From Asticcacaulis taihuensis (GTDB taxonomy: Bacteria > Pseudomonadota > Alphaproteobacteria > Caulobacterales > Caulobacteraceae), in contig NZ_FMTS01000001.1 in assembly GCF_900100255.1 (NCBI RefSeq), positions 62,001-126,000 of the forward strand: a DNA stretch of 64,000 bases, in the 5' to 3' direction. The notes under the pieces were generated by a model. It saw nothing but the letters and a program-made list of their open reading frames with translations. It had not been told where the DNA came from and did not search any database. Positions 1-64,000 of the stretch are shown here, piece after piece (within the stretch, counting starts at the first letter, position 1; each line of letters begins with the position of its first letter). The translations under genes and the position numbers were made by a program.

Positions 1-3000
1 CGGCCGACAAGCGGAAACCAGCCACGGGGCCGCCGCCTTCGATATTGCCGCCCACCAGGGTAAAGCTGTCGCCGCCGGTGAAGTTCGCTACCGTGTCTGG
101 CAGGGTGGCGGATATGTTTTGCTTGTAACCCACCCACATTTCCGGCTTCAGGAATGATGTCCTGTAACTGAGGTTGAGCAGGGCCGTGGAACTCAGCAAA
201 TGCCCGTCACGCGCCCCCACTGTAAGATCGAAATAGTCGCCGCCACCGCTTTCCGTATGGTCATTTTCATGAAGCTGGTAGTAGTCAGCCAGGACTTCAG
301 GCGTGACCGCCCATTTGCCAAGTAGGAAATCGTACGAGGCGCCCGTGCCGGCGCTGACCGAATAACCGTCCCACTTGGCCGTTGCCACATGATCAACGGT
401 CGTGGTCAGGATGTTTCGCGTGCTCTTGAAGGTGTCGTAGCCGGCGCCGGCGTGCAGCCAGGCTTTCAGACCACTGGTGTTGAGGCGCCAGTAGGCGCCG
501 ATCGTGAGATCAGAATTGGACATCCCCTCCGCCGCCAGGGCGAAGGTGTCGCGGGGCGAGGCGGAAGTAATGGAGAGATAGGTGCCGACCATCTGGTTGC
601 CATAGACCTGTTTTTCGCGGCCGCCGGCGAAGCTGAAGCCGGTCGATTTGAACCCGGCCGTGTCGCTGTAGGCGCGATTGATGGCGTAGCCATATTCCTG
701 GAGCCAGTACTGCCCGCCATTATTGTCCGGGATCAGGGTCAGGTTGCTTAAGGAGCGATTCAGCGAGGCCGAACCGACAGACAGAGAGATCAGATTTTCA
801 CCGGAATAATCTGGCAGGTACTGGTTGTAGACCTGATCAAAGGCGTCCTTGTCGGTAGCCGCCAGCAGGGATGACCGGGCGCCGGAATCCTCGGCCACCA
901 CCACCAGAACCGGCATAAGCGCGGCGTACTGGTTGCTGGAATAGCCGGCTTCGCCCTGCGTCTTCAGTCGGAAATTGGCGGTCAGCACTGTATCCGTATC
1001 ATTCAGCGTCAGGTCGGAATGATAGAGGTAGGGAATATAACCGTCCAGCGTCGAGGTGGTCATGTCTCCCAGGCTGATGCTGGAACCGGTCAGGACCGTG
1101 AAACTGGTCGGCGTGCTCAGGATCTTGTCGAGAGTGAGGTACAGCTTGGCGCCGTCATCAAAGGCCACCGCGCCGGAGCCGGACAGGATTGGCACGGTCG
1201 GCGTATCTACGGCCAAAGTCAGGGCCATGCTGCTGTCCGAACCGACATGCAGGGTGCTCATCCGGACCGAACTGCCAGCCAGCAGGCCGGCGCTGGCGCC
1301 ACTGTCGATATCCATGGCGATGTCGCCGGACGAGGTCAGCTTGCCGAGATAGACGGCATCATTGGTCAGGCTGAAGCTGCCAGTGCCCGCGCCGTAATCC
1401 ACATTGCCGTAGATGTAACCGCCGGAGGACGACAGGGTGTCATTGCCGGAGCCGAACAGGATGTTGCCGTAAATATAAGGCGCGGCGATCGCTTCGTCAT
1501 CATCGCTGTCGGTCGCGTTGTTGTCTGTCTGGGTGATGGTAACGCCGGTCGTATTGGTGCTCACATCAATGGCAGTGGCCTTGCCGGTGATCGTATCCGT
1601 CGTGCCGTCGCCGTCATCATCGCTCGCGGTAATGGTGGCGCTGATCGTGCCGGAATTGCTGATGGAGGTCAAGGTGCCGGAGGTATCAGAAATGGCGGTG
1701 GCACTTCCGGTCGAGCCGGAAGACGAGGCGTAGATGCCGGAACTGGCGGCGACATTGATGGCCGGCAGGGTGGCGCCGGACGCGATGCTGACGGCCGTCG
1801 CCTCGCCAACATTGGAGACCGTATAGACCGTATTGCCATCTGCATCTTCCGCGGAGGTGAGGTAACGCGTCGTGGTGGCGGTGACGGTGCCGTCGATATC
1901 CAGACGCGGGGTCGTGGCACCGCTCAGCAGGGAAATGGCGGTGGCGTTTCCGCCGTAAGAACTGGCGGTGATACTGCCGGCATTGCCTATGCCGTTCTCG
2001 ATCGTCGTCGGATAGCCCGTGCCGCCGATTTGCAGGGCGGTGGCATTGACGCCGGGATGCACGCCGTAAGCGCCGATGCTTCCACGATTGAGCAATCCGT
2101 AATTGACAGAAGGGGGATCGATGGCGGTCGAGGCATAGGTCAGGCCGCCCAGGGTAATGTCGCTGCTGGCAGAACCAATGGCCAGGGCGGGGGCGGAGCC
2201 ATATTGCGTCAGGCTGGCCGTGGACTGGACCGTATCGGTCAGGCCGTCGCCATCCTCATCTGTATTGCTGTCATCCGTGCTGGTCACGGAAGCCCCAAAC
2301 AGGACGCCGTTAGCGACATTGCCGGCGATGCTGACCAAAGGGCCAACCTGAAGCAGGTTATTGGCCGGGATCAGGTTTTCATAAACGGCCTGAGTCAGCG
2401 CTGAGGTCGAGCTATAGGCCGTGCCGCTGTATGAACCGTCGATGATCAGGTTGCCGCCCAGATCACCTGCAAGCGTGATCGCTGACGCGTTTGCGCCAAG
2501 GACGCCAACCGATCCGGACAGATAGACATTGCCGGTAACGCCCTTTTCCAGCGAAATGCCTGTGGAATTATCACCGATCAGCGTCATGGCGCCATCATAG
2601 GTGAAGGCGCCTTTGATCTGATTCTCGAAGCGGATGCCGTAAGACTGGTTGCCCTCCACGTCGATGACGGAATCGCTTGTGATATATACGTCGCCAACGA
2701 AAGGCGATGCGCCGGTGGAATGGATGCCGTAACGGCCGGTGCCTTCGGCCCAGGGCGCGTCAGTGTAGCCGTCTTCGGTCCCGTCGAGACTTGTGGTATC
2801 CGAGGCCGTGTAATCGTCCGTGACCGTGATGTCGCCGGTCAGAACCAGACCCTTGGTACGGTCGGGAAAGTCGGTGATCAGAATGCCGGTCGAGCTCGAC
2901 TCCGAGCCGGACATGGCGATGCTGCCTTCAAAATCAAGCGAATTGTCGCTGTCCACCGTAATGGCCGTGCCGCTGGTCAGTGTGATTGAGCCATCGGAAG

Positions 3001-3148
3001 TGACGGTAAGATCGCCAGCTGAACTGGTGACAAGGGGCGTGGTGGTGGCGGTCGAAATCGAGGTTTCGGCAAGTGCCTGCGTGCCAAGCCCTCCGCTGCC
3101 GAGAACCAGTCCGAGGGCTGTAGCGGTCAGGAGGCTGTGTTTACGCAT
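1..3148 (-). CDS. autotransporter outer-membrane protein (3' end missing)
   Basis: The reading frame is open from an ATG at 3148 to the window edge, about 1049 codons, with no stop seen, so the C-terminus lies outside. Residues 1-27 form a signal peptide ending in Ala-Leu-Ala. Residues from about 30 to 790 are rich in Ser, Thr, Gly, Ala, Asn and Asp, with recurring short units of the kind ATAIS...SGT, typical of a beta-helical passenger. From about residue 800 aromatic, alternating strands such as QYWLQEYGYAINRAYSD fit a C-terminal autotransporter barrel, of which about 240 residues are inside the window. Two Asp-rich DxDGDG motifs (near residues 299 and 511) resemble calcium-binding loops. 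Membership of the type V secretion class is inferred from architecture; the passenger's function is unknown. Long plus-strand frames over this gene are compositional shadows. Confidence 0.85.
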   Translation of the reverse strand, partial: MRKHSLLTATALGLVLGSGGLGTQALAETSISTATTTPLVTSSAGDLTVTSDGSITLTSGTAITVDSDNSLDFEGSIAMSGSESSSTGILITDFPDRTKGLVLTGDITVTDDYTASDTTSLDGTEDGYTDAPWAEGTGRYGIHSTGASPFVGDVYITSDSVIDVEGNQSYGIRFENQIKGAFTYDGAMTLIGDNSTGISLEKGVTGNVYLSGSVGVLGANASAITLAGDLGGNLIIDGSYSGTAYSSTSALTQAVYENLIPANNLLQVGPLVSIAGNVANGVLFGASVTSTDDSNTDEDGDGLTDTVQSTASLTQYGSAPALAIGSASSDITLGGLTYASTAIDPPSVNYGLLNRGSIGAYGVHPGVNATALQIGGTGYPTTIENGIGNAGSITASSYGGNATAISLLSGATTPRLDIDGTVTATTTRYLTSAEDADGNTVYTVSNVGEATAVSIASGATLPAINVAASSGIYASSSGSTGSATAISDTSGTLTSISNSGTISATITASDDDGDGTTDTITGKATAIDVSTNTTGVTITQTDNNATDSDDDEAIAAPYIYGNILFGSGNDTLSSSGGYIYGNVDYGAGTGSFSLTNDAVYLGKLTSSGDIAMDIDSGASAGLLAGSSVRMSTLHVGSDSSMALTLAVDTPTVPILSGSGAVAFDDGAKLYLTLDKILSTPTSFTVLTGSSISLGDMTTSTLDGYIPYLYHSDLTLNDTDTVLTANFRLKTQGEAGYSSNQYAALMPVLVVVAEDSGARSSLLAATDKDAFDQVYNQYLPDYSGENLISLSVGSASLNRSLSNLTLIPDNNGGQYWLQEYGYAINRAYSDTAGFKSTGFSFAGGREKQVYGNQMVGTYLSITSASPRDTFALAAEGMSNSDLTIGAYWRLNTSGLKAWLHAGAGYDTFKSTRNILTTTVDHVATAKWDGYSVSAGTGASYDFLLGKWAVTPEVLADYYQLHENDHTESGGGDYFDLTVGARDGHLLSSTALLNLSYRTSFLKPEMWVGYKQNISATLPDTVANFTGGDSFTLVGGNIEGGGPVAGFRLSA

Positions 3149-3264
3149 GATGTCGGGATTCCAGTTTCGGTAAGGCCATGAAGCCGTGCGAAAATGAAAA
3201 ATCAGAAGGGCTCTATTAAGTCCGCTTTGATGCAGTCCTGACACTCCGCAACAGGATTGAAATG

Positions 3265-3290
3265 AAAAGGCGCCCCGCAGGGCGCCGTTT
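3265..3290 (-). terminator. intrinsic terminator of the DUF6496 gene
   Basis: A 7-bp perfect stem GGCGCCC/GGGCGCC (3269-3275 with 3280-3286) with loop CGCA is flanked on the plus strand by AAAA at 3265-3268. Read on the minus strand this is a GC-rich hairpin followed by TTTT, starting about 15 bp past the stop codon of the gene at 3306-3491. Confidence 0.75.
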
Positions 3291-3305
3291 CATGAATATG
3301 AACGG

Positions 3306-3491
3306 TCAGTGATGCGCGTGGCTGTGCGACTTGTTGCCTCTTTTCGGAATGTGCGCCTCATGCATGGCTATGGCGGTCGCCTGCTTGCGGCTGGTGACCT
3401 TTTTGCCGCTGCCGCTTTTCAAATCGCCTTTCTTGAATTCGTGCATGACCTTTTCGACCTTCTTTTTCTGGCCGGATGTTTCCTTCGGCAT
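3306..3491 (-). CDS. small basic DUF6496-type protein
   Basis: The 61-residue protein is very Lys- and His-rich. The segment KVMHEFKKGDLKSGSGKKV followed by RKQATAIAMHEA matches the pattern I associate with DUF6496 proteins, and the tail is His-rich (KSHSHAHH). It is soluble, with no signal peptide. The gene stands alone, divergent from the YffB-like gene, and is followed by a clear terminator, which supports it being expressed. Its function is unknown; the basic composition would suit nucleic-acid binding, but that is inference. Confidence 0.75.
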   Translation of the reverse strand: MPKETSGQKKKVEKVMHEFKKGDLKSGSGKKVTSRKQATAIAMHEAHIPKRGNKSHSHAHH

Positions 3492-3620
3492 GACTATGCT
3501 CCTTTGAAAGCCCGCCCCCGTGAATTAGAAAGCCTGGCGGGTAAAAATGCCATGTGGGCGCAGAGGCGGGCGGCAAAATAGTCATTGGCGAGACAGCCAA
3601 AAACAGGCATTCAGTCGGGC

Positions 3621-3974
3621 ATGACTCTGATTCTATACGGCATACCGAACTGCGATACGGTGAAGAAGGCGCGCAACTGGCTGATGGCCAATGGCGTCGC
3701 GTATGAATTCCATGATTACAAGAAGGCCGGCATCGATGCCGCGCATCTCAAGGCATGGTCGGGAAAGCTGGGCTGGGAAAAGGTACTCAATCGCGCCAGC
3801 AGCACCTTCAAGGGGCTGCCCGATGACGCGAAGCAGGGGCTGGACGAGGCAAAGGCCATAACGCTGATGATGGCCCAGCCGTCGATGATCAAGCGGCCGA
3901 TTTTCGAGAAAGACGGACAGGTTATTTCCGGGTTCAAGCCGGACAGCGCGGAACTCAAGGCCCTGCTTATCTGA
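3621..3974 (+). CDS. ArsC/Spx-family protein, YffB-like
   Basis: This is a 117-residue thioredoxin-fold protein of the arsenate-reductase-like family. The N-terminal segment ILYGIPNCDTVKKARNWL carries the single N-terminal Cys and the CDT-KKA signature of the YffB subgroup. RPIFEKDGQVISGF near residue 90 is the conserved cis-Pro segment. The ATG at 3621 is chosen because the family begins directly with the first beta strand, whereas an upstream in-frame ATG at 3585 would add 12 unrelated residues. YffB proteins are thought to act as glutathione-dependent thiol reductases rather than true arsenate reductases. The 3' end overlaps the convergent DUF2147 gene by 8 bp. Confidence 0.85.
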   Translation: MTLILYGIPNCDTVKKARNWLMANGVAYEFHDYKKAGIDAAHLKAWSGKLGWEKVLNRASSTFKGLPDDAKQGLDEAKAITLMMAQPSMIKRPIFEKDGQVISGFKPDSAELKALLI

Positions 3975-4353
3975 CGCGCGTCCAGGTTTCGGAGCGGCAG
4001 ATGCGGTCACCGAGCAGGCACTCACGGCTGTAAAGGGTGGTGCCCTTAAGGTTAAGCGTTGCCGCGTATGTCTTGCCTTCCCTTGGGCTGTAAGCCTTGC
4101 CCTTCCAGTTATTGGCGCCATCGGGGATCAGGTCGTAAAATACCTTGTCCCCGATGCGGGCTTTCGTTTTGACGGCTGGACTGAGCCAGGCGATCGTACC
4201 GCACACCCCCACGGACTGGCCACCGGCGCAGGGCGCAAAAGCGATTTGTGCCTGACCGTTTGAGCGTTGCCAGTGACCGGACAGATCCGCCGCCAGTACC
4301 GTGCCCGGAATGGACAGCGAAAATGCCAGCAGAAGTGATAATGATAAACGCAT
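3967..4353 (-). CDS. secreted DUF2147 protein
   Basis: The 128-residue protein begins with a signal peptide ending at Val-Leu-Ala-Ala (residues 1-22). The mature part opens with DLSGHW and contains CGTIAWL and NNWKGKAYSPREGKTYAATL, the hallmark of DUF2147 proteins, which adopt a small lipocalin-like beta barrel. Four cysteines (two in the CAGGQSVGVC segment, two near the C-terminus) could form disulfides in the periplasm. It converges on and overlaps the YffB-like gene tail to tail. The molecular role of DUF2147 is not established. Confidence 0.82.
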   Translation of the reverse strand: MRLSLSLLLAFSLSIPGTVLAADLSGHWQRSNGQAQIAFAPCAGGQSVGVCGTIAWLSPAVKTKARIGDKVFYDLIPDGANNWKGKAYSPREGKTYAATLNLKGTTLYSRECLLGDRICRSETWTRVR

Positions 4354-4411
4354 AGCATGCCCAACCTTTGACGCCAGTATAGGCGTTGTTTATCTCAACT
4401 TCAGTTAAAAA

Positions 4412-5200
4412 TCAGTCGATCGTTTCATGAGCGCCGGCGTCGCCATGTCGCCAGTAACCCGACGCCTTGATCCATGACGGGTTGACGCCGTGATCATCGA
4501 TCAATTGTTGACGGATAAGTTTGGCCTGTGTGCTTTCGCACGCCACCCAGGCATGGACAATACCTTGCGGCAGGTGCATGGCCTTGAGCGCGTCATTGAG
4601 ACAGTTGGCGTGGCTACCCTGGCGATAGATCCAATGGACATGGACTTCCGCCCCTGTCTCAAAAGATACGCGGTCTTCCAGTCCATCCACTTCGGCCACT
4701 ACGCAGACCTTCGTGCCTTCCGGTAGTTCTTCCAGCCGTCGCGCGATGGCGGGGAGGGCGGTGTCGTCGCCGATCAATACGTAATGGTTAAAGGTGGGTG
4801 AAATCAACATTGATCCTCGTGGCCCGCCGATATTGAGAATGTCGCCGATCCTTGCATTCGTGGCCCAGGTGGTGGCCGGCCCGGCCTCATGCAGCGCAAA
4901 CTCGATATCAAGAGTCTGCCCGTCAAACCGGCGCAGCGTGTAGTCGCGCATGATGGGCTTGGGCCCATCACCTGGCGGCAGTCCCGGCTCCGGAAGGATC
5001 AGGATGCCTGTATCCGGATCAGGAAAGAACAGTTTGATATGGTCATCGAAACCCAGGCTCTGAAAGCCGGTGAAGTCGCCGGCAAGCGTGATGCGCCGCA
5101 GGTGAGGCGTAACCGCCTTCACCTGCGTGACGGTCAGTTCACGGCGGCGGGTTTCATAACGGACGCGGGTAACCGAACGCCCATCGGTCAGCGCATCCAT
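4412..5200 (-). CDS. siderophore-interacting FAD-binding ferric reductase (YqjH/ViuB-like)
   Basis: The 262-residue protein has the siderophore-interacting-protein layout. An N-terminal FAD-binding barrel (residues about 20-130) carries the flavin-contacting segment RDYTLRRFD, GGPRGSM lies in the nucleotide-binding linker, and a C-terminal NAD(P)H domain starts at HYVLIGDDTALPAI. Such cytosolic enzymes reduce ferric siderophore complexes with NADPH to release iron. The start is only 2 bp after the stop of the PadR regulator gene, so the two form an operon. In E. coli the same pair is yqjI-yqjH, where the PadR protein represses the reductase; that regulatory link is inferred here from order and family. 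Confidence 0.88.
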   Translation of the reverse strand: MDALTDGRSVTRVRYETRRRELTVTQVKAVTPHLRRITLAGDFTGFQSLGFDDHIKLFFPDPDTGILILPEPGLPPGDGPKPIMRDYTLRRFDGQTLDIEFALHEAGPATTWATNARIGDILNIGGPRGSMLISPTFNHYVLIGDDTALPAIARRLEELPEGTKVCVVAEVDGLEDRVSFETGAEVHVHWIYRQGSHANCLNDALKAMHLPQGIVHAWVACESTQAKLIRQQLIDDHGVNPSWIKASGYWRHGDAGAHETID

Positions 5201-5202
5201 GG

Positions 5203-5835
5203 TTACAGTCTTTCGATCTTCTTGGCGGTTTCATCGATCAGATCGACCACCGCCTCGATCTCGGCCTTGTTCATCGGTCGCATTCCGCGTGCCCGCAGGG
5301 CAGCCTTGAGATTGGCCATGGCGCGGAAGAGCGGGGCATAGTCGCCGTGTTCGCCACGCTGTCCGTCCATCATTGAGAATAGCTGATCGACCTGCTCGGC
5401 TTTTTCCGCCAGATGGGCGATGCCGGCTTCTGTAATGGTCGCGGACTTGCGGCCGTCTTCATTGGGGGCAATGGTGATGAAGCCTTCATCTTCCAGCCAG
5501 CTCAGGGTAGGGTAGATGACGCCGGGCGAGGGGCTGTAGGCGCCGTTGAAGCGGTCCTCGATGGCCTTGATCAGTTCGTAACCGTGGCTGGGCTTTTCGC
5601 TGATGAGTTTGAGCAGTACCAGCCGAAGACCGCCGTGACCAAAGCCACGCCCATCCCTGCCGCCACGCATCCGATCGAAAGCGCGTTCAAAACCTTCGCG
5701 GCCGCGACCGCCAAGACCGCCGCCGAAACCGGCGCCAAAACCACGATGACCGGGGCCGCCAAAGCCGTCCCGATGGCTGAAATTACGGTCAGCGCAAGCG
5801 CCCTGTCCGCGACGGTGAAAAAAAATGCCTCGCAT
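5203..5835 (-). CDS. PadR-family transcriptional regulator (YqjI-like)
   Basis: This is a 210-residue regulator. Residues 1-68 are a low-complexity Gly/Arg/Phe/His extension (His at 7, 21, 30 and 67). From about residue 69 it is a winged helix of the PadR family: LRLVLLKLISEKPSHGYELI, SPGVIYPTLSWLEDEG, and the wing with GRKSATITEAG. The tail (residues about 150-210) is a helical dimerisation segment. E. coli YqjI has a metal-binding N-terminal extension before the same domain, and the extension here may be analogous although it is richer in Gly than His. A strong ribosome-binding site AAAGGAGA precedes the ATG. Palindromic AT-rich sequences just upstream are candidate operators. Confidence 0.88.
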   Translation of the reverse strand: MRGIFFHRRGQGACADRNFSHRDGFGGPGHRGFGAGFGGGLGGRGREGFERAFDRMRGGRDGRGFGHGGLRLVLLKLISEKPSHGYELIKAIEDRFNGAYSPSPGVIYPTLSWLEDEGFITIAPNEDGRKSATITEAGIAHLAEKAEQVDQLFSMMDGQRGEHGDYAPLFRAMANLKAALRARGMRPMNKAEIEAVVDLIDETAKKIERL

Positions 5836-5868
5836 ATGAGGTCTCCTTTGTTATATATAGTGCGTAAC

Positions 5869-5880
5869 TCGATATATCGA
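5869..5880. promoter_or_regulatory. palindromic operator candidate upstream of the PadR gene
   Basis: A perfect 12-bp palindrome TCGATATATCGA lies 34 bp upstream of the PadR start. A related half-site motif recurs: GATATATCGAAAT at 5871-5883 and GATATAACGAAAT at 5930-5942, and a further TTATATATA occurs at 5851-5859. Repeated AT-rich palindromes in front of a self-regulating PadR gene fit an autoregulatory operator; this is inference from position and symmetry. Confidence 0.5.
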
Positions 5881-6081
5881 AATTGCAGATTCTTTAAATC
5901 TATGAGTGCGTCGCTTTCGATGCAAATTAGATATAACGAAATATGATCGAATGCAAGTGTGGGTGCGAAATTATTTGATTACGAAAACTTAATGCGACTC
6001 TCTGCATCCAAAAGGTGTGTGTCGCGCCTCCTATTATTCAAAGGGCGCTATTGGCGTCCCGAAGTCAAAAGGAGTGTTTAA

Positions 6082-6459
6082 ATGGATATGGACAGCTTAA
6101 CCGGTATTCTGGCCGTTGTTCTGGCGCTCAGCATGCCTGTCGCTATTGTCGCCATCGTCTTCTATTTCCGTCACAAAGGGCGGACGGAGGTGCAGAAGAC
6201 CCTGCGCATGGCGATCGAGAAGGGAACCGACCTGCCGCCGGAATTTCTCGAAAACCTCAAAAACATGCAGGCTCGCAAAACGCCTGCCAATGACATCCGT
6301 TCCGGCCTTATCCTGATTGCGATTGCCTTGGGCCTGGTTGCGCTCGACCTGGCCAATCACAGCTTCATCCTAGGCAAGTTGTCTGGTGTCGCTGCCATTC
6401 CTGGCTTTATCGGGGTTGCCTTGCTGATTCTCGGCATTATCGGCAATCGCAAGAAATAA
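6082..6459 (+). CDS. small membrane protein, DUF6249-type
   Basis: This is a 125-residue protein. One transmembrane helix lies at about residues 7-27 and two more at about 73-91 and 97-120. The cytoplasmic part between them, VQKTLRMAIEKGTDLPPEFLE, is the conserved stretch of DUF6249 proteins. The gene has a good ribosome-binding site (AAAAGGAGTG) and is followed 32 bp later by the sigma factor gene, with which it appears co-transcribed. Proteins of this type often sit next to ECF sigma genes; their role is not known. Confidence 0.82.
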   Translation: MDMDSLTGILAVVLALSMPVAIVAIVFYFRHKGRTEVQKTLRMAIEKGTDLPPEFLENLKNMQARKTPANDIRSGLILIAIALGLVALDLANHSFILGKLSGVAAIPGFIGVALLILGIIGNRKK

Positions 6460-6491
6460 AACTCTCGCGGCAACCCGGAGCAAACTCAAAC

Positions 6492-7070
6492 ATGGGCCTG
6501 GCAAGTGAAAAGCCTGACCTGACGCGGCAGTCCGATGTCGATCTCGTGCGCCTGTGCCTGGGCGGCGATAAGTCGGCCTTCGCCCAACTGGTGCGTCGCC
6601 ACGGCAGCCTGCTGCGGACCCATATCCGACGCATGGGCGCGCAAGGGCCGGATGCCGACGACATGGCGCAGGAAGCCTTCATGAGTGCCTATGAGCATTT
6701 ATCGGAGTTCCGTTTTGACGGTGCCTTTGTTGGCTGGCTTAAACGGATCGCCTCCCGCCGCTATCTGAAAAAGGTGAGGGCGAATCAAAAATACCTGCTG
6801 ACTGACGATATGAGCGCTTTTGAACCTGAGCCTGCGGCGAATGAAGGCGAATTCCGCGCCCACAATCTCGATGCGGCTCTAAATCGCCTCAAACCTGTGG
6901 AACGGCTGTGCGTGACGCTCAATTTCAGCGGCGACCTGTCACATCAGGAAATCGCCGACGAACTCAAGCTGCCGCTGGGTACGGTCAAAAGCCATATCAA
7001 ACGCGCGATGGAACAGTTGAAGACCATTCTGAACGCCAAACCTGCTCCCGTACTGGAAACCGGAACATGA
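6492..7070 (+). CDS. ECF RNA polymerase sigma factor
   Basis: The 192-residue protein has two sigma-70 domains. Region 2 (about residues 25-95) contains DADDMAQEAFMSAYEHLSEF and GWLKRIASRRYLKKVR, which bind core polymerase and the -10 element. Region 4 (about 125-180) contains the helix-turn-helix LSHQEIADELKLPLGTVKSH. Such factors redirect transcription to a small regulon and are usually restrained by a membrane anti-sigma factor. The stop codon overlaps the start of the next gene by 4 bp (ATGA), so the two are translationally coupled, which suits a sigma/anti-sigma pair. The regulon and the signal are unknown. Confidence 0.9.
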   Translation: MGLASEKPDLTRQSDVDLVRLCLGGDKSAFAQLVRRHGSLLRTHIRRMGAQGPDADDMAQEAFMSAYEHLSEFRFDGAFVGWLKRIASRRYLKKVRANQKYLLTDDMSAFEPEPAANEGEFRAHNLDAALNRLKPVERLCVTLNFSGDLSHQEIADELKLPLGTVKSHIKRAMEQLKTILNAKPAPVLETGT

Positions 7071-7504
7071 GCGATATGAAACTGGAAGACGATGATATGC
7101 GCGCTCTGTTCGCGGCAACGCCCGTTTATGAGGATGCGACGGCCTTCGAGGCGCGCGTGATGCGCGGCCTGCGGCTGAAGCTGTGGCTGCGCCAAGGGTT
7201 CGTGGCCCTGGCCGGTGTAGTGGGCGGACTTTACGCCCTGGCGCAGTTTGTGCGCGTACCCAACTGGTCCTTCGGTGAAAAAGTCCTGAGTGGCAGCCGG
7301 ATGGCCCGTGTCGAAACCGACCAGACCTTCCGTGCCGGCGTCGAATTTTTCGACGTCATCGGCAAGAACGCGGTCAATCTGTTCTATTCTTCGGTGCATT
7401 ATCTCGGCATCATGCAAACGCCGATCTTCTTCTGGGTCAGTTTTTCACTATGTTTAGCGTGTCTGGCGCTGTATTACGCCTACTCCCAAGAAGAAACCAT
7501 CTAG
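7067..7504 (+). CDS. membrane partner of the ECF sigma factor, putative anti-sigma factor
   Basis: The true start is the ATG at 7067, overlapping the sigma stop codon as ATGA; the longer frame from 6908 runs inside the sigma gene and is discarded. The product has 145 residues: an acidic cytoplasmic N-terminus of about 40 residues, a transmembrane helix at about 42-60, a periplasmic stretch, and a second helix at about 116-137. It lacks a recognisable zinc-binding anti-sigma (ZAS) HxxxCxxC motif. Coupling to the sigma gene and the membrane topology make an anti-sigma role plausible but unproven. Confidence 0.75.
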   Translation: MSDMKLEDDDMRALFAATPVYEDATAFEARVMRGLRLKLWLRQGFVALAGVVGGLYALAQFVRVPNWSFGEKVLSGSRMARVETDQTFRAGVEFFDVIGKNAVNLFYSSVHYLGIMQTPIFFWVSFSLCLACLALYYAYSQEETI

Positions 7505-7551
7505 CTTTTAGATATGCCGGGTAGTTTCAGCGCTAAACGAGAGAGTTACCC

Positions 7552-8376
7552 TTGAGCAGCCAAACCGCCCACAGCCGAACCAAGCGCCTGACCGCACCTG
7601 AGATCCGGGCCCGCAAAGGGAAAATTCCCCTGGTTGTCCTGACCGCCTACACCACGCCGATGGCGCGGATCATGGACCCGCATTGCGATATCCTGCTGGT
7701 GGGGGATAGCCTGGGCATGGTGATCCACGGCCTTCCCAATACCATCGGCGTGACCATGGACATGATGATCCTGCACGGGCAGGCCGTCATGCGCGGGGCT
7801 GATACGGCGTTCGTCGTCGTCGATATGCCGTTCGGCTCATACGAAGCCGGCGTCGAACAGGCATTTGCCAACGCCGTGCGCCTGCTGAAAGATACCGGCG
7901 CGCAAGCGGTGAAGGTGGAAAGCGGCCCGACCGTCGCCGCCACCATCCGCTACCTGACTGAACGCGGTATTCCCGTCATGGGCCATGTCGGCTTGCGCCC
8001 GCAGGCGGTCAATGTCGATGGCGGCTTTAAAGCCAAGGGACGCACCGAGGCTGAACGCCTGAAGGTTATCAAGGAAGCTCAGGACAGTGAAGCCGCGGGC
8101 GCCTTTTCCATTGTCGTCGAAGGCGTGGCGGCTGATCTGGCGGCGGAGATCACAAAGCTCGTCAGCATTCCGACCATCGGTATCGGCGCGTCTGCGGATT
8201 GTGACGGGCAGGTTCTGGTGACCGACGATATGCTGGGCCTGTTCGACTGGACGCCGAAATTTGTCCGCCATTATGCCGATTTGCGCACAGAGATTGGTGC
8301 GGCGGTGGAAGCTTATGCGAAAGATGTCAGGGACCGTAGCTTCCCCGCCCCAGAAGAGACATATTTTGCTAAATAA
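7552..8376 (+). CDS. panB: 3-methyl-2-oxobutanoate hydroxymethyltransferase
   Basis: This 274-residue enzyme transfers a hydroxymethyl group from methylene-tetrahydrofolate to alpha-ketoisovalerate, giving ketopantoate, the first committed step to pantothenate and coenzyme A. Family signatures are present: [17 protein letters not shown], the metal-binding [23 protein letters not shown], and [18 protein letters not shown]. The start is a TTG at 7552; the next ATG (about 7660) would remove the first strand of the barrel, so the TTG is preferred. No other pantothenate gene is adjacent. Confidence 0.93.
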
Positions 8377-8519
8377 GTAGAGTTAAGAGATTTTTGGGGG
8401 AAGGCTCACGGCCGCGCCGCTGTATCCGGTTGCGTTCACCCGTGCCAAAGGTTAGGTTCGCGCCGAATTGGAGCGCCTGACGGGCATTCCCCGATGATAT
8501 GATTGATGAAGGATTCGCC

Positions 8520-9263
8520 GTGAGCGACATTTTTGACGAAACCGAAGAGAACCTGCGCGCCGACAAGTGGATCGGCATCGTCAAGAAAACCTGGCCTTGG
8601 GTGGCCGGCGTGCTGGTTTTGGCTCTGGTGATTGCGCTGGGTGTCTGGGGCTACCAAAGCTGGCAGGCCAGTATTGCGGCCAAGGCGTCTGAATCGTATG
8701 GGCAGGCTGTCGAATCGCTCGGCAAGGGCGACAAGGCCGTGGCCAAAACCCAGCTTGAAGCGACAGTAAAGGCCGGCAACGCCACTTACAAGTCACTGGC
8801 CCTGCAGCAACTGGCCGGCCTGGCGCTGGAAGACAACAAGACGGCGGAAGCCATTGCCGACCTGGATCAGGCGGCAAAAGCGACGAACAGCGCCCTGATC
8901 AGCGATGCCGCCGCTCTCAAGGCTGCCTTGCTAGCCATGGATACCAGCAGCCTGGCCGACACCCAAAAGCGCCTTGAGCCGCTAATGAAGGAAAAGCGTC
9001 CCTTTGCCGCCATGGCCAAGGAAGCGCTTGCCATGGCCAAGCTGCAATCCGGTGACGTCAAGGGCGCCCGCAGTGATCTGCAGGTGCTTTCCGTCACGCT
9101 CGGTACGCCGGATGGCGTCAAGCAACGCGCTGCTGCCTTTGTTGCCGCCATCGATTCCGGTGCCATCGGCACGGCCCAGGCCATGATCAAGCTGCCGGAA
9201 GCGCCCATGCCGGTCATGCCGCAAATGCCCGTGCCGCAAGAGGCACAGGCACCGGCGCAATAA
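8520..9263 (+). CDS. YfgM-like TPR-containing inner-membrane protein
   Basis: The GTG at 8520 is chosen because it follows GAAGGA at a suitable distance and gives the usual N-terminus MSDIFDETEENLRADKW; a longer frame starts at 8499. The 247-residue product has a short cytosolic N-terminus, one transmembrane helix (about 27-45) and a periplasmic helical-repeat domain of the YfgM/TPR_21 kind, ending in a Pro-Met-rich tail. It lies immediately upstream of bamB and der, the conserved yfgM-bamB-der order. YfgM is a chaperone-associated protein at the SecYEG translocon in E. coli; a comparable role here is inferred. Confidence 0.85.
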   Translation: MSDIFDETEENLRADKWIGIVKKTWPWVAGVLVLALVIALGVWGYQSWQASIAAKASESYGQAVESLGKGDKAVAKTQLEATVKAGNATYKSLALQQLAGLALEDNKTAEAIADLDQAAKATNSALISDAAALKAALLAMDTSSLADTQKRLEPLMKEKRPFAAMAKEALAMAKLQSGDVKGARSDLQVLSVTLGTPDGVKQRAAAFVAAIDSGAIGTAQAMIKLPEAPMPVMPQMPVPQEAQAPAQ

Positions 9264-9306
9264 GCTAAGGGCCAGGCGTCCGCCGGTCTCAGTCAGAATT
9301 CTTGTT

Positions 9307-10740
9307 ATGGAAACCCCGCATATGAGCTTGTCGATGGTTGATTTTAAAGGTGTCAAGCGCAGTGGCGCCAGCCTGGTGGTTCTGGCGGTGGTTGCGGCTA
9401 TAGGCTTGAGCGGCTGCGCCACGGCGAGCAAGCTGAACCCGTTCAAGGATCGCAATAGTGATCAGGGAGCGGTTGCCTCGCAGGGGCAGCGTATCTCGAT
9501 CGTGGCCTTCGAACAAAAGCTGCAACCTTCCAAGAGCCTGAAAGGGATCGGTTATTACCTGCCGCCGGCCGCGCCCGTAGCGAACTGGCCGCTGGCAAGC
9601 GGACCTGACACCCTGGTGCAGAATGCCGCGGCCGCCAAAGATTTTAAAGTGGCGTGGAGCAAATCTATCGGTACGCCCAGCAAGGGACCAGGCGAGGTTC
9701 TGGCCCAGCCGGTTTCCGACGGGCATTTGATCTACACCATGGACGGCGAAGCGCGGGTTTCGGCCCATGACGTGGCGACCGGCAACCAGGTGTGGAGCAT
9801 CGACCTCAACCCGCACAACAAGCGCGACAAGACGGCCTTCGGCGGCGGCCTGGCGCTGGATAATGGCAAGCTCTACGTCACCTCGGGCTTCCGGTTTGTC
9901 GAGGCGCTCGATGCCGCCACCGGCGCGGAAATATGGAAAAAGGTCGTCGATACGCAGCTTCATGCCGCGCCGACCGTCAATGCCAGCTATGTCTTCGCCA
10001 GCGATGTCGACAACCAGATTTTTGCCTTTGACCGCAATACCGGCGAAATGGTCTGGACCTATCAGGCCATTGCCGAGCCGGCGCGACTGCTGAAATCATC
10101 AGCCCCCGTCGTTTCGGGCGACATCGTCTATGCGCCGTTCTCTTCCGGCGAACTGGTGGCACTGAACGCTGCCACGGGCGATCCGGTCTGGCAGCAGGTT
10201 CTGGCGCAATCGAGCCGCACTAATGCCCTGTCGGAAATCCGTGATATTTCCGGTCGTCCGGTGCTCTATAATGGCACCGTCTTCGCCGCCAGCCATTCGG
10301 GCGTATTTCAGGCCATGGACGCCAAGACCGGCAATCCGGCATGGAAGGTCGATACCGACAGCATCAACTCGCCCTGGGTGGCCGGTGACGTTGTTTTCCT
10401 GGTCAGCCTGCAGGGCGAACTGATCTGTGTCAGCCGCGAAAGCGGCCAGGTCTACTGGATCAAGGATCTGAATGTCGGCTTCCAGAAGACCAAGAAGGGC
10501 TTCTTCGGCATGGGTCGTGAAAAGAAGGTCGGCAAGATTCCGCTCTGGGTGGGGCCTGTTCTGGCTTCTGACCGGTTGGTGATGGTCAATTCCCTGGGAG
10601 AAGCGGTGGCCTTCGATCCCAAGACCGGCGATCGCCAGGAAACGATCAAGCTCGGCGGTGCCGGCTTCATTGCGCCGATCGTGGTGGGTGACAAGCTGTT
10701 TGTCGTCACCGACGACGCCAAGCTGGTGGCGATCCGGTAA
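9307..10740 (+). CDS. bamB: outer-membrane assembly lipoprotein BamB
   Basis: The 477-residue protein has a lipoprotein signal peptide with the lipobox LSGC (lipidated Cys37 from this start). A second ATG at 9322 is an alternative start. The mature part is an eight-bladed PQQ-like beta-propeller with repeated blade motifs such as DAATGAEIWKK, DRNTGEMVWTY, NAATGDPVWQQ and DAKTGNPAWKV. BamB is a lipoprotein of the BAM complex that helps BamA insert outer-membrane proteins. The position between the YfgM-like gene and der matches the conserved cluster. SurA and LptD, functionally linked, are encoded further along. Confidence 0.92.
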   Translation: METPHMSLSMVDFKGVKRSGASLVVLAVVAAIGLSGCATASKLNPFKDRNSDQGAVASQGQRISIVAFEQKLQPSKSLKGIGYYLPPAAPVANWPLASGPDTLVQNAAAAKDFKVAWSKSIGTPSKGPGEVLAQPVSDGHLIYTMDGEARVSAHDVATGNQVWSIDLNPHNKRDKTAFGGGLALDNGKLYVTSGFRFVEALDAATGAEIWKKVVDTQLHAAPTVNASYVFASDVDNQIFAFDRNTGEMVWTYQAIAEPARLLKSSAPVVSGDIVYAPFSSGELVALNAATGDPVWQQVLAQSSRTNALSEIRDISGRPVLYNGTVFAASHSGVFQAMDAKTGNPAWKVDTDSINSPWVAGDVVFLVSLQGELICVSRESGQVYWIKDLNVGFQKTKKGFFGMGREKKVGKIPLWVGPVLASDRLVMVNSLGEAVAFDPKTGDRQETIKLGGAGFIAPIVVGDKLFVVTDDAKLVAIR

Positions 10741-10804
10741 TCCGACTAAATGGCGGCTATGCTTTTAAAGTGGCTATTTGAGCGTTTTTCGCTATAAGGC
10801 GGCC

Positions 10805-12409
10805 ATGCCTTTAAAAATAGCCATTGTCGGCCGGCCCAATGTCGGCAAATCGACCCTGTTTAACCGCCTCGCGGGCAAGAAGCTGGCCATCGTTGATGAC
10901 CAGCCCGGTGTCACGCGCGACCGCCGTTACGCCACCGGCCGTATCGGTGATATCGATCTGGAACTGATCGATACCGCCGGTTTTGAAGACCTGAGTGATC
11001 ACTCCCTGGAGGCGCGGATGCGGCTTCAGACCGAACGCGGCATCGAAGAGGCCGACGTGGCTTTTTTCGTGGTCGATGCCCGCGAAGGCGTGACGCCGCT
11101 CGATCGTATCTTCGCCGATATCCTGCGCAAGAAGGACAAGCCGGTTGTCATGATCGCCAACAAGGCCGAGGGGCACCAAGCGGCTGCCACCGCCGAGGAG
11201 GCGCGCGTCCTGGGCTTTGGTGAGCCGATCCACCTGTCGGCCGAGCATGGCGAAGGTATGTCCGAACTCTACGAAGCCACCGAAAAGTATCGCCAGATGT
11301 TTGAAGGCGACTTCATGGAGGCAGACGATGAGGCGGAGGATGAAGATACCAAGCCGATCCGCATAGCCATTATCGGTCGGCCGAACGCCGGCAAATCGAC
11401 CCTGATCAACAAGCTGCTGGGCGAGGATCGCCTTCTGACCGGCCCCGAAGCCGGCATTACCCGTGATTCCATCTCTGTGGACTGGGAATATGAAGGCCGT
11501 ACCATTCGCCTGGTCGATACCGCCGGCCTGCGCCGTAAGGCGCGGGTGCAGGAGAAGCTGGAAAAACTGTCCACCAGCGATACCATCCGCGCCATTACCT
11601 TTGCAGAGGTGGTGGTTCTGGTGATGGACGAGGCCAACGCCTTTGAAGTGCAGGATTTGCAGATCGCCGATCTGGTCGAGCGCGAAGGCCGGGCGCTGGT
11701 CTATGCTGTATCCAAGTGGGATCTGGTCGAGAATCCCCAGTCGCGGCTGAATGAGATTGTGGAAATATCCGAGCGTATGTTGCCGCAACTGCGTGGCACG
11801 CCTCTGGTGACGCTTTCCGGCGCCACCGGCCGGGGGCTGGAACGCCTGATGCCGGCCGTGCTCAAGACCTATCGCAACTGGTCGGCCAAGATCAAGACGC
11901 GCGATCTCAACGACTGGCTGGCCCTGGCGATCCAGCGCCATCCGCCGCCCGCCGTCAGTGGCAAGCGGATCAAGCCGAAATACATGGCCCAGACCAAAGG
12001 GCGGCCGCCCACGTTTGTGCTGTTCGCGGCGCGCGCCTACGCTATGCCGGATCACTATACGCGCTATCTGATCAATAGTTTACGTGAATCTTTTGATATG
12101 CCGGGTGTGCCAATTCGCCTGACTGTGAAGGCCAATTCGACCACCAATCCCTATGATGAAGGGGCTGCGTCCGAAACCTCTGGCCCGCCGCGTGTTCGCT
12201 CGAAGCCCAAGTCCAAACCGGGCGAAAAGCCGGCGCACCCGAATCGCGTCCGCCAGAAGCCGAAGGGGGCGCCGCCGGCCAAGCCAAAGGTCGTGGTCAA
12301 GGACCGTGCTGAGGTCAGCAAGGCCAAGGCGGTAAAAGCCAGGGCCATGGGACCGAGCACCAAACCGGGCGCCGCAGGGCCGGGTGGTCGAGCGAAACCC
12401 AGGAAATAA
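10805..12409 (+). CDS. der: ribosome-assembly GTPase Der (EngA)
   Basis: The product has 534 residues with two tandem GTPase domains and a KH-like domain. The first G1 motif GRPNVGKSTL starts at about residue 8 and the second GRPNAGKSTL at about 190; both have DTAG G3 motifs and NKAE/SKWD-type G4 motifs. Der is essential for maturation of the 50S subunit. The ATG at 10805 is used because it opens directly into the first beta strand. The C-terminus carries an extra tail of roughly 85 residues, very rich in Lys, Pro, Arg and Ala, after the family's usual end. Confidence 0.94.
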   Translation: MPLKIAIVGRPNVGKSTLFNRLAGKKLAIVDDQPGVTRDRRYATGRIGDIDLELIDTAGFEDLSDHSLEARMRLQTERGIEEADVAFFVVDAREGVTPLDRIFADILRKKDKPVVMIANKAEGHQAAATAEEARVLGFGEPIHLSAEHGEGMSELYEATEKYRQMFEGDFMEADDEAEDEDTKPIRIAIIGRPNAGKSTLINKLLGEDRLLTGPEAGITRDSISVDWEYEGRTIRLVDTAGLRRKARVQEKLEKLSTSDTIRAITFAEVVVLVMDEANAFEVQDLQIADLVEREGRALVYAVSKWDLVENPQSRLNEIVEISERMLPQLRGTPLVTLSGATGRGLERLMPAVLKTYRNWSAKIKTRDLNDWLALAIQRHPPPAVSGKRIKPKYMAQTKGRPPTFVLFAARAYAMPDHYTRYLINSLRESFDMPGVPIRLTVKANSTTNPYDEGAASETSGPPRVRSKPKSKPGEKPAHPNRVRQKPKGAPPAKPKVVVKDRAEVSKAKAVKARAMGPSTKPGAAGPGGRAKPRK

Positions 12410-12412
12410 AAT

Positions 12413-12441
12413 AAAAGCCCCGGCGTTGTGCCGGGGCTTTT
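12413..12441. terminator. bidirectional terminator between der and the lysine transaminase gene
   Basis: A perfect 12-bp inverted repeat AAAAGCCCCGGC / GCCGGGGCTTTT (12413-12424 with 12430-12441) with loop GTTGT lies in the 33 bp between two converging genes. The A and T tracts allow termination on both strands. It lacks the outer arms seen in the three larger junction elements. Confidence 0.88.
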
Positions 12442-12442
12442 A

Positions 12443-13777
12443 TCATAGCTTTTCCAGAACGCGCGCCAGTTTGGTCAGCATGGCATCGATATCGGCAATG
12501 GTGACATCGAGCGGCGGACGGAAGCGGATGCTGTCGGTGCCGGCGCCGAGCAGAAGCAGATTCTCGCTTTCCAGTGCCAGATCGACCAGGCGACCCTTGT
12601 TCCGTTTGTCGTTGACTGTAAAGCCCTGATAGAGCCCCAGGCCCCGCACATTGCTGATTAGATCAGGGAACCGCTCCACCAGTTGATTGAGGCCATCAAA
12701 CAGGTAGCTACCCTTGGCCGTCACCTGATCCAGCAGCCCTTCGTCTTCGACAATCCGCCATTCCTGCACGAAACGCACCATGTCGGCGAGCGTCCCGCCC
12801 CAGGTGGAATCGAGTACGCCGACATCCTCCATCGGGTTGAGCATATAGACGGCGCCATTGCCGAACTTCTTGGCGACCGCGATGGCCTGCGGCGGCCAGG
12901 GGACGTCGAACAGATCGATGGAAAAGATAGCGCCGGTCTGGCCGCCAGAGGTCTGGACTTCATCCAGCCCCCAGCCGATGTCATAGTCGTGACAGAGCCT
13001 GGACAGGCCCTGATAGAAACGCGGCAGGGCCAGACGATGGCCGCCGGCGCCTTGCAGAGGCTCCAGAATAACGCCGGCGATTTCATCCGGGTGGGTGCGC
13101 ATGAATGTTTCGATCAGGGTCAGACAGCGGTCGACTTCAAGCTCATTTTCGGCATTGGAGCGGCGCGCGTCATATTCCGGAAACGGCACCTGAAGATTGC
13201 CGTGAATGATGCCGCGAAAATCCCTGGTCGCAACCGGATCGTGAGTCAGATTGGTAATGTTAAGCGCAAAAACCGTACGTCCATGAAAGGCTTGCTCGAA
13301 ATAAATAAAGCGATGGTTTAGAACCGTCCTGCCCTTGGCCTGCTGTTTGTGGTTATGCAGATTGATGAGATATTTCATCATATTTTCGACGGCCTCGGCC
13401 CCCGAATTGACGGCATAGACCTCGACATGCTGGTCGCGCATACAGACGGGCGCCAACCGGTGCAACAAGCGGTAATAGGCCAGGCATTGCGGGGTCAGGA
13501 AATCCGGATTGGCCATCTTGTTATTGGCGGCCAGGACGAGTTCGCGGACATAGTCCGGCTCGAACAGGCGCGGGTGATTGTAGCCCAGAAGCTTAGAGCC
13601 ATAGAGGCCGCACCAGTCAGTAATACGATCGCCATCCACCGTGGCCAGAGTCATGCCCTGACTATTGGCCAGATCGACCACGAAGGGGTAAGGCTCGGCA
13701 ATGACATACTTGCCGAGTTCTTCGAGCATGGAAGCGCTTTGCGCTTTGGGATAGGCGGGGGGCGTATGAGTGTTCAT
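12443..13777 (-). CDS. lat: L-lysine 6-transaminase
   Basis: This is a 444-residue class III PLP aminotransferase. The N-terminal region (ITDWCGLYGSKLLGYNHPR), VNSGAEAVENMMKYL, the substrate region EPLQGAGGH, the cofactor-binding LDEVQTSGGQTG (Asp272) and VAKKFGNGAVY with the Schiff-base lysine (Lys303 or Lys304) resemble lysine epsilon-aminotransferases rather than ornithine or GABA transaminases. The enzyme converts lysine plus 2-oxoglutarate to allysine (piperideine-6-carboxylate) and glutamate. No allysine dehydrogenase is beside it. A palindrome 55 bp upstream of the start could be an operator. Confidence 0.85.
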   Translation of the reverse strand: MNTHTPPAYPKAQSASMLEELGKYVIAEPYPFVVDLANSQGMTLATVDGDRITDWCGLYGSKLLGYNHPRLFEPDYVRELVLAANNKMANPDFLTPQCLAYYRLLHRLAPVCMRDQHVEVYAVNSGAEAVENMMKYLINLHNHKQQAKGRTVLNHRFIYFEQAFHGRTVFALNITNLTHDPVATRDFRGIIHGNLQVPFPEYDARRSNAENELEVDRCLTLIETFMRTHPDEIAGVILEPLQGAGGHRLALPRFYQGLSRLCHDYDIGWGLDEVQTSGGQTGAIFSIDLFDVPWPPQAIAVAKKFGNGAVYMLNPMEDVGVLDSTWGGTLADMVRFVQEWRIVEDEGLLDQVTAKGSYLFDGLNQLVERFPDLISNVRGLGLYQGFTVNDKRNKGRLVDLALESENLLLLGAGTDSIRFRPPLDVTIADIDAMLTKLARVLEKL

Positions 13778-13831
13778 TTTGCCATTCTGAACCGATTTAG
13801 GACAAAATGGAAGCGAATTTACGCAAAATGA

Positions 13832-13842
13832 TTGATAATCAA
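13832..13842. promoter_or_regulatory. palindrome upstream of lat
   Basis: TTGATAATCAA is a perfect inverted repeat about a central A, set in the 82-bp gap between the SDR stop and the lat start. It resembles the core of Fur-type or Lrp-type sites but is too short to assign. Confidence 0.3.
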
Positions 13843-13859
13843 ATCAAATTGACCCCGCT

Positions 13860-14600
13860 TCAGGCGTATTGCGCGGCCTTGAGTTTCCAGTCGGGAAAGC
13901 TGATTGTTTCAAGCGGCGGCACCTTGCCGGGATCGGCAAGTTCAAGGATAAGCGGCGCGATTTCCGCTGGCAGCGGCAGGGTTTCCGGATCTTCCCCCGG
14001 ATAGGCGGCAGCACGCATACGAGTGCGCATGGCGCCGGGCGATACAATGGCGGCGCGGATGGGGGTGATCTCGATTTCATCGGCCCAGGCGCGGACCAGG
14101 GTTTCCATCGCGGCCTTGGTGGCGCCATAGGGGCCCCAGAAGGCCCGGCCTTGGGTCACACTGGCGCCCGTGGTCAGGAAAATGGCGCGGCCGGCGGTGG
14201 ACTGGCGCAGAAGCGGCTCCAGGGCGCGCAACAAATGCCAGGTGGCGCCGAGATTGACGGCGACAACCTTGTCGAAATCCTTGGGTTCGTGGTGCGTGAC
14301 CGGGCTGAGCGTGCCCGAAATCGCGGCCGCATGGACCAAGACATCGATGCGGCCGAAGCGTTCGAAAAGAACGGAGCTCAGGCGGTCAAAGGCGTCATTA
14401 TCGGTGATGTCGAACGGAATGAGCGTAGCGTGCTGGCCGGTGGCGGCAAAAACCTCGTCATCCAGCTCTTCCAGCGCCGCCCTGGACCGGCCGCAGGCGA
14501 TGACTTGCGCGCCGGCCTTGGCGAGGGCCAGGGCGCAGGCACGCCCAATCCCCCTTGAAGCGCCAGTGACAAGGGCGATGCGGCCGGTCTGTGCGGTCAT
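13860..14600 (-). CDS. short-chain dehydrogenase/reductase
   Basis: The 246-residue protein is a classical SDR. The NAD(P)-binding glycine motif TGASRGIG is at about residues 13-20, with CGRSR after the second strand suggesting NADP preference. DITDND, HAAAISG in place of the usual NNAG, and the catalytic YGATK are present. It has the same orientation as purF, 15 bp downstream of it, and so probably shares its transcript. The substrate cannot be predicted. Proteins like this are commonly found beside purF in related genomes, but I know of no demonstrated link to purine synthesis. Confidence 0.82.
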   Translation of the reverse strand: MTAQTGRIALVTGASRGIGRACALALAKAGAQVIACGRSRAALEELDDEVFAATGQHATLIPFDITDNDAFDRLSSVLFERFGRIDVLVHAAAISGTLSPVTHHEPKDFDKVVAVNLGATWHLLRALEPLLRQSTAGRAIFLTTGASVTQGRAFWGPYGATKAAMETLVRAWADEIEITPIRAAIVSPGAMRTRMRAAAYPGEDPETLPLPAEIAPLILELADPGKVPPLETISFPDWKLKAAQYA

Positions 14601-14615
14601 CTGAAGTCCTGTGAT

Positions 14616-16124
14616 TTAGTAGCTGTTGGCAAGCAGCGAAAGCTGAGCCCCGGCGTTTTCGCCTTCGGCTTCCACTTCACGGTCGGTCAGGCGGGTCGGG
14701 TATTCGCCGGTGAAATAGTGGTCAGTGAACTGCGGGTTGGCATTGTCGCGGCCGGAATGCCCCATGGCCTTGTAAAGACCATCGACCGAGAGAAAGCCTA
14801 AGGAGTCACATTCCAGCTTCTGGCGCATTTCCTCCAGGGTGTGGTTGGCGGCCAGCAGCTTTTCACGGTCCGGCATGTCGATACCGTAGAAGTCGGGCCA
14901 CATGATCGGCGGGGAGGCCGAGCGCAGGTGGACTTCCCTGGCGCCGGCCGCGCGCACCATGCGGACGATCTTGACCGAGGTGGTGCCGCGCACGATCGAG
15001 TCGTCGATCAGGATGACCTTCTTGCCCTCGAGCACGATGCGGTTGGGGGCGTGCTTCTTGCGGACGCCAAGATCGCGGATGCCCTGGGTCGGCTGGATGA
15101 AGGTCCGGCCGACATAGTGGTTGCGGATAATGCCCAGTTCGAACGGCAGGCCGGACTGTTCGGCGAAGCCAAGCGCAGCCGGTACGCCGGAATCCGGCAC
15201 GGGCACGACAAGATCGGCATCGGCGGGGTGCTCGATGGCCAGTTGGCGGCCCATGCGCTTGCGCACGTCATAGATGGATTTGCCGTTTACGATGCTGTCC
15301 GGGCGGGCGAAGTAGATGTATTCAAACAGGCAGGGGCGGGCCGCCTTGACGCCGAACGGCTTGAAGGAGGTCAGGCCGGTTTCGTCAATCTGGACGACTT
15401 CGCCATGCTCAACATCGCGCACGAAGGTGGCGCCGATCATGTCCAGCGCACAGGTTTCCGAAGCCAGGACATAGGAGTCGCCCAGCTTGCCGATGACCAG
15501 GGGGCGGATGCCGAGCGGATCACGAGCGCCGATCATCATATTGCGCGTCAGGGCCACCAGGGCGAAACCGCCCTCGATATGACGCAGGGCGTCCATAAAG
15601 CGATCGATGATCTTGATCGAACGCGAACGGGCGATCAGATGCAAAATGACCTCCGAATCGGAGGTCGACTGGAAGATGGAGCCTTCGCTGACCAGTTTGG
15701 TGCGCAGGTGCATGAAATTGGTAAGATTGCCGTTGTGGGCGAGGGCGATGCCGCCGTCATCCAGATCGGCGAACATCGGCTGGACGTTACGGATGAAGGC
15801 GCCGCCTGCGGTTGAATAACGTGTGTGGCCAATGGCCGAGCGGCCCTTCAGGCGGGCCACCACTTCGGGCTGGGTAAAAACGTCACCGACCAGGCCATGT
15901 TCACGTTCGGTGTAGAAGCGCTTGCCGTCGCAGGAGGCGATGCCGCAGGCTTCCTCGCCGCGATGCTGGAGGGCGTGCATACCAAGGACGGTGATGGCGC
16001 TTGCGTCATCAATACCATGGACGCCGAACACACCGCATTCGAGGCGGGGGCGGTCATCGTCTGAGTCGCGCTGGGAGGCTTGGGGATCGGTGAGAGCAGA
16101 CAGTTCAGGCTGAGACAACAGCAT
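14616..16124 (-). CDS. purF: amidophosphoribosyltransferase
   Basis: The 502-residue enzyme makes 5-phosphoribosylamine from PRPP and glutamine, the first committed purine step. A short propeptide of 29 residues precedes Cys30 in ECGVFGV, the N-terminal nucleophile of the glutaminase domain after processing. GHTRYSTAGG and NGNLTN are glutaminase motifs, and VILIDDSIVRGTT in the C-terminal half is the PRPP-binding loop. The two conserved cysteines of the Bacillus-type [4Fe-4S] cluster are hard to place by eye. It is downstream of cvpA, as in many proteobacteria, and followed by the SDR gene. Confidence 0.95.
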   Translation of the reverse strand: MLLSQPELSALTDPQASQRDSDDDRPRLECGVFGVHGIDDASAITVLGMHALQHRGEEACGIASCDGKRFYTEREHGLVGDVFTQPEVVARLKGRSAIGHTRYSTAGGAFIRNVQPMFADLDDGGIALAHNGNLTNFMHLRTKLVSEGSIFQSTSDSEVILHLIARSRSIKIIDRFMDALRHIEGGFALVALTRNMMIGARDPLGIRPLVIGKLGDSYVLASETCALDMIGATFVRDVEHGEVVQIDETGLTSFKPFGVKAARPCLFEYIYFARPDSIVNGKSIYDVRKRMGRQLAIEHPADADLVVPVPDSGVPAALGFAEQSGLPFELGIIRNHYVGRTFIQPTQGIRDLGVRKKHAPNRIVLEGKKVILIDDSIVRGTTSVKIVRMVRAAGAREVHLRSASPPIMWPDFYGIDMPDREKLLAANHTLEEMRQKLECDSLGFLSVDGLYKAMGHSGRDNANPQFTDHYFTGEYPTRLTDREVEAEGENAGAQLSLLANSY

Positions 16125-16180
16125 GGAATCTCTTTTCTAAAACGCAGTGACCGTCCGCACGGGGAGACCGGAGGGTCAGG

Positions 16181-16681
16181 TTACTGATTGTCCTCGACCA
16201 CCTTGTTGGCCACACCCGTGCTTGCCGGAATGAAGGCCTGGATGATCTTGGCGCATTTGACGCTAAGTGGATAAACCTTGGCGGCGCGAAACCAGTGAGG
16301 TTGCCGGTCAATAGGCGTCACCGCGGAAAAAATCAAATGGAATACGCCCAAAACCACCAGTGTACGGAAGATTCCGATGCCAATGCCCAGAACGCGGTCG
16401 AAGGTATTCAAGGCCTTTTGTTTCTGGATCTTCTCCGAAAGGGCATGACCCAGATAACGGATGCCGAAATAGATCAAAAGGAAGATGACAAAGGCGGCGA
16501 TGTAGCCGGTGATAGTATCGAGGTGGAAATTGTTGGCAATGAAGGGTTTGGCGATAACGGAGACGAACAGCGCCAGGAAAAAGGAAATCAGATTGACCAG
16601 TTCCTTGGTGCCGCCACGCACAAAGCCTGCGACGCATGATATGGCGAGAATGGCCAGAAAAATGAGATCGTAGGCTTGCAT
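16181..16681 (-). CDS. cvpA: CvpA-family membrane protein
   Basis: The ATG at 16681 is preferred over that at 16693 because GGGGGA lies at good spacing before it. The 166-residue product has four predicted transmembrane helices within residues 1-125 (AYDLIFLAILAISCVAGF, then LVNLISFFLALFVSVIA, IAAFVIFLLIYFGIRYL and FRTLVVLGVFHLIF) and a soluble tail. CvpA proteins are linked to envelope homeostasis in Gram-negatives; the colicin V production name is historical. The gene lies 57 bp upstream of purF, the common cvpA-purF pairing. Confidence 0.88.
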   Translation of the reverse strand: MQAYDLIFLAILAISCVAGFVRGGTKELVNLISFFLALFVSVIAKPFIANNFHLDTITGYIAAFVIFLLIYFGIRYLGHALSEKIQKQKALNTFDRVLGIGIGIFRTLVVLGVFHLIFSAVTPIDRQPHWFRAAKVYPLSVKCAKIIQAFIPASTGVANKVVEDNQ

Positions 16682-16821
16682 GTTATCCCCCATATGTGAT
16701 GGCGCCAGCCATTTTCCAGTCCTGAAGCGTATTTATTGAAGACTGAGGCGGCCACAGCGTCTGGGCGTAGTCATACCATTTGCGCACAGGCTTAACAACA
16801 AGGGTTAACCGGTCAGTGTGG

Positions 16822-18192
16822 TTAGCCCTGAGGGAACAGGCTGGTGACGGCATCGACCAGGGTGGTGAAGCCGCGTACCTGCAAGGGCGCATTTTCACTG
16901 GCGGATTGCGCGGTGACGGCACTGGAAAAACCCAGTTTCAGGGCTTCTTTTAGGCGACCTTCTGCGCGGGAAACCGAGCGGATATCTCCGGACAGGCTGA
17001 TTTCGCCAAAGACCACGCAATCGCGTGGCAGGGGCACGTCGGTCAGGGCGGATACCAGGGCCAGCGCGGCGCACAGATCGCCGGCGGGTTCGGAAATGCG
17101 CAGCCCCCCGGCGACATTGAGATAGACGTCCTTCTGGCCGAAACCGACACCACAGCGGGCTTCCAGCACCGCCAGGATCATGGCTAGGCGGCCTGAGTCC
17201 CAGCCGACGACCGCGCGGCGCGGGGTGCCATAGGCTGAAGGCGCCACCAGCGCCTGGACCTCGACCAGCACCGGACGCGAACCTTCGATACCCGCAAAGA
17301 CGGCGGAACCTGAGGCGCGTTCATGGCCGTCGCCGAGAAACAGGGCGGAGGGATTGGGCACTTCGCGCAGGCCGGAATCGCCCATTTCAAACACGCCGAT
17401 TTCGTCGGTGGCGCCGAAACGGTTCTTGGTGCCGCGCAGGATTCGGAAGGGATAACCGCGCTCGCCTTCAAAGGACAAAACGGCATCGACCATGTGCTCG
17501 ACCACACGGGGGCCAGCAATCTGGCCTTCCTTGGTGACGTGGCCGACCATGATAATCGAGGTGGATTGTTTCTTGGCCAGGCGCACGAGTTCACCGGCGC
17601 AGGCGCGTACCTGCGACACCGAGCCTTGCGCAGCCTCGACTGCGTCCGACCACAGGGTCTGGATGGAATCGATAATGACGAGATCGAACTTTTCGCGTTT
17701 CAGCGCTTCGAGGATGGTTCGCAGGGCGGTCTCTGCCGCCAGATCGACCGGGGCCTTTGCCAACCCCATCCGTCCGGCACGGCCGCGTATCTGCTCCACG
17801 GCTTCTTCGCCGGAAATATAGGCCACCTTGAGATTTTTCAGCGCGGCGCTGGCAGCCACCTGGAGCAACAGGGTTGATTTGCCGACACCTGGATCACCGG
17901 CGATCAGAATGGCCGAGCCTGGCACCACGCCACCGCCGCAGACACGATCGAACTCATCGATCCCCGTCACCATACGGACGGGGATGGCATCCTCGCTCTC
18001 AAGAGTCTCGAATTGCAGCTTGTTCAGGCGAGAGATTTTACCGGCCGGTTCCGCTTTCAACCCGCCGGGTGGCGTGTTGTAGGTTTCCTGAACCAGGGTA
18101 TTCCACTGTCCGCAGCCTCCACATTGTCCGGCCCACTTGTTATGGACATTGCCGCAGGATTGACAGACGTAGATGGCGGAATCGCGGGCCAT
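16822..18192 (-). CDS. radA: DNA repair protein RadA
   Basis: The 456-residue protein has an N-terminal C4 zinc finger (CQSCGNVHNKWAGQCGGCGQW), a RecA-like ATPase core with Walker A GDPGVGKSTLL and Walker B LVIIDSIQT, the RadA-specific KNRFG motif, and a C-terminal Lon-like domain. RadA is a branch-migration helicase that acts on recombination intermediates with RecA. The cvpA gene follows after about 140 bp in the same direction. Confidence 0.95.
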   Translation of the reverse strand: MARDSAIYVCQSCGNVHNKWAGQCGGCGQWNTLVQETYNTPPGGLKAEPAGKISRLNKLQFETLESEDAIPVRMVTGIDEFDRVCGGGVVPGSAILIAGDPGVGKSTLLLQVAASAALKNLKVAYISGEEAVEQIRGRAGRMGLAKAPVDLAAETALRTILEALKREKFDLVIIDSIQTLWSDAVEAAQGSVSQVRACAGELVRLAKKQSTSIIMVGHVTKEGQIAGPRVVEHMVDAVLSFEGERGYPFRILRGTKNRFGATDEIGVFEMGDSGLREVPNPSALFLGDGHERASGSAVFAGIEGSRPVLVEVQALVAPSAYGTPRRAVVGWDSGRLAMILAVLEARCGVGFGQKDVYLNVAGGLRISEPAGDLCAALALVSALTDVPLPRDCVVFGEISLSGDIRSVSRAEGRLKEALKLGFSSAVTAQSASENAPLQVRGFTTLVDAVTSLFPQG

Positions 18193-18246
18193 GGCACACT
18201 CATATGAAGCTATTTGTTCTTCATATGTTCCAATTCGTTGGCCGTG

Positions 18247-18552
18247 TCAATCGGCTTGATTTGACGTAGTAAACAGGGCCGACAAAATTGCGCTGATAGC
18301 AGCCAAGAGCAGGAGTAGGGGAGCTATCGGAAACCATATCAAATGTTGAAAGAAGTGCCAGGGCGCTTCTATGCAGCATACGCCTCGATAGATAACGCCG
18401 GGCGCATCAATCATCTGCTGTTCGCCATCATGCGACACAATGAGGGGCAATAGAAATGAGAAGCCGACCGAACCAATCGCACTGAAACAAAGCCATATGG
18501 CGATAAAGCGCAAATTTCTGGCCATGCTCCTCGGATTCCTGGCGTCCTGCAT
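18247..18552 (-). CDS. small hypothetical membrane protein
   Basis: The frame opens with an ATG only 2 bp after the dnaB stop codon and encodes 101 residues with two hydrophobic segments (about 14-36 and 74-94). Between them is a short loop with paired cysteines (VCCIEAPWHFF). I recognise no family. Close spacing behind dnaB suggests translation from the same transcript; an internal ATG at 18525 could be the real start. Supported only by position and composition. Confidence 0.55.
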   Translation of the reverse strand: MQDARNPRSMARNLRFIAIWLCFSAIGSVGFSFLLPLIVSHDGEQQMIDAPGVIYRGVCCIEAPWHFFQHLIWFPIAPLLLLLAAISAILSALFTTSNQAD

Positions 18553-18554
18553 TT

Positions 18555-20042
<1,488 letters not shown>

Positions 20043-20120
20043 AAGCAGAGTTAAGACAGGAAAGGCAAGGGCTGTCTTGGCGGATTTTCTGGCGACTCAC
20101 AGCTATCCACTTAAGGCCAA

Positions 20121-20135
20121 TTCACAGCCTGTGAA
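20121..20135. promoter_or_regulatory. palindrome in the dnaB upstream region
   Basis: TTCACAGCCTGTGAA is a perfect 7-1-7 inverted repeat. It is bracketed by CTATCC at 20103-20108 and GGATAG at 20142-20147, giving a second, outer pair of inverted blocks. The position, 79-93 bp upstream of the dnaB ATG, suits a transcription-factor operator. No identity can be assigned. Confidence 0.4.
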
Positions 20136-20167
20136 GTCTGGGGATAGAATCTGCTGACCATAACATG

Positions 20168-20198
20168 AAAAACCCCTCGCAGGCGAACCGGCGAGGGG
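20168..20198 (-). terminator. intrinsic terminator of the TonB-dependent receptor gene
   Basis: An 8-bp perfect stem CCCCTCGC/GCGAGGGG (20173-20180 with 20191-20198) has a 10-nt loop. On the minus strand it is followed by TTTTT. It lies about 70 bp beyond the receptor stop codon. A second hairpin (CCAGGGTC CGT GACCCTGG, 20247-20265) abuts the stop codon but has no T tract. Confidence 0.75.
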
Positions 20199-20265
20199 GG
20201 ATATTTAGCCACGAAAGTCACAACACACGCTGTCACGATTCCGGGTCCAGGGTCCGTGACCCTGG

Positions 20266-22698
20266 TTACCAGGATTGGCTGAGCTTGGCGTAGATATAGC
20301 GGCCGTTGAAACCGAACGGCGAGAAGCGGGTGAAGGAGAGGGCGCCGACACCGTTGCCGCTGGTGATGTTCAGATTGGCCGGAGTGGCGTCCGGATATTC
20401 ATCGAACAGGTTATCCGCGCCGAGCGTGACCGTCGTGCCCGTGCCGAAGCGATAGCTTGCCGACAGATCGACAAGGGTATGGTCACCGCTGTGAATGTCG
20501 TTGGCCTGAACCGAGGCCGGATCGATCACGTCGCCGTAATAGGTGGCGCGACCATTGACGGTCCAGTTGCCGGCATTCCAGTCCACGCCCACCGTGGCCT
20601 TATCCTCAGGCGACGAATTGGTCAGGATGACCTGGCGAACACGGGCGAACAGAACCGGCTGAGGATCGAGCGGCGAGTTGTTCAGCGGGTTCAGGCGGTC
20701 GATTTCGGTCTCGTTATGGTTATAGGCCAGCGAGAAGTTGAAGCGACCCAGGCGCTCGGTCGGCAGGCGATAATTGGCCACCAGGTCAACGCCATTGGTC
20801 GTGGTGTCGGCACCATTGATGAAGAAGCGCGCCGCAGATACGCCATAGGGGGCCAGCAGATCCGCAACCTGGGTTGAGAAGGTGCGGGAAATGTTTTCCG
20901 AAAGCAGGATGCGGTCTTCGATCTTGATGCTGTAGGCATCGAGCGTCACTTCAAACGGTCCGCTGTGCCAGACGCCGCCCAAGGTATAGCTGGTGGACTT
21001 TTCCGGGTTCAGCGGCTCGGCGCCTAGGGCCGTGGCGACGGCACTTGTAGCCGGGAAGGTGCCGGTTTCGACGATCTTGCCGACGCTGCCGCTGGTATCG
21101 AGCACACTGGCGGTCGAGGTGAAGTATTGCTGGGCCAGGGAAGGTGCGCGGAAGCCGGTGGAGACCGAGCCGCGCAGGGCGAATTGATCGGTTAGCTTAT
21201 AGCGGGCGGCCAGCTTGCCGGAGACATTGTCACCGAAATCGGAGTAGTTTTCGGCGCGGATGGCGGCATCGAAACTGAAGCGGTCGGTGATGTCAGCGGC
21301 GACATCGGCATAGACACCGACATTGTTGCGGTCGACATCGACGACATTGCTGGGCTGGAAGCCGCTGAAGCCCTGGGCGCCGGCCGACTTGGTCGTGTCG
21401 GAACCGAGTGCGTAGGAGGCGACATCCCCGGCCTTGATGGCGTATTTCTCCTGACGGGCTTCGAGACCCAGCGCCAGGGTGAGTGGGCTGGCCCAGCCTG
21501 ATACCGCGAACGGACGGCTGATATCGGCATTGAAGACGGTTTGATCATATTTCATCTGACCGTCATAGAAATCGCGTGGCGAGGCGGCGCCATAGGACGG
21601 ATTGACGCTGTTAAGCGTGTAGTAGTCGAGTTTGTTGCCGCCGGCGCTCAAGGAGAAGTCGCTGGTCCATTCGCCAATATTGCCCCGCGCGCCAACTGTG
21701 GCCGAATAGTCTTTCGACTGGGCATTGATGATGGGCAGGAAACCGAAGGGATAGATTTCGGGAATATTGCCGGAGGCATTGGTGTGGCGGAAGAAGGCTG
21801 CGCTCTTGGAATTGAGGTCCGAAACGCTGGCATTGCCGTAAAGCGTCCAGTTATCGTTCAGCGGCTTGCCAGCGTTGATGAAGACACTGGCGCTCAACTG
21901 AGCCGGATCGCCATACCGGCTGGTGACGACGGCCGGCGAGACCAGGGCGTCGATATCGCCGCGCGAGGTCGGGGCGCGATGACGGGTTTCGGCGGAGATG
22001 GTCAGGAAACCGTCACTACCAAGCGGCAGGCCGACCCAGCCGGAAACATTGGTGGTGGCACCGTCTGAGGCATGACGCGAAGAATTGGCGGGATCGACAT
22101 CGGTGTCGTATTCGCCGTAGGAAACACTGACGCCGGCGCCATGATCGGCTTCGCGCAGATGCAGGTTGATCACGCCGGCGATAGCGTCGGAGCCGTATTG
22201 CGCCGAGGCGCCGTCACGCAGGACTTCGAGGCGGTCGAGCGCGATTTCCGGGATGGCGTTGAGGTCGACGGCGGATGATCCGCGGCCGGTTGAGCCGTTG
22301 ACATTGACCAGCGCCGAGGTGTGGCGACGCTTGCCATCGACCAGAACCAGGGTCTGGTCCGGCGACAGGCCGCGCAAGCTTGCCGGGCGGACGTTATCGG
22401 TGCCGTCGACACCGGCCGGGCGTGGGAAGTTCAGGCTGGGGGCGACGCGGGAAAGGCCCTGGGCCAGTTCGGTCGAGCCCTGGGTTTGCAGGCTTTGCGC
22501 CGTGACGACATCGACGGGCGCCAGGGTATCGAGGCGCGACCGGCGGCTGGCGCGCTGACCGGTGACGACGACTTCGGTGGGCTGTTCATCTGCCGCCGGC
22601 GTGGCCTGGGCGGAACCTTGTGCGAAGGCGGCGGGCGCAAAACCGGCCGACAGGCTGAGGACAAGGGCGGTTGTCAGATAGAGACGTGAGGTGGACAT
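20266..22698 (-). CDS. TonB-dependent outer-membrane receptor
   Basis: The 810-residue protein has a signal peptide ending AFA-Q (residues 1-26) and a TonB-box-like segment EVVVTGQRASRR. The plug domain (about 45-170) includes LRGLSPDQTLVLVDGKRRH, a Ser/Gly-rich loop and IERLEVLRDGASAQYGSDAIAGVIN-type sequence, and the 22-strand barrel ends in an aromatic-rich C-terminus terminating in SW. Such receptors import large nutrients using the proton motive force through TonB. No substrate is evident: there is no adjacent transporter or hydrolase. A long AT-rich leader precedes the gene and a terminator follows. Confidence 0.92.
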   Translation of the reverse strand: MSTSRLYLTTALVLSLSAGFAPAAFAQGSAQATPAADEQPTEVVVTGQRASRRSRLDTLAPVDVVTAQSLQTQGSTELAQGLSRVAPSLNFPRPAGVDGTDNVRPASLRGLSPDQTLVLVDGKRRHTSALVNVNGSTGRGSSAVDLNAIPEIALDRLEVLRDGASAQYGSDAIAGVINLHLREADHGAGVSVSYGEYDTDVDPANSSRHASDGATTNVSGWVGLPLGSDGFLTISAETRHRAPTSRGDIDALVSPAVVTSRYGDPAQLSASVFINAGKPLNDNWTLYGNASVSDLNSKSAAFFRHTNASGNIPEIYPFGFLPIINAQSKDYSATVGARGNIGEWTSDFSLSAGGNKLDYYTLNSVNPSYGAASPRDFYDGQMKYDQTVFNADISRPFAVSGWASPLTLALGLEARQEKYAIKAGDVASYALGSDTTKSAGAQGFSGFQPSNVVDVDRNNVGVYADVAADITDRFSFDAAIRAENYSDFGDNVSGKLAARYKLTDQFALRGSVSTGFRAPSLAQQYFTSTASVLDTSGSVGKIVETGTFPATSAVATALGAEPLNPEKSTSYTLGGVWHSGPFEVTLDAYSIKIEDRILLSENISRTFSTQVADLLAPYGVSAARFFINGADTTTNGVDLVANYRLPTERLGRFNFSLAYNHNETEIDRLNPLNNSPLDPQPVLFARVRQVILTNSSPEDKATVGVDWNAGNWTVNGRATYYGDVIDPASVQANDIHSGDHTLVDLSASYRFGTGTTVTLGADNLFDEYPDATPANLNITSGNGVGALSFTRFSPFGFNGRYIYAKLSQSW

Positions 22699-23044
22699 GC
22701 GTAGGCTCCATTAATTTCGGTTCGGGTTCGTCTTTAAGGCGATTTTCCGACTCGTGCGGTTGTGCTGAGCCACAATTGGTCGCATTGCTGTCATATTTAA
22801 AGAGGGTGCGCCGCAATAAATCCTGCAATATCAGATTAGTAAAACTATATTCAGTCGGGTGGGGGCGCGTAAAAAAATCATAAAAATTATTATAATTCAG
22901 ATGTGTACATAAAATTCTTGTGCGTGGCGAGTTTGCTTGGCTCAACCAAAATCCGTGAATAGACGTCTGCGCTGTAACCATTCGTGACACGGTAACATGG
23001 CCATATTTGATGGCGCCCTCGTAAGCTCAATGCGTGTTGCAAAC
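22699..23044. other. AT-rich non-coding region between the receptor and csp genes
   Basis: No convincing gene is present. The stretch is notably AT-rich from about 22780 to 22925, containing A7 and T/A runs, and presumably holds the promoter and leader of the TonB-dependent receptor read leftward. Short open frames here lack ribosome-binding sites and recognisable composition. Confidence 0.5.
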
Positions 23045-23079
23045 AAAAACCCTCGAAAGCCGGAGCTTTCGAGGGTTTT
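23045..23079. terminator. terminator of the cold-shock gene
   Basis: A perfect 12-bp inverted repeat ACCCTCGAAAGC/GCTTTCGAGGGT (23049-23060 with 23065-23076), loop CGGA, is flanked by A and T tracts, so it could work in both directions. It lies about 35 bp past the csp stop codon on the minus strand. Confidence 0.85.
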
Positions 23080-23113
23080 AAACGTTGAAATTCACAGGCC
23101 AAAGCCTGATAAA

Positions 23114-23317
23114 TTACGCGGTTTGCAGGTTGGCAGCCGAGGTCTTGCCCTTTTCAGTGACCAGCTCGTAGCTGATCTTCTGATTTTCGTTCAGGGTGCG
23201 CAGACCGGCGCGTTCAACAGCCGAGATGTGGACGAACACGTCCGCGCCGCCGGTGTCGGGCTGAATGAAACCAAAACCTTTAGTGGGGTTGAACCACTTA
23301 ACCGTACCCGTAGCCAT
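23114..23317 (-). CDS. cold-shock protein, CspA family
   Basis: This is a 67-residue single cold-shock domain. The ATG at 23317 follows GGAGG and gives the canonical N-terminus [10 protein letters not shown]; longer upstream frames are rejected. RNP1 (KGFGFIQP) and RNP2 (VFVHISAV) are intact. These proteins bind single-stranded RNA and DNA and act as RNA chaperones. The gene is monocistronic, with a terminator after it and the ribosomal operon's terminator upstream, leaving about 200 bp for a promoter and 5' leader. Confidence 0.95.
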
Positions 23318-23527
23318 GATGGCCTCCGTATAGTAATCGCACCTTCGTGCATGAAGTACGCATGGAATTACGCGAACTTTAAAATCCGAAAAGAGTGCGT
23401 CTTGGGAGCCTTGTGGGCGGTCGTGCAAGTCAAACCTGAATCTCGAATGCAGTGACCATACCTGTTTTCCCAGGAATAGCAAGGCGGATCAGCCGGTTGC
23501 AATAAACACGGCGTGATGCGGACATGG

Positions 23528-23559
23528 AAAAGCCCCCGAAAGACTGGCTTTCGGGGGCT
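23528..23559 (-). terminator. terminator of the rpsF-rpsR-rplI operon
   Basis: A perfect 12-bp stem AGCCCCCGAAAG/CTTTCGGGGGCT (23531-23542 with 23548-23559), loop ACTGG, with TTTT following on the minus strand, lies 24 bp past the rplI stop. Confidence 0.85.
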
Positions 23560-23582
23560 AAATCCTCAACGCTTAGAAGCGA

Positions 23583-24170
23583 TTAAGCTTCGTAAGGCGC
23601 GTCGGCCAGGGCAGCGCCGGCACCGCCTTCGAGCAGATCGGCCGCGGCGGCTTCATCCGCCAGGCGATCTTCTTCGAATTGCGAGGCGATGACGTTTTCG
23701 CCGGCGGCCTGACGCTCGGCTTCGTCAGCCGAACGGGCCACGTTGACCGTGAGGGTCAGCGAGACTTCCGCGTGCAGGCGCACGGTGATGACGTGCAGGC
23801 CGAGGGTCTTGATCGGCGTATTCAGAACGATCTGGTTACGCTCGACCTTGCCGCCGGCTTCAGCAACGGCGTCAGCGACGTCGCGGGCATTGACCGAACC
23901 GTAGAGTTGACCCGAGTCACCTGCCTGGCGGATGATGACATAGGTCGTGCCGTCCAGTTCCGAAGCCGACTTCTCGGCGGCGGCCTTGTTGGCGGCGTTA
24001 CGGGCGACGATCTGTTCCTTCTGGGCCTCGAAGACCTTCAGGTTGGCAGCCGTGGCGCGCAGGGCCTTGTGGCGGGGCAGCAGGAAGTTACGGGCGAAGC
24101 CGTCCTTCACGCCAACCACGTCACCGATGGTGCCGAGGTTTTCGACACGTTCAAGCAAAACAACTTTCAT
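23583..24170 (-). CDS. rplI: 50S ribosomal protein L9
   Basis: The product has 195 residues, longer than the usual 150 because of an acidic C-terminal extension rich in Ala, Glu and Asp, common in alphaproteobacterial L9. The N-terminal rRNA-binding domain is conserved (MKVVLLERVENLGTIGDVVGVKDGFARNFLLP), followed by the connecting helix and C-terminal domain. Third gene of the rpsF-rpsR-rplI operon, 12 bp after rpsR. Confidence 0.97.
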   Translation of the reverse strand: MKVVLLERVENLGTIGDVVGVKDGFARNFLLPRHKALRATAANLKVFEAQKEQIVARNAANKAAAEKSASELDGTTYVIIRQAGDSGQLYGSVNARDVADAVAEAGGKVERNQIVLNTPIKTLGLHVITVRLHAEVSLTLTVNVARSADEAERQAAGENVIASQFEEDRLADEAAAADLLEGGAGAALADAPYEA

Positions 24171-24182
24171 GATCTCTGCTCC

Positions 24183-24464
24183 TTACTTCACAACGTAGGG
24201 CAGCAGGGCCAGGAAACGGGCGCGCTTGATGGCCTTGGCCAGTTCGCGTTGCTTCTTCTGGCTGACGGCCGTGATGCGCGAGGGGACGATCTTGCCGCGT
24301 TCCGAGATGTAACGTTGCAGTAGCTTGACGTCCTTGTAATCGATCTTCGGGGCGTTAGCGCCGGAGAACGGGCACACCTTGCGGCGGCGGAAGAAAGGAC
24401 GACGGGCGGGGCCGTTGCCGACGGGCGCGCCGGGAGCGGTGGAGGCGATTGCGTCTTCAGACAT
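24183..24464 (-). CDS. rpsR: 30S ribosomal protein S18
   Basis: The 93-residue protein contains the S18 core: [41 protein letters not shown] and [23 protein letters not shown]18 pairs with S6 on the platform of the 30S subunit. The N-terminus has a roughly 20-residue extension rich in Ala, Gly and Pro. It lies between rpsF and rplI with 11- and 12-bp gaps. Confidence 0.97.
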
Positions 24465-24475
24465 CTGGGGCTCCC

Positions 24476-24859
24476 TTATTCTGCGAAGTCAGGCGTGCGT
24501 TCGGCACGATCGGAGCGATCCGAGCGTTCCGGACGGTCACGGCGCGACAGGACGGGCGACAGTTCGAGGTCGAGCTCTTCGACGCGAACGGTCAGGAAAC
24601 GGATGACGTCTTCATTGATCGAAAGCTGGCGCTCCATTTCCTTCACGGCCGGGGCCGGGGCGTCGATGGCGAGCAGCGAATAGTGAGCCTTGCGGTTCTT
24701 CTTGACGCGATAGGTCAGGTTGCGCAGACCCCAGTATTCGATTTTGGCGATGTGACCACCGCCTTCTTCGATCAGGTGCTTGATGGTGTCGTTAAGAGCT
24801 TCCGCCTGTTGCGGCGAAATATCTTGCCGTGCGAGCACGGTGTGTTCGTAAAAGGGCAT
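24476..24859 (-). CDS. rpsF: 30S ribosomal protein S6
   Basis: The 127-residue protein begins [15 protein letters not shown] and has [21 protein letters not shown], the S6 core that binds S18. The C-terminus is a charged Arg/Asp/Ser-rich tail ([16 protein letters not shown]), typical of alphaproteobacteria. It is the first gene of the operon; a hairpin in its leader may carry the S6:S18 feedback site. Confidence 0.97.
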
Positions 24860-24879
24860 GTTTATCCTCTTCCGTTGCT

Positions 24880-24958
24880 CCGGGTGGCGCCTTGAACCAG
24901 CGGAAGGTCTGGTCAGGACGATGGATCGTACATGACACGATGTCAGCCGACCACCCGG
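24880..24958 (-). promoter_or_regulatory. structured leader of rpsF, possible S6:S18 autoregulatory element
   Basis: Read on the minus strand, CCGGGTGG (24958-24951) pairs perfectly with CCACCCGG (24887-24880) about 20 bp before the rpsF ATG, closing a long hairpin. Inside it, ACCAG and CTGGT form a second stem with loop ACCTTCCG. Many bacterial rpsF transcripts carry an S6:S18-binding leader with a CCG-containing loop or bulge; the assignment here rests on position and the CCG in the apical loop only. Confidence 0.45.
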
Positions 24959-25040
24959 AAGGGAGCGCCCTCATAGATGAGGAACGCTCAAAAGGCAAGA
25001 GTTGTTTAGTTTTGCGCCCAGGCGACGCGCCGTGTGCAGC

Positions 25041-25571
25041 CTACTTACCTGCGTCGACAGCCTGCAAAAGCGTGCTGACATGGGTGGAGGCGTCACCACT
25101 GTCATGGACGAAGGCAATCTTGCCATCCGTGCCGACGACATAGGAAATGCGGTTGGACATGTTCATGGTGCCCATCTGCGCATCGTAGGCTTTGGTGACC
25201 ACGGCCTTGGTATCGGCGCCCACCGGGAACTTGCCCTGGCAGACTTCCTTGGAAAACTTTTGCAGCGTGCCGATCTCATCAGTGGAGACGCCGACGACGG
25301 TCACATGTTTGGCTTCAAACTTCGGGATGGCTTCGGAAAACTGATGCGCTTCGAGAGAACAGCCGCCGGTAAAGGCTTTCGGGTAGAAATAGACCACGAC
25401 AGGGCCGGATTTCAGGGCGTCCTGCAATGAGAACGTGCTGACGACGCCATTGGTGGCGACCGGAATACTGAAGCCCGGCGCCTTGTCGCCAACCTTGAGG
25501 GCGGCGAAGGCCGGGGAAGCCAGCAGGGTGGCGCCAGCGAGAGCGGCCAGGCCGAGAACGATTTTCTTCAT
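25041..25571 (-). CDS. secreted peroxiredoxin (BCP/AhpC-type)
   Basis: The ATG at 25571 follows AGGAGA; the frame's upstream 17 codons are not used. The 176-residue product has a cleavable signal peptide (ending at SPAFA-A), then a thioredoxin-fold peroxiredoxin: LKVGDKAPGFSIP, VVVYFYPKAFTGGCSLEAHQF with the peroxidatic Cys, and a second Cys in KEVCQGKFPVGAD that may serve as resolving residue. It would reduce peroxides in the periplasm, which is less usual than the cytosolic BCP form. Its electron donor is not identifiable. Confidence 0.88.
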   Translation of the reverse strand: MKKIVLGLAALAGATLLASPAFAALKVGDKAPGFSIPVATNGVVSTFSLQDALKSGPVVVYFYPKAFTGGCSLEAHQFSEAIPKFEAKHVTVVGVSTDEIGTLQKFSKEVCQGKFPVGADTKAVVTKAYDAQMGTMNMSNRISYVVGTDGKIAFVHDSGDASTHVSTLLQAVDAGK

Positions 25572-25727
25572 GAGCGTATCTCCTGTTTTTGTAACGCTAT
25601 GCCTTATACGGCGGTATGGCAAGATCGGTTACCGTTTATGCAAAAAGTAAAAATACATGGTTTGGCTTGCCCTGAAGGTCGCATTGTCCTAACGGAGTCG
25701 CCGGTTAAATTGTGAGAGGCAAGGATC

Positions 25728-26675
25728 ATGACACTGGCATTTGTTTTTCCGGGGCAGGGGTCGCAGAGCGTCGGCATGGGCGCGGAGCTTTACGACACAT
25801 TTGCCGTGGCGCGTGAGGTGTTCGGTGAGGTTGATGACGCCCTCGGTCAGAAGCTGTTCGCCATCATGCGCGAAGGGCCAGAAGATCAACTGACCCTCAC
25901 CGAAAATGCCCAGCCGGCGATTATGGCGGTGTCTGTCGCCGTGTCGCGCATTCTTGAAAAGGAATTCGGCGTTCCATGTTCCACGGCGAAATATATTGCC
26001 GGTCATAGCCTCGGTGAATATTCGGCCCATGCGGCGGCGGGAACCTTCTCCCTGGCTGATACGGCGCGCCTGCTCAAGCTGCGCGGCCAGGCCATGCAGC
26101 GTGCCACGCCGTTAGGCGTCGGCGCGATGGCGGCCCTGATCGGCAAGGCCGATCTGGAACTTGCGGAAAAAGCCTGCGAGGCTGGCGCGGCCGCCGGCGT
26201 GGTGGTCATTGCCAACGACAATAACGCCGGGCAAATCGTCATTTCCGGCATGAAGCAGGCCGTTGAACTGGCGGTCGAAAAAGCCAAGGAACTGGGCGCC
26301 AAGGGGATGTTGCTAAATGTCTCGGCGCCGTTTCACTCGCCGCTCATGGAACCGGCCGCTGAAGAAATGCGCGCGGCGCTGGCCGAGGTGGCAATCCATG
26401 CGCCCGTATCGACCCTGGTGGCCAATGTCACGGCGCGGCCGATTGGCAGCAAGGATGAAATCGCCGACCTGCTGGTGCGCCAGGTGACAGGCCGGGTGCG
26501 TTGGCGGGAATCGGTGCAGTGGCTGGCAACAGAAGGCGGTGTCACGACCTTTGCCGAACTGGGGGCAGGCAAGGTGCTGACGGGCATGAGCAAGCGGATT
26601 GCGCCTGAAGCCAATTCGGTGGCTCTGAACGGCGCGGCCGATTTCGAAGCTTTTGCGGCCTCGTTCAAAGCCTGA
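25728..26675 (+). CDS. fabD: malonyl-CoA:ACP transacylase
   Basis: The 315-residue enzyme loads malonyl groups from CoA to acyl carrier protein for fatty-acid synthesis. FPGQGSQSVGMG is the N-terminal oxyanion motif, the nucleophile is Ser94 in AGHSLGEYSA, and the catalytic His lies in VSAPFHSPLM. It opens the fabD-fabG-acpP-fabF cluster. Confidence 0.96.
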   Translation: MTLAFVFPGQGSQSVGMGAELYDTFAVAREVFGEVDDALGQKLFAIMREGPEDQLTLTENAQPAIMAVSVAVSRILEKEFGVPCSTAKYIAGHSLGEYSAHAAAGTFSLADTARLLKLRGQAMQRATPLGVGAMAALIGKADLELAEKACEAGAAAGVVVIANDNNAGQIVISGMKQAVELAVEKAKELGAKGMLLNVSAPFHSPLMEPAAEEMRAALAEVAIHAPVSTLVANVTARPIGSKDEIADLLVRQVTGRVRWRESVQWLATEGGVTTFAELGAGKVLTGMSKRIAPEANSVALNGAADFEAFAASFKA

Positions 26676-26752
26676 GTACGACAATCTGCTTGATCCCTTA
26701 CATGGTTTTCGCCTAAACGCGCCGCCATACATTGTTTCTGAGGAGCCGATTC

Positions 26753-27493
26753 ATGTTCGACCTGACCGGAAAAACCGCCCTTGTAACCGGCGCCACCGGC
26801 GGCCTGGGCGCCGCCATCGCCCGATCGCTTCACGCCCAGGGCGCGAAGGTCGTTCTGTCCGGCACACGCGAAAGCGTTCTGGCGGAACTGGCCGCCGAAC
26901 TCGGTGACAATGCATTCATTGCCGCCGCCAATCTGTCCGATTCCGCACAGGTCGATGGACTGGTCGCCAAGGCCGAAGAGGCCGCCGGTTCCGGCCTTGA
27001 CATCCTGATCGCCAATGCCGGCATCACCCGTGACGGCCTGATCCTGCGCATGAAGGACGAAGACTGGGAAACCGTCATCAAGGTCAATCTCGAAGCCTAT
27101 TTTCGCCTGGCGCGCGCCGCCACCAAGGGCATGATGAAGCGCCGTTACGGCCGCATCATCGGCATTACCTCGGTGGTCGGCGTCACCGGCAATCCCGGCC
27201 AGACCAACTATGCCGCCTCGAAGGCTGGCATGATCGGTTTTTCCAAGGCCCTTGCGCAGGAGGTCGCCAGCCGCAATATAACCGTGAACTGCATCGCTCC
27301 GGGCTTCATTGCCTCGCCCATGACGGACGAACTCAATGACGCGCAAAAGGCCGCCATCCTGACTAAAATTCCGGCGGGCGCCCTGGGCGAAGGCAGCGAC
27401 ATCGCCGCGGCGGCCGTATATCTGGCCAGCGCGGAAGCTGGCTATGTGACGGGCCAGACCCTGCACGTCAACGGCGGCATGGCTATGATTTAA
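26753..27493 (+). CDS. fabG: 3-oxoacyl-ACP reductase
   Basis: The 246-residue SDR reduces beta-ketoacyl-ACP with NADPH. TGATGGLG near the N-terminus binds the cofactor; NAGITRDGLILRMKDEDW, ITSVVGVTGNPGQ, the catalytic NYAASKAG and the C-terminal VNGGMAMI are FabG hallmarks. The ATG at 26753 follows GAGGAG; a frame beginning at 26732 would add seven residues. It sits 77 bp after fabD. Confidence 0.96.
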   Translation: MFDLTGKTALVTGATGGLGAAIARSLHAQGAKVVLSGTRESVLAELAAELGDNAFIAAANLSDSAQVDGLVAKAEEAAGSGLDILIANAGITRDGLILRMKDEDWETVIKVNLEAYFRLARAATKGMMKRRYGRIIGITSVVGVTGNPGQTNYAASKAGMIGFSKALAQEVASRNITVNCIAPGFIASPMTDELNDAQKAAILTKIPAGALGEGSDIAAAAVYLASAEAGYVTGQTLHVNGGMAMI

Positions 27494-27592
27494 GGCCATG
27501 ATCTAGGACGATGATTTGAATATAACAACGGGTAAAATGCGCGTCTGGTGTGTGTTTTGCCGCTCTTGCTTTGGCCGGTGTTTTTAAATGTC

Positions 27593-27621
27593 TTGAAACG
27601 CCGGTTTTATATGCCTACAAG
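27593..27621 (+). promoter_or_regulatory. putative sigma-70-type promoter of acpP
   Basis: TTGAAA (27593-27598), a 17-bp spacer and TACAAG (27616-27621) form a reasonable housekeeping promoter about 78 bp upstream of the acpP ATG. A short GGACCC/GGGTCC hairpin follows in the would-be leader. The 205-bp gap after fabG and the need for very high acpP expression support a separate promoter. Confidence 0.4.
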
Positions 27622-27698
27622 ACAAAACTGGATTCTATCCTCCCCTTGGGACCCTGCGGTCTCGGGTCCTGAGTTTCTACTTTCTGAAGGGACAATAA

Positions 27699-27938
27699 AT
27701 GTCTGAAGTTCTTGAACGTGTTCGTAAGATCGTGATCGACCACCTGGATGCTGATCCGGACAAGGTCACGGAAAAGGCGAGCTTTATCGACGATCTGGAA
27801 GCCGACAGCCTCGACATCGTTGAGCTGGTCATGGCTTTCGAAGAAGAATTCGATATCGAAATCCCTGATGACTCGGCTGAGCACATCCTGACTGTGGGCG
27901 ACGCTGTTGCCTACATTGATGGCAAGCTGAAGTCCTAA
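27699..27938 (+). CDS. acpP: acyl carrier protein
   Basis: The 79-residue acidic four-helix protein carries growing acyl chains. [20 protein letters not shown] holds Ser37, the site of the 4'-phosphopantetheine arm. A ribosome-binding site GAAGGGA precedes the ATG. It has its own probable promoter and structured sequence downstream, consistent with differential expression within the fab cluster. Confidence 0.97.
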
Positions 27939-28010
27939 GTCCAAAGACTTGCTTGAGCGCGGTTTCAGACTCCTGTTATGGGGGTTTGGCCGCGCTTAGT
28001 TGTATCTAGA

Positions 28011-28127
28011 GCGCAATCCAACAAAGTGGTCACTACCGCATCGGCGGTCCGATTTTTGGATAAATTGCGCGCCAAAACAAAAAGCTGGAGCAAAATGATG
28101 ATTCTATCTAACGTCATTTTGCTCCAG
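28011..28127. repeat. two adjacent inverted repeats between acpP and fabF
   Basis: The first unit pairs GCGCAAT (28011-28017) with ATTGCGC (28064-28070) and continues imperfectly inward (CCAACAAA against TTTTTGG), with a small ACCGC/GCGGT stem near its centre. The second unit is a perfect 14-bp inverted repeat CTGGAGCAAAATGA/TCATTTTGCTCCAG (28085-28098 with 28114-28127) with a 15-nt loop. The paired layout resembles intergenic palindromic repeats (REP/RIME type), but no other copy is in this window. It could also attenuate or process the acpP-fabF transcript. Confidence 0.6.
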
Positions 28128-28166
28128 GTCTGGCCGTAGTAAGGCCAAATTGAAGGTTGATCGCCT

Positions 28167-29453
28167 ATGGTTCGTCGCGTCGTAATTACTGGTCTCGGTC
28201 TGGTTTCACCTCTCGGTAACGGGGTCGAGATATCCTGGAAACGCCTGCTTGAAGGCAAGTCCGGCGCCGGGCCTATCACGGCTTTCGATACGACCGACTA
28301 TGCCTGTACCGTGGCCTGCGAAGTCCCGACCGTCGATGGACGTGGCGGTGGCGGCCCGGACATCGAAGGCTCCTTCGACCCGTCTGCCGTGCTTTCCAAC
28401 AAGGAACGCCGCAAGGTTGACGACTTTATCCTTTACGCCATCGCGGCGGCTGATGAAGCCCTGAATGATGCCAACTGGCACCCGGAATCGGATGAAGACC
28501 AGGAGCGCACCGGCACCCTGATCGGGTCCGGGATCGGTGGCCTCGGCATTATCGCCGACACGGCTCTGGAATTGCGTGACAAGGGGCCGAAGCGAATTTC
28601 CCCCTTCTTTATCCCGTCCTCGCTGATCAATCTGGCCTCCGGCCAGGTCTCGATCCGTCACGGTCTGAAGGGACCGAACCATTCCGTCGTTACGGCCTGC
28701 GCCACCGGTGCCCACGCCATCGGCGATGCGGCGCGTCTGATCATGTTCGGCGATGCCGATGTCATGGTGGCCGGCGGCGCGGAATCGGCCATCGTGCCAG
28801 TCGGGATTGCCGGCTTCATTGCCTGTCGCGCCTTGTGTACGGCCTTCAACGACGCGCCCGAAAAGGCCTCGCGTCCCTATGACAAGGACCGCGACGGTTT
28901 CGTCATGGGCGAAGGGGCCGGCATTGTTGTTCTGGAAGAATATGAACACGCCAAGGCGCGCGGCGCCAAAATCTACGCCGAAGTTCTGGGATACGGCCTG
29001 ACCGGCGATGCCTACCATATCACCGCGCCTTCCGAGACCGGAGATGGCGGTTACCGGGCGATGGTAGCGGCGGCGAAGAATGGCAATATCGACCCGGCGA
29101 CCATCGACTATGTCAATTCACACGGCACTTCGACCATGGCTGATGGCATCGAGTTGAAAGCCATCGAAAAGTTCCTCGGCGAGCGTGCCGCCACCGGTAC
29201 TGTGTCCTCGACCAAATCGGCGATCGGCCACCTGCTGGGCGGCGCCGGTGCGGTGGAAGCAATCTTCTGCACCCTGGCAATCCGCGACCAGATCGCCCCG
29301 CCGACGATCAACCTCGATAATCCCGATGTCGATACCCCGATCGACCTGGTGCCGCACAAAGCCAAGCCAATGAAGATCAAGCGGGTGCTTTCCAACAGTT
29401 TCGGCTTCGGCGGGACCAATGCCGCGCTTATCCTGGGTGCGGTTGACGAATGA
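28167..29453 (+). CDS. fabF: 3-oxoacyl-ACP synthase II
   Basis: This 428-residue condensing enzyme has a thiolase fold. Cys168 in VVTACATGAHAIG is the acyl-accepting nucleophile; the two catalytic histidines lie in NSHGTSTMADGIE and SAIGHLLGGAG. RVLSNSFGFGGTNAALIL closes the protein. The start follows GAAGG and the stop overlaps the mltG start by 4 bp. Confidence 0.97.
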   Translation: MVRRVVITGLGLVSPLGNGVEISWKRLLEGKSGAGPITAFDTTDYACTVACEVPTVDGRGGGGPDIEGSFDPSAVLSNKERRKVDDFILYAIAAADEALNDANWHPESDEDQERTGTLIGSGIGGLGIIADTALELRDKGPKRISPFFIPSSLINLASGQVSIRHGLKGPNHSVVTACATGAHAIGDAARLIMFGDADVMVAGGAESAIVPVGIAGFIACRALCTAFNDAPEKASRPYDKDRDGFVMGEGAGIVVLEEYEHAKARGAKIYAEVLGYGLTGDAYHITAPSETGDGGYRAMVAAAKNGNIDPATIDYVNSHGTSTMADGIELKAIEKFLGERAATGTVSSTKSAIGHLLGGAGAVEAIFCTLAIRDQIAPPTINLDNPDVDTPIDLVPHKAKPMKIKRVLSNSFGFGGTNAALILGAVDE

Positions 29454-30556
29454 TCCGCATCACCGGCCAGGCATCGTCGGAAAAGGGGGGCAAGTCGCTT
29501 TGGGCCCCTCTGGCGGGGCTTTTGGCCGGTTTGCTGCTGCTGGTTTTTTCCGGCGGCCTGTTCCTCTATGCCCAGCTCTATGGACCTGGTCTGAAAACCA
29601 CGACACGGGTGACGCTGGCGCATGGCATGAGCGTCAGGGGGATGGGGCAGGCACTTGAAAAAGCACATGTCATCCACTCAGCCAGCCTGTTCCGGTTGGC
29701 AGCAAAGTTCACTGGCCGGCACAGCCTGAAGGCGGGCACCTATGAATTTCCAGCCGGCACCTCGCTGATGAGCGCGCTGCGGCGGATTGAAGACGGCAAG
29801 GTCGTCCAGACCTTCATCACCATCCCCGAAGGGCGGACCTCGGCCCAGGCCGTGCGTATCCTGATGGGTATCAAAGACCTGACCGGCGATGTCGAGGTGC
29901 CACCGGAAGGGGCTATCCTGCCGGAAACCTATCTCTATCAGCCGGGCGAAACGCGTCAGGCCGTGCTCGACCGGATGCTCGACGCCGGCCGTGATACGCT
30001 GGACGCGCTTTGGGCCAAACGCGCCCCGGACCTGCCGTTTGCCACCAAGGAAGACGCCCTGATCATGGCCTCGATCGTCGAGCGCGAGACCGCCCTGCCG
30101 GCGGAGCGCCCGCGCGTGGCGGCCGTTTTTATCAACCGCCTGCGCAGCGGCATCCGCCTGGGTTCCGACCCGACCGTCATCTATGGCATTTCACATGGTG
30201 AACCGCTTGGCCGGGGGTTGACGCGGGAGGAACTGGATACGCCGACGCCGTGGAACACCTATCAGATCGACAAATTGCCGGTAACGCCGATCGCCAATCC
30301 CGGTAAGGCGTCAATTGCCGCCGTGCTCAATCCCGCCAAAACACAGGATCTCTATTTCGTGGCCAATGGAACCGGCGGGCATGTCTTTGCCGCCAGCTAT
30401 GAGGAGCACCTGGCCAATGTCGCCAAATGGCGGGCCATGGAAGCCCAGGTTAATGTCTATACGTCTTCTGCCGTTGCGCCAGAGCCACCTGTGGGGCCGT
30501 CCGTTGCCAGGACCGACAAGGCGGCAAAACCAGTGCGTCTGAGCGCCAGGCGTTAA
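29450..30556 (+). CDS. mltG: endolytic murein transglycosylase MltG
   Basis: The 368-residue protein has one N-terminal transmembrane helix (about 20-42), a LysM-like region and the YceG/MltG catalytic domain with the glutamate in MASIVERETALPAERPRVAAVFINRL and the LGSDPTVIYG and TPWNTYQI motifs. It cleaves nascent glycan strands and so sets their length. ATGA overlap with fabF indicates translational coupling, linking lipid and peptidoglycan synthesis. Confidence 0.94.
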   Translation: MIRITGQASSEKGGKSLWAPLAGLLAGLLLLVFSGGLFLYAQLYGPGLKTTTRVTLAHGMSVRGMGQALEKAHVIHSASLFRLAAKFTGRHSLKAGTYEFPAGTSLMSALRRIEDGKVVQTFITIPEGRTSAQAVRILMGIKDLTGDVEVPPEGAILPETYLYQPGETRQAVLDRMLDAGRDTLDALWAKRAPDLPFATKEDALIMASIVERETALPAERPRVAAVFINRLRSGIRLGSDPTVIYGISHGEPLGRGLTREELDTPTPWNTYQIDKLPVTPIANPGKASIAAVLNPAKTQDLYFVANGTGGHVFAASYEEHLANVAKWRAMEAQVNVYTSSAVAPEPPVGPSVARTDKAAKPVRLSARR

Positions 30557-30581
30557 TACCCCCGACATCCGGAGACACTCC

Positions 30582-31463
30582 ATGAGTCTGGCTAGCATGA
30601 CCGGCTTTTCCCGCATTGAGGGCGGGTATGACACCTTGACCTGGACCCTGGAAATGCGCAGCGTCAATGGTCGTGGTCTCGACGTCAAATACCGATTTCC
30701 GGCCGGTTTTGAGGCCGTGGAGAGGCTGGGGCGCGACCTGGCCAAGAGCCGGTTCCAGCGCGGCCAGATGAACCTGACCGTATCGGTCGGTAGCGCCGCG
30801 GCGAAAACCGGTGTGACGCTCAAAAAGGATGTGCTTGAATTCTATCTCGAAGCCAGCCGCGCCCTGATCGACGCCGGTGAGGCGGTGACGCCTTCCGTAG
30901 ATGGTTTGCTGAGCCTTCGCGGCGTCATTGAGGCAGCCGGCGACGAGCGCGCCGAACTGAATGCCGAAGCTGAGGCGGCATTGGTGGTTGACCTTGCGGC
31001 GCTCTTTGACCGCCTGAAAGAGGCTCGTGAAAGCGAAGGTCGGGCGCTTGAAGCCATATTGAAGGGCCACCTGATCACCATGGCGGCCTGTGTTGAACGC
31101 GCCAAGGGGCTGGCGGATCAGCAGGTTGAGGCGATCAGGGAACGTTTCACCCGCCGGCTGGATGAGTTGTTGCCCGATGCCCAGGATTTTCAGGAGCGCG
31201 TTCTCCAGGAAGCGGCACTTCTGGCCACCAAGGCCGATGTCCGCGAGGAACTGGACCGCCTGACCTCGCATCTCGACCAGGCGCACCAGTTGATCGAGGG
31301 GGAAGCGGCACCGGGGCGCAAGCTTGACTTCCTGGCGCAGGAGTTCATGCGGGAAGCCAACACCCTGTGCTCGAAATCGGCCTTTATCGAATTGACCCAG
31401 ACCGGGCTGGAGCTTAAAGCCTCGATTGATCAGTTCCGTGAACAAACGCAAAATGTGGAGTAG
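30582..31463 (+). CDS. YicC-family endoribonuclease-like protein
   Basis: The 293-residue protein begins MSLASMTGFSRIEG, the signature of YicC/YloC proteins, and ends with LDFLAQEFMREANTLCSKS, the conserved C-terminal motif. The middle is long-helical. E. coli YicC is an endoribonuclease involved in small-RNA turnover. It lies directly upstream of gmk with a 3-bp gap, the widespread yicC-gmk pairing. Confidence 0.92.
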   Translation: MSLASMTGFSRIEGGYDTLTWTLEMRSVNGRGLDVKYRFPAGFEAVERLGRDLAKSRFQRGQMNLTVSVGSAAAKTGVTLKKDVLEFYLEASRALIDAGEAVTPSVDGLLSLRGVIEAAGDERAELNAEAEAALVVDLAALFDRLKEARESEGRALEAILKGHLITMAACVERAKGLADQQVEAIRERFTRRLDELLPDAQDFQERVLQEAALLATKADVREELDRLTSHLDQAHQLIEGEAAPGRKLDFLAQEFMREANTLCSKSAFIELTQTGLELKASIDQFREQTQNVE

Positions 31464-31466
31464 GCG

Positions 31467-32123
31467 ATGCCGAATACCTCTAACCCCGGCACGCAGCGCA
31501 TAAAGCGCGGTCTCATGCTTATCGTTTCATCGCCCTCCGGCGCCGGCAAGACGTCGCTGTGCCGGCGGCTGATGGCCGATCATGCCGATCTTGATCTCTC
31601 GACATCAGTCACAACGCGAAAACCGCGCCCTGGTGAGCAGGAAGGGCGTGAATATCACTTCATCGACGACACTCACATGGATGAACTGATCGCCGAGGAT
31701 GCCTTCCTGGAACATGCTTCGGTGCATGATCATCGCTACGGCTCCTTACGCGAACCGGTCGAGCGCGCCCTGTCTCAGGGCAAGAATGTGCTGTTCGATA
31801 TCGACTGGCAAGGGGCGCAGCGTATCTCCGCCAAGGCGCCGTCGGACGTGGTGCGCATCTTCATTCTGCCGCCGTCGATGGAGGAATTGAAGCGCCGGCT
31901 GATCGCTCGCGCGCAGGATGAGATGGCGGTGATCGAGCGTCGTCTGGCGCGTGCCAAGGGCGAGATCGCGCACTGGGCGGAATATGATTATGTCATCCTG
32001 AATGACGATTTTGACCGGTCCTATGCCGAACTGATCCACATCTATCATGCTGAGGTCGCGCGCCGCTCGCGTGGGCTTTGGATTGCGCCTTTTGTGGATG
32101 AACTGATGTCGGAGCCTGTCTAA
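31467..32123 (+). CDS. gmk: guanylate kinase
   Basis: The 218-residue enzyme phosphorylates GMP to GDP. The P-loop SSPSGAGKTSL, the GMP-binding TTRKPRPGEQEGREYHF, and the lid region with RRLARAKGEIAHW are present. The TAA stop codon is also the first bases of the junction element between gmk and rsmA. Confidence 0.96.
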   Translation: MPNTSNPGTQRIKRGLMLIVSSPSGAGKTSLCRRLMADHADLDLSTSVTTRKPRPGEQEGREYHFIDDTHMDELIAEDAFLEHASVHDHRYGSLREPVERALSQGKNVLFDIDWQGAQRISAKAPSDVVRIFILPPSMEELKRRLIARAQDEMAVIERRLARAKGEIAHWAEYDYVILNDDFDRSYAELIHIYHAEVARRSRGLWIAPFVDELMSEPV

Positions 32124-32243
32124 CGGGGTTTGGGGCCTGTGGCCCCATAAACCTTGCTTTATTCAAAGAAAATATCCGCCATTTTGGCGGATATTTTCTT
32201 TGAAAGAGAGAAGACTTGGGGCCGCAGGCCCCAAACCCCGTTA
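32121..32243. repeat. nested-palindrome junction element, copy A
   Basis: A 123-bp element fills the space between the converging gmk and rsmA genes. Its outer arms (32121-32146 and 32218-32243) are inverted repeats matching at 25 of 26 positions and include both stop codons; each begins TAACGGGGTTTGGGGCC and folds on itself as GGGGCC TGN GGCCCC. Inside are a perfect 19-bp stem (32162-32180 with 32186-32204) and two unlike spacers, ATAAACCTTGCTTTA on the left and AAGTCTTCTCTC read inward from the right. Copies B and C share this plan. Confidence 0.85.
32162..32204. terminator. central bidirectional terminator of junction element A
   Basis: A perfect 19-bp inverted repeat beginning TTCAAAGAAAATATCC with loop ATTTT. 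The lower stem is A-rich on one side and T-rich on the other, giving TTTTCTTTGA after the GC-rich part on either strand. Confidence 0.8.
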
Positions 32244-33065
32244 GATCAGATGCGCCAGCCGCAGGAAGTCCTGCGGTGACACCTGTTCCGCCCGTTCACT
32301 CGGCGTGATACCGGCCTTTTCCAGCAGGGCTTCGCCGCCCAGTGATTTGAGCGATGCGCGCAGCATCTTGCGGCGCTGGCCAAAGGCGGCGGCGGTGACT
32401 TTTTCGAGATTTCGGATCACGCGTGGTTCCGGACGTTCCGCCTTTGGTTTCAGATGCACCACGGCGCTGTCGACCTTTGGCGGCGGCGTAAAGGCGCGGG
32501 CTGGCAGGTCCATGATCTTCTGGCAATCGCACAAAACCTGGGAGATCACCGACAGCCGGCCATAGTCATTATCGCCCACCGGCGCCACGACACGCAGGGC
32601 CACTTCCAACTGGAACATCAGGGTCATGGACAGGGGCAGCCACGGGCCGGTCAGCCACTTGATCAGCAGCGGCGTCCCGACATTGTAGGGCAGGTTGGAA
32701 ACAATATGTGCTGCTTCCGTTAGGTTGCGGTCCGCAAGTGAGCGAGCTTCGTCAATCTTGGTGGCGTCTCCCTCGATGACCTCGAACCGGTCACCATATA
32801 CGCCATTCAATTCACCCAGCAGGTCTATAAAGCGACTGTCCATCTCCACCGCTATGACCTTGCGGGCTTCGGTTTCCAAAAGGGCACGCGTCAAACCACC
32901 GGGGCCTGGGCCGACCTCGATCACGACATCACCATCGAACGGGCCACCCAGGCGGACGATCTTGCGGGTGATGTTGAGATCAAGCAGGAAATGCTGGCCA
33001 AAGCTCTTCTTGGCCATCAGGCCGTGGGCTTCAAGGCTTTCGCGGAGGGAGGGCAGATCGGTCAT
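32241..33065 (-). CDS. rsmA: 16S rRNA dimethyladenosine transferase
   Basis: The 274-residue RsmA/KsgA enzyme dimethylates A1518 and A1519 in 16S rRNA using S-adenosylmethionine. KKSFGQHFLLD near the N-terminus, the SAM motif EVGPGPGGLTRALL and the catalytic SNLPYNVGTPLL are present. It is the last gene of the lptF-lptG-lptD-surA-pdxA-rsmA run; its start overlaps the pdxA stop by 4 bp. Confidence 0.95.
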   Translation of the reverse strand: MTDLPSLRESLEAHGLMAKKSFGQHFLLDLNITRKIVRLGGPFDGDVVIEVGPGPGGLTRALLETEARKVIAVEMDSRFIDLLGELNGVYGDRFEVIEGDATKIDEARSLADRNLTEAAHIVSNLPYNVGTPLLIKWLTGPWLPLSMTLMFQLEVALRVVAPVGDNDYGRLSVISQVLCDCQKIMDLPARAFTPPPKVDSAVVHLKPKAERPEPRVIRNLEKVTAAAFGQRRKMLRASLKSLGGEALLEKAGITPSERAEQVSPQDFLRLAHLI

Positions 33066-34063
33066 GCAGCGGCTCTATTCCGGCTGATTTCGTCGGCGGC
33101 GCGAATGGCGGCCAGCAGGCTGTCAACCCGCGCAATGCCCTTGCCGGCGATATTGAAACCGGTGCCATGATCCGGTGAGGTACGGACAATAGGCAGGCCC
33201 AGGGTAATATTGACGCCGCCCCAGAAATCGAGGGTTTTCAGCGGAATAAGTCCCTGATCGTGATACATGCACAGGGCGGCATCATAAGCCGTGCGCGCCT
33301 CGTCATGGAACAGCGTGTCCGCGGGAAATGGGCCCTGAATATTGATGCTTTCATTCTGCAATTGATTTAGGGCGGAGGCCAGAATGTCGATTTCCTCGCG
33401 GCCTAGGGTGCCCTCTTCGCCGGCGTGTGGATTCAGGCCGGCCATGACCAGGCGTGGCGCGGCAATGGCGAAATCTTTGATCAGCGCGGCATTCGTAATG
33501 CGCGCCAGTTCAACCAGTCCGGCAATCGACAGAGTCGCAGGCACGGCGCTCAAAGGCGTGTGAATGGTCGCCAGAACAACACGCAGATCCTTTGCTGTAA
33601 GCATCATGACCGGCGTGGGCACGACATTGCCCTTACGGCAAAGGTCTGCAAGGTATTCTGTATGGCCGGGGAAACGAAAACCGGTCGCGTAAAGCACAGA
33701 CTTGGCGATCGGGCAGGTGATCAGGGCGCGCGCCCGGCCGCCGAGGCACAGTTCGGCGCCGGTCCTGATCCAGTCAATGATAAAGGGGGCATGGACGCCA
33801 TCTGGCTGCCCGGCGACCGCCGGCGCGCTCAGTGGCCTGTCGAGCACTGGCAGGGCATCGGCGAAATGTGCATTGGTTTCCGACACATCGGCCACTGGCA
33901 TGACCGGCACGCCCTGTGCGGCCATGAGCCTGGCATCACCGATCACGCAAAAAGCTAAACCAGCCTGATCTCTCAGGCTGGTCCAGGCTTTCGCCGCAAG
34001 CTCCGGGCCTATCCCGCAGGGATCACCCAGGCTCATAACCAATGGGGCGTCAGTGGTTCTCAA
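33062..34063 (-). CDS. pdxA: 4-hydroxythreonine-4-phosphate dehydrogenase
   Basis: The 333-residue enzyme acts in pyridoxal phosphate synthesis. The N-terminal MSLGDPCGIGPEL, metal-ligand histidines in ATIHTPLSAVP, GLNPHAGEEG and MYHDQGLIPLK, and GTGFNIAGKG are family motifs. The start is a TTG at 34063; beginning at the next ATG (34036) would remove the first conserved strand. It overlaps surA upstream and rsmA downstream, the usual surA-pdxA-rsmA order. Confidence 0.94.
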   Translation of the reverse strand: MRTTDAPLVMSLGDPCGIGPELAAKAWTSLRDQAGLAFCVIGDARLMAAQGVPVMPVADVSETNAHFADALPVLDRPLSAPAVAGQPDGVHAPFIIDWIRTGAELCLGGRARALITCPIAKSVLYATGFRFPGHTEYLADLCRKGNVVPTPVMMLTAKDLRVVLATIHTPLSAVPATLSIAGLVELARITNAALIKDFAIAAPRLVMAGLNPHAGEEGTLGREEIDILASALNQLQNESINIQGPFPADTLFHDEARTAYDAALCMYHDQGLIPLKTLDFWGGVNITLGLPIVRTSPDHGTGFNIAGKGIARVDSLLAAIRAADEISRNRAAA

Positions 34064-35456
34064 TCGTCGCCGTACTTCTTAGTTCGCGCAGGTAGCGGCG
34101 TCCCAGCATGGACAGGCGCTGATTGACCAGATTGTTTTCGACCTGGTCGCGGCTCAGGGCGTTATCCCCCGCCAGTTGGCGGTCGCAGACATAAAGTACG
34201 TTCATGTTCTGCGCATTGCGAAGCGGTTCCGTCACCTGGTTGTTCTTCAGCGGGCGCAGGGCGTCGGCATAATTGGTCAGTAGCGTTGAAAGCTGGGCAT
34301 CGCCCAGATCGGTGACCTGGACACCGGCAGGGGCCTTGCCGTCCAGGTCATCGAAGGCTTCGCAGCTATCAACACGCGACCGGAAACTGGCGAGGGCCGC
34401 ATTGGCGGCGGCCACATCGGCGGGGCTGGCATTGGCTGGCAGGGGAACGGCGGCCTGCTTGAGACGGAAGACCATGTCGGCATTGCCATCGGTCTTCTGG
34501 CGCAGCAGGTAAATATAGACTCCGTCCTTGGTCACGATCGGCTCACTCATTTCACCGGGCTTGAGCGAGGCCAGAACCGTTTCGACCGACGGCTCAATAT
34601 TGCCGGAAACCAGCCAGCCGGCATCGCCGCCATTGGCGGCCGAGGGTGCATTAGAAAATTGGCGAGCGACGGCCTGGAAGGGCGCGACCTTGGCCGCTAT
34701 CTGGTCGCGCAACTGCTTGGCGCCCTGAAGCGCGTTGGCGGGGGAACCAGCCGTCGTATTGTCGATAAAGATTTCCGCCACAAGATATTGCGGCTTCTGG
34801 CCGTCGGCGATGACCTTGTCCATCAGGGAATCGACCTGGGCCGTGCCGACATTGGCGCTGGAATGATAGCGGCCGCCAACCAACTGGTTCCAGCCAGATT
34901 CAGCGGCAATCTGGGCGCGTAGAGTAGCCGGTTCGACCCCGACGCGCTTCAGTTCGCTCAGGAGCTGGTCGGGTTTCAGATTGCTTTGCGAGGCCATACG
35001 GGCGATTTCGTCGTCAACTTCGGCATCGGTCACCTTGACCTTCCAGTGGTCCAGCTCCTGCTGTTGCAGACGTTCGTCGATCAGGCTGTTCAGGGCCTGC
35101 TGCTGGAAGGCGGCGTAATTTTCCTGCGTCACCTGCACGCCCGACGTCACGATCAGCAGCAACATGCGCTGTTTCAGGTCATAAGAGGTGATCATGTCGT
35201 TATTGACGGAAACCAGTATGCCTTCCGCCAGCGGCGGCAATTGCGGTGCCTGGGTATCGGGTGTCAGGGCCGGCTGCGAGGCGAGGGCGGCGTCACCCGT
35301 ATCTGGCGTCTGGGGGAAGCTTTGCGCCAGAACGGGGGAAGCCCCGAGCATCAATGCCACGGACAGGACGGGCAAAACCCTGGACATGAATGAACCGGAG
35401 GTCAGAGGAGTGGACATGTGCATAGCGTGACGGTTTGACCTGAGTTTAGCGGACAT
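34050..35456 (-). CDS. surA: periplasmic peptidyl-prolyl isomerase/chaperone SurA
   Basis: This is a 468-residue protein. A signal peptide ends at SPVLA-Q, the exact start being uncertain (several in-frame ATGs between 35456 and about 35385). The SurA N-domain (about 80-210) includes INDYLLKQR-type sequence here as VNNDMITSYDLKQRMLLL. One clear parvulin domain (about 235-335, with AVARQFSNAPSAANGGDAGW) is followed by a second, degenerate one. SurA escorts outer-membrane proteins such as LptD to the BAM complex. It overlaps the lptD stop by 11 bp, suggesting coupling. Confidence 0.92.
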   Translation of the reverse strand: MSAKLRSNRHAMHMSTPLTSGSFMSRVLPVLSVALMLGASPVLAQSFPQTPDTGDAALASQPALTPDTQAPQLPPLAEGILVSVNNDMITSYDLKQRMLLLIVTSGVQVTQENYAAFQQQALNSLIDERLQQQELDHWKVKVTDAEVDDEIARMASQSNLKPDQLLSELKRVGVEPATLRAQIAAESGWNQLVGGRYHSSANVGTAQVDSLMDKVIADGQKPQYLVAEIFIDNTTAGSPANALQGAKQLRDQIAAKVAPFQAVARQFSNAPSAANGGDAGWLVSGNIEPSVETVLASLKPGEMSEPIVTKDGVYIYLLRQKTDGNADMVFRLKQAAVPLPANASPADVAAANAALASFRSRVDSCEAFDDLDGKAPAGVQVTDLGDAQLSTLLTNYADALRPLKNNQVTEPLRNAQNMNVLYVCDRQLAGDNALSRDQVENNLVNQRLSMLGRRYLRELRSTATIENH

Positions 35457-38133
35457 CGTTGACCTTCGCAGGTGATGTTCCCAATGTGGTTAAGTTAAGG
35501 CGGAAGAATATCGAGGATGACGATTTGCCGTTACGAGTGGTAAGGGCTGAATCGTTTTGTTGATAAACGAGTTCGAACCAACTGCAATCATCCTTGTAAA
35601 TTACGCTGACAGTAGATTTACGCCAGGTATCGCTGACCATATCCCGGTCAATCCGGGCCGATACACCCCAGTGAGAGGTAAAGAAGTGCTGCCCGTAAAG
35701 CTGGATGTCGCGGTAATTGTCGCCGAAGGTTTTCAGCTTGCCATTGGCTGCAAGTTGGGCGAGCCGCGCAGCCTGAAGCGTGCTGTCAAAAGCCGTACCG
35801 TTATAGCCACTGTAATAGTTTTGAATCTGGCCGGGCGTCAGAACATTATTTACGATATAGCGCAAAGTCGCCTGCGTATTGGCGCGTACCGCCGTCAGAC
35901 CATATTCACCCTGGTTCAGGCGTCCGGTTTGGCCATCAAATCTCAAACGTGTATAGCCATTAAGGCCAGCGCCGGTGTCGAAACTGCCGGTGGCGATCCA
36001 GTCGGAATTCTGGCTTCCCAGGCCCGAAGCGTCATAGGTATAGCTTTGACCGTTGATCGCCACAGTCTTCATGAATTGCGTTTCAATATCATTGCGCAAA
36101 ACGCGGCCAAGCAAGCCGTCGACGCGCAGACCGGACTTGAAACGCAACTCACCCCGCAAGCCCAGGTTCAACCTGGAGCCGGCTTCATAGATATCAAAAC
36201 CGGAAGATTTATTGAAGCTGAACAGGGTTGTTTCGTCAAATTCAAACGACTGGCTGTCTTCGGTCGGAATATAGGGGCTGACTTGTGCCTCGGGAGATAC
36301 GGCTAGTTGAGCTACCGGTTCAATGATTGCCGTAAAGCCTTTAAACTTCCGGTACATTGGGTAACTGATATTGAGGCCGGCCGTTGCCAGATCACGGGAA
36401 ATATCTTGCGTCAGACCTTGACCGTCAAGATTTGAAACCTTGTAATAATCATGGCGGGCATCAATGAACGGTCCCCATTTGATACCGCTGGCTGTGGTCA
36501 TGTCGCCTTGCCAGTTCAGGCCGGCACTGAATCGGTTCGTGTCGTATCCGGCGGTTTGCACGAGCAGACCCGTGGGCGCTCCGATATCTTCCGCATTGAG
36601 GCCGGCCTGTGTGCTGAGCGTTTTATGATAAACGCCTATCGCATTCGCCGAAAGTGTCAGTTGTCCGCCAAGGATGCGTGATTTCGGCGACCAGTAGGCT
36701 TCAACCTGCGGCGCAATGGTCGGGAAAAAATCGGAGGTGATGGCATAGGGCTGCAGGCTTGTGCCGCTGGCGCTGTCCAGATAGCCGCCGACCTGCAGGC
36801 TTTGAAAATTCGCCAGCGTGACCGCGAAATAGGCATTGGAAACCTGGCGCGTCACATTGAACTGATTGATTAGCTGGCGAGAATCCACAGAAAGATCACC
36901 GACCTGATCAAAGGCGCCGTCAATACTATAGCGTTCAAAGAAATTGGCGTAGTCGCCTTTCGGATCGCCGCTCTCATCCTTCACATGCTGGGCGGTGAAA
37001 TTCCAGCGCCAGTCTTCGTTGATCTTGAAGGCGCCATCCGCCAGAAGGTATTCGCGCGTCGCCGAAACGCCGTGGCGGTTACCGTCATTATCGAAGAATG
37101 CCTCATTGGTGAAACCGCCGCGGACATGCAACGTGCCGGAATAGAAGCGGCGCATATAGTCCAGATTGAGCAGCGGATTGACACTGGCGTTCAGTTGCGG
37201 GCTGATGATCAGGTACTGGTAGGGTGAGATCGACCAGAGATAGGGTTGCTCGTATGAAAAACCGCGTTTCTCATCGGCCGAAATTTTCGGCGGCAGGAAA
37301 CCGGAGGCGCGCTCCAATTCAGGATCCGGCGTCCAGAGGTAAGGCGCATAAAGGACCGGGACGCCTTTCAGCTTCACCACAGCGTTATTGTAAAAGACCA
37401 TCTTCTTGTCTTTACGCTGGGTAATCTGACTGGCCTCGATCGACCAGGTCGGGTCCTGGGTCTCGCCGTTCTTCACGCACAAGGCACAGGGCGTGTAGAT
37501 GACATTGGTCAGGCGGTTGATGTCCGGACTGACCTGCTCCAGGCGGCGAGCGAAGACTTTTGAATTGTCACGGCCGATCGAGGCAAAATTCTCGCTGTAC
37601 CCGGACTGCATATTGTCGTCATAGGTGATTTTGTCGGAGAACTGTACGCTGCCATCCTCATTTAGCGTCTGGGTATGGCCCTCAGCCGTGGTCACGCCGG
37701 TCACTGAATTGGAAATAACCTTGTCGGCGCGGATGGTCCGGCCGTTCTGGCGCAGTTCGACGCTGCCAACGGCGGTTGTGACATCATCATCGCTGTTGAT
37801 GACCTGGTCGGCTTCCAGATAGGACGTGCCCCTGGTCAGGCCGTCAGTGCCGGGCGTGGTCTCGGTACGGATGATCTTGGGTATGGGCCTGGCGTCGGCA
37901 TAGGGCGGGCGTGTTTCGGCTGGCGAAGGTGCAGGAGCCGTTATCTCGGTGGCAGCGACCTGCGCAAGCGCCAGTTCAAAAGCAAATTGCGTACCGGTGA
38001 CGCCGGCCACTCGCGCAGCTTGGCCTTGGGATTGCGCCATGGCGTGGTTGCAGCCGGCACCCATGGCGATCAGGGTTATCACGCCCGCGCCGATCCGGCC
38101 TGCCTCCAGCTTGTAAGAATAGCGCTTAGTCAT
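35446..38133 (-). CDS. lptD: LPS-assembly outer-membrane protein LptD
   Basis: The 895-residue protein has a signal peptide, an N-terminal OstA/LptA-like jellyroll (about 100-220, with YLEADQVINSDDDVTTAVG and ADKVISNSVTGVTTAEG) and a large 26-strand barrel. A CALC pair in YTPCALCVKNG is the probable disulfide region. LptD with LptE places lipopolysaccharide in the outer leaflet. The lptF and lptG genes lie upstream in the same direction and surA overlaps downstream, so the pathway's components are grouped. Confidence 0.93.
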   Translation of the reverse strand: MTKRYSYKLEAGRIGAGVITLIAMGAGCNHAMAQSQGQAARVAGVTGTQFAFELALAQVAATEITAPAPSPAETRPPYADARPIPKIIRTETTPGTDGLTRGTSYLEADQVINSDDDVTTAVGSVELRQNGRTIRADKVISNSVTGVTTAEGHTQTLNEDGSVQFSDKITYDDNMQSGYSENFASIGRDNSKVFARRLEQVSPDINRLTNVIYTPCALCVKNGETQDPTWSIEASQITQRKDKKMVFYNNAVVKLKGVPVLYAPYLWTPDPELERASGFLPPKISADEKRGFSYEQPYLWSISPYQYLIISPQLNASVNPLLNLDYMRRFYSGTLHVRGGFTNEAFFDNDGNRHGVSATREYLLADGAFKINEDWRWNFTAQHVKDESGDPKGDYANFFERYSIDGAFDQVGDLSVDSRQLINQFNVTRQVSNAYFAVTLANFQSLQVGGYLDSASGTSLQPYAITSDFFPTIAPQVEAYWSPKSRILGGQLTLSANAIGVYHKTLSTQAGLNAEDIGAPTGLLVQTAGYDTNRFSAGLNWQGDMTTASGIKWGPFIDARHDYYKVSNLDGQGLTQDISRDLATAGLNISYPMYRKFKGFTAIIEPVAQLAVSPEAQVSPYIPTEDSQSFEFDETTLFSFNKSSGFDIYEAGSRLNLGLRGELRFKSGLRVDGLLGRVLRNDIETQFMKTVAINGQSYTYDASGLGSQNSDWIATGSFDTGAGLNGYTRLRFDGQTGRLNQGEYGLTAVRANTQATLRYIVNNVLTPGQIQNYYSGYNGTAFDSTLQAARLAQLAANGKLKTFGDNYRDIQLYGQHFFTSHWGVSARIDRDMVSDTWRKSTVSVIYKDDCSWFELVYQQNDSALTTRNGKSSSSIFFRLNLTTLGTSPAKVNDVR

Positions 38134-38286
38134 CGCCTGCCGTATCAGTCCTGTAGTCCAAAATCAAAAATCGCAGAACGCCGGCAGGAATGCCGCATCG
38201 GTTCATATAACATAGCCGGCGGAGAAACCGACGAAAAAGACATGTCCCATGAGACAAATCGAATCACACCGGGAAGACTAGCCTGT

Positions 38287-39447
38287 TTAACCGTCCTCTG
38301 TGTAAACGATCAGGGTCATGGCAGCCAGCATGGCCAGAATGGCCGGTGACCAGCCCGCCAGAAACAGGGGGATCACGCCGGCCTTGCCCATGCTGGAAAA
38401 CAACTGGTTGACGAAGAAAATGACGAAACCAAGGCTGATGCCGGAAATAACCAGGCCTGTCATTCCGCCAAGGCGCATCAGGCGCAGGCTGAACACTGCG
38501 CCCAGCGCTGTCATCGCCGCAAACATCAGTGGGGTCGAAAGAAGCTGATGGAGTTTCAGTTCGTAAAGCGCTGTCGAAAAGCCTGAGACACGATTCTGGT
38601 GAATCAGCCCCGGAAGACGCCAGAAAGGGACGCTCTGGGTCGAGGCGTATTTTTTGAAAGCCTTTTGCGGGTCCAGATTTGACGGCATGGTCAGCACATC
38701 ATACGGCGCGGTTGGTGGACCGGTCACGGTCGCCTCCTGGGCATTGCGCAATTGCCAGTAACCCGGGCGCAAAGTGGCTTCCTGGGCGTCAATCCGCTTG
38801 CGAAATACCGGCACCTGCCTGGCGTCGATATCGTAAATCCAGAAGGTAACGCCCAGCAGGTGACCTATAACCTTGCTGTCCTGGCTGGCGGCGCGGATGA
38901 CGATCTGCTGACGGCCATCGCCCTGACGCAGATAAACGGCGCCATTTGACGACCCCTGAACGGGCGCGTCTGTCTCTCCGAGGCTCGCGGTGACGCGTTC
39001 GTAATGGTCATTCAGCTTGGATGCGACCGGATTCAATACGCCGATGGTCAACAGACCGAAGGCAAAAGCCATGACAGTGGCGGGCAGGATGAAGCGCCAG
39101 GCTGAAACGCCGGCGGCACGCATGGCGATCAGTTCACTCCGGCGATTGAGGTTCACAAAGGCGAACAGGGCGCCGAACAGAAAGGCGAACGGCAAAAGCA
39201 CCAGGATCGAACCCGGTGACTTTTCCAGCATCAGACCGATGACCGAGAGGCCGGAAACATCGGCCTTGGCGCCCAGAGTCTTGGAAATGCTGACATATTC
39301 AATCAGGAAAATCAGCGCTGCGACGATCATCAGCGCCGACAGGAACGCCTGGATGCAGGTCTGGAGGATATAGGTCTCAAGGCGGCTTTTACGCCACGGA
39401 TTGAGATAAGCGAGATTGTCGAGAAATTCGGGGCGGCTCAGGTTCAT
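38287..39447 (-). CDS. lptG: LPS export permease LptG
   Basis: The 386-residue YjgP/YjgQ-family protein has three N-terminal helices, a periplasmic beta-jellyroll (about 125-270) and three C-terminal helices. The segment FVNLNRRSELIAMRAAGVSAWRF is the coupling helix that contacts LptB. With LptF and LptB2 it extracts LPS from the inner membrane. It is second in the order lptF-lptG, 10 bp after lptF. Confidence 0.92.
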   Translation of the reverse strand: MNLSRPEFLDNLAYLNPWRKSRLETYILQTCIQAFLSALMIVAALIFLIEYVSISKTLGAKADVSGLSVIGLMLEKSPGSILVLLPFAFLFGALFAFVNLNRRSELIAMRAAGVSAWRFILPATVMAFAFGLLTIGVLNPVASKLNDHYERVTASLGETDAPVQGSSNGAVYLRQGDGRQQIVIRAASQDSKVIGHLLGVTFWIYDIDARQVPVFRKRIDAQEATLRPGYWQLRNAQEATVTGPPTAPYDVLTMPSNLDPQKAFKKYASTQSVPFWRLPGLIHQNRVSGFSTALYELKLHQLLSTPLMFAAMTALGAVFSLRLMRLGGMTGLVISGISLGFVIFFVNQLFSSMGKAGVIPLFLAGWSPAILAMLAAMTLIVYTEDG

Positions 39448-39457
39448 GGCATTTCCC

Positions 39458-40594
39458 CTACAATGGCCGCAGGGCCGTTTTGGCCTGGACCGCGCGGGGA
39501 CGCAGGCCGGGCGTCAGGCCGTCATGTCTGCGAATCTGGCGCCAGCACAGGAAAACGGGAATAAGGGGCACAACATATTGCAGGATGTTGATTATCCAGG
39601 CTGAAGCGCTGGCCGTCTCTACCACCACCCCGAATATCCGGGTGCCGGCTGCCGCGGCTGCGGCGATGGCGATCCTTTGGGCATAGCCGTTGCGGCTGAA
39701 GCGGCCCCCCAGCACGCTGACAATGGCCAGCATGACGAAGGCCAGATTATAGAGCGGGTTGGCGATTCGCGCATTGGCCTCGGCGTAATATTTCTGCAAG
39801 ACGGTCTTTTCGTAATCATAACGGATGGGGAAGGCCAGTTCGTGCATGTAGCGGTCGCCTTCCTTGTATTGCAGATAGTCGTCGCTGGTGAAGTAGGATG
39901 TGATGTCGAAGCTGTATTCATCCCAGGTCAGGTGATCGAGCACGCCCTTGCCGGCCAGTTGCTGGTTTGAGCCATCGCGCATGATCAGAATGGAACTGCC
40001 GTCGATTTTCTTGATGCGACCTTCACGCGCGGCGAAGGTCTGGTCCTTGCCGTCCGGTTCGTCGGTCCGGATAAATATCTGCCGCAGCAAACCGTTCTGG
40101 TCGATCTTCTGCACATAGATGGTCAGGCCCGATTCGGAGGTGGAGAAGTCACCTTCCCTGACCAGGCTGGAGATCAGGTCGTTTTTGACATCGAAAAGCG
40201 CCTGTCGCATCGCGCGATTGGTCAGGGGCTGGATGAACAGGTTCACCATAAGACTGATGAGGGTGAAATAGATGGCGATGCGCAGAATGGGATAGGCCAC
40301 CCGCATAAGCGACATGCCGCTGGCATAGGCCGCGGTGAATTCATGCTCACCCTGCATCCGCGTTAGGGCCACAAGCGTGCCGACGAACAGGGCGATGGGG
40401 AATATCAGCCCGGCGAGCTGCGGCATGGACAGCAGGGTGATCTTGATGAAGGTCCAGGCATTCTGGCCGCGCTCGACCACAAGGTCGAACTGGGTCAGGG
40501 ACTGGCTGAGCAGGGCAATGGCCGTCAGTGCCGCCACCGCGCCGCCAACCGGCAAGATCAGTTGGCGGAATATGTAGCGGTCAAGTGTGCGCAT
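39458..40594 (-). CDS. lptF: LPS export permease LptF
   Basis: The 378-residue partner of LptG has the same architecture: MRTLDRYIFRQLILPVGGAV at the start, the coupling-helix region RMQGEHEFTAAYASGMSLMR, a periplasmic jellyroll (about 135-280), and C-terminal helices. It heads the minus-strand run; a structured leader with an 8-bp inverted repeat precedes it, in a 272-bp gap shared with the divergent pepA. Confidence 0.92.
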   Translation of the reverse strand: MRTLDRYIFRQLILPVGGAVAALTAIALLSQSLTQFDLVVERGQNAWTFIKITLLSMPQLAGLIFPIALFVGTLVALTRMQGEHEFTAAYASGMSLMRVAYPILRIAIYFTLISLMVNLFIQPLTNRAMRQALFDVKNDLISSLVREGDFSTSESGLTIYVQKIDQNGLLRQIFIRTDEPDGKDQTFAAREGRIKKIDGSSILIMRDGSNQQLAGKGVLDHLTWDEYSFDITSYFTSDDYLQYKEGDRYMHELAFPIRYDYEKTVLQKYYAEANARIANPLYNLAFVMLAIVSVLGGRFSRNGYAQRIAIAAAAAAGTRIFGVVVETASASAWIINILQYVVPLIPVFLCWRQIRRHDGLTPGLRPRAVQAKTALRPL

Positions 40595-40602
40595 ATTTCA
40601 GG

Positions 40603-40655
40603 TTAACTCGTCGGATGCCGTGTTCGCATCCCCTTTTGACGGCTTACCGAGTTAA
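40603..40655 (-). promoter_or_regulatory. structured region upstream of lptF
   Basis: TTAACTCG (40603-40610) and CGAGTTAA (40648-40655) form a perfect 8-bp inverted repeat. Between them GGATGC and GCATCC (40613-40618 with 40626-40631) form an inner stem. It begins 8 bp before the lptF ATG, so in the transcript it could hide or expose the ribosome-binding region. Function is inferred from position only. Confidence 0.35.
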
Positions 40656-40866
40656 TTACAAGCTGTTGCATGGTGCCGTGCAAAAAAATTGAACACTTAT
40701 GTACAGTCCGCCTGTGAAAGCGGGAATAAACCTCAGACGCGGCCGGCGTTCGCCGTGAAATCCGGTAACAAAAAAGTTGCAGAAAACACTTCTGTCAGCC
40801 GGCAAAAAGAGGCATAGGGCTTAAGACTGCCGCCGTTTCAGGACGGCCACTACTTCGGAGGAATTC

Positions 40867-42345
40867 ATGCCGCAACCTGCCATCTCACTCGCCACCGCAC
40901 CTGCCGCCAAAACCTGCCTGGCGCTCATTCTGGGCGAAGGCGAAGGTGTCAGCGCCGGTTTTTCCAGGCTGGCTCCAGAGGCGGCGGAAGACGTAAAAGC
41001 CTCCCTTACCGCCCTGGGATTCAAGGCGGCCCGTGGCAAGACGCAACTGCTTAGCCGCCCAGCCGGCACGGACGCCGCGGCCCTGGCGGTAACCGGTGGC
41101 GGCGATCTTGCCAAGCTTGACGATGCCGGTATGGAGACCATTGCCGCCAGCCTCTATCATGCGGTCAAGGGCGCCGGTTTTGAGGGGCTGAGCTTTGACC
41201 TGACAGGGTATGCGCCGAATCTAGTGGCGCGGGCGCTGCTGGCCTTCCATCTGGCCTCTTACCGCTTCGATAAGTATTTCGGTCAAGCCAAGCTGGACAA
41301 GGCGCCGACGCTGAAAAAAATCACCCTTGTCTGCGACGATATCAAGGCGGTGGAGGCGGCGTTTGAACCCTTGGCGGCCTTGCGTGACGGCATTCTGTTC
41401 GCCCGCGACCTGGTGTCGGAACCGGCCAATGTGCTCTATCCGCAATCCTATGCTGATCGCGTCAAGGCACTGGAAACGACTGGACTTCAGGTTGAGGTCC
41501 TGGGCGTGGCGGAAATGGAAAAGCTGGGGATGCACTCTCTGCTCGGCGTCGGCCTCGGCAGCCGCAAGGAATCGAAACTGGTGATCATGCAATGGCAGGG
41601 CGCGGGCAAGGCCCAGCCCGTCGCCTTTGTCGGTAAGGGCGTGACCTTCGATACCGGCGGCATTTCGATCAAGCCGGCCGAAGGCATGGAAGACATGAAG
41701 TGGGACATGGGCGGTTCCGCGGCCGTGGTCGGCGCCATGATCGCGCTTGCCAGCCGCAAGGCCAAGGTCAATGCCGTCGGCATCATCGGCCTGGTGGAAA
41801 ACATGCCGGATGGCAATGCCCAGCGCCCCGGCGATGTGGTCAAGGCGATGTCCGGCACCACGATCGAGGTGATCAATACCGACGCTGAGGGGCGGCTCGT
41901 GCTGGCCGATGCCCTGTGGTATTGCCAGGACCGTTTCAAGCCTCAGTTCATGATTGATCTGGCGACCCTGACCGGCGCTATGATCATTGCGCTTGGCATG
42001 GATTATGCCGGTGTTTTCAGTAACAACGACGAACTGGCTGAGAGAATCGGTGAAGCGTCGAAAGCCGCGGGTGAAAACACCTGGCGAATGCCCTTGCCGC
42101 CGCAATATGAAAAGCAGATCGATTCCAAGATTGCCGATATCCGTAATATTGGCGGCCGTCCCGCCGGATCGATCACCGCCGCGTTGTTTTTGCAGCGCTT
42201 CGTCAATAACGTGCCATGGGCGCACATGGATATCGCCCCTGTTGCCTGGACCAATGAGCAGCGCATTCCGACCGTGCCGGAAGGGGCGACCGGATTTGGC
42301 GTCCGGACGCTTAATCAACTCGTCGAGCGCTTTTACGAGCAATAG
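40867..42345 (+). CDS. pepA: leucyl aminopeptidase (PepA)
   Basis: This is a 492-residue M17 metallopeptidase. The C-terminal catalytic domain has VGKGVTFDTGGISIKPAEGM, DMGGSAAVVGAM and the signature NTDAEGRLVLADAL, which supply the two-zinc ligands and catalytic Lys/Arg. It removes N-terminal residues; some PepA proteins also bind DNA. A strong GGAGG precedes the ATG. holC follows after 5 bp, the frequent pepA-holC pairing. Confidence 0.96.
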   Translation: MPQPAISLATAPAAKTCLALILGEGEGVSAGFSRLAPEAAEDVKASLTALGFKAARGKTQLLSRPAGTDAAALAVTGGGDLAKLDDAGMETIAASLYHAVKGAGFEGLSFDLTGYAPNLVARALLAFHLASYRFDKYFGQAKLDKAPTLKKITLVCDDIKAVEAAFEPLAALRDGILFARDLVSEPANVLYPQSYADRVKALETTGLQVEVLGVAEMEKLGMHSLLGVGLGSRKESKLVIMQWQGAGKAQPVAFVGKGVTFDTGGISIKPAEGMEDMKWDMGGSAAVVGAMIALASRKAKVNAVGIIGLVENMPDGNAQRPGDVVKAMSGTTIEVINTDAEGRLVLADALWYCQDRFKPQFMIDLATLTGAMIIALGMDYAGVFSNNDELAERIGEASKAAGENTWRMPLPPQYEKQIDSKIADIRNIGGRPAGSITAALFLQRFVNNVPWAHMDIAPVAWTNEQRIPTVPEGATGFGVRTLNQLVERFYEQ

Positions 42346-42350
42346 GTCTC

Positions 42351-42800
42351 ATGCCGGACATCTGGTTCTACCATCTGGAAAAAACACCCTTGCCTCAGGT
42401 TTTGCCGGACCTGTTGGAAAAGGTCGTGCAAAAAGGGTGGCGGGCCTATGTTCATGGTCATGACGATGACAAGATTGAGGTCTTGAATGGCCATCTGTGG
42501 GCCTATAGCCCGGCTTCCTTCCTGGCGCATGGCCGGGAAGGAAATGAACTGGCGCCGCGGCAGCCGGTCCTGCTCGGGACATCGGGTGATATGGTCAATA
42601 TGCCAGATGTTTATGTCTCGGTCGCACCGGTGGATTTTCCGGATGTGTCTGTCTTGCAGAGATGTCTGGTTGTCTTTGAAGGCGGTGACGAAGACCATCT
42701 CGGTTGGGCGCGGCAACAGTGGAAACGATTGAAAGGCGAGGGCGCCGATCTCGCCTATTGGAAACAGAACGCACAAGGTCGCTGGGAGAAGATGCAATGA
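42351..42800 (+). CDS. holC: DNA polymerase III chi subunit
   Basis: The 149-residue protein matches HolC in WFYHLEKTPLPQVLPDLLEKVVQKGWRA, the acidic DDDKIEVLNGHLWAY and RQPVLLGT. Chi links the clamp loader to SSB at the replication fork. It is followed by a lipoprotein gene whose start overlaps the holC stop as ATGA. Confidence 0.93.
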   Translation: MPDIWFYHLEKTPLPQVLPDLLEKVVQKGWRAYVHGHDDDKIEVLNGHLWAYSPASFLAHGREGNELAPRQPVLLGTSGDMVNMPDVYVSVAPVDFPDVSVLQRCLVVFEGGDEDHLGWARQQWKRLKGEGADLAYWKQNAQGRWEKMQ

Positions 42801-43174
42801 AGAAATTACATGAATGCGGTGCTCTTTTTGCCTTGTTTTTCATGGGCCTGTCTTCATGCACATCGGCGCCGGAAACGCCTGTGGCTCCAACACGTCAGCC
42901 TGCGCCTGCGCCCGTTTATCATCCGCCGGTAGTGAGCCACCCAGCGCCGCCGCCAAAACCCGTTTACAAGCCCATGCTTGAGGATCAGTGCGGCGCGGCC
43001 GCCCTGCAATACCTGGTGGGTAAGCCGCGCACGGAAATTCCGGTGCCGCTCGATCCGGGCAAGCGCCGGGTTGTCTGTTCGAGCTGTATTGTGACGCAGG
43101 AATACCGCTCGGACCGCCAGACAATCGTTTTCAGCAGCGAGACCGGTATTATTGAATCGGTTAAATGCGGGTAA
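42797..43174 (+). CDS. I78-family peptidase-inhibitor-like lipoprotein
   Basis: The ATG at 42797 overlaps the holC stop; the longer frame from 42704 lies inside holC. The 125-residue product has a lipoprotein signal (lipobox LSSC, Cys21), a Pro-rich linker (about 25-58) and a small domain with DQCGAAALQYLVGKPR, TQEYRSDRQTIVF, GIIESVKCG. That pattern matches inhibitor family I78. Unusually, CSSC (Cys94-Cys97) replaces the segment usually carrying the invariant Pro and reactive region, adding a possible thiol pair. Target protease unknown. Confidence 0.8.
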   Translation: MKKLHECGALFALFFMGLSSCTSAPETPVAPTRQPAPAPVYHPPVVSHPAPPPKPVYKPMLEDQCGAAALQYLVGKPRTEIPVPLDPGKRRVVCSSCIVTQEYRSDRQTIVFSSETGIIESVKCG

Positions 43175-43318
43175 CCACGATTTAGCGTTTTTGATGTGGT
43201 ATTTCCGTTGGTCTGTGATCCGGGTGATGCTACCCTGAGTATAAGTAAAGAGACGAATCGACGGTATTGCGGGGCGGCCCGTCGTCCATACCCACCCAAA
43301 CGATCGGGTCTTGAATGC

Positions 43319-43783
43319 ATGGATAAAAAGCTCATAGGTGAGGGAAGGCCGGCGGAGATACTGCTGGTTGACGATAACCGCGGCGATGCCCTGCTGGCAG
43401 CTCACGCCTTCAGGGAATCGCGCGTCGAATCCAACCTGACGGTCGCCTCTACCGGAGAAATGGCTCTGGCCATGCTGGCGCAGGAGGGGGACTATCGCGG
43501 TAAACGGATGCCTGACCTGATCATGCTGGATCTTGGTCTGCCGAAAATGAGCGGCGTTGAGGTTCTAAGCCGTATCAAGAGCGACCCGCGCTTCAAACAT
43601 ATTCCCGTGATCGTGATGTCGAATTCGGGCGCCGGTAGCAATATACTGAAAAGCTACCAGCTTTATGCCAATGCCTATGTCATCAAACCCGTCGACCTGG
43701 CGAAATTCCGTGAAGCTATTTCGCTGATAGAACAGTTTTTTTTCCTTCTGGCCTGCGTGCCTTCCCAGAATATAGACGCATAA
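43319..43783 (+). CDS. response regulator, Rcp1-like single receiver domain
   Basis: The ATG at 43319 gives a 154-residue protein; upstream in-frame codons from 43196 are not convincing. It is a lone receiver domain: ILLVDDNRGDALLAAHAF with the acidic pair, LIMLDLGLPKMSG with the phosphoacceptor Asp, VIVMSNSG, and YVIKPVDL with the conserved Lys. No DNA-binding domain follows. This short form resembles Rcp1, the partner of bacterial phytochromes. A run of eight T residues (43736-43743) encodes the FFF near the C-terminus. It precedes the kinase gene by 12 bp. Confidence 0.88.
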   Translation: MDKKLIGEGRPAEILLVDDNRGDALLAAHAFRESRVESNLTVASTGEMALAMLAQEGDYRGKRMPDLIMLDLGLPKMSGVEVLSRIKSDPRFKHIPVIVMSNSGAGSNILKSYQLYANAYVIKPVDLAKFREAISLIEQFFFLLACVPSQNIDA

Positions 43784-43795
43784 GGAGGACGTGCC

Positions 43796-44509
43796 ATGCA
43801 GGAACCGCGACACATTACCATGACTGCTCCCGCCGATCCCGCCGAAGAATTCAAGGATTTTGCCTATATCGTATCTCACGATCTCGCCGGTCCGGTCCGG
43901 TCGATGGTGGCATTTTCTCAACTGCTGAAGGAGAGCCTGCCAGTTGTCGAAAAGGCGGAGGATCAGCTTCATCTCGACCTCATTATCGAAAGCGGCCAGA
44001 AACTCGGGGAAATGATCCAGGGGCTTCTGGCCTTTTCACGCCTGAACACGGTGCCGCGCAGCCGCTCACTGGTTGAGCTCGAAATTGTGGTGGCGCGTTG
44101 CTACATGCAGTTGCAGTCACAACTGGATGCGACCAAAGGGCATTTCAACTATCCGCGGATGCCGGAAGTGATGGCCGATGCCCAGCAGATGCACACGGTA
44201 TTCTTCGCGCTGCTGGATAATGCCATCAAGTTCCGCAAGCCTGATCAGGCGCCCGATATCCGTATTCGTTGCGAAAAAACGGCTGATTTCTGGGAGTTCA
44301 GCATCTCGGACAACGGAATCGGCATCGATCCGCTGTTCTATGACGATGTTTTTCGCCCGTTGCGCAAACTGCATACGGATGAGGTCTATCCCGGTGTCGG
44401 GATGGGGCTGACTTTGGCGCGCAAGATCATTATGGCCCATGGCGGTGAAATCTGGCTTGAGCCATCCGACATGGGCGGCCTGAAGGTCAATTTTACCATT
44501 CCGCGTTAA
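43796..44509 (+). CDS. sensorless histidine kinase
   Basis: The 237-residue protein consists of only the dimerisation/phosphoacceptor helices (DFAYIVSHDLAGPVRSMVAF, His near residue 28) and the ATPase domain: N box LDNAIKFRK, G1 SDNGIGID and G2 GVGMGLTLARKI. There is no membrane segment or PAS/GAF sensor, so the signal must come from an interacting protein. It resembles the kinase module of phytochromes. AAGGAGG precedes the ATG, and the response regulator gene is directly upstream. The 3' end overlaps the convergent ABC-F gene by 4 bp. Confidence 0.88.
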   Translation: MQEPRHITMTAPADPAEEFKDFAYIVSHDLAGPVRSMVAFSQLLKESLPVVEKAEDQLHLDLIIESGQKLGEMIQGLLAFSRLNTVPRSRSLVELEIVVARCYMQLQSQLDATKGHFNYPRMPEVMADAQQMHTVFFALLDNAIKFRKPDQAPDIRIRCEKTADFWEFSISDNGIGIDPLFYDDVFRPLRKLHTDEVYPGVGMGLTLARKIIMAHGGEIWLEPSDMGGLKVNFTIPR

Positions 44510-46407
44510 ACGCCGGCTTCAAGTCTGGCCGTTTCGTAGATTTCCGCGGCTGTCATCCATTCGGCTTCCAGCGCGACCATCTTTTCCTCCAGTTTTGCTT
44601 TGTCTTTACTGAGGTTTATGGCCAGGGCCTGATTTTTCGCATAGAGGTCAGCATCCCCCAGCTTGAGATCGAGCAGCTTGATTTGGTTGCTGGTCACCTC
44701 TATCTGACGCTCCAGGTCGTCGGCCTTCTTCTTCAGGGGCGCGATGGCATTGCGCGCGGCTGCGGCGGCCTTCCGCGCTTCCTTGGTATTGACGTTGACC
44801 GGTTTCTCCTTGGCCGCGGCCTGAGCTTCTTCGCGCGTCGCCGTCTTGGCGCGTTCGATCACCAGTTTGGCGTAGTCGTCCATGGTGCCGGTATAGGTTT
44901 TCACATTGCCATCATTGACCAGCCACAGCTTGTCGGCCACCAGTTCGACCAGCGAACGGTCATGGGTGATGATCAGGACGGCGCCTTCATAGTCATTGAG
45001 CGCATCGAGCAGGGCGCGACGGCTGTCGATATCCAGGTGGTTGGTCGGTTCGTCGAGGATCAGCAGGTGCGGCGCATCCATCGCCACCATGTTGAGCAGC
45101 AGGCGGGCGCGTTCGCCGCCACTGAGATCCTTGACCTTGGTCTCGACCTTGGTGGCTGTCATCCCGAAGGAACCGAGGCGCGAACGGCGTTTGGCCTCGG
45201 TTTCGTCCGGCCGGGCGCGACGAATCATTTCCAGCGGCGTATCTTCCGGGTCCATGGCTTCGATCTGGTGTTGGTGAAACCAGGCCACGGTCATGCGGCG
45301 GTCACGCCATTGCGTGCCGTGACTTTCGGTGAGAGCGCCGGCCAGCAGTTTGGCGAAGGTCGATTTACCGGCACCATTGACGCCCAAAACGCCAATCCGA
45401 TCATCGGGATCGAGACGAATATTCATGTGACGCAATATGACGGTATCACCATAACCGACACTGGCATCTTCCAGGCGCAGAATGGGCGGCGAGAGTTGCT
45501 TTTCCGGCGACGGTAACATGAATGGCGCCACCCGGTCTTCAATGGAGGCGGAAATGGGCGGCAGCTTTTCCAGCTTCTTCATGCGCGATTGCGCTTGCGA
45601 CGCCTTGGATGCCTTGGCGCGGAAGCGATCGACAAAGGCTTGCAGGTGGGCGCGCTCGGCTTCCTGCTTGGCGGCATTGGCGGCATTCAGGCGGGCCTTC
45701 TCGGCGCGCATACGCTCGTAATTGTCGTAATTGCCGCTGTAATAATCTAAGCGCTGGCCGACCACATGGACGATGGCATCGACCGATTCATTGAGCAGGT
45801 CGCGGTCGTGCGAAATCATCAAGGCGGCATTGGGGTAGCGCTTCAGGCGCGCTTCCAGCCACAGGGCGCCTTCGAGATCGAGATAGTTGGTCGGTTCGTC
45901 CAGCAGCAGCAGGTCGGGCTCCGCCAGCAGGGCGCCGGCCAGGGCGGCGCGCATCCGCCAGCCGCCGGAAAAGTCAGAAATCGGCCGGGTCAGATCGGCA
46001 TTCGAAAAGCCAAGGCCCGAAAGGATTTCCGCCGCCTTGGCCGGGGCGCGGTCGGCGCCGATGGCGTAGAGATCGTGGTGGATTTCCGCCTGGTGCATCG
46101 GATCGGCCGTTTCCAGCGCCAGCAGCAGGTCGCGGCGGCGCACGTCAAGGTCCAGAACCTCGTCGATCAGGTGTTTGGGCGAGGCGGCGATTTCCTGATC
46201 GACGCTGGCGATACGCCATGATTTCGGCGTGGTGATTTCACCGCCGCCGGGTTGAGATTTGCCAAGGATGAGGCCGAACAGGGTCGATTTACCAACGCCG
46301 TTCAGACCGACCAATCCCGCCTTGGTGCCCGGCGTCAGGGTCAGGTTGGCGCCATCAAAAAAGCGACGGCCATAGGCGTCATAGACCAGGTTGGTAATCT
46401 GCAACAT
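44506..46407 (-). CDS. ABC-F family ATP-binding protein
   Basis: The 633-residue protein has two ABC ATPase domains without membrane segments: Walker A GLNGVGKST and GVNGAGKST, signature motifs FSGGWRMR and LSGGERARL, and Walker B LLLLDEPTNYLD and LLILDEPTNHLD. The linker between them (about 240-300) is charged and helical, as in ABC-F factors that enter the ribosomal E site. The C-terminus is a coiled coil (about 545-630), suggesting the Uup/YheS side of the family. Exact subgroup is uncertain. Confidence 0.9.
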   Translation of the reverse strand: MLQITNLVYDAYGRRFFDGANLTLTPGTKAGLVGLNGVGKSTLFGLILGKSQPGGGEITTPKSWRIASVDQEIAASPKHLIDEVLDLDVRRRDLLLALETADPMHQAEIHHDLYAIGADRAPAKAAEILSGLGFSNADLTRPISDFSGGWRMRAALAGALLAEPDLLLLDEPTNYLDLEGALWLEARLKRYPNAALMISHDRDLLNESVDAIVHVVGQRLDYYSGNYDNYERMRAEKARLNAANAAKQEAERAHLQAFVDRFRAKASKASQAQSRMKKLEKLPPISASIEDRVAPFMLPSPEKQLSPPILRLEDASVGYGDTVILRHMNIRLDPDDRIGVLGVNGAGKSTFAKLLAGALTESHGTQWRDRRMTVAWFHQHQIEAMDPEDTPLEMIRRARPDETEAKRRSRLGSFGMTATKVETKVKDLSGGERARLLLNMVAMDAPHLLILDEPTNHLDIDSRRALLDALNDYEGAVLIITHDRSLVELVADKLWLVNDGNVKTYTGTMDDYAKLVIERAKTATREEAQAAAKEKPVNVNTKEARKAAAAARNAIAPLKKKADDLERQIEVTSNQIKLLDLKLGDADLYAKNQALAINLSKDKAKLEEKMVALEAEWMTAAEIYETARLEAGV

Positions 46408-46501
46408 TGACTTAAAAACTTTAGAAAATACGGGTTGGCGAATGCATCGGGTGTCGCTATAAGCCAGCCAACTTTAAATACCAACACAAAATGGATTTCC
46501 T

Positions 46502-46918
46502 ATGTCCCGTACCTTCTCGATCATCAAGCCCGACGCCACCCGCCGCAACCTGACCGGCGCGATCAACGCCGTCATCGAAGCGGCCGGCCTGCGCATCGTC
46601 GCTCAGCGTCGCGTGAAGCTGACCCAGGCGCAAGCCGAGCAGTTCTACGGCGTCCACAAGGAACGTCCTTTCTTCGGTGAACTGGTTGCTCAGATGACCG
46701 CCGAGCCGGTCGTCGTCCAGGTTCTGGAAGCCGATAACGCCGTGCCGAAGTACCGCGAAGTCATGGGTGCCACCAACCCGGAACAGGCCGCTGAAGGCAC
46801 CCTGCGCAAGCTGTTTGCCCTGTCGATCGGTGAAAACTCGGTCCACGGTTCGGATTCGGACGAAAACGCTGCGATCGAAATCGCCCAGTTCTTCACCGAA
46901 GACCAGATTGTGGGTTAA
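46502..46918 (+). CDS. ndk: nucleoside diphosphate kinase
   Basis: The 138-residue enzyme balances NTP pools by phosphate transfer. It begins [17 protein letters not shown] and contains the active-site histidine in the conserved [16 protein letters not shown]. No strong ribosome-binding site is evident before the ATG. The stop codon abuts junction element B. Confidence 0.97.
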
Positions 46919-47045
46919 GCCTATGGGGCGTGGGGGCTGTGCCCCCACAAACCTTGCCTTATCAAAGAAAAAAGCCCGGTCGATTGACCGGGCTTTTTTC
47001 TTTGAAAGAGATAAGACTTAGGGGCACGGACCCCACCCCCCATTA
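46916..47045. repeat. nested-palindrome junction element, copy B
   Basis: A 130-bp relative of copy A fills the ndk / S46-peptidase convergent junction, including both stop codons. The left arm (46922-46946) contains ATGGGGCGTGGGG and folds as GGGGGC TGT GCCCCC; the right arm (47021-47045), read inverted, begins TAATGGGGGGTGGGG. The spacers are ACAAACCTTGCCTTA on the left and, inverted on the right, TAAGTCTTATCTC, clearly the counterparts of those in copy A and in the same orientation. The centre is a perfect 20-bp stem of different sequence. Confidence 0.85.
46962..47005. terminator. central bidirectional terminator of junction element B
   Basis: A perfect 20-bp inverted repeat (46962-46981 with 46986-47005) with loop GATT; GC-rich part GCCCGGTC/GACCGGGC and A/T-rich base. 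Confidence 0.85.
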
Positions 47046-49097
47046 GTTTGTCCGCAATTCCGCCAACAGCGCCTGATTATCGTAAACCTTGTCCAGAGCC
47101 ACACTGACAGCGGCCGTCGATACCACCACCGCCCGGTTAATCCCTGAGTCATAAAAATACGCGCCGCCCAGGCTATGAATATTGCCATCGAATACCGCAC
47201 CGATGATTTCGCCCTGGGCATTAACCGCCGGCGAACCGGAATTGCCGCCGACAATGTCATTGGTGGTGACGAAATCCATCACCGTATTGCCATCGAATTT
47301 GCCGCGCGCCTCGATAAACGATTGCGGTAATTGATAAGGCGCCTTGCCGGTGGCCCGGTCATAGATCCCCTTCATATAGGTGAAGGGGGTGACCGTCGTG
47401 CCGCGCCAGTTCCAGCCCTGAATACGCCCATAGGAGAGGCGCAGCGACCAGGTCGCGTCGGGATAGGTGTTCGTGCCATAGGCCCTGAAGCGCACACGCG
47501 CGATCTTTTCCGCCGCGATACGCGTGGGACCGGCAACCCGGTTTTCATACGCCCGGCGAATGTCGCGCGATGCCGGATCGATGCGCAGGGCGTATTGAAT
47601 CATCGGGTCGTTTGATGCCTTGATCGCCGTCATGCCGCCCTCCCACAGGGCTTTGCGGGTATCGACATTATCCAGTCCGGTGTTTTCCACCAGAAATGCT
47701 GCCAGTTGCTCGGGGGAGGATTTTCCCAACAGTATCTGCGTTTGCGGGGCGTCTGTACCCATATACTCCCGCGCTTTTGACAGGCGAAATTCCAGGTAAA
47801 GCTGTTCGAGCGGCTTCTGGACCTGCGCATTGGCGAAGAGATCGCGCTCGATCGCCGGCAGGCGCGAGTCGGCATATTCCGGCAGGCGTTCCGCGGAAGG
47901 TTTCTGACGTTCGGCGGCGCCGCGCACCAGTTCGCGGGCATAGTTGAGCAGGGTGGAGCTGTAGGGCGTATTTTCAAGGAAATTATAAGGCAGAAAGAGT
48001 TCCGTATATGCCTTTTGCGCCTCGGCGATCTCGGCCCACGGATCGCCGATTTCCGTGGCAAATGAACCGGACAGGGTTGATTTGAGGTAGGCTTCCTCCT
48101 GGCGTTTGGCGGCGATCATGGCCGGATCGCGCAGCGCCTGCCATTCAGCGCCCATGGCCTTGAAGCCGTTCTCGACGCCAAAGACCGCATCCTGGCTGAT
48201 GCGCCGGTTTTCCTCGTCCTGCCCGGCGAAGGTGATCAACCGGCCCCGCAGTTCCGATTTCATCATCTGCACTGGCGGATAAACCACATCACGCAGGGTT
48301 TCCAGTTGCGCGGCGGTCATCAGGCGTTTTGTCGTGCCGGGATTGCCGGCGACAAAAACCGGATCGCCCTCTCGCGGTGTATCGGTATTCCAGGTCAGGT
48401 GATCGGGTGTTCTGACCGGGGCATCATTTTCATAAATACGCAGAAAACCGATATCGAGCGCATAGCGCGGAAAGTTGAAATTATCCGGATCGCCGCCAAA
48501 GAATGCCGCCTGGAATTCCGGTGCAAAAACAAGGCGTACATCGGAATACTTGCGGTATTTGTAGAGCCTGTACTGACCGCCTTGATAGAGCGGTACGATT
48601 TCGCAGTGCATCCTGGTATCGTCATCACAGGCTTTTTTCTCGATGCCAGTAGCGGCCGCAGATTGCGCGCGGACAAAGGCGTCACCGGTCAGACCGGCCG
48701 TCGCTGCGTTGATCTCTTTCGTGTAGTCCGTGACCGAGGTCAGAATTTCGGCCATCAGGCCGGGGCACGTGCGTTCGTCCGCTCGCGCTGCCATGTAGCC
48801 ATCAGTAACATAATCCTGCTCCCGATCAGACAGGTCCTGCGCACATTCCATGATGCAATGGTGATTGGTGAAGATCAATCCTTCGCCTGAGACGATAGCG
48901 CCCGAACAGCCGGAAGTCAGGCGAACACTGGCGCCCTGAAGATGGTCAAGCCACTTTTGATCAAGCTTCGTGCCGTAGGTGGCATTGACCCTGGCTAGAG
49001 GGAAATTGTCGAATGTCCACAGCCCCTCTTCGGCGGTGGCGCGTCCGGAGGTCAGGGCAAACATCGCCAGAAAGACAAGGATAGCTGTACGGATCAT
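47043..49097 (-). CDS. S46-family dipeptidyl peptidase (DPP7-like)
   Basis: The ATG at 49097 gives 684 residues with a signal peptide (ending at GRATA-E). Catalytic motifs of the S46 family are present: SGCSGAIVSGEGLIFTNHHC with His, ALDIGFLRIYE with Asp, and GGNSGSPAVNAQGE with the nucleophilic Ser near the C-terminus. The nearby FDGN has Gly where DPP11 has the acidic-specific Arg, so preference for hydrophobic rather than Asp/Glu P1 residues is inferred. It acts in the periplasm on dipeptide release from polypeptide N-termini. It is monocistronic. Confidence 0.9.
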   Translation of the reverse strand: MIRTAILVFLAMFALTSGRATAEEGLWTFDNFPLARVNATYGTKLDQKWLDHLQGASVRLTSGCSGAIVSGEGLIFTNHHCIMECAQDLSDREQDYVTDGYMAARADERTCPGLMAEILTSVTDYTKEINAATAGLTGDAFVRAQSAAATGIEKKACDDDTRMHCEIVPLYQGGQYRLYKYRKYSDVRLVFAPEFQAAFFGGDPDNFNFPRYALDIGFLRIYENDAPVRTPDHLTWNTDTPREGDPVFVAGNPGTTKRLMTAAQLETLRDVVYPPVQMMKSELRGRLITFAGQDEENRRISQDAVFGVENGFKAMGAEWQALRDPAMIAAKRQEEAYLKSTLSGSFATEIGDPWAEIAEAQKAYTELFLPYNFLENTPYSSTLLNYARELVRGAAERQKPSAERLPEYADSRLPAIERDLFANAQVQKPLEQLYLEFRLSKAREYMGTDAPQTQILLGKSSPEQLAAFLVENTGLDNVDTRKALWEGGMTAIKASNDPMIQYALRIDPASRDIRRAYENRVAGPTRIAAEKIARVRFRAYGTNTYPDATWSLRLSYGRIQGWNWRGTTVTPFTYMKGIYDRATGKAPYQLPQSFIEARGKFDGNTVMDFVTTNDIVGGNSGSPAVNAQGEIIGAVFDGNIHSLGGAYFYDSGINRAVVVSTAAVSVALDKVYDNQALLAELRTN

Positions 49098-49164
49098 CAA
49101 AAGCCCAGACCATGTAAAGTAGGATCATAGCATGGTTGCTATTGTTGCCGTGTAACCGCCCGGA

Positions 49165-49757
49165 TTACATTTTTGTAAGGAACTTTTCCGCGAGAACCTG
49201 GCGCACGGCCTGGGCATAGAGCCGATGTTCCTCAGCCAGCACGCGTGTGGCCAGCATGTCGGCGGTATCGCCTTCGAGTACAGGTACGCGGGCCTGGGCG
49301 ATGATTTCGCCCTCATCCACGCCGCTGGATACCCAGTGAACCGTGGCACCATGTTCGATCACACCGGCTTCCAGTGCGCGTTCGTGGGTGTGCAGGCCCT
49401 TGAAATCGGGCAACAGGGCAGGGTGGATATTGATCATCTTCCCTTCCCATTGCTGCACGAGCCAAGGCGTCAGCACGCGCATATAGCCGGCCAGGCAGAT
49501 AAATTCGACGCCATTGCCACGCAGTTCAGCATCGATCAATCGTTCATGGGCCTCGCGGTCCTTGCCGTATGGCTTGTGATCGAGGGCAAAGGTTTTCAGT
49601 CCATGCGCCGCGGCCCATTCCAGGCCGCTGGCGTGTGGATCATTGGAAACGACCAGCACGAACTCGGCCGGAAAATCCGGCGCTTTCGCCGCCTCGACCA
49701 GCGCCATCATGTTGGAACCGCGGCCGGAGATAAAAATGGCCGCCTTAATCTTGCGCA

Positions 49758-49758
<1 letters not shown>
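49165..49758 (-). CDS. purN: phosphoribosylglycinamide formyltransferase
   Basis: This is a 197-residue enzyme using 10-formyl-tetrahydrofolate in purine synthesis. The ATG at 49758 overlaps the purM stop (TGATG); the extended frame is rejected. FISGRGSNMMALVEA binds the phosphoribosyl group, and NIHPALLPDFKGLHTHERAL with GATVHWVSSGVDEGEII carries the catalytic Asn, His and Asp. It follows purM in one transcript. Confidence 0.95.
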
Positions 49759-50789
<1,031 letters not shown>

Positions 50790-50852
50790 AAATAAATTCC
50801 TGTGATCACTTTGCCCTGTATCGGGGCTATTCGGGTTTGCTATAACTACAAA

Positions 50853-52001
50853 ATGACGCCAATTACAAATACCAATGACCTGATCGCCTTTTGTGATGCG
50901 ATAAAATCCGCCCCGTTCATTACGGTTGACACCGAATTCATGCGCGAGACGACCTACTGGCCGAAGCTCTGCCTGATCCAGGCGGCCAGCGAGGAACATG
51001 AAGCCATTATCGACCCTTTGGCCAACGGACTGGATTTAAAGCCTTTTCTCGATGTTTTGGCCGATGAAAGCGTATTGAAGGTGTTTCATGCCTGCCGTCA
51101 GGATATGGAAATCTTCGTTAATCTGGGCGTGATGCCCAGGCCCGTATTCGATACGCAGGTCGCGGCGATGGCGGCAGGTTATGGCGACCAGGTGGCTTAT
51201 GATTCGCTGGTCCGGCAAAAACTGAAGATCGATATCGACAAGGGTTCACGCTTTACGGACTGGGCGCGCCGGCCCTTGAGTGATCATCAACTGAATTATG
51301 CCCTGGGGGATGTTACCCACCTGGCCAAGCTGTTTCCCAAATTGCGTGACCGTCTGGAGCGTCAGGGGCGCCTGGACTGGGTGTCGGAGGAAATGAAGGC
51401 GCTGACGGCGCCCGGTCTTTATTCCACCAATCCGGACGATGCCTGGCGCCGGCTCAAGCCCCGGAAGCATTCGGTCAAGTACATGGCGGTCTTTTCGCAG
51501 GTCGCCGCCTGGCGGGAACGCATGGCGCAGGAACGCGACATGCCGCGCGGCCGCATCCTGAAAGATGAGGGCATAGACGAGATCGCCACTCAGTTGCCGA
51601 CCGATGCGGCGGCGTTTGATCATCTCCGCTCGACCTCAAAGGGCTTCGGCGCCTCGAAGTTCGGGCTGGATCTGGCGGAAATTATTCGCAACGCCCTGAA
51701 AAATCCGGAAGCCTTCGCGCCTAAGGTCGAGAAATCGGCGCCGCCGGTTCAGGTGCCGGCTTCAGTTGTCGAACTGCTGAAGGTGCTGCTGCGTATCCGC
51801 TGTGAAGAAGAGGGCGTGGCGCCGAAGCTGATCGCCACCGTGGCCGATCTGGAAAAGATTGCGCTGGATGACAAGGCGCAGGTGCCGGCATTGGAAGGCT
51901 GGCGCCGGAACGTCTTTGGCGATGACGCTCTGCGTCTGAAACGCGGCGAACTGGCTCTGGTTCTCAACGGCACCAAGGTGGAATTGGTGGAACTGGATTA
52001 G
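50853..52001 (+). CDS. rnd: ribonuclease D
   Basis: The ATG at 50853 gives 382 residues. The DEDD exonuclease domain has FITVDTEFMRETTYWPKLCLIQ (DE), FHACRQDMEIF (D) and the YALGDVTHLAKLF motif (YxxxD); an HRDC domain follows (about 205-285). It trims the 3' ends of tRNA precursors. The 3' end overlaps the convergent secreted-protein gene by 4 bp. Confidence 0.95.
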   Translation: MTPITNTNDLIAFCDAIKSAPFITVDTEFMRETTYWPKLCLIQAASEEHEAIIDPLANGLDLKPFLDVLADESVLKVFHACRQDMEIFVNLGVMPRPVFDTQVAAMAAGYGDQVAYDSLVRQKLKIDIDKGSRFTDWARRPLSDHQLNYALGDVTHLAKLFPKLRDRLERQGRLDWVSEEMKALTAPGLYSTNPDDAWRRLKPRKHSVKYMAVFSQVAAWRERMAQERDMPRGRILKDEGIDEIATQLPTDAAAFDHLRSTSKGFGASKFGLDLAEIIRNALKNPEAFAPKVEKSAPPVQVPASVVELLKVLLRIRCEEEGVAPKLIATVADLEKIALDDKAQVPALEGWRRNVFGDDALRLKRGELALVLNGTKVELVELD

Positions 52002-52471
52002 CAGCTTCCGCCGCTGTCGGCTTCCTTGCGGTTCAGCACATAGGTCTTGCCGTTCCAGCGCATAACCGGGAAGCAGAAGCCCGGACCGCCGATCATGACG
52101 TCCGGCCAGCCGCCCGGCGTCTTCTGCTTTGTGGGCAGGAAGGTGGGGATGCCTTCGCTGGCATAGATGACCTGCCACTTGCCCGACGCCTTGCTGAGCA
52201 GGCTGAAACCCTGACCGGTCATGCCGTAGCAATAGGTGCCGTTGTCGGTAATGACGAGGTCGGCTATGCCGTCGCCGTTTATATCGCGGTAGTCTTCGGG
52301 GGCAATGGTGGCCAGGCCGTTTTCATCGTCCGGGCAGCCCGTCCACTGGCCGTTTTTCATCACCATGCCGGCCGCCTGGTATGCCTGGGCGATATCAGGT
52401 GGCAGGGGCTCCGCCTCGGCGGACAGTGACAGCAGGGATACGCAGAATACTGGAACTGCGACATATTTCAT
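51998..52471 (-). CDS. secreted hypothetical protein with FG-GAP/EF-like loop
   Basis: The 157-residue protein has a signal peptide (about residues 1-20, ending AEA-E) and a good ribosome-binding site (AGGAGG). The loop DINGDGIADLVITDNG resembles the calcium-binding FG-GAP or dockerin-like repeat. Five cysteines, the last at the C-terminal residue, suggest disulfides in the periplasm. I recognise no family beyond this. Confidence 0.75.
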   Translation of the reverse strand: MKYVAVPVFCVSLLSLSAEAEPLPPDIAQAYQAAGMVMKNGQWTGCPDDENGLATIAPEDYRDINGDGIADLVITDNGTYCYGMTGQGFSLLSKASGKWQVIYASEGIPTFLPTKQKTPGGWPDVMIGGPGFCFPVMRWNGKTYVLNRKEADSGGSC

Positions 52472-52528
52472 GGCCGCCTCCTGTAAATGGTGAATACAGA
52501 AAACGCCTGAAACGCGGAACTGGCAAGC

Positions 52529-54031
52529 CTAATAGGTGATAATATTGAGATTCAGCTTGAGCGACTGGGCCAGAGCACGGGCACGCCGGCGCGTTTGTTC
52601 GCCCAGAAGCAGGTCTTCCCAACCCGATTTGGCGCTTAAGGTCAGGCTTCGTTCGTCCTTGCGAATATGGGCGTGGCTCAGCAATTCGGCGGATTTGGCA
52701 GAAAGATCGCAACCGAGACGCAGGAGTAGCCCCAGTTGGGTCGCCTGCCTGAGCATGTCTTCGCCCAGTATGCGGCTGATCAGAACGGGCTCCTTGGTGT
52801 AAGGATCGCCGCTGTAGCGCGTATAGATCGTGCAGGCGAGGAAGACGCGTTCCTGATGGTTCTGGCCGGGAATGGGCGCGCGCAGCACCTGATCACAGGC
52901 GAGGTCGGCGCGGTGATCCGGGTGCAGTCGGGCGCCGATGTCAGACAGTTTCGCCGCCGCGCGGATCAGCCGGACAGCGGGGCGCTCGATGATGGCCTCG
53001 TCGATACTGTCGTAGAATTCGGTCGCCCATTGTGCCAGTGCCGGACCGAGATCGTCATTGATGCCGAGCCGATGGCCGAGGGAGGCGCAGCCGGCAATCA
53101 GCGGATCATCGGCCCTCAAGGGCGCTTCGAGCGCCTCGAACAGCAGCCCCTCGCGCAGGCCGAAGGCGGAAAAGCACAAGGTCTCGAAGTGCAAGACCTC
53201 GATCAGCCCCTGCATTACAAGGGCGGCATAGGCGATATTTTCCAGACGTCGCTTCGATACACCCGGCAGCTTTTCCAGCGATGACGGCGACTGACTGGCT
53301 ATCAGGCGGGCGATAGACAATGCCTCACGCGCCGGTAATTCAAATTGTTGAATGACTTGCAGCGGATAGTTCTGCTTTTGCATCCAGATCAGGGCCAGAT
53401 TACGCCAGGCGCCGCCTACGGCATGAAACTGCCGGCTGGAAAAGCGGCCCTGCAGAGGCTCCAGGCGATCCCGAACAATCCTGTAAGTGGCATCTAAATC
53501 GACGGGCCTGGGCGCGCCGAGCGCAAAGGGGCCAAGCGGCAGCGTGATTCCGCGCAGGCCCTGTTCATTTTCACTGCTGAGATTGACAAGTTCGAGGCTG
53601 GAGCCGCCGAGATCGCCGACCACACCTTCGGCATCGAGATGGCCGCACTTGACGCCCATGGCGGAGTAGTGTGCCTCTTCGGCGCCGCTGAGCACCCGGA
53701 CCTCAAAGCCCGTTGTGTCCAGAATTGTGGCGGTAAAGTCAGGTCCATCAACGGCTTCACGAATGGCGGCCGTAGCGACGACATGGACATCTTTCAGGTC
53801 GTAGGATTCCAGAATGGCCTTGAAACGGCGCAGCGCGACCAGGCTTTCCTGCATCCCGCCCTTGTGCAGACTGCCAGTCACTTTCAGTTCGCGGCCCAGG
53901 CCCGCCAGCACCTTCTCGTTGAAGATGGGCCATATGGAACGCCCTTCAACGCGGTATATGACCAGACGAACGGAATTCGAGCCGATATCGATGACTGCGG
54001 TATTGTAATTCAAGATATCCGTTTCCCGCAT
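52529..54031 (-). CDS. ppx: exopolyphosphatase/GppA phosphatase
   Basis: The 500-residue protein (ATG at 54031; an upstream TTG at 54046 is possible) has the ASKHA-fold Ppx/GppA domain: AVIDIGSNSVRLVIY, VVATAAIREAVDG, GVVGDLGGSSLELV, followed by a C-terminal HD-like helical domain. It hydrolyses polyphosphate or pppGpp; the two cannot be separated by eye. Placement 88 bp downstream of ppk in the same direction supports polyphosphate turnover. Confidence 0.9.
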   Translation of the reverse strand: MRETDILNYNTAVIDIGSNSVRLVIYRVEGRSIWPIFNEKVLAGLGRELKVTGSLHKGGMQESLVALRRFKAILESYDLKDVHVVATAAIREAVDGPDFTATILDTTGFEVRVLSGAEEAHYSAMGVKCGHLDAEGVVGDLGGSSLELVNLSSENEQGLRGITLPLGPFALGAPRPVDLDATYRIVRDRLEPLQGRFSSRQFHAVGGAWRNLALIWMQKQNYPLQVIQQFELPAREALSIARLIASQSPSSLEKLPGVSKRRLENIAYAALVMQGLIEVLHFETLCFSAFGLREGLLFEALEAPLRADDPLIAGCASLGHRLGINDDLGPALAQWATEFYDSIDEAIIERPAVRLIRAAAKLSDIGARLHPDHRADLACDQVLRAPIPGQNHQERVFLACTIYTRYSGDPYTKEPVLISRILGEDMLRQATQLGLLLRLGCDLSAKSAELLSHAHIRKDERSLTLSAKSGWEDLLLGEQTRRRARALAQSLKLNLNIITY

Positions 54032-54119
54032 TTTACGCCGAGACAAGACTTCGCTAGCCCGTTTAGGGGGCTTTTACCAGCCCCTGAACGTTTGCGCGAC
54101 TGACTTCATTGTGAGTGGA

Positions 54120-56372
54120 CTATTTGCGCGCGCCGACGTGGTCGAAAGCTTGCGGCAGATCCTTGACACCACGACCGCGGCCGGAAAGCGACGGATTGGT
54201 CATGAAATAGTCGTGGGCGGAGAAGGGCTTGTCGAGGTGGCTGGCATCGAGCCGGCTATAGGTGCCGTTCGTTTGCAGGAACCAGGTCTGGGCTTCGTCA
54301 TTAAGATTGGCGACCATGATCTGGTCGAGCACCTGGCGATGAACCGTTGGGTTTTCGATCGGGATCAGGGTTTCAACGCGGCGGTCAAGATTACGGCTCA
54401 TCCAGTCGGCGCTGGAAATGAAGACGCGCGCCTGATCGGACGGCAGGGCATGGCCATTGGCGAAACAGACGATGCGCGCATGTTCGAGGAAGCGGCCGAC
54501 AATCGACTTGACGCGAATGTTTTCCGAAACGCCGGGCACGCCGGGACGCAGGCAGCAGATACCCCGAATGACGAGATCGATCTGAACGCCGGCCTGGCTG
54601 GCCTGATAAAGTTTTTTGATGATGGTCGGATCGACCAGGGCATTGAGCTTCGCCCATATCTGGGCTGGTTTACCCGCCTGGGCATTGAGAATTTCCTGAT
54701 CTATCAGGTGGATCAAGCCGGGTTTTAAGGTGACGGGCGAGAAATACAGCTTCTCCATCATTTCAGGGCGGGCATAGCCGGTGATGAAATTGAAGACGCG
54801 CATGGCGTCGCGGCCCAGTTCCGGATTGGTGGTGAAAAGGCTGAGATCAGTGTATATCTTGGCTGTGATCGGGTGATAATTGCCGGTGCCGAAGTGGCAG
54901 TAGGTGCGTAAGGCTTCGCCTTCGCGGCGGACGACCACCGACAGCTTGGCGTGGGTCTTGTACTCGACGAACCCATAGACGACGTGGACGCCGGCGCGTT
55001 CCATGGCGCGCGCCCAGCGCAGATTGGCTTCTTCGTCAAAGCGCGCCTTGATCTCGACGAGGGCGGTGACATTCTTGCCCTGCTCGGCGGCCTCGATCAG
55101 CGCGGCCACAATCGGGCTGTCCTTTGATGTACGGTAAAGGGTCTGCTTGATGGCGATGACATTCGGATCGCGCGCGGCCTGGCGCAGGAACTGCACCACG
55201 GCGTCGAAAGATTCAAACGGATGGTGGACGAGAATGTCCTTTTCGCGGATGGCGCCAAAGACATCGCCGCCATTGTCACGGATACGTTCCGGGAAACGCG
55301 GTTCAAAAGGTTTGAACTTCAGATCATTGCGGTCGCGCGGAATGAGCTGCGACACCTCGGCCATGCCCAGGATACCGGTGATATTGACGATATCTTCCGG
55401 GGCGGCATGCAGGTGACCGATGATAAAGCTGCGCAGGTCATCCGGCATGGTTGAATCGATTTCGACGCGCACAACGGAGCCGAGACGGCGCTGTTTGATA
55501 AGCGCCTCAAACTCGCGCACCAGGTCTTCGGCCTCTTCTTCCATTTCGATATCGGAATCCCGCAGAATGCGGAACAGGCCGCGCGAGACGATGTCGAAAC
55601 CGGGGAAAAGCTGATGCAGGAACAGCGAGACAAAGTTTTCCAGCGAGATGAACTTGCGGCGGATCGGTCCGGTATCGCCGGGCTTGCGCACGGCGGATTC
55701 AACCTCCCAGAAGCGCTTTACACCGGTCGGGATCGGGACCAGGGCATACATGGTCTTGTTGTCCTTGCGGCGCAGCAGCTTGAGGACGATCGAGAAGCCC
55801 AGGTTTGGGATGAACGGGAAGGGATGCGCCGGGTCGATGGCCAGCGGCGTTAGAACCGGGAAAAGCTGGTTCTCGTAGACCTTTTCCAACCAGGCCGTGT
55901 CCGTCTTGTTGACATCCTTTGCCGAAAGCAGGTTCAGGCCATTGTCCTGAAGCTGGTTGCGGATGCTGGACCAGATCGTCTGCTGCTTGCTCATCAGTTC
56001 GCCGGCCGCGCGGTTGACCATTTCCAGTTGTTCCTGCGGCGTGTGGCCGTCGACCGAAAGCACGCGCACACCCTCGCGCACCTGACCCTGCAGGCCAGCG
56101 ACGCGCACCATGTAGAATTCATCCAGGTTATTGGCGGAAATCGACAGAAAGCGCAGGCGTTCCAGCAGGGGATGGCGCGGGTTTTTGGCTTCTTCAATGA
56201 CGCGCTGGTTGAAAGCCAGCCAGCTCAGTTCCCGATTGATGTAGAGGGACGGATCAAGCGGCGCGTCACCGCTGAAATCGAACGGTGCCGGCGCCGTGGC
56301 GGTCGCAACCGGCCCACCCTCCGTCACGGCGGGAGCGGAGGTCATATCCAGGGCCAGGTTCGAATCGGTCAT
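54120..56372 (-). CDS. ppk: polyphosphate kinase 1
   Basis: The 750-residue enzyme (ATG at 56372; a TTG at 56411 would add 13 residues) makes polyphosphate from [17 protein letters not shown] at the N-domain, [14 protein letters not shown], the phosphoacceptor-histidine segment [12 protein letters not shown] and the C-terminal [23 protein letters not shown] are all present. It lies between hdaA and ppx on the minus strand. Confidence 0.94.
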
Positions 56373-56451
56373 ATTGGTCGCTTCATCAATGGAATCAGTC
56401 CTTGCCGGCAATTTAGCGTAAAAACTTAAAGAAACTGCCGGGTTTGGCTGA

Positions 56452-57147
56452 TTATCGCAAATTATCGAACGGCGTTACAGGCTCATCGCCAAACATATCC
56501 GTTTCGTGATCGAAAAAGGACTTGGCCAGGGCGCGATTGAACGCACGTCCATTGGCATAATGTTCCAGTTCTGTGACAATTTTTTGCGCGGCGCTGACAG
56601 AGCGGTCCATTCGCCTGACAATGTAGTCGATAAAATCGGGCGAAGGCGAAATGGCCCGCTGGGCGAACAACTTGTTGAGGATGGCGATCAGCAGATCCTC
56701 ATCCGGTTCGGGCAGGGTGATGATCCGCATGGCGTTGAGGCGGCTGGCGAGATCCGGAAGCTCTATGTCCCAGGCGATGGGTTGATTTTCTGTCAGCAGA
56801 ACAAGCTGTTGCCCGGATTTCTGAACATGGTTGAAGAGATGGAACAGGGCCTCTTCCGACGCCTGTTCGGCATCATCAACCACATACGGCACCGGCTGAA
56901 AGGCTGACAGATCGAGATCATGCGTTTCCGCGGCGGTCAGGAACAGGCCGCGGGTCTGCGCCGCGAAAATATGTCCCAGATGGGTCTTGCCGCTGCCAGG
57001 CGGTCCCATAAGGATCAGGTGCGGGCTCAACCATTGATCCGGATGCAGCAGAAGGCCCATGGTCGCCGCCAGTTCCGTGGTGACGATGAAGCGGTCGCGG
57101 CTGTAGCGATCGCCGGATTCCAGATCGAGGGGCAGTTGCAGGGACAT
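56452..57147 (-). CDS. hdaA: DnaA-inactivating protein HdaA
   Basis: The 231-residue protein starts at the ATG at 57147, giving MSLQLPLDL, an N-terminal sliding-clamp-binding motif as expected for Hda. The AAA+ core is DnaA domain III-like: [17 protein letters not shown] (Walker A) and the sensor region LTENQPIAW, then [20 protein letters not shown]. There is no DNA-binding domain IV. With the clamp it stimulates DnaA-ATP hydrolysis after initiation; HdaA has that role in Caulobacter. It lies 79 bp upstream of ppk. Confidence 0.9.
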
Positions 57148-57334
57148 ATGGCTAATGTAGAATTGCCGGCTGTCGATGACAATGACCGCCTGACAGATAT
57201 TCCGGGGACGATCCATGACGAATTGTGAGTAAAATCAGCCCGGCGCGCCGGACAAATGTGGCAAAAAGCTTGACTTTACTGGCGCATCATGTGCCCTACG
57301 GCGCAACGAAATTCCTTATGTCATCGGCTTTCAC

Positions 57335-59116
57335 ATGCATATCTATCGCTCCCATACCTGTGGCGCCCTGCGCGCTTCCGACGCCGGCACCCAGACCCGT
57401 CTGTCGGGCTGGATTCACCGCAAGCGCGACCACGGCGGCCTGTTGTTCATCGACCTGCGCGACCATTATGGCCTGACTCAGCTTGTTTTCGATCCGTCTT
57501 CGCCAGGCTTTGCCAAGGTGGAGCGTCTGCGCGCCGAGAGCGTGATCCGCATCGACGGCAAGGTGGTGGCGCGTGACGCCGCGACGATCAATCCGAACCT
57601 GCCGACGGGCGAGGTTGAGGTCTATGTCGGTGAGGTAGAAGTCCTGTCCGAAGCCGCCGAACTGCCGCTGCCGGTCTTTGGCGAACCGGAATACCCGGAA
57701 GAAATCCGCCTGAAGAACCGTTTCCTCGACCTGCGCCGCGAAACCCTGCACAGGAACATCGTCCTGCGCTCGAAGGTGATCCATTCCATCCGTCAGCGCA
57801 TGGTCGACCAAGGCTTCCTTGAATACCAGACCCCGATCCTGACGGCCTCTTCGCCGGAAGGCGCGCGCGACTTCCTGGTGCCGTCGCGCCTTCATGCCGG
57901 CAAGTTCTACGCCCTGCCGCAGGCGCCGCAGCAATTCAAGCAACTGTTGATGGTTTCGGGTTTCGACCGTTATTTCCAGATCGCGCCGTGCTTTCGTGAT
58001 GAAGACCTGCGCGCCGACCGTTCGCTGGAGTTCTACCAACTCGACGTTGAGATGAGCTTTGTCACGCAAGAGGATGTTTTTGCTGCGATTGAGCCGTTGA
58101 TGCACGGGCTTTTCACCGAATTTGGTGAGGGCAAGCGCGTCTCGGCTTATCCGTTTGTGCGCATCCCTTACCGGGAATCTATTGCCAAGTACGGCTCGGA
58201 CAAGCCTGACCTGCGCAACCCGATTGAGATGCAGGACGTTTCCGAACAGTTCCGCGGTGGCGGCTTCGGCCTGTTTGCCCGTATTCTGGAAAACCCGGCC
58301 AATGCCGTCTGGGGCATCCCGGCGCCGAAGGGCGGCAGCAGAGCCTTCTGTGACCGCATGAATTCGTGGGCGCAAGGCGAAGGGCAGCCTGGCCTTGGCT
58401 ATATCTTCTGGTCGGAAGACCAGGGTGGCTGGGGTGGCCCGATTGCCAAGAATCTCGGCCAGGAAGGCACCAATGCCGTCATGGGGCAGCTTGGTCTCGG
58501 CCAGGGCGATGCCGCTTTCTTTGTGGCCGGTGATCCGAAGGTTTTCTATAAGTTTGCCGGTTCGGCGCGCACCAAGGTCGGCACCGATCTTAACCTGGTG
58601 GACGAAGACCAGTTCAAGTTCTGCTGGATCGTCGATTTCCCGATGTTTGAATATAACGAGGATGAAAAGAAGGTCGATTTCTCGCACAATCCGTTTTCGA
58701 TGCCGCAGGGCGAGATGGAGGCGCTACTCAGCAAGGACCCGCTCGATATCCTGGCCTACCAGTACGATATCGTCTGTAACGGCTATGAGTTGTGCTCCGG
58801 CGCGATCCGGAATCACAAACAGGACATCATGCTGAAGGCATTCGAGATTGCCGGCTATGACGAAGCCTTCGTAGAAAGCCAGTTCGGCGGCATGTTGAAC
58901 GCCTTCAAGTACGGCGCCCCGCCGCACGGTGGCCTGGCGCCGGGCATCGATCGCATCGTCATGCTGCTGGCCGGCCAGACGGCTATCCGCGAAGTTATCG
59001 CCTTCCCGCTGAACCAGCAGGGTCAGGACGTGATGATGAGTGCGCCATCCGATGTGCTCGACAAGCAATTGAAGGAACTGCATATCCGCACGCAAATGCC
59101 GATCAAGGTCGGCTAA
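57335..59116 (+). CDS. aspS: aspartyl-tRNA synthetase, probably non-discriminating
   Basis: The 593-residue class II synthetase has an OB-fold anticodon domain (1-110), motif 2 [24 protein letters not shown], a bacterial GAD insertion and motif 3 [18 protein letters not shown]. The N-terminal RKRDHGG has His (His33) where strictly Asp-specific bacterial enzymes have Leu; His there is typical of enzymes that also charge tRNA-Asn, later amidated by GatCAB. That specificity is inferred. The stop codon abuts junction element C. Confidence 0.95.
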
Positions 59117-59248
59117 CTTATGGGGTTTGGGGCCTGTGGCCCCAGGATTTTTCTCTTTCAAAGAAAAAGCCCTGCCAATTTGGCAGGGCTTTTTCTTTGA
59201 ATAAGGTAAAGTTTTGTGGGGTCATAGACCCCAAACCCCATAAGTTTA
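59114..59248. repeat. nested-palindrome junction element, copy C (inverted)
   Basis: A 135-bp relative of copies A and B fills the aspS / pentapeptide-gene junction and includes both stop codons. The left arm (59114-59143) contains TATGGGGTTTGGGGCC and folds as GGGGCC TGT GGCCCC; the right arm (59218-59248), inverted, is nearly the same with a GGGGTC TATGACCCC hairpin. The spacer ATAAGGTAAAGTTTTGT on the right is the inverse of the left spacer of copies A and B, so this copy is flipped. The centre is a perfect 19-bp stem, again of different sequence. Confidence 0.85.
59158..59200. terminator. central bidirectional terminator of junction element C
   Basis: A perfect 19-bp inverted repeat (59158-59176 with 59182-59200), loop AATTT, with GC-rich part GCCCTGCC/GGCAGGGC and the shared TCAAAGAAAA/TTTTCTTTGA base. 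Confidence 0.85.
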
Positions 59249-59740
59249 GTGAACCACGCACACCGGAATACGGAGGCCGCGCGGCAGTTCTGTCGCTTCG
59301 TCGCCGCAGGTTTGATCAAGCTGGCGCTGGGTCAGGCCGATGGCTGACCCCATTTCCGCACCGGAAAAGTTTACGCCACTCAGGATCGCGCCCTTGAAAT
59401 TGGCGTGTTCGAGATAGGCGCCGACAAAATTGGCATTGGTCAGGTTGGCGCCGGCGAAATTGACGCGGCCGAACAGGGCGGCCGAGCCGTTAATGTCGCG
59501 CAGGTCGGCCCCGGCGAAGTTCGTGCCGTTGAAGATGCCAAGCCCCATATCTGACTGACGCAGGCGCGCACCGGCGAAATTCCTGTTCTTCAGGGTACGG
59601 TTATTGAAATCGGCCTGAAAGAGATTGCAGCGCGGACAGTTGGCGCCATTTTGCGCGCTGGAAACCTGGGCGGCATTCTGCGCCATGGCAGGAGCGCTGA
59701 TGAAGCAAGAGGCCAGCAAAGCCAGGACAATACGTTTCAT
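59246..59740 (-). CDS. secreted pentapeptide-repeat protein
   Basis: The 164-residue protein has a signal peptide ending at APAMA-Q. Residues about 45-130 are A(D/N)LXX/FXG pentapeptide repeats (FAGADLRDINGSA, FAGANLTNANFVGA), which form a right-handed beta-helix. A CPRC pair precedes the repeats and a Cys pair lies in the C-terminal part, suggesting oxidised periplasmic caps. No function can be assigned. Confidence 0.85.
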   Translation of the reverse strand: MKRIVLALLASCFISAPAMAQNAAQVSSAQNGANCPRCNLFQADFNNRTLKNRNFAGARLRQSDMGLGIFNGTNFAGADLRDINGSAALFGRVNFAGANLTNANFVGAYLEHANFKGAILSGVNFSGAEMGSAIGLTQRQLDQTCGDEATELPRGLRIPVCVVH

Positions 59741-59824
59741 AAAAGGACACCTTCGCTGATTTGGCGCTGATTTGGCGCTGACTGCCGGAAGACCAGCAAG
59801 GGAAGGGCCAGTTGATACCCTCCG

Positions 59825-62614
59825 TTACCGTTCCTCTACATCATCCTTTTCAAACGCCGGGTTAACCGCATCCTGCTTTTTGCGATTGCCGAATGGTATG
59901 ACCACCAGATTGTCGGTCGCCGTGCCGCGTGCAAAGCCTTTCGAGATCAGTTGCGAAGCCGGCATGGCATTGCTCGGCACGTCGTCTGTTTCGGGCAGGG
60001 CGTCGCCATGGAAATAGCCCTGGCCCAGACCATCGGCGTTCAGTTCGTCCGGGTCGGCGTTGGAAAGATCATCGCGGTCAAGATAGGAGATCGCCAGTTC
60101 ACGGAAGATATAGTCGAGAATTGAGGTCGCCGACTTCACACGGTCATTGCCGGTGACCGGACCGGCCGGTTCAAAGCGCGTAAAGACATAGGCGTCGACG
60201 AATTCTTCAAGCGGCACGCCATATTGCAGCCCGATCGAGATGGCGATGGCGAAATTGTTCATCAGCGAGCGGAAGGCCGCGCCTTCTTTGTGCATGTCGA
60301 TGAAGATTTCACCGATCGAGCCGTCTTCGTATTCGCCTGTGTGTATATAGACCTTATGGCCGCCGACACCGGCCTTCTGGATATAGCCTTTTCGACGATC
60401 CGGCAGCTTGGTACGGGACCGCTCGCGCTCGACAATTTTTTCAATAACCCGCGGCGCAGCCTTCTCGATTACCGGTTCAGGGATTGGTCGCTTTGGCGCG
60501 TCCTCGATGTCAGGAATATCGAGCTTGAAATCAGGCGGCGGATCAGCCCGATGAACGGAAACGGCGCGCAGGCCGGAACTGGCGGCCAGAGAATAGATTT
60601 TCATGACATCGACCACGCCCTGGTCCCAGGTCAGGCGGAAAGGCGTTGTCACGGGCGCGTCGATCAGGCTTTCAATGGATTGGCGGAGGTGAATTTGCGC
60701 CTTGCGGCCAAGAGGGCTCAGTAACTGGTATACCTGGTCCGATAAGAGTCTGAGTGCTTCCGGATCCTTGTGACCGAAGATATGGATATCCGCTTCCTGA
60801 ATTTCCGGTTTTGAAAAACCCATGACAGCCAGAAGGTTGAAAGCCGGATCTGAGAGATCGCTTTCACTCAGGCCCCAGATGTCCTGGATGAATGCGGCAT
60901 CGATATGACGGACGGAAAAGACCTCGGCCAATGAAGTTGCCGTGAGAAGCGCCGTTTCCAGACGAGTGATCTCAAATTCACTCAGGCCCTTTGATTTCAG
61001 GCTGGCGACATTGATATGCGGCGCGTCGATCAGGCTACGGCTGCCAAGCAGGATCTGGCGAACATCACCCCAGCTATGAGAAATGGTGCTCAACCCCATG
61101 ATAACATAGGGTTTGATTGTTGGCACAAAAACGCCGTCCTCGGTTTCCATGACCGTCAAAAGCGCGCTGACACCCTTGTCGCCCAGCCCGGCGCCCAGGC
61201 GCAGGGCCAGTTCGGCATCATCGAACAGGGCGGTCACCTGCGCATTACGCAGGCCGGTTTTCTTGGTCAATTTGAGCGCGGTTTGAGTGAGGTCCAGCGC
61301 CGCGGACTTCATCTCGGCCTGGCCTTTCAGGGCGGTGATCCGGTAGAGGCGCTGGCTGAGCCGATCGGTCTGCTCCGCCTTGTCGACGGCGAAATTGTCA
61401 TAAGGGGCCAGATGCGCGGCCAGGGAGGCAGATGCATGGACGGCCGCCGCTTCGAACAAAGCAAAGATATGGGTGGCCAGATCGACGCCGGCGGGTTCGC
61501 CAAGGCTGAGCCCGCGGCTCATTATAGCTTCGCCGAGTCCCGCCAGGGTCAGGGCCAGCGGGCGCGTGGCGGCTCGGCGCAGGCTGTCATCAAGCGTTGC
61601 CGAAAAACCGACAGCCGCTTCGATATCCAGCGCCTGTGTCCAAAGGGTGACGGCATCGATAAAGGCGTCTACCGCGAATATGCCGTCATCCGAGATGAAA
61701 CGTTCAACATTGATCGCCGCGCGGGCCGCATAATTTTGGGCTTCAACCGCCTCAGCATCCTGCGGAGCAAAAACAACATGGAGTGCGCCGGTTTCCAGTG
61801 CCGTTTCGGCCGCCAGCACAGCCGAGGGATCACCGGCGGCGAGAAGGTCACGTTCGCCGATCACTGCCCGGAAACGGGAGGATACCTGTGCAGTCGCCGC
61901 CGCGCGTGACCAATCGGCAGGCGCCATGCCCTGGCTGAGTTGAATCTGCCGGGCGATCACGGCATCCGAGGCCCCGAAGCGCCGGGCCCTGGCGGCGGCG
62001 CGGGCAAGCGCCGGATTGTGTTTCAGGCTGGCGCGTTGCTCTCCTTCGGACCGGTCGATAGCACTGGTGATCTCATCGAGTGCCTGGGCCAGCCGGGTCT
62101 GTGTCGCAGCGGCCAGAGCACTGGCGCGGGCTTCGATCAGCAATTGGTTGATGGCGTTGCGGCCGGCATGGTCATCAAGGAAGAGCGGCGCCGTTTCCGC
62201 GGCCGCCGGCAGCCTGTCGCCGGCGGTCGGGTGGACGCGGTGCCCGGACTTAAGTCCGATGGCGGGGGCCGCCAAGCCGGCCACAAGCGTCATTCCCAGC
62301 ATATCGGCGAATTCAGCCGCCGTTTTCGCATCGGGGAAATATCCGAGCCGCAGTCCCCATTGGGAGAGGCGATGGGCATAGCCGACCATGGCGCCATCGA
62401 AAGCGTCATTTTCGGGATTTGCCGACAAGGCGGCTGCGCCGGCCGGCAGGTCTTGCGGCAGCGAATCAGCCCAGTCCATCCAGGCTTCAACCTGGACTGT
62501 GGTCAGATCGCGTGGGCACAAAACCTCCGCGAACCCGTTCACGCGCTCGATCTCACGCAATTCCAGATCGGGCAGGGTGGCGAGTGCGCTCAGGGCAGGA
62601 GACAGATACGACAT
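59825..62614 (-). CDS. class II ribonucleotide-reductase-like pseudoenzyme (NrdJ homologue without catalytic cysteines)
   Basis: The 929-residue protein resembles alphaproteobacterial NrdJ along most of its length. N-terminal [45 protein letters not shown] (about 309-331), [15 protein letters not shown] (351-365), [10 protein letters not shown] (453-462), [14 protein letters not shown] (592-605), then [23 protein letters not shown] and [39 protein letters not shown] (the TSCPD domain, about 740-850) parallel segments of the active enzyme. Only one Cys is present (Cys33), so the radical and redox thiols are gone; the Asn-Pro-Cys and finger-loop segments are replaced near residues 280-300 and 462-490. 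The frame is intact and selection-like conservation is strongest in the C-terminal domain. Role unknown; a regulatory or scaffolding paralogue is inferred. Confidence 0.8.
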
Positions 62615-62708
62615 GCCTTTATCCTTGGTTTATGATGCCTTATCCCCAGATGTAGCGTTAATTTCAACAGGCATCAATAAATCTGGTGGGCTGAAGGCTA
62701 ATCATCCA

Positions 62709-62718
62709 CAATATGTTG
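62709..62718. promoter_or_regulatory. NrdR-box-like sequence
   Basis: CAATATGTTG matches 9 of 10 positions of the NrdR-box core CWATATATWG, 95 bp upstream of the RNR-like gene in the divergent gap with the NDUFA12 gene. A weaker match lies at 62745-62754. NrdR sites usually occur as pairs about three helical turns apart; the 36-bp offset here is not ideal. Confidence 0.3.
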
Positions 62719-62840
62719 ATCTGTGGTCAGGGCGTGACGATGGACAATATTTTCAGTGCCCGCTTTACCTTGGGCGGGCGTCTCACTATAGATATGGGCA
62801 GGTTTCGGGGCCGTGACTGGCTCCACGCAAGGATATCACG

Positions 62841-63254
62841 ATGCAATGGTTGCTTAATCTACTCGCTCCCTCATTCACGTGGTGGAATGGCGCCACGCTT
62901 GGCACCCTGTTCACCATTGGCAAGCGCGGCCGTAAGGTCGGGGAGGACGAATTCGGCAATCGTTACTATGAAGACCGCACGGCCAAGAACACCTATGATG
63001 CTGGCCGCAAGCGCCGCTGGGTGGTCTATAAGGGCTATGCCGACGCCTCCAAGATTCCGCCCGACTGGCATGGCTGGATGCACTACACCTATGACACGCC
63101 GCCGTCTGAGGCGCCGCTTCGCCGCAAGGCCTGGGAAAAGCCGCACCTGCCGAACATGAGCGGAACACCTTACGCGCAGTTTCCGCCGGGCTCAATGAAT
63201 GCCGAAGCCGAGCGCGCGAAGACAACAGGCGATTACGAAGCCTGGAAGCCGTAA
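62841..63254 (+). CDS. NDUFA12-like complex I accessory subunit
   Basis: This 137-residue protein matches the NDUFA12/B17.2 family: TLFTIGKRGRKVGEDEFGNRYYED, RRWVVYKG, SKIPPDWHGWMHYTYD and a C-terminal Pro-rich region. Alphaproteobacteria share this supernumerary NADH:ubiquinone oxidoreductase subunit with mitochondria. AAGGA precedes the ATG. The DUF2155 gene follows after 13 bp, a common pairing in this class. Confidence 0.93.
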   Translation: MQWLLNLLAPSFTWWNGATLGTLFTIGKRGRKVGEDEFGNRYYEDRTAKNTYDAGRKRRWVVYKGYADASKIPPDWHGWMHYTYDTPPSEAPLRRKAWEKPHLPNMSGTPYAQFPPGSMNAEAERAKTTGDYEAWKP

Positions 63255-63267
63255 GGAGAGTTGTGGC

Positions 63268-64000
63268 ATGAAACGCATCACTGTTTCCGGCTGGGCCTTG
63301 CTGGCGGCGGCTGCGGCGTGCGTTGTCATTCCGGCCTCCGCGCAGGTGCCGCCGCCCGACCGGGGCGGTGATGGCGGCCAGGCGCCCCATTATGTCGATA
63401 ACGCGGACTACGATCCGCAGCCCTACTATGTCGATGGCGTGCAATATAAGCCCTATGTGCCTGAGAAGAAGAAGGCCAAGCCGGCCGCGGATAGTGTCAA
63501 GCCGGCTGCCACGCCTGTAACGCCGGACGGTGAATCGCTCAGCGAACTTCATCCTTACGTGCCATCCAGCTCGGCGAGCGTCGCGCAGGCGGAAGCGCCT
63601 CAAAAAGCCGCTGCCGCGTCTTCGTCGTCCGAAAGCGTCATCAGTTATGCGCCCAAAAAGCGGCCGCGTTACGCCGTGGCGATCATAGAGGCGTTGGACA
63701 AGGTAACAGCCGAAAGTGTGCGGTTCGAGGCGCCCATCGGCAAGCCCATCCGCTACAAGGGTTTGATCTATACGGTAAAGGCGTGCGAAACCACCGCCGA
63801 TGACGAGGCGATGAGCGACGTCATGGCCTATGTGCGCGTACGCAGCAATCCGGTGGCGGCCACCAATACCTCGCCGGCGGTGAAGTCGAAGGAAGTTTTC
63901 CGCGGCTGGACCTTTGCATCAACGCCCAGCCTGAACCCGATCCAGCATCCGGTATATGACGCCTGGGTGATCGGCTGCCGTCAGCCTCTGCCAGGCGCGG
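63268..64000 (+). CDS. DUF2155 protein (3' end missing)
   Basis: The frame is open from the ATG at 63268 (preceded by AAGGAGAG) to the window end, 244 codons. A signal peptide ends at PASA-Q, followed by a long Pro/Ala/Ser-rich and Tyr-rich linker (about 26-130) and then the DUF2155 domain: AIIEALDKVTAESVRFEAPIGKP, YTVKACE, AYVRVRS, FRGWTFASTPSLNPIQHPVYDAWVIGC. Two conserved cysteines probably pair. Such periplasmic proteins are found beside NDUFA12 homologues; function unknown. Confidence 0.88.
   Translation, partial: MKRITVSGWALLAAAAACVVIPASAQVPPPDRGGDGGQAPHYVDNADYDPQPYYVDGVQYKPYVPEKKKAKPAADSVKPAATPVTPDGESLSELHPYVPSSSASVAQAEAPQKAAAASSSSESVISYAPKKRPRYAVAIIEALDKVTAESVRFEAPIGKPIRYKGLIYTVKACETTADDEAMSDVMAYVRVRSNPVAATNTSPAVKSKEVFRGWTFASTPSLNPIQHPVYDAWVIGCRQPLPGA

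Follow-up and report, generated by a model that had tools for sequence, protein, structure and literature searches.

A catalytically dead orthologue of the class II ribonucleotide reductase NrdJ with a conserved C-terminal domain in Caulobacterales

The window analysed here, a stretch of 64,000 nucleotides from Asticcacaulis taihuensis, holds a long reading frame for a relative of the class II ribonucleotide reductase (RNR) NrdJ. This gene is the ancestral alphaproteobacterial nrdJ, made non-catalytic in place. The best explanation of the data is that selection preserves above all the TSCPD or "IscU-like" domain of the protein, together with a remodelled RNR-like scaffold. The gene is organized as follows (residue numbers refer to the window protein, and model segments to positions of the NrdJ profile described below):

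59825..62614, minus strand: whole gene, a catalytically dead NrdJ orthologue of 929 aa with one cysteine
61721..62614, minus strand: remodelled N-terminal part, residues 1-298, with model segments 170-300 and 376-489 missing
62516..62518, minus strand: codon of Cys33, the sole cysteine
60545..61720, minus strand: second barrel half plus insertions, diverged, residues 299-690
60416..60544, minus strand: linker, residues 691-733, with partly low model confidence (712-732)
60059..60415, minus strand: C-terminal TSCPD or "IscU-like" domain, residues 734-852, model segment 973-1135
59828..60058, minus strand: tail, residues 853-929, with very low model confidence and without a zinc finger

The first-pass annotation had described a NrdJ-like frame of 929 codons with a single cysteine, and this description is confirmed. 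Cys33 stands alone, and structure prediction returns an RNR alpha fold of the class II, NrdJ-like type for the 929-aa Asticcacaulis protein, with the RNR barrel upstream of the TSCPD domain. The TSCPD profile PF12637 matches the window protein with 40.6 bits against a curated cut-off of 22.8. A separate model of the C-terminal domain, made to look for an IscU-like fold (IscU/SufU), was poor, and its structural matches were weak. According to the model, the tail (residues 853-929) is likely disordered.

The loss of the catalytic parts was followed with a profile of length 1219 built from 20 live NrdJ, 14 from the order Caulobacterales and six from outside. The window protein, of 929 residues versus about 1220 in live NrdJ, aligns over positions 301-372 and 490-1144. 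The missing segments, 170-300 and 376-489, are where the HACFIQ cysteine, the GSGTGTNFS effector loop and NPCSE are located. The column of the NPCSE radical cysteine (N-x-C-x-E, in the finger loop) is a gap in the window protein, and so are those of both active-site cysteines, HACFIQ (first) and TACNLAS (second). The annotation was thus right that the catalytic cysteines are gone, but the segments that it called rewritten are, in the profile alignment, deleted instead. The phosphate loop PTGTIG holds D and A at the two columns examined. This change and the missing effector-loop segment make nucleotide binding by the core, which had also been suggested, unlikely.

The same picture extends to 60 dead proteins, in which neither the NPCSE nor the HACFIQ column is ever occupied by a cysteine (mostly gaps, with weak alignment there); the TACN cysteine is retained in three. 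N-x-C-x-E occurs at other positions, not at the catalytic site, in the dead loci L141 and L149; in L141 it lies just ahead of the site, whose own sequence is ARDDQ. The zinc finger follows a different course: at least one CxxCG is found in 42 of the 60 dead loci and pairs are absent in 18, and among the dead loci read in Caulobacteraceae the loss is confined to two of Asticcacaulis. Asticcacaulis has no cysteines left in that region, which rules out cysteine-based electron transfer as the function preserved there. N-x-C-x-E was present in 10 of the 118 homologues found; in the homologue list, P0001-P0065 lack the C..C pair and P0066-P0100 have it, except for the piece P0070. One long NrdJ (P0113, 1551 aa) shows no N-x-C-x-E and holds the extra domains PF14528 and PF14890, which we take to be of intein type.

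Dead nrdJ is the prevailing form in the order. A profile search of 150 Caulobacterales genomes found only a truncated form (194-407 bits) in 106, a full-length NrdJ (over 1600 bits) in 35, and neither, meaning nothing beyond matches of other RNRs, in nine. Sequences were read directly for 42 of the 106 and for G019, a genome of the same genus, and NPCSE was absent in 43/43. The motif was likewise missing from all 25 loci of a genus search (including the window and G019, two of them incomplete at contig ends) and from 25/25 Caulobacterales loci found by name; the nrdJ of Maricaulis salignorans is also dead. Class I NrdA exceeded the cut-off in 149 of the 150 genomes. The remaining one, G175, has a dead NrdJ and was considered as a true lack of NrdA; it is probably an assembly gap, since its NrdB match is truncated as well (a 155-aa frame).

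Several single cases deserve mention. The full-length match of G106 lies in two overlapping pieces, and the truncated match of G126 contains an internal stop. In L195, L196, L198 and L199 the contig starts inside the gene; three of them score like dead genes, while L199, from a Brevundimonas metagenome-assembled genome, is a live-like NrdJ piece of 1150 bits, either contamination or a real exception. Five genomes with a dead nrdJ (G037, G108, G121, G114 and G061) encode a second RNR-like frame of 582-776 aa that aligns with NrdJ from about position 392 to 603 and may represent a further class II subclass.

Live and dead genes occupy one site, which in the majority of the 80 loci mapped reads accB-accC-aat-DUF2155-NDUFA12-[nrdJ]-(pentapeptide gene)-aspS. 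At least two of eight marker genes are nearby in 72 of them, and L142, L151, L154, L158, L159, L170, L171 and L176 fall below two. Its neighbours in the window are:

62841..63254, plus strand: NDUFA12, divergent neighbour and site marker
59246..59740, minus strand: pentapeptide-repeat gene, downstream on the same strand as nrdJ, which it adjoins in most loci of the order
57335..59116, plus strand: aspS, site marker

The pentapeptide-repeat protein has, by eye, a signal-peptide-like start, and its gene, found beside both live and dead nrdJ, is a possible operon partner.

The annotation had treated the protein as a paralogue that might bind the active NrdJ. The genome check that it proposed found class I NrdA and NrdB, the former intact with NLCSE and a C-terminal CLAC, and no catalytic NrdJ. 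A barrel search of the A. taihuensis genome returned nothing besides NrdA and the window gene, neither a second class II RNR nor a separate catalytic NrdJa of the split type. With a single syntenic site common to most live and dead genes and no other NrdJ found in the genome, "paralogue" is the wrong term, and action on an active NrdJ is impossible, since the genome search revealed none.

Two or three losses of catalysis fall within the order, and several more outside it. In a tree of neighbouring proteins (71 of the 80 loci, 1507 columns with gaps, built by a quick method), the live locus L160 stands beside the dead family f2 (100) and the live L161 beside the dead f4 (99); the dead f1 groups with the dead f3 (99), and f5 is live. 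If loss is taken as the likely direction, this arrangement corresponds to three losses. L160 carries the family code f4, at odds with its place in the tree; were the code correct, a single loss might account for f1, f2 and f3, which would leave two in all. Reacquisition of a live nrdJ at this site is equally short on the tree but would need the deleted segments to be replaced. The core segment 713-835 fits independent loss, as the dead families are no more alike there (identity 0.26-0.34) than dead and live proteins are (0.28-0.32).

Outside the order, 28 of 385 alphaproteobacterial genomes were chosen for their intermediate scores and 17 loci were mapped. Families f164 and f154 have a dead gene that retains the C-terminal domain, and f31 and f104 have about 105 residues of it left. 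In f13 and f102 the domain stands alone, as a protein of 272-278 aa at the same syntenic site; a NrdJ-profile search of these genomes found, besides it, nothing but matches in a single further frame, NrdA-sized at 620-651 aa. Family f102 is SAR11: its L145 protein is 98% identical to one from "Candidatus Pelagibacter sp.", and the best 120 of 8000 matches are 273-292 aa long with 86-99% identity (all 8000 candidates scored matched, and those beyond the best 120 may include fragments of other NrdJ). P0119 is a SAR11 domain protein of 274 aa, one record of which is titled "ribonucleotide reductase [Candidatus Pelagibacter sp.]". The domain is retained in small genomes of 1.2-1.4 Mb. Conversely, f125 (L149, L150), f119 (L146, L147) and f108 (L139-L141) are dead nrdJ without the domain; in G479, an f108 genome, the nrdJ pieces lie about 2.1 Mb apart. 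Two near-complete NrdJ with the domain but without N-x-C-x-E, L070 (G222, 1190 aa) and L071 (G562, 1085 aa), may be early steps towards a dead nrdJ.

The C-terminal domain is the part that has changed least. Over segment 973-1135, identity to live NrdJ from outside the order is 0.64 for 43 dead proteins (f1-f4) versus 0.66 for the 14 live ones of the order, while over segment 836-943 the same comparison gives 0.21 versus 0.62 and over segment 601-712 it gives 0.21 (the 16 dead proteins with enough columns) versus 0.63; pairs with fewer than 40% of columns filled were left out. The annotation's statement that this domain is nearly unchanged holds well: of 71 domain columns invariant in the 20 live NrdJ, the window protein keeps 68, and the 43 dead proteins keep a mean of 97%. 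In segment 601-712 the window protein keeps 9 of 40 invariant columns and the dead proteins 11%, gaps being counted as losses. Mean column identity of the domain is 79% over 51 sequences, with many invariant polar residues. To judge from these sequence comparisons, the domain must have a role independent of catalysis.

Substitution rates (w, dN/dS by Nei-Gojobori, with many pairs saturated) agree with the earlier view that this is no decaying pseudogene and show no relaxed selection. The closest pair, L004 and L005, has a dN/dS of 0.11 over the whole gene (dS 0.43), 0.22 over residues 1-160 and 0.00 over the domain. Across 125 domain codons, three unsaturated close dead pairs show no nonsynonymous differences versus 35, 36 and 27 synonymous ones. 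For the rest of the gene, w is 0.10-0.14 in the three pairs and 0.06-0.26 over twelve dead pairs of the order, versus 0.10-0.22 in three live pairs, so that the remodelled core is also constrained. Nor is the domain the sole selected part, since the f125 remnant, which lacks it, is still constrained (w 0.16). Together with the motif loss and the predicted fold, these values support the proposal of an RNR-derived, non-catalytic and selectively maintained protein. A constraint at the nucleotide level (an RNA element) was considered for the 77% DNA match of the domain region to Sinorhizobium but is not supported: in most pairs, the domain has synonymous differences as often as the other parts of the gene do.

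A link to dNTP supply comes from the promoter, where three elements were located:

62706..62721, minus strand: NrdR-box-like 16-mer 1 (GATCAACATATTGTGG)
62674..62689, minus strand: NrdR-box-like 16-mer 2 (CCACCAGATTTATTGA), 32 bases on from box 1
62643..62658, minus strand: possible third NrdR-box-like 16-mer (ACGCTACATCTGGGGA), 31 bases on from box 2

A passage of PMC4409342 describes paired NrdR boxes for RNR promoters of P. aeruginosa. Sites chosen with a presumed NrdR consensus form tandem pairs at a distance of 31 or 32 bases in 20/20 Caulobacteraceae nrdA promoters, each beating 100 shuffles. The 40 sites, GC-rich and free of any nrdJ sequence, made up a matrix that was run at spacings of 31 and 32 only, the threshold being the highest score among 162 control regions (aat, accC, aspS and pentapeptide). 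Tandem sites were predicted at 15/15 dead nrdJ of Caulobacteraceae versus 0/162 controls, the pair in the window promoter scoring 18.7 bits. A first, narrower scan with the matrix had placed 13 of the 15 above 166 controls, and missed two because the pair lies inside an over-long start call; 18 of the 22 named loci with upstream sequence exceeded that first control maximum, the misses being L190, L197, L203 and L207. The initial scan, which allowed spacings of 20-22 and 30-33, also gave a spacing of 32 in 13/15. In Caulobacteraceae the window gene is apparently under NrdR together with nrdA, as the predicted sites suggest, and it is this part of the suggested regulator of dNTP supply that stands, without the action on an active NrdJ. 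In principle, the divergently oriented NDUFA12 might be the gene that the predicted boxes serve. Replacement of an ATP-cone was considered and rejected: its single match in 41/41 genomes lies in an NrdR-sized frame (152-193 aa) and showed no correlation with nrdJ being full-length, dead or absent.

Beyond Caulobacteraceae the pairs are scattered. Dead nrdJ show them in 0/6 cases in f2, 0/10 in f4 and only 4/12 in f3, live nrdJ in 1/4 in f4 and 5/10 in f5, and the other families in 8/17 dead and 5/6 live genes. None was detected at the stand-alone f13 and f102 genes with this GC-rich matrix, and all seven dead loci without the domain have one. The matrix, trained on GC-rich Caulobacteraceae promoters, may miss sites elsewhere.

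The reading that we favour, at somewhat short of even confidence, is a protein without catalysis that acts in dNTP supply as a regulator or assembly factor, its C-terminal domain binding NrdA, NrdB or NrdR. A class I RNR in the same genomes renders class II catalysis dispensable; NrdAB would make the dNTPs and nrdJ could become a pseudoenzyme in place, which NrdR would co-express with nrdA in Caulobacteraceae and whose domain would bind a component of the RNR system, with NrdA, NrdB and NrdR as candidate partners. The promoters of f2, f3, f4, f13 and f102, the boxes at the domain-less loci and the constraint on the domain-less f125 form, the lack of correlation with the ATP-cone, and the nine of 150 genomes of the order without a NrdJ match count against it. 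A broader version is more doubtful: the domain would be an independent regulatory module for dNTPs, kept in one lineage after another that gave up class II catalysis, in Caulobacteraceae within a pseudoenzyme under NrdR control and in SAR11 as a small protein of its own, and would regulate or assemble class I RNR and so couple dNTPs to the cell cycle. There is an appreciable chance, although well below even, that the domain works outside dNTP metabolism, in a moonlighting role already present in live NrdJ, with the NrdR boxes as a relic. In its favour, the domain of f2 and f4, where no NrdR pair was detected, is about as conserved as that of f1 (0.68 and 0.70 versus 0.68 to live NrdJ), the equally pairless stand-alone proteins still reach 0.56-0.59, and its column identity seems beyond the needs of oligomerisation alone. 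However, a pair found in 15/15 Caulobacteraceae would be hard to keep as a relic, and those missing elsewhere may be sites overlooked by the matrix.

A dNTP sensor, which would bind nucleotides or cobalamin and signal dNTP or B12 status, is unlikely. The RNR-like predicted fold and the NrdR-type promoter are in line with it, as are the oligomers dependent on the C-terminal CRD that a live class II RNR forms with dATP/dGTP, according to a passage of PMC5704485; yet the GSGTGTNFS loop, the HACFIQ cysteine and NPCSE are missing, the two PTGTIG columns examined are D and A, and the stand-alone forms are entirely devoid of an RNR core. An enzyme with a different active site, to which the invariant polar residues of the domain might point, is very improbable given the lone C33, the absence of a finger-loop motif and the changed phosphate loop. 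Least probable is a slowly decaying, functionless relic. The strongly diverged core, the nine genomes without a match and the distant gene pieces of G479 would suit it, but the 60 dead loci read have long open frames (G126, with its stop, came from the profile search), the closest pair shows whole-gene constraint, the domain stays unchanged while synonymous sites change, and it persists in small genomes.

These genes offer a natural experiment, in which an RNR domain of unreported role, the best-kept part in most dead lineages, has been separated from catalysis. Its role is testable in Caulobacter, where, according to part of PMC12186491, dNTP level and NrdR influence the swarmer-to-stalked transition. 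The Caulobacter homologue CCNA_01966 (the sequences read here are of related Caulobacter proteins) appears as a B12-dependent RNR in a list of PMC5869019 and as NrdJ in a B12 pathway figure of PMC6538847, and some database names call dead NrdJ proteins RNR alpha chains. The class I alpha subunit of Caulobacter, CCNA_03607, goes by the name NrdE in PMC6538847, and its NrdB is CCNA_00261. Where Alphaproteobacteria are counted by name as B12-dependent or as carrying a class II RNR, the totals are likely too high. Searches of open-licence papers yielded no account of a catalytically inactive alphaproteobacterial NrdJ and no experiment on a dead NrdJ protein.

The closest known system is the alphaproteobacterial NrdJ itself (NF005736/PRK07562; R. 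sphaeroides 7b9p/7b9q), with which the window protein shares the site, the predicted fold, the domain order, the C-terminal domain and, in Caulobacteraceae, the predicted NrdR-type promoter. Unlike it, the window protein lacks the radical and reducing cysteines, the effector-loop segment and the zinc finger, and has a changed phosphate loop. For the live enzyme, a passage of Loderer 2017 (PMC5704485) assigns dATP/dGTP-induced oligomers and electron transfer to the C-terminal region including the zinc finger, and section 2.4 of Burnim 2022 (PMC9669993) states that no role had been reported for the IscU-like part. Loderer also mentions a few Alphaproteobacteria with two NrdJd enzymes, only one of which has the CRD, a case different from dead NrdJ. 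Like f13 and f102, NrdJb of the split class II RNR (PMC9669993, section 2.4) is a separate C-terminal-domain protein; unlike them, it has a catalytic NrdJa partner, whereas their genomes show only the NrdA-sized other frame. The kept PF12637 domain takes the place that the CRD, or "IscU-like" part with zinc finger, has at the C-terminus of class II RNRs, but the dead form lacks the catalytic core and that of Asticcacaulis also the electron-transfer zinc finger. Herpesvirus RNR homologues and yeast Rnr4 have likewise lost catalysis and gained other roles. Those cases belong to class I and are viral or eukaryotic, whereas dead NrdJ is a class II, bacterial case that arose repeatedly and in place.
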